From Lepisosteus oculatus (taxonomy: Eukaryota; Chordata; Actinopteri; Semionotiformes; Lepisosteidae): a stretch of 64,000 bases of DNA. Location of the stretch: assembly GCF_040954835.1 (NCBI RefSeq), contig NC_090697.1, positions 11,772,001 to 11,836,000 of the forward strand, in the 5' to 3' direction. Shown here piece after piece: positions 1 through 64,000 of the stretch; within the stretch, counting starts at the first letter, position 1, and every line of letters starts with the position of its first letter. The position numbers and the translations under genes are program-made. The notes beneath the pieces are model-generated. The model was not told the origin of the DNA. It made no database searches and saw only the letters and a list, made by a program, of their open reading frames with translations.

Positions 1-438
1 AATCGATTATTGCCTGTTGAGAAGTTTGTTATTAATTGGGTCATTTAAACGAAGAGATTATGGGCAAAGAGCAGGGTGGAATGAACACCCAGACACCTGC
101 AGGACCCCAGGACTGGACTCGTACATCACCGACCCATGCTCTAAACTACAAAATTGTGCCAATGACTTAACATGACAAAACTACTAACACTTTTCAAAGT
201 AGGCCACCATCTAAAAAAAATTACCAACAAAACCTCCCGGACTGCTTGACTCTCAAGGACTGTTGTTGTGACTCTAGTGATCCTCACTCATAGCTGTGTA
301 GCAGCTACAGCCCAGCAAACCTTTTATGTACTGGAGCTTCTCAAAGACTTGGGACAAATTGGATACCGTTTTAAATTAGGATCATGTCAACAGGTGAACC
401 AACGAGAGCATAATGAACTTGGGAAGAATCAAAAATAG
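1..438. other. Unassigned flank beyond the KLF11 3' end
   Basis: No exon-like open frame, splice pair, tandem repeat or repeat family was recognised here. The sequence is AT-rich and lies past the candidate KLF11 polyadenylation signals. Confidence 0.5.
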
Positions 439-947
439 TTGATACTAAGAATCCTAAGGAGGAGCAGCAGTGTGGACGTAATGAATATTAATTTTGCTTT
501 ATATTTAATAGCATTCCAGCCATTCTATTTAAATAAATCTGTCGCATGCAGGAAACTGTTCATTTATGAAAAACGTTTATTAAATAATATGCAAAGTATG
601 ATAGTACATAATTGTCACAGTGTAATAGAATACTGTTCACTTACAGATCTTTTCACATATAACAATTTATTTTGTCTTTTAATGTTCAATAAATGCAGCT
701 CAGAATATACAATACATTCATATATACAAAACAGACAAAGAACTTGACACAACGGCTTTGGCAAAGAGTGCAGACGTCTGTAAAATGCTACGGATATGAA
801 AGTAAACAAAACGTCTTTGAGGGGGGGGGAATCCGAATGGGTAAGAGAGTCCAGTGCAAGGTCAGACTTCCATCAGCTGCGTAGCAGCTGGCTGGTTTCC
901 GCCACGGTCCGTTTGTCCCCGAGGGGGGGTGGGGGGGTGGGAGGGGG
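439..947 (-). other. KLF11: Probable KLF11 3' UTR
   Basis: AT-rich sequence following the KLF11 stop codon on the minus strand. Two minus-strand AATAAA signals are visible as TTTATT at 666-671 and 576-581; either could end the transcript. A run of G at about 921-945 (C-rich in the mRNA) lies just past the stop codon. The exact cleavage site cannot be read from sequence alone. Confidence 0.5.
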
Positions 948-1231
948 CTAGTGCGAGGCGGGTACCAGCATGCCGAGCGGCAGGATGGGGCTGGGGGCGG
1001 GCGGCGTGCCGTTCAGGCTCTGGACTTCCGCCTGCCAGCTGGGGATCTTCTTCGCGGTCAGGTGGCGGCGGGCGTGCTTGGTCAGGTGGTCGCTGCGCAT
1101 GAAGCGCCGCTCGCAGACCACGCAGGCGAACTTCTTCTCGCCCGTGTGCGTCCGGCGGTGGCGCGAGAGCTCGTCCGAGCGCGCGAACTTCTTGTCGCAG
1201 CCCTCCCAGGTACAGCTGAAGGGCTTTTCAC
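948..1231 (-). CDS. KLF11: KLF11 last coding exon
   Basis: Acceptor AG at 1233-1232; the exon opens GTGAAAAGCCC, completing the Gly of the THTGEKP linker. It encodes zinc fingers 2 and 3 ([10 protein letters not shown] and [10 protein letters not shown] helices) and the tail ending in MLVPASH, then a stop at 948-950. Confidence 0.95.
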
Positions 1232-4200
1232 CTGGAACACAGGAAAACGAGAGAGAGAAATGAAACAACCGAGCCTGGGTGAAAAACCAGGTAACGGGCT
1301 CGCGGATCAGTTCACGTTCTTTGCCCGTCTGTTGTGAGGTTGGACAGGTGAACCCCTGTGGGTTCAGGACGAAATGTTTTAAGAGCTTCGTGAAAATAAT
1401 CTTTGTGACTTTACCATTTTCTTACGGTTTTAATCCAATTCAGGGCCGTGGGGGAGCCGGAGCCTATCCCAGCAGGCAATGGGCGGAAGGCAGGACACAC
1501 CCTGGACAGGACACCAGTCCATCGCAGGGCACACAGACGCAAACACCCACTCACACCAGGGCCAGTTCTCCCAGAAGTCAACCTACCTACCAGTGTGTCT
1601 TTAGACTGTGGGTGAAAACTCAATAAAACAGAGAACACAAACTCCACACAGAACCTGAACCTAGAGTCCCAGCACCACAAAAGAGCATCCTCAAAGTGTA
1701 TAAGTACTCTTATAGCACGCTGGAGTTCTTCTGAAAACTGTACATCTGAAGCACAGAATCATCTAGATGAACATTTCACCCACTTCTTTATGAATTTCAT
1801 GTTTCCCCCCCTAATTTTAAAACTAGAGACTTTGTGTGAAACGGGATTGATAATGAGCAGTATCCTTAAGACAACATTTGCCATTTCCATAGAAAATTGT
1901 TTGATATTTACAATTAACATATATATCAGAAAAATGCAAAAACTTTTAAAATAGTCCAATTATTCATGTGATTTAATTGGTCCCTTTCAGCCTTATATCC
2001 CCAAATATAGAAAAACAAATCTGTTTCAATCAACTGAACAGGTTGTTTCATACTTATTAAATTATTTCACACTATATCCCGTTATAATCTGTTGTTGCTT
2101 AATGACATTTTGCCGTGGTTTTACAGCACAGCGCTTATTGCCATCTTCTTACATCTTCGCGAGATAAAAAGTCTCCGGGTGTCTTATGAGAATTCAAGCC
2201 TTATGGGAAAACGTACATCGCGCCTGACACTGTTTGCGCCTATTCTTCTTCACTCCATAAAACCAAAACCACACACAAAAAGGCCATTTTCCCTCTCTAA
2301 CAACTCCCGACAACTCGGCCTTCAACTTGCGTACAACCTCGGTTCTGTCAACCGTTAAGTAAATCGGTTTATTCTCAAGCCTCTCCCCCTTGAGCACCGT
2401 TCGGTGCTACACTTTGACGGCCGCAGAATCAAATCTCCCACAAACACACTGTGTTATACGCTATCCTGAAATAAAACCCCAAAAACCCGGAATAAAGAGG
2501 GGCCGTGATACAAGGACATGCTGGTCGGCCGCGAGCAGTTCCCGCTGATACGCGATCTTTGTCACCGATCTGAAAAAAAGCGAACTTGGCCGTCGGAAAC
2601 AACCGAGTTGGCCGTCGGAAATCCGCAATCACCCCCCGATGTCATTTCCTCTCCTAAACCACTGGAAATCCCGTACGTGATCCCCTCTCCCTCACACACG
2701 TCTTCTTGCAGCCCTCCTCCCCCTCTGCAGCTGCCCCGTGGGTCACCCCGCGCGCTTGGCTTGGGGGGGGGGGGGGTCCCCAGCCTCCTCGTCCCGTGGC
2801 CGGGAGCTGGGCCCTCAGCCAAATCCGCACTCGGCATTCCAGAATCCTTCCCGGCGGGGCTGGTATTCACCTGTGTGGGTCCGGAGGTGCGCCTTGAGGT
2901 GCGAGCTCTTGAAGTAGGTCTTGCGGCACCCGGGGAAGCTGCAGACGTAGTTCCGCCGGCGGGAGAAGTCCGACTGGGAGGCGCTGGCGCCGGCGCCCTG
3001 GCCGGAGGGCACGTACAGGGGCGCGGGGGCCAGGGGCAGCAGTCTGGTGTTGCCCAGGGTCACGACCGCCTGCGGGCCCTGCGGGGGCTGTGGCACCGGG
3101 GAGGGGGGCAGGACGAGCATGACGGTGCCCTGGGGCACGGGGGCCCCCATCAGGAACTGCTGCGAGAAAGCGGCGGGGGCGGCCTGGGGCAGGATCGGCT
3201 TCACCCCGCCGGCGTGGGCCGGAACGGGCGCCTGGATGAAGGCGGATATCACGCCCGCCGCCTGCCCGTTCACCGGGAACATGTGGCACAGCACGGGCGA
3301 GCTGGGCACGGGTACTGGGCACGCGGGCGCGGCCGTGCCCTGGCTGTCCGCGACGGCGCCGCTATCCCGCGGGGCCGGAGGGGCCGGCGGCGCGGCGGAG
3401 GAGGAGGGCGCCGCGCGCCGGTCCCCCCCGGAGGCGCCGCAGCACGGGGCCGGCGGCGCCGAGGAGACGTGGCGGCAGGGGGTGCTGTCCGCGGTGTGCC
3501 GGATCACGCTGGTGGTCAGGGCCCGGCAGGGCCGCGGCGCGGACCGCTCCGGGGACGCCGGCGTCCGGGGTTCGGCGGCTCCGCCCGCGCAGAGCCTCCG
3601 GCCGGCCGCCGCCGCGGCTCTCGGCCCCGGTCCCGGCGCTGGCGGGGAGGCCGCGGGGGTGTCGGAGAAGCTGGGGCTGTGCGGCGGGGTCATGCACTGC
3701 AAACAAGTCCAAACAGCGGGAGACAGAGATTAGTCGGCCGCCGGCGCAGCTCACACCACGCCGTCGCCATGGCGTTGCTTCCTCACGGTCCCGATAACAT
3801 CAGCCATCCTTCCTCAAGGTAAACAGCCAGGCAGGGAGCAAACTCTGACTTTAAACTGCTGCCCAGCAGAGTTCAGCCTGGGATACACCGCCGAGTCCAA
3901 CCCAGTTCGCCGGATCTGAGCCCAGCCTCAGAGCGGAGCGCTCACGGGACAAACTCCCACCGACCTACAAGCTCGCCCGCCTGCAGACCCCCCAGTCTGA
4001 AAATAAAAACCAGAAGTACCTGGCCTAGCTACAACACACACATGGGCGGAGCGGTGCTCCTGTGGCTAAGGATCTGCGCCTGTGGCTGGAAAGGTTGCCG
4101 GTTCAAATCCCACAGGTGGCAGAGGAATCCTACTCTGTTGGGCCCCTGAGCAAGGCCCTTAACCCCAACTGCTCCAGGGGTGCTGTACAATGGCTGACCC

Positions 4201-4700
4201 TGCGCTCTGACCCCCAGCTTCTCTCCCTGTCTGTGTCTCAAGGAGAGCAAGCTGGGGTATGTGAAAAGACAAATTCCTAATGCAAGAAATTGTAAAGGGT
4301 TGTAAATTGTAAATTGTAAAGGGTAAAGGGTTAAAGTGATGTTGTTATTATTATTAACATCTAGCCAGTGTTTTACTGGAACCCAGCATCCAGGGAAAAA
4401 AAGAGGAGGAGGAGAGAGAGAGAGACCACCTTTCCTTACCAGCGAGGAAAAAGACACGAAGTCTCTGGGCCCGGGGCCGTCCAGCGGCGCGTCCGTGTGC
4501 AGCAGGGAGTCGCAGGAGTCGGAGGCCGGGGTGAGCGGCCGGGCCCGGCAGGGCTCCGTCCTGTGCGCCCTCTGACCCCAGGCGCTCATGCACACCAGCG
4601 CCTCCACCGCCTCCAGGTCGGTGTGCTCCAGCGCACCGCTGGCCGAGGACTGCTCGCTGTCGTGCCGCTTCCTCTCCATGATGGACTCGCAGATGTCCAT
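948..4700 (-). CDS. KLF11: KLF11, Kruppel-like factor 11 (TIEG2), 3 coding exons
   Basis: Nuclear Sp/KLF zinc-finger transcription factor that binds GC/CACCC boxes; family members of the TIEG branch recruit SIN3 and act in TGF-beta responses. Coding exons 4440-4700, 2871-3696 and 948-1231 join in frame (phases 0 and 1) to about 456 aa; human isoforms are about 495-512. Seen: N-terminal helix [10 protein letters not shown] at about residues 29-38, matching the SIN3-interacting region; a Pro/Ala-rich middle with KLF11-like stretches [28 protein letters not shown] and [11 protein letters not shown]; then three C2H2 fingers at about 337-361, 367-391 and 397-419 with TGEK linkers, followed by [10 protein letters not shown]. 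The middle-region matches favour KLF11 over KLF10. The Met in MDICESIM is taken as start because it matches a known shorter KLF11 isoform and no in-frame upstream ATG was found. GRHL1 lies upstream in the same orientation. Confidence 0.95.
1436..1680 (-). repeat. SINE-like repeat, family B, reverse copy in the last KLF11 intron
   Basis: Reads in reverse as the dispersed family also seen at 16750, 49961, 56340 and 61615. Shared blocks include GGAGCCTATCCCAGCA, CAGTCCATCGCAGGGCAC and the part complementary to TGGAGTTTGTGTTCTC. The copy is diverged. It lies about 200 bp from the last-exon acceptor. Confidence 0.7.
2871..3696 (-). CDS. KLF11: KLF11 central exon
   Basis: Acceptor AG at 3698-3697 and donor GT at 2870-2869. 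It encodes [10 protein letters not shown] onwards, the long Pro/Ala-rich regulatory region and all of zinc finger 1 up to THTG. Very GC-rich, which makes all six frames look open; only this frame has family similarity and matching splice phases. Confidence 0.95.
4046..4300 (+). repeat. tRNA-derived SINE, family A, in a KLF11 intron
   Basis: Contains a pol III B-box-like GGTTCAAATCC at about 4101-4111 and the family core (TGAGCAAGGCCCTTAACCCC, ATGGCTGACCCTG), with an A-rich tail ending in a short ATT run near 4355. Two more copies lie at 25171 and 48102. It sits antisense to KLF11, about 85-140 bp from the donor of the first coding exon. Confidence 0.85.
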
Positions 4701-4709
4701 GATGCCGGC
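4440..4709 (-). CDS. KLF11: KLF11 first recognised coding exon
   Basis: Acceptor AG at 4711-4710, donor GT at 4439-4438. Translation starts at 4700 ([14 protein letters not shown]). It encodes the SIN3-interaction helix [10 protein letters not shown] and [12 protein letters not shown]. The 9 nt before the ATG are in frame (Ala-Gly-Ile), so a longer isoform from an upstream coding exon is possible, but none was found. Confidence 0.93.
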
Positions 4710-5224
4710 CTGGGCAGGGGAGGCGAGACAGGGTTCGGGCGGGTCAGGGTTTTGTTTCGTTTTCTCACCGTGAGTTTTTTTTTTTTAAGTTTTTATTCCC
4801 ACCCGAGGTATCGTTTCAAGGGGTCTGTTCCGCAACAGCCCACTTGACTTCTATCCCCTCTGTGATACAAGCCAAGGAAAGACCCCTCCCAAAAAAGAAA
4901 GACATGCATTTTTAATTTAAAAAAAATGAAAATGAGTTCTCTGGGGGCACGAAGACGAGATCAGCAGACAAACACCTATAACGTTTTATAATTCTGTTTT
5001 GCCGGCTGGATTACGGTCTGCCAATCGCGGGCCGTGTAAGTGCATAACTGTCAGTTAAAAGCCACAACAACTCTGTAACATAACCGGCAGCATCTGAGCG
5101 ATCAGCTTCCGATGGCCGTCATAAAAAAAATAAATAATTATGAAGTGGAAAGCGCTGCCTCTACTCCAACCCCGCCTCCCTCCTGACATAGCGGATACTC
5201 CGCGGCGCGGGGAGCCGCCCATCG

Positions 5225-5234
5225 CCAAATAAGG
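5225..5234. promoter_or_regulatory. CArG box (SRF site) near the KLF11 5' end
   Basis: CCAAATAAGG fits CC(A/T)6GG exactly. It lies 525 bp upstream of the KLF11 start codon and 10 bp from a full CRE. SRF sites of this form drive serum and early-response genes. Binding is inferred. Confidence 0.6.
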
Positions 5235-5243
5235 AGCGCCCGG

Positions 5244-5251
5244 TGACGTCA
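5244..5251. promoter_or_regulatory. Palindromic CRE (CREB/ATF site) near the KLF11 5' end
   Basis: Perfect TGACGTCA beside the CArG box, in a GC-rich stretch. The SRF plus CREB pairing is typical of immediate-early promoters. A minus-strand TATAAAA also occurs at 4984-4990, but it is too far from these sites to be assigned with confidence. Confidence 0.6.
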
Positions 5252-5346
5252 CCCCGCAGCCACCCCTGCCAGAGGCACGGGCGCTCTGCCCGCGCGGCGC
5301 GGGGGACCTCATCACTTTCCCGGAAGTAAGTGCCTGCCTGCCTCAC

Positions 5347-5450
5347 CTGCCTGGAGACTCGGCCCAAGCCACTCCCCGAAAACTCAAGGCGCACGCAGAA
5401 CTAGCCAAACCAAAACAAGCAGGCGTCTTCCCTTGCGCTAGGGACGCGCA
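5347..5450 (-). other. KLF11: Candidate non-coding first exon of KLF11
   Basis: A strong donor, CCAGGCAG followed by GTGAGG, sits at 5347/5346 on the minus strand. The upstream frame has a stop and no ATG, so the exon would be 5' UTR spliced to 4709. The upper boundary is arbitrary. If real, the CArG and CRE sites lie in intron 1. Confidence 0.3.
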
Positions 5451-6600
5451 CCACTGCAAAAACAAAAAAGCGTACTGCGTACTCGAGCGTTACGGTCTTG
5501 TGAAGAAGTGGCACATGTTCGCCGAGACGGCTGACACCTTTTTAAAACGTTTTTTTTTAATAGAATAACTTTGACAACATTGCACCTCGTACCAGCAGCC
5601 ACAGCTGCGGTTGTTACACAGACTTTTTTAAAGTTTTGCGTATGCTCGTACCTATCAATATTTCATTGGCACTTGTGAGAATCGGCATCTTTCGTTTCGG
5701 GAACGACCCTCCAGATACGCGACACTTTGAGATCGCGGACAGTCTTTTAAAATTGTTGCATCGGATATCATTTTGCAGACGGGAGCATCTTTTCCTCCCC
5801 TCGAAACGGCTGATATGCCGGTTAGTAATGCAAACCCGCGAGCCCTTCAAGAATGCACTAGGCTGACAGTATTTCATTACTCAGAGCTACCGAAAACGCG
5901 CACGGCCGAAAGATACACTGAAAGATGGGCAGACGGACGCAGTTTATAAACGCGTATAGAATGAATGACATCAAGCGCTCTGTACCTACCCCACTAGATG
6001 AATCTGTTGCGAAATTCTGGTACGATGTAAAACTCTGCATCTTTCCTATGCACCCACCTCCTCCTCCTCCCCTCTACAGGGGTATTTGGAAACAAAGAGA
6101 ACAAAGAAGGCAAAAAAAAATCAAACACGACCGCTCAGTCAAGACTGAGCATAGAATTAAACTCGCTTTCACCCGACGGGGCTCAACCTCAGCTGTGCAG
6201 CGCAACCAAAAAAAAAAAATGGGGGAGGGAAATAAAGAAAAACAAAATAGAGAGCCTACTGGCGGGTGGCAACATGCTACCAATGAGAGACAAAGGTGTA
6301 TCAGCGGGCGCCCAATCGGGGGGCAGGCGGCGCGTGATCAGTGCGTGACTGCGGCGCGATTGGCGGAGGCCGGGGTGCGTGGCCGGCAGGAGGCGTGCCG
6401 GGGGAGTCAGCCGTGTCAGGATAAACCCGCTGAACTGCGAGCATGAAAACTAGGGGAAAGGTCGCGGCGCCGAACAAGCGGAGTCGTGAGATACTTCTGA
6501 AAAGGCGTCCGGGCTGCCAGAGCGGGGGAGATGCGGCTACACCCGCCGCGCACACACGCACACACGGTCGGTCGCTCGCTTGCAGGAAGAAGTCGCCAGC
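5450..6600. promoter_or_regulatory. CpG-rich upstream region of KLF11
   Basis: CpG-dense at 6290-6600, with CCAAT-type boxes in both orientations (CCAATCGG at about 6310, GCGATTGGCGG at about 6356). It could hold the main KLF11 promoter or a divergent one. No coding exon was recognised. Confidence 0.4.
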
Positions 6601-6957
6601 CAGGGCCGGCAGATCTGGTGCAGATCGTTTAAAAAAAAGAAAATCTGGGCGGTGGTACATTCTGTTACAGTAACAGAGCATACCGTCTGCTAACGTTAAC
6701 CGTACCCCCCCATATCGCGGAGCTGCAATTTAGCAACGATTTATTTATGACTTTTAGGTACAATGATACACTTTGCCGTCTTTATTGAATATTTGTTCAC
6801 TGCTGTTCCTTCTCACTCGATCACGGATCGCCACAGTATAATCGTATCCTCAGCCCGTTTTGTTTTCTGACAGAAAGCTCCCTGATCACCTGGTTGCACG
6901 TTTATCTCAGCACACACACCCCCGCCTTGCCCTAAGTGCCATGCCGCTATAAAATAT

Positions 6958-7060
6958 GAAGAAGGCTCCGCAGCTGAAACGTTGTGTTTCCTTTCTTCTC
7001 TTTTCACCAGGGAATAAATCCGTTACCTGTTCCTTTGCAGCCTACGCATGTTGACGGAGC
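6958..7060 (+). mobile_element. Penelope-like element 3' end (hammerhead-like core, mutated)
   Basis: Contains GAAGAAGGCTCCGCAGC, then TGAAACGTTGTG, then AATAAATCCGTTACCTGTTC and TTTGCAGCCTACGCATG. The same order recurs at 44697, 47444 and 53334, and at the end of the RT-bearing copy at 16155. The hammerhead core is damaged here (CTGA start lost, GCC changed to GCT). Confidence 0.65.
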
Positions 7061-7189
7061 TCCCTACTTGTACTGCTATACAATGTTGTTTCACAGTGTT
7101 TACCTGCAGAATTGGCCATTTTCCTGCCAAGCAGGAGCACCTGTTTGTGTGATGGTGGTAATGGGGCATGACGGTCATGGCGGATGGCT

Positions 7190-7876
7190 TCTCATTTCAG
7201 GCGTCAGCCATAGTCAGGAATCTGGGAGTCACACTGGAGCCTCTCCTGTCTTTCGAGCCAAATGTGAGAAAGTTGATTAAGACATCTTTCTGTCACCTCA
7301 GAAATACTGCCCGCATTAGGGGATTTGTATAAGTGTCCGAGGCTGGGAGCCATGCATTTCTAACATCAAGGCTTGATGTTCCTCTAACTCTTTACTCTGT
7401 GGGCTTCCTAACTCTCTTCTCAACAAGTTGCAATATGTCCAAGACTCTGCAGCAAGAAGACTTACTCCCACCAGGCCCTGTCAACATGTTATTTCTACAC
7501 TGAAGTCTCTACGCGGGTGGCCTATAAAGTCACGTATTCATGATAAGGTCTTGTTGCTGATATCAAGTCTCTAAACAATCTGGCTCCTTCATACATCTCT
7601 GAACTCTCCATGTTTCTGCTCCCCCCTGTAGGCTGCGCTCTGCTGAGGCCAGTCCTCTGCTCACTGCCCCCAGACTTCAGGAGTCACCACTTCTGTGACT
7701 GTCTTCAGATCGAATCTTCACACTTACCTTTTGACCAAGGCCTGCGTCTGATTGCCTGCATTCAATTTGTAACAAACTATCCTTGTTTTTTTTCCATTTA
7801 CTTTTATTGTACTTTTCTTGTCTTTTTCTTCATTCCTGATGTACAGCATCCTTGGGTTTGGAAAGGTGTTTCATAA
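7190..7876 (+). mobile_element. L2-type non-LTR retrotransposon fragment (3' end)
   Basis: Broken frames read like the C-terminal part of L2-clade reverse transcriptase: VRNLGVTLEP, SFEPNVRKLIKTSF, CHLRNTARI, then further on QDSAARRLTP and the ending GFGKVFHK. Frameshifts and stops show it is dead. It ends directly at a trinucleotide microsatellite, as L2 tails often do. Confidence 0.75.
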
Positions 7877-7972
7877 ATAATAACAACAACAACAACAACA
7901 ACAACTACTACTACTACTACTACTACTATTATTATAATTATTATAATTATTATTATTATTATTATTATTATC
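7877..7972. repeat. Compound trinucleotide microsatellite (AAC)n(ACT)n(ATT)n
   Basis: Three successive trinucleotide runs (AAC, then ACT, then ATT) at the 3' end of the L2 fragment; it probably grew from the LINE tail. Confidence 0.95.
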
Positions 7973-9329
7973 TCATTGCCCATTACAGAAACAACTTGGC
8001 AAAATAACAATATGGTTTAGGAAGACAAAGATTCCTTGTCACGTGTCAAATGTTTCTGGATGTTCAAAATGTAAGAAGTGAAACTCTTATCCACAGGCTA
8101 CTGTAATGTAGATGTATTTATGACTTTTCCTTACAAACTCATTTTGCAATGGACTCCCCAAAGCTATAAAGCATGATCCTTGAAGGAAACCTGGGTTGCG
8201 GGCAGAGGACTGACACTGGGCTTTCTCTGTGCTGTGGTTTATTAATCTTAGAAGGACAATACAGCAATATCAAGGGTGCAATATCCTGCCGTAGTCTAAA
8301 GTCTTCTTTACCCCCTCAACACTGTGGTGCCCAGAGTTCCAGAGTTCAGATAACTATTCCTGCTGAATGACACCGATGTAAAACTAGGAGTAAAACCTAC
8401 GGTATGTTCTCTGTGCTGCACAACATGCCTGGCTGTAGGAAGTGAATAAGTCTGATTTCTAGGAGCCCCCTTAACAATTGATCCGCTGTAAGCAGGTAAA
8501 TAAAAGCCCTTGTCAGCATTTAAAATGGAAAAATGAAAAAAGTAAAATGAAGAAAAGGGTCTTCCTTAAATGTATATTACAGATTTTATCATTCCTTAAT
8601 CCTAGTTTCAAGGATGGATCGTAAAAAAATCACATTCACCCCTAAGAAATCGTAAACTGTTCTACCCACACTGACAGTAGCATTTCTGGATACATGTGCA
8701 GTAGAAATTCAAACTGAAAGTGACGGATAAGTACTCACTTTTGTGTACGAATATGAGCTTTCCAGGTAGAACATTACTTGTATAATGAAAGGCAGAAGCC
8801 AGGTTTCAGGGACAAATCCTCAACTCAGGCTGGTGAAACAAGTACCTGTTTTTTCATATTTGTAGACCCGCGCTTCCTCCTGCATAATTAAAAAATGTGT
8901 TTAGGGGGCCATTCTGTCATTTGTTCAAATGCGTACTGTGTGTAAGGACACCCCATGTGTCTCTCATGCATGTTTTATTAGTGCACTGGTGGAAATAAGC
9001 CCTGCCTGGAAGCAGAGGTGGGGTCCACAAGGGCACTAATAGTTTGGAAGCTAAGAAGGCGTCCACAGACCCCTTCCACAACCCCACTTCCTTCTTATAC
9101 GTCTCCATTCAGGCAGGAGGTTTCAAAGCCTCAAGTGCAGTCCTGCTGGATTCTGAAATAGAATCTCTCTCTAGAGGCCATTGAGCACCTCAATATTATC
9201 AATAGCCTAGATTTAGATCTATTGATTGAATAATATGTACTTTGTATGTGTAAGTGAATTTTGTGTTTTGTTTTTATCTGGACCGTAGGGAGGTTAGGTC
9301 CCCTTTTCAGGCCATAAAGGCCCATGGGG
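7973..9329. other. Intergenic sequence, nothing recognised
   Basis: No exon, no clear repeat-family match and no long open frame with a credible product was found in this stretch. Confidence 0.5.
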
Positions 9330-9585
9330 GAATGGGGGGGACAAGGGCCACACTTCTTCTTGACCTTCCAACACTGGAGGTGATATGATCAGCATCACGC
9401 TCTGGCCGGCCTGTTACCCCCAGAAGGATTAACCATCTCGACTCATGTGGAAAGCAGGCTGAGTGGACCTGGGAGCCATCTGGAAGGAATTAGAGCAAGC
9501 TGCATCCCTACCTAGGATTGAACCCGGGACCTTCTGGTCAGGCGCTAGACGCCCTTGCCATCTGAGCTATCACAGCTCCTTATCT
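9330..9585 (-). repeat. tRNA-derived SINE or tRNA pseudogene head, reverse strand
   Basis: On the minus strand, an A-box-like TAGCTCAGATGG (9569-9558) and a B-box GGTTCAATCC (9524-9515) frame a tRNA-like fold: D stem GCTC/GGGC, then an anticodon arm with CCT in the loop centre and one stem mismatch. The acceptor stem is not convincing and the flanks look like a SINE body, so a working tRNA is unlikely. Confidence 0.6.
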
Positions 9586-10029
9586 GGACTGTACCGGAGC
9601 AAAATCCAATCAACTTTGTTGACATGGCATTCAGTGATGTATGGGATTGAAATGCCTGCTCCTCTGACACTTGCATGCTACTGTAGCAGAGCTCCCCACC
9701 TCCAGATCTTCCTTCCTCCCAAAACACTTAGACCCCAGATTAGGATGGGGGAGGCCTCTGATAAACACAGCAACCGCCCAGACTGCTGCAGGGTGCTGTG
9801 AAAATGTGGAAAGACAGCCGCAGTTCAGCTCATCATCTCTCTTACGCACGGCAGACAGAATGGCGTCCGATTTGTCTTGGGATTGCTTTTAAAATGTGGC
9901 TTCCGTTGTTCGACGCAATTTTATAACCTTAACCAACAGCTTTCTTGCAGTTGTCTGGAATGAGGATTTAACGTGGTGGCAAAGTACAGATTTCCCATGA
10001 CACAAAGTGTCATAAGGTAATAAAAAAGG

Positions 10030-10250
10030 GTACAAAGAGGGGAGTTTATCTGGCCCATCTGGCCCACCTGGTAATTAGCAGTTTAATTGAACCAGGGTAT
10101 TAACTTCAGCAACATGGCTGGATAGCTTGTTCCATACTCCTGCTACCCTTTGGGTAAAGAAGTACCTTTTGTTCCCAGCTTTAAAAGCACTTTCATGTAG
10201 TTTCCACTTGTGCCCTCTGTCAGCGACCGTCAGTTAGAAACTGAATCTCT
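10030..10250 (-). repeat. Dispersed repeat, family C
   Basis: Shares blocks with copies at 12090, 12985, 21385, 34340, 38822, 45140 and 63005: a pattern around 'GTGGAACAAGCTG', 'CCTTTGGGTAAAGAAG' and a pyrimidine-rich segment. Probably a SINE or LINE tail; class unknown. Confidence 0.6.
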
Positions 10251-10259
10251 TCTCTGACA

Positions 10260-11900
10260 CCGGACAGTAACGCACATGAATTGGTCAAACAGAATTGAGA
10301 TTTGTATTTTTGCTGTGCAGTCCAGAATATGAAGAAATGTGTAAAACTGTTGTAGTTATATTATAGGAACCAGACTGATGTATTCCCTCCGAAATCCTGC
10401 TTAAATTTCTAAGTTGGGCTTTACACTGGATAACATCAACTCAAAAGCTATTTATACTTTCAGAAGAGAATTATACGTTAAAACACATGAAATCTCACAC
10501 CTGAACAAGGTTCAACAGCCGAAATGCTGTTCCTCTGACACAGTTTCCCACTCAAACCGTCTGCTCCCCCTGCTCCGTTGAAAAACAAATGAATACATTA
10601 ACAACATTGCAGCCTGCAGACACTATTTAGCTACTAAACTGTTCCCTTCAGATTGGTTTCTCAGGCTGCCCGAGTGCCGGTCCTAATCTTTGGCAACGTC
10701 TGCTGTACCAGGCATTGCATGTTACTAGGTGCTCTGTCCTCTCCTCAAGTTTTCAGTTTGGGAATTTGCTTGCTGTGGGAGCGTGCCATGTGTGCAGACC
10801 CAGTTTACAGAGGAAAACACGAGCTCAAAGAGCCCTACATGGCCATGACCTGAAGTAGTATTCTGTTGAGCAATGCTCCTGCAGGCCGGCACCCAGCTTG
10901 AGCAGAGGAAGGCAGGGCGTTTGTCGAACACGTCTGGGAGAGTTGAATGAAGCGAGCAAAGAAACTAGGGGAAAGGTTACTCCTAATATCCTCTCTGCTG
11001 CCGGAGCTGCCTCAGTGGCGGGCGAGGAGAACTCAGTCTGGCCAAGAGTAATGGCAGTCCGCGGGATAATTTGATCCGCGATCGCCGCGGTTTCCAGGGG
11101 AGTGTCTCTCCTCGCACATGTAGCGGAAAAAAAAGGCAGCCTCCAAAACCAAACTGAGCTATTTTAAAAAGCCATATTGAGACGGGTGTCGGAAAATCCT
11201 GTTGCAACACCAAAACCTCCCGTTTACCGAGAGGATGGCTTTAGCTCTCTATAATAAGAGGTGCCCTGGGAATCCAAAGTGAGAATTGGGGCTGGATTGT
11301 TTTTCCCAAAACATCTCGTGACGCCTACAGAGCAGAAACTCAATCTACCCCAAAGACACCTGTGAGAAGGCTAGTCTGATTTGCACCGCAGTTACGTCCT
11401 CTCTGTCATATCAAATCGAACTCATTTCAATAAACTTGGAAAAACAACATTACTGAAACAATGTTGGGAGACCGGAACAGAATGTGGCACGGCCTCATTG
11501 AGGAAACCGCTGTTTGGCTCAGGCTGCTGGGGTTGGAAAAGCAGTAGCCTATTTCTGTATTTCTGCACTGCTGTGTCTCAGTTTGTCTTCAAACACGGAA
11601 GAGATAAGCAGACGCGTACCCCTGCTGGAGCTGTGCCTGTGCGTCTGTGATGACTTGCACACGCAGGAATTCCACTGTGTCAACAGGAGGCACAGCAGAC
11701 AGAGAGCTCGTTTTTACTGCCCGAGAGCAGATGTCGAGAGGGCCTAGCATGTCACAGGCCGGGAACCAGGGGCTCCACTGGCATCACTGGCTCCAACACG
11801 CATCAGCACGGGCTCCTGAACAAGGTCAAGGTGAGCCTCTCACGGCCCCTCTTTCAGAGAGAAAACACGCCGTCTTGCCATTTAAACAAATCAGCTAATG
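10260..11900. other. Intergenic sequence with a GC-rich patch
   Basis: 10985-11120 is CpG-rich (GCGGGATAATTTGATCCGCG is a near-palindrome). A weak Penelope-end-like stretch occurs at 10500-10540. No coding exon was supported. Confidence 0.4.
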
Positions 11901-12089
11901 ACACGGCACTGCATTGCCAGAATCCTGTTTCAGCGGAACCGGGGAGCAGAGCTCTGCCAAGCCGAAGAGAAGTTTGTCCTTAGGTCACCCACAAAAAAAA
12001 AAATCAATTGCCAGAACTGAACACTGCCTGAAAAGATGGATCAGTTGTCAGAGGTCATTGGTAAAAAAAAAAATTATATTGAAACTACC

Positions 12090-12290
12090 CTTTGGTAGTT
12101 ACTGTCTCATTGACCCACCCATTTTGTGGAGTAAGCTAGGGAGTTGGCATCAATCAAATGGCTGGGTAGCTTGTTCCACGCTCCCACAACTCTTTGGGTA
12201 AGGAAGCATCTCCTGTTCTCGGTTTTAAAGGCACCTCCATGTACAGTAGTTCCCACTTGTGCCCTCTGCTGCGTGTTCTACTGTTCATCC
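12090..12290 (-). repeat. Dispersed repeat, family C
   Basis: Matches the copy at 10030-10250 through GGCTGG(A/G)TAGCTTGTTCCA, CTCTTTGGGTAAGGAAG and TTCCCACTTGTGCCCTCTG. Confidence 0.65.
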
Positions 12291-12984
12291 TGAAGAAGGC
12301 CGCTGCACAGTCCCCTGTCTGTTTTTTCTAAAAAACTCTCACGCTCCAGACTATTTCAAAGCTCCGGTGAAGCAATGCATCCAGTTTTTGCTCCCCATAC
12401 TTATCCCAGTTTCCCACATGTATGTTCTGGGTTTTATTCAGCTAAGCAGCCCAGGAGAAGGACAGTGGTCAAGACCCCAGTGAACGGTAGCGGCTGTGCT
12501 TATATAGTTACCTGCCCTCTTCAGACAAATATATCGTCAAAACTGATTTGTAGAGAATTGAAATTGTACACGATTGCCCATGGCCTCCCGAGGAAGATGC
12601 AGACATGTGCAACAGCAATGCACAGTGGGAGCATCTTAGAGGCTTGCCCACTGAGGCCAGAAGCCAGTGAAGCTCACTGCAAGTGCAGGGTGATCCCTAT
12701 GGCAGGGCCAGTCCTGGTGATGGGGACCCACACACCTTCTGAGTTTTATTCATCCTGAGCACCCAATCAAATGATCGATCCCTCAGTAGTGAACTCATGC
12801 GAACTCTTTGACTGTTTTCAGCTCTCAAACATGTTGGAGACTGCCTTTTAATGATTGCGTTTCACAAGTGACTTCAGATCTCCAAACTGAGCAGGAAAAC
12901 AAAACTTGCATAAATTCCTACTGAGCCAGAGGGCAGAAGTGGAAACTGCATGGAAGTCCATCAATAACCCAAACCAGGTGGCAC

Positions 12985-13135
12985 TTTTTCACTCCGACGA
13001 ATGTGAGAGTATGGATCATGCTACCCAGCCATGCTGTGGAAGGGGACACCCTGACTTCTTCCATGAAGTGGCTAAACGAGAGGGCTCTACCGCGAGGGCT
13101 GACTGGCTCTCGTTGGTGACCTTTCTTATGTTCTC
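12985..13135 (+). repeat. Dispersed repeat, family C, diverged
   Basis: Contains CCCAGCCATGCTGTGGAAG, TTCCATGAAGTGGCTAAACG and CTTTCTTATGTTCTCC, in the order seen in other family C copies. Confidence 0.5.
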
Positions 13136-13139
13136 CAGC

Positions 13140-14280
13140 GACAGGTGGGTTCAATGACAGATTCGTCGGATTGGAGAGCTCAGCTCCGATGAAAGCCAGC
13201 AGGTGTGTGGGCCAGACGCCAGCAGCTCGAACCCTGTCCTTGTCCCTGGCCAGCTGTGAGGGGGATTTCCTCAGCAGCGCCGCGCAGTTGGCAGGGAGCG
13301 TGGGGGGGGGGGCAAAGCGGGGACTCCTGCCACTTCCTGGGCAGCTCCGTCCCTCGAGCTGGCCATCCCACAAGGCCCTGTGGGTCAGGCCCTCCGAGAG
13401 GGGGACACGGGGCCATTTGGCCTGGGCCTCTCCTCACAGGGGGGCCTCACCTCAGCCCAGGGTGTGTGCTCCTCCACTTGAACCCTCTGGCTCCGTTTCT
13501 CGACTTGAGTCGAATCTGGAGCATTTACCACATACTGTGATTCTCGGCTAAAGCCCACGGCTGTGAAGAAACGTCCCAGCCGAATCTACCCTTCCTTAGG
13601 AGTTTCAAAATGGTGGCCTTCATCTTCCCATCATGCCATTCTTTACATTAAAGTACTTTTTACCCCTCTTCCCAAACAATGAGGGGGCCTCACAGTGTGA
13701 AAAGTATATTTTGATTTTTTAAAAAAAACCTGCCTGTGATGGCCTGCTTGAATTGAATACCATGGTACAAAGCTTGGTAGTCCTTCCCTATGGTTCACTT
13801 TGAGAGTGGACCACAATGCACCGCTCCACATTGCTCACAACCGGCCAAGTATCTGTGGCCAGTGGCTTTGTGTGCAAGATCTAAGCATACACAGAGAGAA
13901 TACAGCAGAAATACAACTAGAAGAAATGCTTTTCTTACATAGGAGTTAGATTCTGAACTGCAGGGGACACTGTGATCTGAATGCTGAGGGATATATCCGT
14001 TCACTGTCATCCCCTCCTGACTTTCAGCCTACTTGGACAGCATCCAAGTCTTTTCATAACTTTTAGTTACCTTGGCCAGATGTTCAGTTGCTGTGCATCT
14101 TCATTAAAGATGATTAGTACTTTCCAACGTTTTGGAATGCTCTTGTCGCAGAATGTGTGATTTTGCAATTGTGAGATGACAAATTGGCACAAAAAAAATA
14201 CAGTATAGCTCCCTTGACACCTACCCTATACAAATACCTATGGCATTAGAGGTGACTGCCACCAACAGTTCAGCTGGGCT
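13140..14280. other. Intergenic sequence, nothing recognised
   Basis: 13170-13550 is GC-rich and open in several frames at once, the usual shadow of base composition. No family similarity or splice structure was found. Confidence 0.45.
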
Positions 14281-14299
14281 AGTAAACTATTGCTTATCT

Positions 14300-14600
14300 A
14301 ACAGCAGCAAGTGACGTCACAAAACAGTTTATATACACACGTTCCATTGTGAAAATTCCGATAGTTAACACACCATTGCCGTTACGAATCGCACAATCGG
14401 GGAGCTATTTACAAACCTCTGCTGAGATGCTGTTCTGGCGGCCCCTAGTGTCAGTCGCGTTGCCATTACAGTCCTTTCAGAGCGGTTATCTGCCTGCTAC
14501 CATCGCTTCTTATCGAGGGAGGAGGCGAGGCCTGAAGGACAGGCGCATTGTTGTGCAACGTTGCAATTTTAGTAACGTTATCTTCGAACAATGAGGTTGA
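14300..14600 (+). promoter_or_regulatory. Promoter-like CRE/TATA patch of unknown target
   Basis: A perfect TGACGTCA at 14312-14319 lies 9 bp before TTTATATA (14328-14335), followed by about 250 bp of CpG-rich DNA. The spacing resembles a cAMP-responsive TATA promoter reading to the right. No recognised gene starts here. Confidence 0.35.
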
Positions 14601-15277
14601 AATGTGTGTAGTGCTATTAATACTTTGCTGCGAGTCTTTGGTCTGGTCAAGTTGGGGGTTTATGAACTGTAATTATTACAGAAGTCTGTAGACCGCACCA
14701 GCTGTAGTGCCCTTGTTAGAGACTACAGGAAAAAGGAGACTTACTTGCTGTGGGGTTTTTGTTGTTTTTTTCATGAAATCCTCTATCAAAAAAACACCCT
14801 TGTCTCTATTATGCTTTCTCACTGGTGTTCTGCCACAGTATACGTTCATACAGTATATTCATTGTTACCAAGGTGTCTCGAGGAAAACTGCTAAACTGCT
14901 GTTTCTTTCTTGTTGAGGCTGCAGGTCCACTGTTAGATCAGAGCAAAAGAGCCAAAACTTCATCAAGGGAGGAGATGGAGAAGAATTAGCCTCCTGAAGA
15001 TGCTTGATCATTTTTCTTAGTAGGTTTTTGCTGGCCGTGTTTACCCTGGTGTTGTGTATGTGAAGAACTGCCGAGTCTTGTTCAATGCTCCCCCCGGTGG
15101 ACATGGTAACATCACCCCACAATACTTCCAAGCTGTGCCTCTGTTCTGTATAAGAATGACAGCAGCTCTCTTCATCTGCAAGGATCCCAAAGCAGTTTGC
15201 ATGTGGGAGGGGAACAAACATCTTCCTCCACTGAAAGGGCAAGTAACACGAGGGTGACAGTGTGACAGAGCACTGGG

Positions 15278-15280
<3 letters not shown>

Positions 15281-15319
<39 letters not shown>
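15281..15319. repeat. (AAT)n microsatellite
   Basis: About 13 uninterrupted AAT/TAA units, polymorphic by type. Confidence 0.95.
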
Positions 15320-15394
15320 TATTGTATTATTCCATGTAACACCTTTAAAAGTAACTTCTCAAAGAACATTACAGTAAGGAAAAAATAGCCTTAT

Positions 15395-16290
15395 AGGTGA
15401 GAGCCTTATGAGACCACTGGTTCACAGGCTTCCTTCATATATTAAGGACACTAACCATGCTCTCCGACTTTTTGACAATTTCATTTCAGGGACCAGAAGT
15501 TTTCACTGTACACCGACATTCCCCAGAGTGACTGTCTTACAGCCCTCAAGCGCACGCTGGACAAACGCACAGCGCTTGAGCCACCCACCCACTCTCTTGT
15601 ACGTCTTGCGGAAGTGCTCCTCACTCTGAATGCCTCCTCACTGAATAACCTTTTTTATCAGCAGGTGAGTGGAGTTGCTATGGGCACCAGGTTGGGACCA
15701 GGCTCTGCTGATGTTTTTGATGACGGGGGAACGCTTTCAGCAGCCTCATGTACTGCAGCTCTTGTCCAGCTCTTCACATCGGTGAGACGGGAGGGCAGAC
15801 CATGTCAGGGAACTAGTCAGAGCTGTGAGGATCCAAGATCTCTCCACGCCCATAGTTCCCCATTTCACCTCTAACGGCCATGATCACACTGATCTCTCCG
15901 CCTGCGTCCTCACAGAGGGGTTTCAGAGCTCCTACTGGAGAAAGACATCTGAAAGCAAAATTATCCTGACACTAGGATCACATCTTCTCTCAACGGCAGA
16001 CTCGTCTCCTTCTAATCCTCCCTGTTCATTTGCAGGTTCTCTGCATCACAACTCTCCGGTTCTCCCTGAGTGTCGATACCCTTTCTTCCCTGCTCCTGCC
16101 CTGTCTTTTGTTCTCCCATGCTTTATTATCTACCAGATTCCCTCTCTCCCTCACACCTGAAGAAGGCTCCACCGCCGAAACCCGGTGTCTCTCTGTTTCC
16201 CTGTTTCTTTGCAGCCGACGCATGCCGACACGGGTCCCTGCTCATACTGAAGCTAATGCTACAGCATTAACCGGTGGAAAAGCACCAGTT
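15395..16290 (+). mobile_element. Penelope-like (Neptune-type) retroelement fragment: RT end, GIY-YIG, 3' end
   Basis: Broken frames give reverse-transcriptase motifs typical of Penelope elements (LPSYIKDTNHALRLFDNF, then YTDIPQ, then LVRLAEVLLTLN and FYQQVSGVAMGTRLGP). About 50-100 bp further come remnants of the GIY-YIG nuclease domain (CPALHIGETG, then VPHFTSNGHDHTDLSACVL and SYWRKTSESKIILTLGSHL). The fragment ends with the CTGAAGAAGGCTCCACCGCC / GAAACC motif at about 16157-16180 and CAGCCGACGCATGCCGAC. The RT is truncated at its 5' side and frameshifted, so it is dead. It ties the short 3'-end repeats elsewhere in the window to Penelope-like elements. Confidence 0.85.
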
Positions 16291-16749
16291 TAAAGTCTCA
16301 TTCGAAGGACAGAAGCTCTTGCAGCACAGTGTTCCCTGTCACCGCACTGGGCCAGTGGGAAGAGTGCCCCCCTACAGGTCCCCCACTTTCACCGGCCGTG
16401 GGGACTTCGTTAGAGGTCTCCCACCCCAGGACTGACCAGGCTGCTGACTAGATCCGGCTGTGAGGCGGTGTTGCTGTTGCAAGTCAGGGCTCGGGGACTG
16501 CTTCTGTGAACAGCTATATTGCACTGTGTATTGTAAGGTAAATGATGGCAGATATGTTAAAATGCTGACCCCAGATTTAAAGATAGTTCTTTCATAAATT
16601 AAACCGCTAATTAGGTCCCATCGTTAGTGATACACAAGGTACCCTTGGCTTGATTTGGAAGTCACAAGATTAAAAGGCTGAGCTGTTGTTAGCGATAAGG
16701 TATGATGACCCTATCTTCAGGCAGAAAGGAATATTTTTATGTATTCCTT
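16291..16749. other. Intergenic sequence, nothing recognised
   Basis: No exon or repeat-family match seen. Confidence 0.45.
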
Positions 16750-17560
16750 CAAGGGTGGCGCAGTGGTTTGCGTTGCTACTTTGCAACACTGAGGCCTACA
16801 GTTCAATTCTGGACCTGGGGTGCTGTCTGCGTGGAGTTTGTATGTTCCCCCTGTGTTTGCATGGGGTTCCTCCCACAGTCCAAAGACATACTGGTAGATC
16901 CATTGGCATCTGGGACAATGTGACTGTGGTGTGAATGTGCACGTTTGCAGCTGTGTGTGTCCTGTGATGGACTAGAGTCCTCTCCAGGGCGTATCCTGTT
17001 TTGCCGCTATTGCTTGTTGGAATAGGCTCCGACCCCCCTCTCACCCTATGTGTCACGATGCGTGGTTCAGGACCCTGTGCAGACAGTCTAATCCTGTCTA
17101 TATACAGACAGTGAGTGAAAACGGACACGGGGAGGAGAAGACGAGGATCAGGGCAGGCGGACGAACAGGGGGGCGTGGCAAACAAGTCCAAGGGAGTCCA
17201 GGGGGAAATCCGGGGCGAAGTCCAAGGTCCGAATCCGGTTGATCCATCCAAGACGAAGAAAAGAGAGTTAAAAACCGGAACGGGATCCGGTACAGGGAAA
17301 GAAAAACAGGATGACGAGGGCAGGCGCTCTGAGCGCCGGATTTGGCAGGGTCGGGACGCCGATGGTAGGCGGCTCTCCGGGCGTCCGTCTTCCAATGCAG
17401 ATCCGGGCAGTAGTGAGAGCGCCCGGCTTAAATAAGGAGGGGCAGGGCTGGGGGCAGGTGCACGGAAGCGGCAAAATGTGAAAGAGCCGGAGCGCCCTTA
17501 GGAGGAGGGATCGTGACACTACGCTGGATAAAGTAGTTAGAGAGTGGATAGATGTTTTCC
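16750..17560 (+). repeat. SINE-like repeat, family B, split by an LTR insertion
   Basis: The body at 16751-17050 runs from GTGGCGCAGTGGTTTGCGTT through GGACCTGGGGTGCTGTCTG and CCAAAGACATACTGGTAG to GGAATAGGCTCCGACCC. The family tail (CTGGATAAAGTAGTTAG, then TGGATAGATG) resumes at 17524 after a 468-bp foreign insert. Confidence 0.8.
17051..17518 (+). mobile_element. Solo LTR nested in a SINE
   Basis: Begins TGTCACGATG and ends ATCGTGACA, the TG..CA inverted ends of an LTR. It is flanked by CTATG on the left and CTACG on the right, a 5-bp target duplication with one C/T difference. A TATA-like TTAAATAA lies near 17430. There is no coding sequence, as expected after LTR-LTR recombination. A TIR-bearing DNA element is the alternative; the 5-bp duplication favours an LTR of gypsy type. 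Confidence 0.7.
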
Positions 17561-18261
17561 TTTGTTTTCAGTTTGAAGACAGCAAGGCAATTAAAAAACA
17601 AACTGAAAGAGCAGCCGGAGCCCAGGGAAGAGGAAGAGGTTGTCTCCGTCCAGCGGCTCTCCTCTCTTCCGTCAAGGCCCGAGTTACTAACCGTCTCCTC
17701 CTCCAGCCAGCAGGCAGAATACAGGTGCAGTTAATACAGGTGCAGTTTCTCCCCCCCTTGCCTTGAGCTGCGCAACACTGCCAGTGTTACTTGAGCTCAG
17801 GAATAAAGAAAAAAAGTGCTGGGTGAATATTTACATGTTCTCACCAGCAATTCTGCAGTTATTAAAAAAAGCAGAGAGTAACACAACAACACCTCTCAGC
17901 ACAGTCTTTTGTGGTACGCTAAAACGTCGGTTTGGAGATTTAATCACACCTTGTTTACTTCGGTCCACTGGAAAAGAACTAGCACAATGCTGCCAATTCC
18001 TAAGCACAGGTACAGACACATCAATAACAGTTAGATTTTTTTTGGGGGGTGTTCATGTGACTCCCCCGTGCAGCAGGTGACTGTGTCTCTGACCGCAAGC
18101 GTGTAACCCCAGCTGGCAGACAGGGTAACCGCTTTGGGTGTGAAGGCACAAGCATGTGGCAATGTTACCTTTCCAGCTCTCCTTCTGACCATGAAGTTCT
18201 GCAAACAAGAAACACAGGTGCTGCCCCTCTCGCTTGTGGGCGGAGTGTACCAGTGCCGTTC
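17561..18261. other. Intergenic sequence, nothing recognised
   Basis: A purine-rich part at 17570-17650 and no supported exon. Confidence 0.4.
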
Positions 18262-18730
18262 TGTACTGGTGCAAGCAGCCACATCACCCTGCAGCTCACA
18301 ACTGGCAGCCCACTGGAGCTCAGCAGGTGTGAGTCCCTGGATGGGAGACCTGGGAAAAACTAAGGTTGCTGCTGGAAGAGGTGTTAGTGGGACCAGTAGG
18401 GACGCTCACCCTGCAGTCTATGTGAGTCCTAATGCCACAGTATAGTGATGGGGACACTATACTGTAAAAAGGCACTATATTGGCTCTCGGATGAGATCTA
18501 AAACCAAGCTCTTGACAGTCTGTGGCCATCTATGAATTGGCTTCATTACTCTGCTCTCCTCCCCACTGAGAGCTGGTGTGTGGGGAGTGTTCTGGTGCAC
18601 TATGGCTGCTGTCGCATCATCCAGGTGGGGCTGCACATTAGTGGTGGTGGAAGGGAGTCCCCATTACCTGTAAAGCGCTTTGAGTGGAGTGTCCAGAAAA
18701 GCGCTATATAAGTGTAAGCAATTATTATTA
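18262..18730 (+). repeat. 5S-rRNA-derived SINE (SINE3-like)
   Basis: The head keeps the 5S gene's internal C-box as GGATGGGAGACC (about 18341-18352), preceded by GCCCACTGGAGCTCAGCAGG. The body has an 11-bp hairpin, ACAGTATAGTG / CACTATACTGT (18437-18466). The tail, AAGCGCTTTGAGTGGAGTGT to AGCGCTATATAAGTGTAAGC, ends in (ATT)n. A segment of the family body is missing near 18525. Confidence 0.85.
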
Positions 18731-18732
18731 TT

Positions 18733-18768
18733 AAAAATCCCAGGACGTTTCTAGAAACGAGTAGAGAG
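18733..18768 (+). repeat. Short second piece of the 5S-derived SINE body
   Basis: AAAATCCCAGGACGTTTCTA followed by GAAACGAGTAG matches, as I recall the family, the central segment that is absent from the copy just before it. This suggests a rearranged or second truncated copy. Confidence 0.45.
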
Positions 18769-19329
18769 CTGAAGAGAGCAGCTCGAAGAGATTCAAGCAC
18801 AGCGCTGTCAATGTACCCCCTGCTCGTACGCAGCAGGGCGCCGTGCAAGCGCAGCCCATACCCCAAACCGGCTTTATGGGCTTCTGCTTCGGCTGCGTTG
18901 TGAATGAGCGCCTCTGCTCGCCGCTGCAGTGACAGCTGTGTGTTTTGAAACTGGCCGTGTGCCAAGACACCCCACCTGCGGAGAGACGGTAATACTTTAA
19001 CTGATCTAACAGCCGGGGACCCCTGCTGTTCTCTTACCGGCCCCTGTGATCCGGACTTTTCCGAGAGGTTGTCTTGTTCTCGGCTTCCCTGACACGACTC
19101 ATGACATCGTCAGTTCAGGGACGGAGGCGGGTGTGGAAGAGGTAGAAACGAAGTCTGAAGAGTGTCTCTCCTTCCTTTTTAAAAGCAGTCCACTTCCGAG
19201 CAGGACTTGTCCTCGTTTGTGTTGAGAGAGCCGTGTCTTTGCTTCTTAATATAAACCAAAAAAGTTCTTCCTTCTCCCCACTGGAACTCGCAAGAACGAC
19301 CAGACGGCAGCCCCCAGTGCTATCGCACC

Positions 19330-20797
19330 TCGTTTATTTGACAAAGCAGAAGAACTAATACATACACGTAAAAAAAAAATGTAAAAAGAGAAATATTCCC
19401 TTGATAAAAAATGCTCCCGTGTTATAAACATTTACATGTGTAAATAAAAAAAAAGTCATAGCCAAAAATAACAATAGTAATAATACTACTAATAAGAGTA
19501 AGAACCATGTAACAAAACCCATTCCCGGTTTTTAAATTCCTAACAAATATATACATATAAGTGATAAGTACTTCTTACACAACAGGTGTAACCTAATTTT
19601 AGGCCCACGATATCCAAAATACAAGACTTGGCTGGCTTGTAAATATCTGTAAAATTCATTGGGCTTAACCCATTCCTTAGAAAGAGATACAATTTAAAAA
19701 CAATAAAAATAATTTGTATATATTATATATAATATTTATTGCACTTACTATACATATAAACCTGGATATCTGAGTCATCAGTTCACTGTTTACAGACATC
19801 CATCAGTGACAATATAGTAATGAAGAAGAAAAACCTGTCACCTTGACTAATCTCCAATGAATGAATGAATACTAATGAATGTATACCTTTACATTACATT
19901 AATCTCTAGTCTGAGATCCACTTGGCTTGGAAGTTTGGAGTTAATACTTTGAAACAAAAAAGGTGTACTTGCTATATTGTTACGGAGACGAATGCTTGTT
20001 CATACTTTCAATGAATTTCAATACATGCATCTTCTGTCCTTTTCTGGGTACCTTGCCTATATCCCAGATAAAAATTGGCCCCTTCAAGAAAACCTCTAGG
20101 CAAATAGTATATGCTTTTAAATACTGATGAATACTAAAGCTCACAAGAAGGGGGGTTATGTTAACTGAGTCTAGGTTACCTTACCATCAGAAACATTAGT
20201 ATCTTAGTGGACGATTTGGCAATCTTTACAGAACAAATCATATTTGACGTTGTATTGTAACGTTGTGTTGTAATGAAAAAGATCCGCACTGGAAAATCGG
20301 GCCTGCCACTTTTGAAACAGTGTTGAAACATGGCTACCTGCAAACAGTTGTGCCTGTCATTGATTTGGATGTTTGCCTTTCCTGCCATGCAGGGTCTTAA
20401 CTGCTAGCTGCCCTCTCGCACATACAGACAGCCCTCTGCGAACAGAACCAATCCCGCATGACAAGGAACAAACAGTAGCTGTCCTCACGCTAGTGCGACA
20501 CCGCCAGTAACTACGAGACAAAAAAGAAAGAAGATTCCTTCACAAAAAAAGGAAATGCCCGTTTTCTGCCTGTTAGGTAACGGCAGTGTCCTTCGAGAGA
20601 CAGAATAAAGTGTGAGTATACAGATCCAAAATATGGTCCCAGTATGCGCATAAAAAAAACAAACATTTGTAAACCCGTATCCACTGGGCACACTGCTGCA
20701 GCTGACAGCTCCCGGGATCTGACAAGTCACTTCCTTTCAATGTGTTGCTGCTGTGCAGTTCTTCATAAAAGGTCCCGTTCAGAATCACTGACCCGGC
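19330..20797 (-). other. GRHL1: Probable GRHL1 3' UTR
   Basis: AT-rich sequence after the GRHL1 stop codon with no other gene signal. Minus-strand AATAAA signals appear as TTTATT near 19734-19739 and 19336-19341. The end point is uncertain. Confidence 0.5.
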
Positions 20798-44015
<23,218 letters not shown>

Positions 44016-44600
44016 CTCGGACGGTCGAACTGGACTTTCTAGTTAGTACGGTAAATCCGATCCGGCCTCTTTATTTGAGAAGTTAATAGGAGACGCAGGA
44101 TGAGGGCGATGTTAGAAGTGTCCCCAAAGGAACGGGTTTAGTCGGCTTTTCTCGCTTTTTGAGGTTTCCAGAGATTCAGAGGCCGGTTTTACCTGTGATT
44201 AGGGTTGGGATTGGGTTACAGCGAGAGGAGAAGGCGGGGTCTATATTACAATAACATTAACTCTACACCTGTGATTGGGTCTAGGCGTGGGCTGGGCCCG
44301 AAGCTCTTCAATTGTTATTACGTTTGCATAGGAATGGCCTGGGACGACACCTGGACTATGTGGACACAATTTGTGATTATTTTTTTACAGTGTCCGCCCT
44401 CCCCTGACATGTGGGTGTCTTCTACATTTTGGTAACCGCAAAAAAAAACAAACTCTTGTTACTCGGAAATATTAAAAGCACTCGTTTTCTGACCTCGGTG
44501 CTCTCCTCCGCCACTGTCTCTATCATGTGCAGCGTATTCTCACAGGGCAGGTGAATTCCACGCTGAAAAACGTAACACATCCATGACCTAAATGCACATA
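44016..44600 (-). promoter_or_regulatory. GRHL1: GRHL1 5' UTR and promoter region
   Basis: Sequence directly upstream of the GRHL1 ATG with scattered CpGs and no clear TATA box. Start site not determined. Confidence 0.4.
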
Positions 44601-44696
44601 TCAGACACCGACATTACTTAAAAATCCCATTTCATAGTTTGAGTGTGAGCTTTTCAAATTGTACAAAGATTTGAGGTGGTTGCAGTCTGCCAGGTT

Positions 44697-44775
44697 AGAT
44701 TGAAGAAGCCTCCACAGCCGAAACGTTGTGTCTTCCGTTTCCACTGTTCAGCGCGAAATGAACCTTTACGATATT
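44697..44775 (+). mobile_element. Penelope-like 3' end, 680 bp upstream of GRHL1
   Basis: TTGAAGAAGCCTCCACAGCC then GAAACGTTGTGTCTTCC. The hammerhead core is changed at its first base (C to T). Confidence 0.6.
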
Positions 44776-45139
44776 CATATTACACGGCTATTTGTGGTCT
44801 GTAATTGAATACGGATTCTTTAACCTTTAAATGTCAGTTTCCACAAGTGTTATTGTTATTCATTGTTTACTTTTCCAGTCATAAAACCAAAATGTTATCC
44901 AAAGGTTATCAAGCTATTGTAAGTGAAATATTCCTTGGTATCTAGTCCTCGCAAATCTTACCTAGACTAGAGCACGCGTTATTGGTAACTATCTAACACC
45001 TTGCTCCTCCTTAAGACAAAAAGTGAGCCCATATACAGCCTTGATGCTCAAAGAGGGAATATGCGTTTTTGACTAGACTGGTAAAATATCATATTTGTCC
45101 CCAAACAAGAGGACGCAAGTGGAAAAGTACGTTAAAGTG

Positions 45140-45275
45140 CATTGAGACTAGAGAGCAGGGGACACTTCTTATCTTTACCCAAAGGGTTGTGGGGTTATGA
45201 GAAAGTTGCCCGCCATTTCAGCACATTGCTGAAGCCGATACTCTGGCGTTGGGTCAATTAGTTACTATCAAGCGT
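45140..45275 (+). repeat. Dispersed repeat, family C
   Basis: CTTTACCCAAAGGGTTGTGG, GCACATTGCTGAAGCCGATA and GGGTCAATTAGTTACTA match the family core. Confidence 0.65.
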
Positions 45276-46420
45276 GATGTGCAGCCCGGCCTCTTCATGC
45301 GTGTCACTTTTAATATGTGAACTCATTTTAATAAAAAAGAGTCTCGAAATCTGTGACCTTATTTCTGCTCAAAGAAGACCAGATGGAAATGCACTGGTTA
45401 CAGGTTTTAGGGTCGCCCGACGAGCAGGACTGCAGTACCAGACCTTACTAGACATACTAAAACTGGATACCTTATGGGTGCGTTGTGCGTACTGTACATC
45501 GATGTTGTCTTGTGAACTTTCTGGACGGGTACTGTGACCAAGAAATGTTGCTTGAATGGAGATGATTCATCGGCAGGAATTTAAAAATACCACCACCATG
45601 CGTACGTTGCAGCGTGCGGTGAGTTTTCGAAGATAATCTATAAAACAATCTTAACGTGTCACCTGCACGCCGTTTTAGAATAGCACACGGTGCGCTTTGC
45701 GTGCTTTATACGGTATTATAAAATAACCAAAAAATGTCCCTGAATTTACCCGTAGTCCACACACACAACTCCATTTCCCGACCTTGTTTCGCGAAAGGGA
45801 ATAGGGCCTGGGTTCAATCTGAGTGATTATTAAACACACACTCTTTATCCATGTCCGTCTTAGACTTTGATCTGTTTCTAAACGTTTTTTTTATATATGT
45901 TTAAAATTCGCTTTATGCAAAACAAGATGATCGGAACCTATGAGATAAATCAAATGCAGGACAGAACCACAATGTATTATCAGATTTGGCAGTGGAGAAC
46001 TGTGTGAGATGCAAAGGAACAAGAAGGTAATTATTACACGCTGAAGTGTGTGGGAATTAATATCAAATATTGAAAATGTCAAGATACCATGAGGCTACTC
46101 TTGAAAACGACATTCCCTATCTCGGAAAGCAGCCTGACTGTACCTTCATTCTCAAGAACACCGTCTCCTTCAAAACAACCCTGATTTAGAATAGATGTTT
46201 TGAAACACGACAAGCTTTGGATTCTGCATGTTTGATATTGTTGGAGAAAACTAGCTTTGTTTTCAAATAAAGCATTGTAGGACACATATTTAGTTTTTTT
46301 TTTACTTATAAGTTGTGAAATACGAATTTATCCGGTTGAATAATGGGCTCTACCCAACACTGTATTAATAAATGAACCTTTTGAGTGGAAAGCACACTAA
46401 ATTGTTGATTTTAATTGTAC
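45276..46420. other. Intergenic sequence, nothing recognised
   Basis: AT-rich, without supported exons or repeat families. Confidence 0.45.
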
Positions 46421-46429
46421 ACCGCCAGA

Positions 46430-46720
46430 TTCTCTTCCACGACACACGTGTCGGCGCGCTTTGCTGGGGATGCTGCCGATACCTGTGCAGCTGGGCCTAT
46501 TCACTCACAGCCCATTCACCTGCGCGTATCGGGCCTGAAGTGTTTCGGCCATCGAAACCCAGGGGACCCCCAGCCGCCTCGCGCTTTCTCCGGGGTCGGC
46601 AGCCTCACAGCTGCAGATGAGGCGCGAACGAGGGCATTTCAATTCAAACTATCAGGCGTCTTAAACCACCCCCTCGGGGTAACTGTGGCCATCCCAACCT
46701 AAGGGGATAACGAGCTGTAT
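46430..46720. other. GC-rich patch between GRHL1 and TAF1B
   Basis: About 290 bp of CpG-rich DNA in an AT-rich setting, with an E-box CACGTG at about 46445. Open in more than one frame, with no family similarity. It may be regulatory. Confidence 0.3.
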
Positions 46721-47440
46721 TAGGAGTCGTTTTTACTTTAAACGATGTAATACAATGTATCCCCCCCCCTTCTTCGACACCAAAGACGATCAAGTAAGGT
46801 TCTTTCAAGGGAAAAAAAAACACGCTAGTTTTTGAACGTTTGATCCTAGATTTATTGATTTAGCTCTGCCTTCGCGTTCTCCGTTTTTACTTTTTAGTCA
46901 AAGACGACCTCCACCGTAAACAATCAAAAAATCAAAGGGAGAAACGGTACAGCAGAGGAAGACAAAATTCTCCGTTGATAAAGAAAGAATCGAAAATCGA
47001 AAGAATCGAGTTCGCAAAAATATAATTTTCTTTTTAATACTGAAAATATTTAAAACACGTGAAACAAAAAGCTAACATTCTCAGTTTCGTTGTTTAAATA
47101 ATAAAACTTTTGAGGTTTACAAAGCACAGGCTGCCTAGGTTCTAGTTTGGTTGTATTTTGCACCTACACGCCTGTTAACACCTGCTACTATGGTAGGTGT
47201 TTGAATAATAAGACATTTGCATTTATATAGCGCTTTTCATCCCAAAGCGCTTTACATATGGGAGGCGCTGCAGTAACTGCAGTGCGTGACATGCGGCAGC
47301 TTTTAAATATGCCGAATTGATATTTGTTTTTTAAACAAGGAGGAAAACCATAATTTAGCATAATCAGACTTAATAATGCACCTAATCACCCCGTTTACTC
47401 TGGTGGTTAGATAAAAAGAATAAGCTCTGCTACTAGTTCA
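46721..47440. other. Intergenic sequence with a small repeat tail
   Basis: ATTTATATAGCGCTTTTCAT followed by CAAAGCGCTTTACATATGGG at 47221-47265 resembles the tail of common fish SINEs. Otherwise nothing was recognised. Confidence 0.4.
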
Positions 47441-47443
47441 GGC

Positions 47444-47545
47444 GACACCTGAAGAAGGCTCCACGGCCGAAACGTTGTGTTTTTTCTTATCATTTCAGCA
47501 TGGGTTAAATCTATGACTTGTTTCTCTGCAGCCCTGCTATTATTC
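47444..47545 (+). mobile_element. Penelope-like 3' end with intact hammerhead-like motif
   Basis: GACAC (47444-47448), CTGAAGA (47449-47455), stem II GGC/GCC (47457-47459 with 47466-47468), GAA (47469-47471), AC/GT stem III (47472-47475), T at 47476, and GTGTT (47477-47481) pairing with GACAC. The element tail TTTCAGCATGGGTTAAATC and CTGCAGCC follows. Confidence 0.75.
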
Positions 47546-48100
47546 ACCCTGTTCTAAACCGAAGAAATAGAACATTTTAAATACTAACACAACCCATTTG
47601 ACCTTCAACACAAGCAGTGTATAATACACGCAACAATAAAAATAATGCTGGAGAGGGGAAAAAAACGTTTAACCTCTTGGTTCTATATAGCCAGCGATTA
47701 AATTGTAATTGGCATTGTAACACATTGTTTCGTGTCCACAATAAGACCAGAGTAGACCTCAATGGATACCGTATAACGACCACAAATGTGTTAATTAAAC
47801 GGTATTGTAATGTGCTCAAGATCGCACGTTCAGATGTTCTCGCTGGGAAACCGCTTTCAATTTAATGTTTTCCACAATTTCAGAAGAAGACGGAGGCAAA
47901 AGTGTATTTTAGACGGCACAGGACGTTGTGGACGTCTTCTTCTTCAATGCAATGCAATTCTTCAATTCAATGCAAACTCTCGCCAGCTATGGTGTGCAAA
48001 GGTCCCACTGCGGTGATCAAAATAGTATGTCATGACCTACAGAAAAGCAGAAGTCTACCTACTGCCGTTTTGGACCCACGTTAAGATACAAGATAATAAA
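47546..48100. other. Intergenic sequence, nothing recognised
   Basis: No exon or repeat family seen. Confidence 0.4.
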
Positions 48101-48101
48101 T

Positions 48102-48370
48102 CGGGCAGAGCAGTGGCTCTGTGGCTCAGGATCTGTGCCTGTGGCTGGAAGGTTGCCGGCTCAAATCCTGCGGCTAGCAGGGGAATCCTACTCTGTTAGG
48201 CCCCTGAGCAAGGCCCTTCACCCCAACTGCTCCAGGGGCACCGTATAAATGGCTGACCCTGTGCTCTGACCCCCTGCTTTTCTCTGTCTCATGGAGTGCA
48301 AGTTGGGGCATGGGAAAAGATGAATTCCTAATACAAATTGTATAGGGCTAATAAAGTGATCTTATCTTAA
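48102..48370 (+). repeat. tRNA-derived SINE, family A
   Basis: GGCAGAGCAGTGGCTCTGTG head, B-box GGCTCAAATCC (one change), GCAAGGCCCTTCACCCC, and a tail AATAAAGTGATCTTATCTTA. Confidence 0.88.
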
Positions 48371-49960
48371 AAACAATCCAACAGGATGGGCTTGCCTTTC
48401 TCACATTTTTTTTACAGATTAGGACAATAGGTTCTGGGTCTTTAAACTCTGGGATAAAATAGGTTTAGCCGTAATTATAAAAAAATCTATAGTTTTGGTA
48501 GAGCAGAGTTAATGGTAATCTCTCCTCAGTTATAGTGAAATAGGTTTTAGCAGACAGGCTAGATGGGCCAGCAGTCTTCTTTTATTTATAACATTTCTTC
48601 TGTTCTCCAACAATGCACCACGGCCTTTTCCACATTTCGTCTTCGGCTAGGTTCATTTCAAACGGGACCTTGTTAGGAATCAGAAATCCTAGTCTGGGTT
48701 CTTCTCAACACAGTTGTTAAAGATTCGACTTTTCTTTCAATATTTAATAATTACAATGAAATAAATTGACAGATTTAACACCCCCCTCAATTAAATCAAA
48801 CTAGGCCCTTACTGAACCGACAGTCTGCGCTTGGCTCAATAGACACGAACACGACCGGTGGTTTCTAACGGTCCCAAACAGGTCTGGCAAACAGAAGCCT
48901 TTTTGTGAGACTGACGGGCAAGACGGCATTAGTCCAGCTACCAATTCTGCAGTAGCCTCGGGTTTCAGTAGGGGCAGTCACAACCCTGGCCTTTGCTACT
49001 ACAAGCCCTCTTCTGGTAGTGCCCTGGGCACAGCCCAACTGGGACAGTGCCTTCCAGAGGTCTACAGCCACATCCCCCGAGCAGAAAGAGGATCTCACTG
49101 AACGATGGTGTTATGATGGATAATGAAATCCCTTATGGGTTTCTGAAACCGTGAACTTCCTTTTTTCTAAATACATGTTTGGGAGAATGCCGCTCTTGTT
49201 AATAATCACTAAAGCAAAACCAGAAACCACATCATCTGCGCCTTTCATCGGCAGGTTCCTACTGATCTCCGGTGACCGCGCTGACAACAGACCGATATAA
49301 CTTCCCTCTTGCAAGCTCCTTAGGCCTGCGATTCCGTTGTGCCTACGGCACGTTTCAGTACACGAAGATCAGGGCGGCCCACCCACTCAGCACCCGCAGT
49401 GGCTGACGGAGCTGGTGGAAAACCGGACACCTGTAAAAGGGGCCAATTTCATTCGGGTCACGCCTCAAAAAAGCATCGCCCTTTCTGCTGCTCAAGGAAC
49501 CCCTGATGGAAACTGGGGAAGAGAACGGTCAAACTGGAGAGCGGCGAAACCAATGCAGTAACTTTCATCCGGAGTCATAAGTAACATCAGACTCCACATT
49601 TTATTCTGCGTCAGCACTGCGCCTGCTCATTCACACATGCGTCTCAGCTTTTCAGTGGATAAACCCAACACGCGTAAACCGATCTTCCACAAATACATGA
49701 TGCCTCATTGGACTGGAAGGTCCATTCAGTCAAAAACTAAGAAGATAAGAATCATATCATGTAATGATGAAACACATGCTTGGGCAGAGAGCCTACAAAC
49801 CAATACAGTTACGGAACAAACAATTTCCTGTCCTTCAAAATGTTCAGCGCAGACTGTCCCTCCCTCATTCTTCATTGGCTGCACCTGGAAATTAATCTGT
49901 ATTTTGAACCAGAGGAGGAAATCAATGATTTATTTGCAGCTTATAAAAATATCAGGGCTG
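48371..49960. other. Intergenic sequence, nothing firmly recognised
   Basis: A short family C-like piece (GACAGGCTAGATGGGCCAGC) at about 48553. No exon supported. Confidence 0.4.
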
Positions 49961-50175
49961 TAGAGTGGCACAGGGGTTAGCAATGCGGCCTCGCGGCACT
50001 GGTGCCCTGGGTTCAATTACAGACCTGGGGTGCTGTCTGTGTGGAGTTTGCATGTTCTCCCCAGGTTTGTGAGGGTTTCCTCCCACTGTCCAAAGACATA
50101 CTGGTGGTATAATTGGCTTCTGAGAAAACTGGCCCTGGTCGGAGTGTGTGCGAGTGTGTGTGAGTCTGTGTGAGG
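49961..50175 (+). repeat. SINE-like repeat, family B, truncated
   Basis: GAGTGGCACAGGGGTTAGCA, GGGTTCAATTACAGACCTGG, GTGGAGTTTGCATGTTCTCC and GTCCAAAGACATACTGG; it ends in GT-rich sequence just beyond the TAF1B 3' end. Confidence 0.8.
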
Positions 50176-50227
50176 GGTTAATTACAATAACAAGGGTCCA
50201 GTCAGTAACATCTTGTTCAAAAGCATT

Positions 50228-50413
50228 TAATTTCAAAAGTCAATTTTCATCTATTCACACATATAAAACAACTGCATACAATCCACAGTATTTTATACAA
50301 CTCAATTAGTCCCATTTTCTGAGCTTCCAAAAAACAACAAAATCTCAAGCACTGAAGTTCAGGTAAAACAACTTTAAAGTTGCGTGGAATTATAACAGTA
50401 CCGTTCGTGGTTT
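50228..50413 (-). other. TAF1B: Probable TAF1B 3' UTR
   Basis: Short AT-rich stretch after the TAF1B stop. A variant polyadenylation signal ATTAAA appears in reverse as TTTAAT at about 50228-50233, next to the family B SINE. Confidence 0.35.
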
Positions 50414-50615
50414 TTACAAGGTATATACTTTCTTCGCCCGGTGTCTTCTAGTCTTTCGTGGGAGATGTTTTTTCAGTAACCTGCTTTCGACCTCACACAC
50501 CTCTGTGTGGATTGTAGCCACATCCACCTTCAGCAGGAAGGAGAAGAGACTGAGAACAAACAGGTAGCTTCTGGGCAAAACGGGCTCTTCCATCTCAAAA
50601 TGAAGACCACATTTT
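50414..50615 (-). CDS. TAF1B: TAF1B last exon
   Basis: Acceptor TTTCAG at 50616. Encodes KCGLHFEMEEPVLPRSYLFV to KKVYTL, stop TAA at 50414-50416. The leading A completes Gln after CCC CA of the previous exon. Confidence 0.85.
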
Positions 50616-53600
50616 CTGAAAGAAAAACCCAAAACAGACAGAGTAATTTCACATAAAGCAAGAAAGAATTTAGATAATGAATCAAGAGAGACACCTCACT
50701 GATACATTTATTAAGTACTACATTTGTTGCTGTTTTTTTATATAAAGGTAAGTTTAAGAACAAAGAAATCTAAGAGATTCACATTTTCAGTTGTTAAGCA
50801 CTTTAGAAGCAGCTACACAACAATCAATAACAAAAATAAAGTTTCACCACTCTGGCGCATCAAAGTCAGAAGACTGATCTTTTTAACTGTAACGTCTGCA
50901 TCGGGCTGCGTGGTTCAGGTGTCCTACAGGACAAACTGTCCCCATGCTGGAGGAGCTGCTCAGCTGGACTGAGTCTATATTCTCCCCTGGGATCGCAATC
51001 TTCCACAGGGCACTTCGGAACAGGAAAGATCGAGAGTGGGAAAGAAGGACTACCCGAGCTGAGCTTAGAAGACACTAACAGACGAATTTGGTTTTTAGGT
51101 ATTGACATCCTTTAGAAAGAGTTCCAGTTCCATTTTCCCATTCCGTACACTCCTTTGACTTGTTTGTTTTACTTCCCAAAGGACCTGTAACTGTAATACC
51201 GGGATCTTTGTTTATGTGTAAACTCAGTCGTAGGACAGTGCCTGGTTTTAAAAGGTTAGGGGATCAGAACCTCTTATCCTCTGACAAACACTAATCCAGT
51301 GTCTGCTCACCCAAACCAACATCTTAGAATATAAAGGACCAAATTATACTCTCATTTATTAAAGACCACAACACTTGTACCGAGCTGAAGGATGAACCAT
51401 AGCTTATCTATCATACAATACCGAGGCTTCTGTCTTCATCCAGATAGGTTTTTGTGCAAAATCTAGAACAAAACTGTTCAATTCAATTTGTATTGGACTT
51501 ATACGGTTAACTGACAACTATGACTTATACGGATGACTGACATTTTGCTTGCAAAATGTTTTCACCACACAAAAAAAGAGACGTAACAGTTTGTTTTGTG
51601 AATTACTGTCATAATCAACTTACAAACTGCATTTATTGCTTAAATATGGGGTTAACAAAACTTATGCATCAATGTTCTTTATAAGTAGAGTTTTGCTATT
51701 AAGATCCAACCACATGTACTCTCTAGCATACTGTATACACAAAAGAAAGAAGCTCAGAAAGAAAAGGCTGACAAAAAACTGCCAGCCTATTACAACTTGC
51801 TCAGAGCAAATTAGCTCAACCAACACCCAACATGCACATCCAACACACAAGCAGGAACACAAGTGTATACATACACACCTACAAGCCCAGAGTGCCTGGA
51901 GCACTGATAGTCATCTTAAACCTGTGTTTTAGTGGAGGGGGATCTCTTGGCAGTTAGAGACCTTTTTTAAACCTTTCTGTCCAAGAGGTATGTTGCAATA
52001 AAAAGACTGCCATCAAGTGAAGAGTGTGGTTTTTCAGAAACCGTATGCTCTGAGCACACGCAAACAGATTCAAGAAACACCCAGCTAAAACAGTCGCCTG
52101 CTTCAGCGGCATGTCCTTCTGGAGAGCGGAGGCACCGACACGATCGCTCGAACCAGATGGCCCGAGAAGAGTTGCAATGATCAACCCTTTTCCCTCTCGG
52201 CATCGTCCACAGCTCAGTTAATACAACACGGTGTCTTACTGGCCTCAGACGTCCCACACACAAAGCCACAGCTGATCCCCGAGACGTCTCTATTCTCTCT
52301 GCAGGCAGACAGGATTCACCCCACACACGCTCACTCCTGACAAGAGCTTTCCATGCGTCAAGGTGTCTCTCTACTGCACGCATCCAGCTTGAGCTGTGGG
52401 CGGAATGAGGGATTCTCCGGGGACACTGGGTTGTGCCAGGAGAATCCCTCATTCCGCCCACAGCTCGATGCGTCTCATCCATCCAGCTCTACGCCTTACA
52501 CCTCTTGTGCGTGCCTCACCCACGAAACTGTCTCACAAACAGGGTCATTTCACTCTCTGGACATTTGAGGGTCTCAAACCCTGTTCCTGAAGGGCGGCCT
52601 TGTGTCCACCTTGAGCAGTTGATTAAACATTTATAAACCTAATTACTTTATTAAGTCATTAAGTCATATTTTTTTCTTATTCTCTTTTACAGTTGTTTAC
52701 ACAGGACGTTCACTTCATTAAAGGTAGATACCTAGAAATCACCGTGTAGACTGGTTAGGAGTATTACAATTAAGTAAACGAATTAAATAATGAGAGATTG
52801 TGGTTGGAATGAAAACCACAAGACATCAGGCCCTCTAGAAATGGCCATATCCCCCCTGCTATATCTCTTCTCCTTCTCATGAATGATATAAAGAGAGGTC
52901 CCATTAACCAAAAGGTATCGTCCAAGCGATCCAATCAACCTACAATGTCTCAGTTCCTAATAACCTGTTTCTATAGCTCTTACACTCCATTTTTCTTTTT
53001 TTCAAACAATGTTAATTGTTTTATTAAGGTACAATAATTTTGTACCTTATAATAACAATTTATTATTATTATTATCATTCAATAATTTAAATATAACAAC
53101 AATAATAAAACAATAAGATAATAATTGCACCACCCCGAATATACTTACCCCCCACCCCTAATCCCAGAGAAAGAAAGGATTTAACATGATCAAATAATCA
53201 AATGTTTTGTAAAATTATTTCTTTAAAGGACAAGAGAAAAAGCACGAACAAACTGAAATAATTACAAGATGATGTACAGCACACTCTAGTTGTAGTGTTC
53301 CTAATATTCAGACTACTAATATAACTTCCTATCTGACACCTGAAGAAGGCTGAGCAGCCGAAACGTTGCGTTTTCGCTCTTCTCTTTTCAGCATGGAATA
53401 AACCTATTACTTGTTCCTTTGTAGACCACACATGCTACCAACCTGAACGACTTCCTATCTGCTCTTACTGTCAACGTAAGGTACACACACAGTACCTCAC
53501 ATTACTGCTCTGCATCCACACTGTCTCTACACTGGCCGAACTCTTGCCACATCATTTCATGTGTGCGACATGCACAGTATTACTCATCCAGCTTGTGCTC

Positions 53601-56600
53601 ATTTTATTCATTTATTTTGACCAAAATGTATATGCTTGAATTTTTTTTTGTAGCTACATCTAAAGCATAATCTCTGTATTTTCAGTCCCACTTGATAAAG
53701 GTTTCCACTAAACAACCTAAGAACAATTACACACGGTACTGAAGGAATTTTCTTTTCAATCGACAAACATCCGCATTTATACAGATCATCAGCTGCATTG
53801 GCATTTTGCCTAACAGTTAAAAATGTCCTATAGTGTGGGATTACGGACTGTCTGGAGTGTCTGTTTGCCTTTCCTGATCCAGGCGTTTTGTGAGGGAAAA
53901 GTTTTTTTCCTCTCCAGGAGATGTGGCCGTTAGTTTACCTGCGTGCACCACACTTTAAGTACACAAACACCACCAGGATGCCATGAAAATGAGATGCAAA
54001 TAAAAGCCTCTTTTTTCCTCAGACGGCAGTAGTGCTTGTTAGCTATGACTAAAGTATGCTCAAGCTTTAAAAATAAAACATGTTCAAAGCTGTCTTGGGC
54101 TTTGTATATACTTTAGGCAACTGAAGGCAGGGGTGCTGTGTTGTTTCTGGCTTTTATTCCAGCTCAACCCTTTGCTGAAACTAAATATACGTTTCTATGC
54201 CAATTTCTTAAATTATAAATCGCCTATGAGGTGTGAGATTTTGACCTCCGAAATATTAATGAACTGTAAACCAATTCAAATGCATTGGACTAATTAAGGG
54301 CAGGAAAAAGACCCCAACACGTTTGTGGCCTCCAGTCCCAGGACTGGGAACCCCTGTTCGAGGTGAACGGTTCAGTTACACCCCGATCTCCATCCAAACT
54401 TCACCAGTAGCACGCTGCTCCCAGACGTTAATGCTCACTGTTGAATTACAGTTGAATTAAAACACTCCTGTATAAACAGATGGTATAAATCACCATTCGA
54501 AGAAAACACTTGATGCCAATTATGTCCTCTATACTCTACATTGGTTTGTTATTATGAATTTGAAACATATTTTACGTGACAACAAGAGAAGAAATCCACC
54601 CATTGCAGGCCCTAAAATCGATTCCAGAGAGGATTTCTATCACGGAAGGTTCTCTAACAGCAGGTTAGGCATATTCACTGTATGCGTTTCTGAATTAATT
54701 TTAATTAATTTTAAGAAAAAGCAGTTATATGTGTGTCAATCTTAACTGCACTGTGCCCATTGCTTCACTTAACATTTATATTTTAAAAATGGATACATGC
54801 AGGTGATCTAATACTGCTTTCCTCCCTAACCTATTTTAAACACTGCTTTGCTATCAATATCCCTTATTTAGTTTCTCAGTTTTACAGCAGGGAAACAGGG
54901 ATTTTCTTAAGAAAACATTTTTTTCCCCCTCAAAACAGGTCACTTCACTGCAGAACTAGAGCAAAGCAATTTCTGGTTTAAAATGTGATATGGGATTTGA
55001 ACTATGAGCACGTTTACTTAAAAAAAAAAGAATCCCACAGCTGTAAAATAATGACCCATTCTCCTCTGTTACGAAACTAAGCAATTCCAGCTGGCAGGAA
55101 TGTATAAAAATACCTGAGGGTGGATTTGTCACCTCCCGCAACACCAAAGCTAAAAAAAAAAAAAGCTGCTTGATTTTTTTTCATTCTTATTGTTAACATT
55201 TCAGCTCAACCACATTGGCCCTTCCAGAGATTAAAGTCTAACATTTCTTTTAATGCTATTTGTAAAATTGTTATTTAAGTTTCAGGTGGATTTTTTTTTT
55301 ATAGAACGTATACAGGTTACCATCAAAAGTTTCAGACACCTGTACTGTTAGATGGTTCGATAATTTGCAATGCATAAATATACCTATTTATGATGTTTAG
55401 AAAAGACATGGCGTTTTGTGTTGATGTGACCAGGCAGGTCTTGAACCGGCCAAGGTTCGGTATTCTCAGCCTGCATGATCATGCACATTTAGGGTAAGGC
55501 ATACCCAGCCCTCAACTCTCCTGCGAGGGTTTAAGTAGTGAGCCAAGCTGATTTACAAACGGCAATTACACATTTAAAACGTGAGGTTCTTTATTCTTTG
55601 CCCTTGTGCATATCCCGGCTGTGCAGGGGCTAGATCGCACCAATAAGTCAACAGGCTTTGAGCTGGCCGCGCCTCATGACTCCCAGTCTAATGTCACAAG
55701 ATCACGTATCACCGACCCACAAGACGGATCAGCATGATGTATCGTTTACATTTCGACCTAGATGAGAACCTCATGACACCCCCTGAGCAACGTGTGAGGG
55801 GCGCAGTGATACAGTACATTCAGTCTTCTCTGCGACCAATGAAACAGAGACAGTGAGGCTCTGGGTGCAGAGCAGCCCAATAGGCCCCTTGGTACAGTGG
55901 GTTGGTCAACAGGGCTCTATCCAGCAGATCCGGGGTTCCAATTCCCTAAAGGTCCCTCCTGAAAGGCCCGCTTGCTGCAGAGCCCCTGCTAGACAAACGG
56001 TGGGCACAGTGTTCATAGCCCTGCGCAGGAGAAAGAACGGAGAGGGTATCTGTTCCAGGAAAACACCACCGCCACTCCAGGGGAGGCGGTCCACCACAAA
56101 AAGTACAATAAAAGCGTGCGTGCAGAGTCCGAGATGAAGACCTTGGGCCACGAGGACCTACGAGGTGTTCAAAATTGGAGGCACCAACGTCAGGCAGGAA
56201 CACTCCAGTTGAAATCGGAGACTTTTTAAACATCTGCTAAATATAATTGAGGCTAGGATATGTATGTACTGGGTTATTGGTAGGAAACATAACTCCAAAG
56301 CATGTTTTACTTTATGGCGTTCATCGTCATTATTATGTAGAAACATCCATCCATTTTCTAAGCTACTTGGTCTAAAACAACGGTGCGGGGCGCCTGGTGC
56401 CTATCCCAGCAAGCAACGGGAGAAAAGCAGGGTGCACCTTGGACAGGACGCCAGTCCACCGCAGGGCAAACAGACACAAACATGCTTTTGTGTGCCACCG
56501 CAGGGCAAACAGTGAAACATGCTTTGGAGTTATGTTACCTACCAATAACCCAGTACATACATATCCTAGCCTCAATTATGCACACACTCACTCCAGGGCC

Positions 56601-59600
56601 AGTTTTCCCAGAAGCCAATTGACCTGCCAGTATGTCTTTGGACTGTGGGAAGAAACTGGAGCTCCAGGGGGAAAGCCCCATGAACGCATTGAGAACATAC
56701 AAACTCCACACAGACAGCACCCCAGACCTGAACCCAGAGCCCCAGCATCGAGAGGCAGCAAATGCTGAAAAATGTACACTTTTATATTTTTTACATTCCA
56801 CTGACCATGCACACCTTCAGAGTGATCTGGGAGAGCTGCACCGATCACACATGTGCCCACTGATACACTAGGTCAGGCCAGCTCAACTCTGCTCTGTTGG
56901 TCTCGAACTCCTACAGCCGAGTTCAAGCAGGTGGCTGGATAACGCACTACAGAAAAAGGGCTGTCCTGTGGAAACCCAGCCAGAGACAGATGGTAACCTG
57001 AGGTTGTCAAGCTGAGCAATAACCAGCCCTTCCACCAACAGCGCATGGACAAATATGTACCACAGACGTCATCTCCAGCACGCAGCCTGGGTCCTGCCCA
57101 GCCACCTCCAGGCACTGAGGTACAGCCTATCCTTCAACAGGAAACTGTGGAGGCAAACACCTGACACTGTTCCTTTGTATCTGTAATCAGAGTTTGGCCT
57201 TAACATGACAGCAATCTGTCATGTGGAATCTCTGTATGCTACAAAAGGAAATTCACAAAACAGAATCAAGGAATAACAATATTATCTTACAGTTTCATTA
57301 CAGTGCCTTGCGAAAGTATTCGACCCCCTTGAACTTTTCAACCTTTTGCCACATTTCAGGCTTCAAACATAAAGATATAAATTTTTTATTTTATGTGAAG
57401 AATCACCAACAAGTGGGACACAATTGTGAAGTGGAACAAAATCTATTGGATTTTTGAAACTTTTTTAACTAATAAAAAAATGAAAAGTGGGGCGTGCAAA
57501 ATTATTCGGCCCCCTTGCGTTAATACTTTGTAGAGCCACCTTTTGCTGCGATTACAGCTGCAAGTCGCTAGGGGTATGTCTCTATCAGTTTTGCATATCG
57601 AGAGACTGAAATTCTTGCCCATTCTTCCTTGCAAAACAGCTCGAGCTCAGTGAGGTTGGATGGAGAGCGTTTGTGAACAGCAGTTTTCAGCTCTTTCCAC
57701 AGATTCTCGATTGGATTCAGGTCTGGACTTTGACTTGGCCATTCAAACACCTGGATACGTTTATTTGTGAACCATTCCTTTGTAGATTTTGCTGTATGTT
57801 TGGGATCATTGTCTTGTTGGAAGATAAATCTCCGTCCCAGTTTCAGGTCTTTTGCAGACTCCAACAGGTTTTCATCCAGAATGGTCCTGTATTTGGCTGC
57901 ATCCATCTTCCCCTCAATTTTAACCATCTTCCCTGTCCCTGCTGAAGAAAAGCAGGCCCAAACCATGATGCTGCCACCACCATGTTTGACAGTGGGGATG
58001 GTGTGTTGAGGGTGATGAGCTGTGTTGCTTTTACGCCAAACATATCGTTTTGCATTGTGGCCAAAAAGTTCGATTTTGGTTTCATCTGACCAGAGCACCT
58101 TCTTCCACATGTTTGGGGTGTCTCCCAGGTGGCTTGTGGCAAACTTTAGACGAGACTTTTTATGGATATCTTTGAGAAATGGCTTTCTTCTTGCCACTCT
58201 TCCATAAAGGCCAGATTTGTGCAGTGTAAGACTGATTGTTGTCCTATGGACAGACTCTCCCACCTCAGCTGTAGTTCTCTGCAGTTCATCCAGAGTGATC
58301 ATGGGCCTCTTGGCTGCATCTCTGATCAGTCTTCTCCTTGTCTGAGCTGAAAGTTTAGAGCGACGGCCAGGTCTTGGTAGATTTGCAGTGGTCTGATACT
58401 CCTTCCATTTCAAGATGATCGCTTGCACAGTGCTCCTTGGGATGTTTGAAGCTTGGGAAATCTTTTTGTATCCAAATCCGGCTTTAAACTTCTCCACAAC
58501 AGTATTACGGACCTGCCTGGTGTGTTCCTTGGTCTTCATGATGCTCTCTGCGCTTTCAACAGAACCTTGAGACTATCACAGAGCAGGTGCATTTATACAG
58601 AGACTTGATTACACACAGGTGGATTCTATTTATCACCATCAGTCATTTAGGACAACATTGGATCATTCAGAGATCCTCGCTGAACTTCTGGAGTGAGTTT
58701 GCTGCACTGAAAGTAAAGGGGCCGAATAATTTTGCACGCCCCACTTTTCATTTTTTTATTAGTTAAAAAAGTTTCAAAAATCCAATAGATTTCGTTCCAC
58801 TTCACAATTGTGTCCCACTTGTTGGTGATTCTTCACATAAAATAAAAAATTTATATCTTTATGTTGGAAGCCTGAAATGTGGCAAAAGGTTGAAAAGTTC
58901 AAGGGGGCCGAATACTTTCGCAAGGCACTGTATATGCTAGACACAGCTTTGTCCTCCACGAACACACCAATTCAACTAGGTACTTATCCGATACTTTTTT
59001 AAATTACCTCACTTTGATATTTCTGGTTTTAGATGGAGTTTTAGTGATTTTATTGTCGTGTTCACTTGGGAGACTGCAATATGACAGATTTCACGTCACG
59101 GCACTGGAATATATCGATATATCCATAACATTACGGATGTTTGTCTTTTTATTCTTGGCATTTAAGAAAAACATCGGAAAAAAATCTTTTATATAAGATA
59201 GAAATTGCTGGGGAGATATTATCTTTTTTTAACTGCGTACACTGCAAATATTCCCAGGCACAGTGGTTTAAATTGGCCCTCATTCACACAGATAGTTCTT
59301 TGTTTTTAACCCTCTTAGGTCACCGGTGTTTCTAGTTGTTCTGGGATCTGAGAGCTTTCCTTGAGAATCTTCTGTAGTATATATAGCGCTTTAAATTTTA
59401 TCCTGCAGCTGAGCACATATCCAAGAAGCAATTTCTTGGAAGAAACCACGTTGCTAAATGTCGTAGTAAGCAACCAAAAAGAACTCATAATTATTCACAC
59501 CAAGCAAATGATTTGCCACAATTGCAAAATGCTGGATTAGCATTGCGTCAGACGGTCAAGTCTTCAAAACAAAAAAGAGAAAAAGAGAGCAAAAAGACAC

Positions 59601-60138
59601 AAGAGGAATGTCAAGCCTCAGTAAAATGACATAAATTGCAACTTTTTTTATCATGAATTTTTGTCCCTTGTTACAGAGATTTAGATACATAACCCCAGGC
59701 CAAGTGGAGTGAAATTCTGGCTCTGCCAATCCACTTCACTGCAGAAATCTTGTATATCCGGCTTGTTTAAGTATTGTAACACGTTAATTATATAATCAAG
59801 CAGCCAGCTATAACAAAGACTTAAAGCTGGAGTGGATTGGCAAGGCCTGTATTTCATAATCCCAAAGTTATCCAAAGTGGACATAATGCTGAACTGCTCA
59901 CTACCCATCTTGAGCAAGGCAAAACAGGAGTTGATGTTTAGTCTCCACTATGTCTCCAAGCGTGCATAGAAATGCCTAAGTCATTTAAGATTTTTCAGAT
60001 TTTTTCCAGGCGGTTAGGGGCGAAGAGAAAAAAGAAAGGAGTTAAGAAATGGACACGTCTCCGGGGCAGCGCCACCTGGGTTTGTCCACTTCAGTCGTGT
60101 CGGCAGACCAGTGAGGGCGGAGTTCACACTGGCTCCTC

Positions 60139-60178
<40 letters not shown>

Positions 60179-62940
60179 TTTCAAGCGTTACATGAAGGAA
60201 AACGACAAAGACGTGGCTAATCCGCGCCAAGAAATACCCCACCCCCCCCAAAATCAAACCTTACTGGGGTTCACAAGACTTGAGCGCGGTGTGCCAGTAC
60301 TTGGTGTTGGAGACTCTGGAAGAGTCTGGCCAGTCTCTGATGACGGCGTCCACGCGGTGGCGGTGGAAGCAGGGCTGCTCGGCACTGTCCTCCCCCCACG
60401 AAAACACGAAACTGGAGCCGCCGGGCGCCGGGGGGTCTGGCGCCGGGCCCGACAGCCGCTGGAAATGCTGCTGCAGGTGTTCCACCATACCTGGGGGAGA
60501 CGAGAGCCCCGCGTCAGCTCCGCCGCGGCAGGAGAAGGGCGCTGTTAAAGCTCACAGACGCGGCCCGTGACTCAGCAACGTCCTGGACTGCAAATCTCCC
60601 CTCCGTACTGCTGCTGTGCAAAGATCACTTTAAACAGAGGTACTGCGGCTTCCACTTTTTAAATAAAGGATGAATGTAAACGGAGGTAGAACACTAGAAA
60701 TTAAGACTTTACAATTCTATGCAACACACACCTATTTAACAAGGGTATAACAACACACCCGCAATAGGTCTCACTGACTGATAACCTTGTACAAAGAAGG
60801 ATGTTTCAGTAGTAACTGAATCACCACATGTGATGGTGTTAAGCACACCGAGAAGTCACAAAATTAACAATTCAATTCGTGAAAGAGACTAGACCGAAAA
60901 GGGACCAGGTGTAAAGAATTCACATTTCATGTTGTCTCTTGTTTTCCAGCTATGATAAATGTAATTGGTATCGCTGTGCGGTTTGGTAATTTCAATACAT
61001 TGACTTTCCGCGTCGTGCCGTTCCTGCCAGTGCAGGTGTTGTCATTTGCAAACAGAGCCTGCCGAGACATGCCTCTCTCGACAGCCTCCGTCGGGGACGG
61101 GCTGAGTGTCGAGTCGAGTCGGCAGCGCCCGTCTTCTGACCTCGCGCCGGTCAACCCCGGAGTGGGTTAAGAAGCTGTAAGTGGGGGGTGGGGTAAGGAG
61201 GAAAAAAGTCACATACGTCTTCGCTTGAGGACGACTGCTTTCTCTTTCAGGGAGGGGTACAGCGGTTTGTAGGGTTTCCAAGACTGTCTGCGGGAAGAAA
61301 AAAAAAAGAGGACAACCACCACCGACAGATTAGATTTCCTTACGCCTTGCCGGTTTCACGCTCACAGACATGGCCCGGGAGTCAGCGGCGTCTTGGACCG
61401 CAGCCTTCCCTCTGTACAGCGGCAGAGTCGCTTGCCGAGGGACTGGGGTCAGCTGCAGCCGTTGCGGTCTCAGGCCCCGTGCAGCTGGGGGGCCCGGTCT
61501 GGCACTGGAATTCCTGCGCTGCTAGAGGCAGAGCCACCCCAAGGGTTACAACCACCCTCGCCACAGGGGGCGCCAGCTGGAAAACTGCTACACAGAAAGG
61601 GTTTCAGAGAGGGGGGCGGCACGGGGGCGCAGGGGCAAGCAGTGCTGCCTCGCTCTGCCGGGACCCCGAGTTCAATTCCAGACCTGGGGGGCTATGTGCA
61701 TGGAGTCTGTATGCTCTCCTTGCGTTCAGCTGGGTTCCACTCTCGGGGGCTCCAGCTTTCTCCCACCGTCCAGAGACGCACTCGGGTGGTCGGCTCATTG
61801 GCTTCTGCTAAAATGGGCCCTGGTGTGGGTGCGTGTGTGTCTGTGTCTGTGTGTGCCCTGCGATGGACTGGCGTCCCGTCCAGCGTGTATCCTGCCTTGC
61901 GCCCATGACTTGCTGGGATAGGCTTCAGATTCCCTCCGGACCCCGAATTGGAAGAAGCAGTCAGAAAAAGGGTGGATGGATTTTAGAAAGGGGGGGGGCA
62001 TTGATACAGTTTCAATATCTTTAATTAACACAGGTTACAATCGCCACTTCTCCAGTCTTGGCCAGCACTTTAAGGATTGTTCTGACCACTCTCTTGTCAT
62101 TGTGGTGGCTGTTTCGATACACAGACAAAACCAGAGGAAGATCTCATGCACACCCCACCTACACAATACGTGCCTGGTTAGGACTTGCAGCTCTGCTTGT
62201 GCTCATGAAAGAAGGGTTTTGCTTTCAGCATGTGGTTTGTTTTGAAGACCTGTACTTTTTTTGATAACAGGATTGAAGCTGAGCTTCCACAGAGCTGTTA
62301 ACACAGACCACACACGTGAAGTACCTTCACTGAAAACTGCTTCACAGCACTTCACACAGATATTAACGTTAAAAAGTAAAATCCGGGGGTTGAATCTTTT
62401 GGTCATGGTAGAATCAATCTGAAAGAATCATCAAATTATCATCTCTGGCCTTCAAACACCTTTCTAAATAGTAAAATATAATTTTATTAGTGTTCGTGTT
62501 TGCAAGGGAGAACAGCTACATACTGTATCTTCCACCTTCTGTGTAGGTGGCACAGACCATAGGTACTCTCTACTTCAGCTGTTCTTGTAAAGGTGTTTCC
62601 ATTCAAATAAGCCAACAGCAGTTTTCTCACAGCGTAGACAGAAACAAAAACCACAAAATTAAAGCAGGTTAATGATGCAATGGAAAGATAAGGGACAGAG
62701 CCAACCATACGTACTCTGCCAGCTGTAAATAACTAAAGTACAAAACACACGGTCTGAGGGAGGAATGTTTGACTTCGCCTTACATTTCCCCATGCAAAAG
62801 AAAGACCCAAAGAGATTTTGGAATACAAGTGAAAGTAGACACCCCATACCTGGCCACATCCCGCTCCTCCTTCTCCAGCGCCTCGTGCAGCGTCTGCTTG
62901 ACCGTCTTGAACCATTTCCGGAAACTGAAGCTCGTTTTTT
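50414..62940 (-). CDS. TAF1B: TAF1B, RNA polymerase I SL1 subunit, C-terminal exons (partial)
   Basis: TAF1B is the TFIIB-like subunit of the SL1/TIF-IB complex that places RNA polymerase I at rDNA promoters. Four exons, 62850-62940, 61217-61287, 60265-60490 and 50414-50615, join in phase to about 196 codons ending in a stop; human TAF1B is about 588 aa, so this is the last third. Seen: FSFRKWFKTVKQTLHEALEK, PYKPLYPSLKEKAVVLKRRR, MVEHLQQHFQRLSG, PCFHRHRVDAVIRDW and PRSYLFVLSLFSFLLKVDVA, then a basic tail RKTRRHRAKK. The N-terminal zinc ribbon and cyclin-like folds lie off the right edge. The call rests on remembered similarity plus position next to GRHL1, in the order known from tetrapods. 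The last intron is 9.6 kb and full of repeats. Confidence 0.85.
52378..52473. repeat. Long perfect hairpin in the last TAF1B intron
   Basis: 28-bp perfect inverted arms at 52391-52418 and 52439-52466 around a 20-nt loop, extended by 7 more pairs (ACGCATC/GATGCGT) outside a 6-nt bulge. It is GC-balanced and not part of a recognised repeat family. Confidence 0.9.
53334..53440 (+). mobile_element. Penelope-like 3' end with hammerhead-like motif
   Basis: GACAC, CTGAAGA, stem II GGC/GCC with a TGAGCA loop, GAA, ACGTT, then GCGTT in place of GTGTT (one mismatch in stem I). The tail TTTCAGCATGGAATAAACCT and TTACTTGTTCCTTTG follows. Confidence 0.72.
55310..55360. repeat. Possible Tc1/mariner terminal repeat fragment
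   Basis: TATACAGGTTACCATCAAAA followed by GTTTCAGACACCTG resembles Tc1-like ends. No matching second end was found. Confidence 0.3.
55875..56110 (+). repeat. Possible tRNA-derived SINE, further family
   Basis: GGCCCCTTGGTACAGTGGGT and a B-box-like GGGGTTCCAATTCCC at about 55932-55946 look tRNA-derived. No second copy was found in the window. Confidence 0.4.
56243..56310 (+). repeat. Arm 1 of a 68-bp inverted duplication
   Basis: Reverse complement of 56512-56579 with 2 mismatches in 68 bp. This is the original-looking copy, outside the SINE. Confidence 0.92.
56340..56775 (-). repeat. SINE-like repeat, family B, reverse copy, rearranged
   Basis: Reads in reverse as family B, from CATCCATCCATTTTCTAAGC to GACAGCACCCCAGACCTGAA. 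It is interrupted near 56476-56580 by a repeat of CCACCGCAGGGCAAACAG and an inverted copy of flanking DNA. Confidence 0.8.
56512..56579 (-). repeat. Arm 2 of the inverted duplication, inside the SINE
   Basis: Inverted 68-bp copy of 56243-56310, placed between family B segments and next to a direct duplication of CCACCGCAGGGCAAACAG (about 56457 and 56495). Confidence 0.92.
57301..57510. repeat. Tc1 terminal inverted repeat, right-hand end of transposase
   Basis: About 210 bp, matching the reverse complement of 58720-58930 at all but about 3 positions. The inner end repeats the AATTATTCGGCCCC motif of the outer end, the IR/DR layout. Confidence 0.93.
57568..58539 (-). CDS. Tc1-family transposase, C-terminal nonsense codon
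   Basis: Cut-and-paste DDE transposase. 323 aa are readable from MKTKEHTRQVRNTVVEKFKA. A bipartite paired-like helix-turn-helix region at about 1-110 with a PRPGRRSK linker binds the terminal repeats. Catalytic motifs are all present: VLWSDETK, FQQDNDPKH and SPDLNPIENLW, with 34 residues between the second Asp and the Glu (DD34E). A TAG at 57568-57570 follows IETYP; the frame then stays open for 15 more codons to TAA at 57520-57522, as in related full-length copies of about 340 aa. One base change thus truncates an otherwise undamaged protein. Confidence 0.95.
   Translation of the reverse strand: MKTKEHTRQVRNTVVEKFKAGFGYKKISQASNIPRSTVQAIILKWKEYQTTANLPRPGRRSKLSAQTRRRLIRDAAKRPMITLDELQRTTAEVGESVHRTTISLTLHKSGLYGRVARRKPFLKDIHKKSRLKFATSHLGDTPNMWKKVLWSDETKIELFGHNAKRYVWRKSNTAHHPQHTIPTVKHGGGSIMVWACFSSAGTGKMVKIEGKMDAAKYRTILDENLLESAKDLKLGRRFIFQQDNDPKHTAKSTKEWFTNKRIQVFEWPSQSPDLNPIENLWKELKTAVHKRSPSNLTELELFCKEEWARISVSRYAKLIETYP
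58720..58930. repeat. Tc1 terminal inverted repeat, transposase 5' side
   Basis: Mirror of 57301-57510; ends CGCAAGGCACTG followed by the TA target site. Confidence 0.93.
60145..60177. repeat. (GT)n microsatellite
   Basis: About 16 GT units, 90 bp inside the intron beyond the TAF1B exon at 60265. Confidence 0.95.
60265..60490 (-). CDS. TAF1B: TAF1B penultimate exon
   Basis: 226 nt; MVEHLQQHFQRLSGPAPDPP to KYWHTALKSCEP. Acceptor CCCCAG at 60491, donor GTAAGG from 60264. Confidence 0.87.
61217..61287 (-). CDS. TAF1B: TAF1B exon
   Basis: 71 nt; QSWKPYKPLYPSLKEKAVVL then KRR. Acceptor CCGCAG at 61288, donor GTATGT from 61216. Phases fit both neighbours. Confidence 0.85.
61615..61985 (+). repeat. 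SINE-like repeat, family B, near full length
   Basis: GGCGGCACGGGGGCGCAGGG to GGGATAGGCTTCAGATTCCC and TGGATGGA, including GAGTTCAATTCCAGACCTGG and TGGACTGGCGTCCCGTCCAG. Confidence 0.85.
62850..62940 (-). CDS. TAF1B: TAF1B exon, most upstream in the window
   Basis: 91 nt; KTSFSFRKWFKTVKQTLHEA then LEKEERDVA. Acceptor GACAG at 62941, donor GTATGG from 62849. Starts with two bases of a split codon, so at least one more exon lies beyond. Confidence 0.84.
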
Positions 62941-63004
62941 CTGTCAAGGGAATTAGGTGGGAGGGGGAGTGGGGAGAGAGAGAAAAGGCCTCATCACTTC
63001 ACCT

Positions 63005-63235
63005 ACCAGATGTGCGAAAAGGCTATGAATATTTTGCCCATGAATGCAAGGGTGTTACCCTTTACGCAAAGGGTGGTGGGAGTGTGGAACAAGCTGCCCA
63101 GCCATGTGGTTGAAGCCGATACCCTGGCTTTCTTCATGAAACTGGATGAGAACCTTGGATCAATTAACTGCTAACAACTAAATGGCCTAGATGGGCCACC
63201 CCTCGTTGGTACTGTACTTATGCTCTGATGCTCTG
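63005..63235 (+). repeat. Dispersed repeat, family C, best copy
   Basis: CGCAAAGGGTGGTGGGAGTG, TGGAACAAGCTGCCCAGCCA, GGTTGAAGCCGATACCCTGG and AATGGCCTAGATGGGCCACC show the family core in order. Confidence 0.75.
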
Positions 63236-63239
63236 ATGA

Positions 63240-64000
63240 GGGCACTGTGGACAGTGCAGGATAGTACTGTCAAGGTGAGCAGCAGCATTGCACCATGGGA
63301 AACTGTGGCAGGAGCATCAGGCTTAAACAATAATGGAAAATAACAGCTTGGCAGCCAGCGTCTATCACACTGGCGTTACAGAGAACACGGAACTGAGCCA
63401 TAACACAAAAATTATTGTTTTTAGAATGAAGTCTTTCAGTAACAGTCTTGTCTACAGACAAGTACAACCACAATTCTACGTTGTGGGTATTAAATTTCTG
63501 CAAAGAGTAAAGATATATAAAGAGTTCCTCCTTTACATACACACCAATATGGACAGAAATCATGGTCAGGTTTCAAGTATATTTTAACATGTAAATAAGT
63601 TAAAATATCACATAGGACTTCAACTTGCTACCATGAAAACCCTTAGGGTATGACCAGTGGAGAAAAATAAACTAGTCCGTGCGCATTATCCTCTGACAGC
63701 AAGTTAAGCAGAAAATGTTCCCTGGAAAGGTTTAAGACCTAATTTGACCCTCACACGGCAAACTGTTTCCCCAACACCTGCCAGCGACACACAACTTCAA
63801 AAGGTTATGTTTTCACCAAAAACACCTCAGCAGGGGGAGAAGGCAGTCAGGACGAAACACCCCCCCCACCTCCACCAACTTATAAGGTTAGCCCCAGAAA
63901 CCTCAACACAGGCCCGGAGACTGACACAACACTTATGGGATTAATCAGTCATTATTCCTCCTCTGCAGGCTTGGTTTGAGAACCACAGAACCGCTTTTTT
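63240..64000. other. TAF1B intron to window edge, nothing recognised
   Basis: No exon with a TAF1B-like frame was found; the gene's upstream exons are expected beyond the edge. Confidence 0.45.

What the first reader, a model, noticed from the sequence alone, without database searches (positions are those of the whole stretch)
47444..47481. Hammerhead-ribozyme-like motif in a Penelope 3' end
Seen: GACAC - CTGAAGA - stem II GGC/GCC - GAA - AC/GT - T - GTGTT. This meets every core requirement of a type I hammerhead (CUGANGA, GAA, A15.1-U16.1 pair, UH before the cleavage site), with an extremely short stem III and a 5-bp stem I. Predicted cleavage lies between 47476 and 47477. Known: hammerheads with minimal stem III have been described in Penelope-like retroelements of animals. 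Inference: this copy could still self-cleave, probably best as a tandem or dimeric RNA.
Basis: partly seen in the sequence, partly recalled or inferred. Interest (0 to 1): 0.72.

Follow-up and report, generated by a model that had tools for sequence, protein, structure and literature searches.

The report
Ordinary Penelope-type mini hammerhead ribozyme copy
A short, old piece of what is probably a Penelope-like jumping gene carries a stripped-down hammerhead ribozyme of a kind already described in such elements; whether this copy still cuts RNA is unknown.

Summary
The motif is real. At 47444-47481 (+) a hammerhead descriptor hits once in 64 kb and never in 100 shuffles (descriptor written after seeing the motif). 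There is an extra A between A9 and stem II; without it there is no hit. "Stem III" is ACGU with no loop, so it cannot form within one molecule, only between two copies. Rfam gives no hammerhead match. Both oddities (extra nucleotide after A9, loopless ACGU) occur in the Anolis Penelope element PAc, whose hammerhead was reported active with protein (PMC11167929). Minimal hammerheads lacking helix III are published as typical of Penelope-like elements. So this is a new copy of a known kind. Seven copies of this end lie in the window; only the focal one keeps both core and stem I. Five seem to start near the hammerhead's 5' edge, one with a perfect 12-bp target duplication; none starts at the predicted cut. 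Their templates were therefore uncut there. My bolder reading, that these starts mark the transcript's 5' end, is unproved.

The parts
47444..47481 (+). minimal type I hammerhead motif (c5): stem I 47444-47448/47477-47481, core 47449-47455, extra A 47456, stem II 47457-47460/47465-47468, GAA 47469-47471, ACGU 47472-47475, U17 47476
47476..47477 (+). predicted cleavage site (between these bases); not tested
   Evidence: inference from hammerhead geometry
47436..47533 (+). short Penelope-like insertion c5 (5' end uncertain, 47433-47444; 3' end about 57 nt after the cut)
   Evidence: homology 47444-47534 to c6; weak target duplication; the 98-bp limits were set by hand
47423..47435 (+). left copy of possible target-site duplication, AGCTCTGCTACTA
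   Evidence: script reports 10 bp with 1 mismatch (47423-47432), a score that 99 of 400 random placements reach; extension to 13 bp with 2 mismatches read by eye
47530..47542 (+). right copy of possible target-site duplication, AGCCCTGCTATTA
   Evidence: extension by eye; overlaps the last four bases of the element as drawn
53336..53449 (+). sibling c6, 114 bp, perfect 12-bp target duplication (53324-53335 / 53450-53461; 5' end ambiguous by one base); core intact, stem I has one A.C mismatch
6956..7074 (+). sibling c1, 119 bp, 10-bp duplication with 1 mismatch (weak alone); stem I and C3 lost
10492..10581 (+). sibling c2, about 90 bp, 12-bp duplication with 1 mismatch; G8 and U16.1 mutated
44700..44776 (+). 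sibling c4; homology to the others starts at 44701, no duplication found; C3 changed, stem I lost, one stem II pair broken
16152..16249 (+). sibling c3 with coding-like remnants upstream; nucleotides 16.2, 16.1 and 17 mutated; tail deletion
15476..16000 (+). broken reverse transcriptase / endonuclease-like remnants upstream of c3 (motifs recognised from memory; no convincing Pfam match, no PDB match)
38162..38221 (+). c7: tail-only copy beginning about 12 nt 3' of the cut position, preceded by an inverted piece of the same tail at 38126-38157 (that piece E 0.005)

Best explanation
The feature is the hammerhead motif of a Penelope-like retroelement, preserved in a short (about 90-98 bp) old insertion that holds only the hammerhead and the 3' part of the element. 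In the source element the RNA would fold stems I and II, and the palindromic ACGU would pair with the ACGU of a second copy (another repeat of a tandem transcript, or a second RNA), giving the shared stem III of a double hammerhead, with cutting after U17. Shown here: the motif, its shared oddities with PAc, the family of copies, and one insertion with clear ends (c6). Inferred: the Penelope origin of this copy, the dimer mechanism (described for the family in reviews) and any activity. The copy probably has no function of its own today.
For: Descriptor 1 hit versus 0 in 100 shuffles. Seven + strand copies of the same end in the window at E below 0.001. The PAc RNA printed in PMC11167929, run through the same kind of scan with the stem I minimum lowered from 4 to 3 bp, shows the same layout: one extra nucleotide after A9, ACGU with no loop, H17. 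Reported PAc reverse-transcription starts at +111 to +118 lie 82-89 nt past its cut; c6 ends 82 nt and c1 91 nt past theirs, c2 and c5 53 and 57 nt (the ends of c1, c2, c5 rest on weaker duplications). The gap of 25-38 nt between the two classes resembles the optional 30-40 bp 'tail' of Penelope insertions (passage). Reviews state that Penelope-like elements conserve minimal hammerheads lacking helix III that may cleave as dimers (passages), needing a palindromic stem III loop (passage).
Against: No Rfam hammerhead match. No covariation: 0 of 9 pairs change on both sides among 6 copies, and pairing is no better than in shuffles (369 of 500 as high), though much better than in slid versions. 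Fold energy is ordinary. In 98 nt of element stem I probability is 0.001 and stem II about 0.1; active PAc also gives about 0 for stem I, but its stem II is 0.65-0.98, so the focal copy compares badly there. The one double-hammerhead dimer I scored (two 38-mers) is -15.5 kcal/mol, worse than two monomers (-17.2) or the best predicted dimer, a long two-strand duplex (-20.4). No coding sequence belongs to the focal copy, and the reverse transcriptase identity near c3 rests on recalled motifs.
Confidence: 0.85

Rival explanations
1. The motif is a chance arrangement of letters in a repeat that has nothing to do with hammerhead catalysis.
For: No Rfam match, no covariation, and an exact match of a looser motif also occurs by chance inside an open protein frame of a viral contig (L001).
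Against: 0 of 100 shuffles, though with a descriptor written afterwards; the same oddities as the PAc hammerhead, reported active; over all six copies the core letters agree in 158 of 180 pairwise comparisons against 231 of 315 for the other columns 6-38, a modest difference.
Confidence: 0.07
2. The short copies are ordinary 5'-truncated insertions: the reverse transcriptase simply stopped near the hammerhead, perhaps at a structure or pyrimidine tract just upstream.
For: 5' truncation is common in retroelements (recalled); c3 has a pyrimidine-rich stretch just upstream of the hammerhead; c7 shows that starts elsewhere also happen.
Against: Five of seven copies seem to start between 1 nt after and 16 nt before C3, tighter than free truncation should give; only c6 is firmly placed, with c1 and c4 placed by loss of homology.
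Confidence: 0.5
3. The short copies come from reverse transcription that starts at the internal site of the first repeat and runs to the 5' end of the transcript, so the hammerhead sits at the extreme 5' end of the RNA.
For: c6 begins (within one base) with the A that is +1 of a YYANWYY initiator (TCACACC) in c3, 31 nt after a TATA-like TTTATTA; PAc has TATATA and an initiator match also 31 nt apart, 14 nt before C3. In PAc reverse transcription starts internally, near the start of the ORF.
Against: Few copies; the PAc leader holds 4 initiator matches and the 80 nt before c3's core hold 2, and I picked one of each; initiator matches occur at about 1 per 100 positions; TTTATTA is a weak TATA; starts scatter over up to 17 nt; no RNA data.
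Confidence: 0.28

Closest known systems
PAc (Poseidon of Anolis carolinensis) hammerhead, PMC11167929 (passages and one Methods section read)
   Same: CUGANGA core, one extra nucleotide after A9, loopless ACGU, short stem I; some insertion 3' ends at 82-91 nt past the cut against 82-89 nt in PAc
   Different: PAc has a 6-bp stem II, a 3-bp stem I and C at 17, and its start codon lies in the hammerhead; the focal copy has a 4-bp stem II, 5-bp stem I, U at 17, no ORF, and is a short fossil
Minimal hammerheads of Penelope-like elements (Cervera and de la Pena 2014; Lunse et al. 2017; neither held here, titles seen in reference lists and content in reviews)
   Same: type I, no real helix III, dispersed and in pseudo-LTRs, proposed to act as dimers
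   Different: nothing seen that sets the focal motif apart; the originals could not be compared letter by letter
Amphibian retrozyme / newt satellite hammerheads (PMC7229834, passages)
   Same: weak helix III, better cleavage as dimers
   Different: those lie in ~300-bp tandem repeats; the focal copy is a single short insertion

Membership tests
Minimal type I hammerhead ribozyme | Core CUGANGA ... GAAA ... UH with stem I open-ended and stem II closed | tested here: met
   with one extra A after A9, where PAc has an extra U
Minimal type I hammerhead ribozyme | A15.1-U16.1 closing pair of stem III | tested here: inconclusive
   letters present, but a 0-nt loop forbids it in a monomer; possible between two copies, not favoured by energy
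Minimal type I hammerhead ribozyme | Match to a curated hammerhead covariance model | tested here: not met
   no power control with a known Penelope-type hammerhead, so weak as a test
Minimal type I hammerhead ribozyme | Compensatory changes in stems I and II across copies | tested here: not met
   0 of 9 pairs in 6 copies; few and decayed copies
Minimal type I hammerhead ribozyme | Self-cleavage lost on C3 or G8 mutation | not testable with these tools
   needs RNA
Penelope-like element (3' part) | Telomerase-like reverse transcriptase plus GIY-YIG endonuclease upstream | tested here: inconclusive
   none found upstream of the focal copy (tblastn with c3 pieces); remnants upstream of c3 recognised from memory; Pfam gave only two unrelated weak matches (E about 0.2), PDB none
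Penelope-like element (3' part) | Insertions with short target duplications and an optional 30-40 bp tail | tested here: met
   c6 perfect 12 bp; c2, c1, c5 weaker; none for c3, c4; two classes of 3' end, 53-57 and 82-91 nt past the cut. For the focal copy itself the duplication is weak
Double (dimeric) hammerhead | Palindromic stem III loop | tested here: met
   ACGU
Double (dimeric) hammerhead | Second motif in tandem in the genome | tested here: not met
   no adjacent partner; six motifs 2.7-28.5 kb apart, only c6 with an intact core besides the focal one; whether the source element was tandem cannot be seen here

The most novel reading that the evidence does not exclude
In this Penelope-like family the transcript starts at the 5' edge of the hammerhead, so the ribozyme sits at the very 5' end of the RNA. 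Reverse transcription from the internal start of the first repeat runs off there and yields ~90-120 bp 'hammerhead plus tail' insertions from uncut RNA. This would explain the many dispersed minimal hammerheads in animal genomes. It would also suggest that the ribozyme's job is to remove the 5' end of the transcript, switching it out of use, rather than to make insertion templates.
Probability: 0.26. Interest if true: 0.55.

Novelty: new member of a known kind. Interest (0 to 1): 0.27.

Why it matters
As a find it adds one more fossil copy to a described family. What could matter is the pattern of insertion ends: the six copies in this window that include the hammerhead region all span the predicted cut, and none begins at it. 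That argues that their templates were not cut at this hammerhead, in line with the in vitro result that cleavage is not needed for insertion (PMC11167929, passage). The role of these ribozymes is called unknown in print (PMC7761336, passage), and the 5'-end pattern gives a cheap genome-wide test.

Tried and rejected
Looking for relatives outside the window found nothing useful. One viral-contig pattern match (L001) lies in an open protein frame and is taken as chance. Scans with a longer motif or with the tail found 0 in viral contigs and 0 in prokaryote genome contigs. A protein search of viral contigs with the c3 remnant found 28 pattern stretches and no relative. These collections are of viruses and prokaryotes, so the misses say little about animals.

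I asked whether c4 and c5, 2.75 kb apart on one strand, could be the two repeats of one element. No piece from the c3 region matches between them at E up to 1, except matches that reach into the motif itself, so I dropped it, weakly. The apparent duplication at c7 is a repeat inside its own inverted structure. An antisense Hammerhead_HH9 match at c6 (11.1 bits, cut-off 52, E 1.9) is taken as chance. Covariation was sought and not found. A covariance model from the six copies finds those six below E 1 (by construction) and 13 others at E 1.4 to 9.6.

Fold energies were tried as a test of activity and judged indecisive: PAc, reported active with protein, also shows stem I probability of about 0, though its stem II is far better predicted than the focal one. 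A first count of core conservation used only c1, c4, c5 and c6 (67 of 72). c2 was not in that alignment and c3 was left out for its deletion, and both carry core mutations, so that figure flattered the core; all six give 158 of 180. Letter searches of papers gave one unrelated paper and none.

I raised the chance rival from 0.06 to 0.07.

Full report
Observation. A scan for stem I of 4 or more pairs, CUGANGA, 0-1 extra nucleotide, stem II of 3 or more pairs, GAA, A15.1, U16.1, H17 and stem I finds one place in both strands of 64 kb, 47444-47481 (+), and none in 100 dinucleotide shuffles. The descriptor was written after seeing the motif. It needs the extra A at 47456; with none allowed there are 0 hits. 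ACGU with no loop cannot be a hairpin, so stem III is absent in a monomer and can exist only between two copies. Rfam gives 0 matches at gathering scores in the whole window, and no hammerhead among the 6 and 3 weak matches around the motif.

The family. Six motif copies (up to 3 mismatches) lie on the + strand against 0.03 expected: c1 6956, c2 10501, c3 16157, c4 44700, c5 (focal) 47449 and c6 53340. A profile of the end adds c7, a tail-only copy at 38162, making 7 + strand matches below E 0.001. Seven weaker matches (E 0.005 to 4.5) were not counted; one of them is the inverted piece beside c7. Only the focal copy keeps core and full stem I. c6 keeps the core with one A.C in stem I. c1, c2, c3 and c4 have lost core or stem letters. 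Over all six copies the core letters agree in 158 of 180 pairwise comparisons, the other columns 6-38 in 231 of 315, and columns 1-5, which are probably target DNA in c1 and c4, in 35 of 75. For c1, c4, c5 and c6 alone the core gives 67 of 72 and the tail 194 of 285. There is no covariation: 0 of 9 pairs change on both sides.

Is it Penelope? The focal copy has no coding sequence of its own. Upstream of c3 lie broken reading frames with LYTDIP and QVSGVAMGT motifs that I recall as Penelope reverse transcriptase. Pfam gave no match for one piece and two unrelated weak ones (E about 0.2) for the other, and PDB gave none. Stronger is the comparison with PAc, whose RNA is printed in the Methods of PMC11167929 (section read). 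The same kind of scan, with stem I of 3 pairs allowed, finds in PAc one extra nucleotide after A9, ACGU without a loop, H17 and a 3-bp stem I. Passages of that paper say that this hammerhead cuts only when protein is added, that C3 and G8 mutants are dead with partial rescue by the double mutant, that cutting is not needed for insertion, and that reverse transcription starts 111-118 bp into the ORF. That is 82-89 nt past the cut. In the window, c6 ends 82 and c1 91 nt past the cut, c2 53 and c5 57 nt. The two classes differ by 25-38 nt and resemble the optional 30-40 bp tail of Penelope insertions. c3 (homology end 65 nt past the cut, with a deletion inside), c4 and c7 were not classed.

Insertion ends. 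c6 is bounded by a perfect 12-bp duplication at edges found independently by homology; 4 of 400 random placements score as high. c2 has 12 bp with 1 mismatch (27 of 400 as high). c1 and c5 have 10 bp with 1 mismatch (99 of 400 as high, so weak alone). c4 and c3 gave none. The 5' ends lie 4 (c6, or 5), 0 (c1), 9 (c2) and, least surely, 5-16 (c5; 13 as drawn by hand) nt before C3; c4's homology begins one base after C3. c3 continues upstream, and c7 begins about 12 nt 3' of the cut position. None of seven begins at the cut. The templates that made the short copies were therefore not cut at this hammerhead. A TATA-like and initiator pair 31 nt apart stands just upstream of the hammerhead in both c3 and PAc, and c6 starts on the base that is the initiator A in c3. 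PAc's leader has 4 initiator matches and c3's 80 nt have 2, so the choice is partly mine. This suggests transcript run-off, but numbers are small.

Folding. The 38-mer folds to the hammerhead shape as its minimum, with an ordinary energy (z -0.57); c6, c1, c2 and c4 fold otherwise and c3 only roughly so. With flanks stem I is not predicted in the focal copy, but neither is it in PAc. Stem II is predicted at 0.65-0.98 in PAc but at 0.09-0.53 in the focal copy with flanks and about 0.01 or less in c6. The one double-hammerhead dimer I scored is not the favoured dimer by energy. Folding therefore does not decide, and leans against easy activity.

Literature. Reviews state that all available Penelope-like elements carry minimal hammerheads, usually lacking helix III (PMC6155905, passages), that thousands lie dispersed in animal genomes with unknown role and may act as dimers (PMC7761336, passages), and that dimers need a palindromic stem III loop and tandem motifs (PMC6466107, passages). 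Solo pseudo-LTRs, head-to-head inversions and tails are described in rotifer Penelopes (PMC3846280, passages). The two founding papers were not held. A search for an 11-letter piece of the motif found one unrelated paper. Two searches aimed at short or solo hammerhead insertions listed 9 of 9 and 10 of 32 papers; apart from the papers named here I saw only the listings, so I make no claim that the 5'-end pattern is absent from print.

Verdict. It is a new copy of a known kind.

Noticed in passing
57299-58932: Tc1/Sleeping Beauty-like transposon: uninterrupted 334-aa transposase frame at 57571-58572 (-) with HTH and DDE_3 Pfam matches, between 223-bp inverted repeats 97% alike; probably young.
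   Followed up: partly
38126-38221: Tail-only Penelope-like copy with an adjacent inverted piece of the same tail, like the head-to-head inversions described for rotifer Penelopes.
   Followed up: partly
46000-46050 (-): Weak minus-strand match to the tail profile (E 0.005).
   Followed up: no
30434-30963 and a little beyond: Tandem array with a 20-bp step, open in several frames on both strands.
   Followed up: no
951-1421 (-), 2818-3729 (-), 4032-4784 (-), 36676-37206 (-): Exon-like frames. The first has C2H2 zinc fingers (Pfam; Krueppel-like factors are among many PDB matches), the second one weak finger; the last two recall KLF11 and GRHL1 from memory, with no Pfam match, so the focal copy may lie antisense near a vertebrate GRHL1.
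   Followed up: partly
4045-4292, 25172-25412, 48103-48343: Three copies of a repeat that looks SINE-like to me (kind recalled, not tested).
   Followed up: no
52391-52466: Near-palindromic stretch, 87% self-complementary over 76 bp.
   Followed up: no
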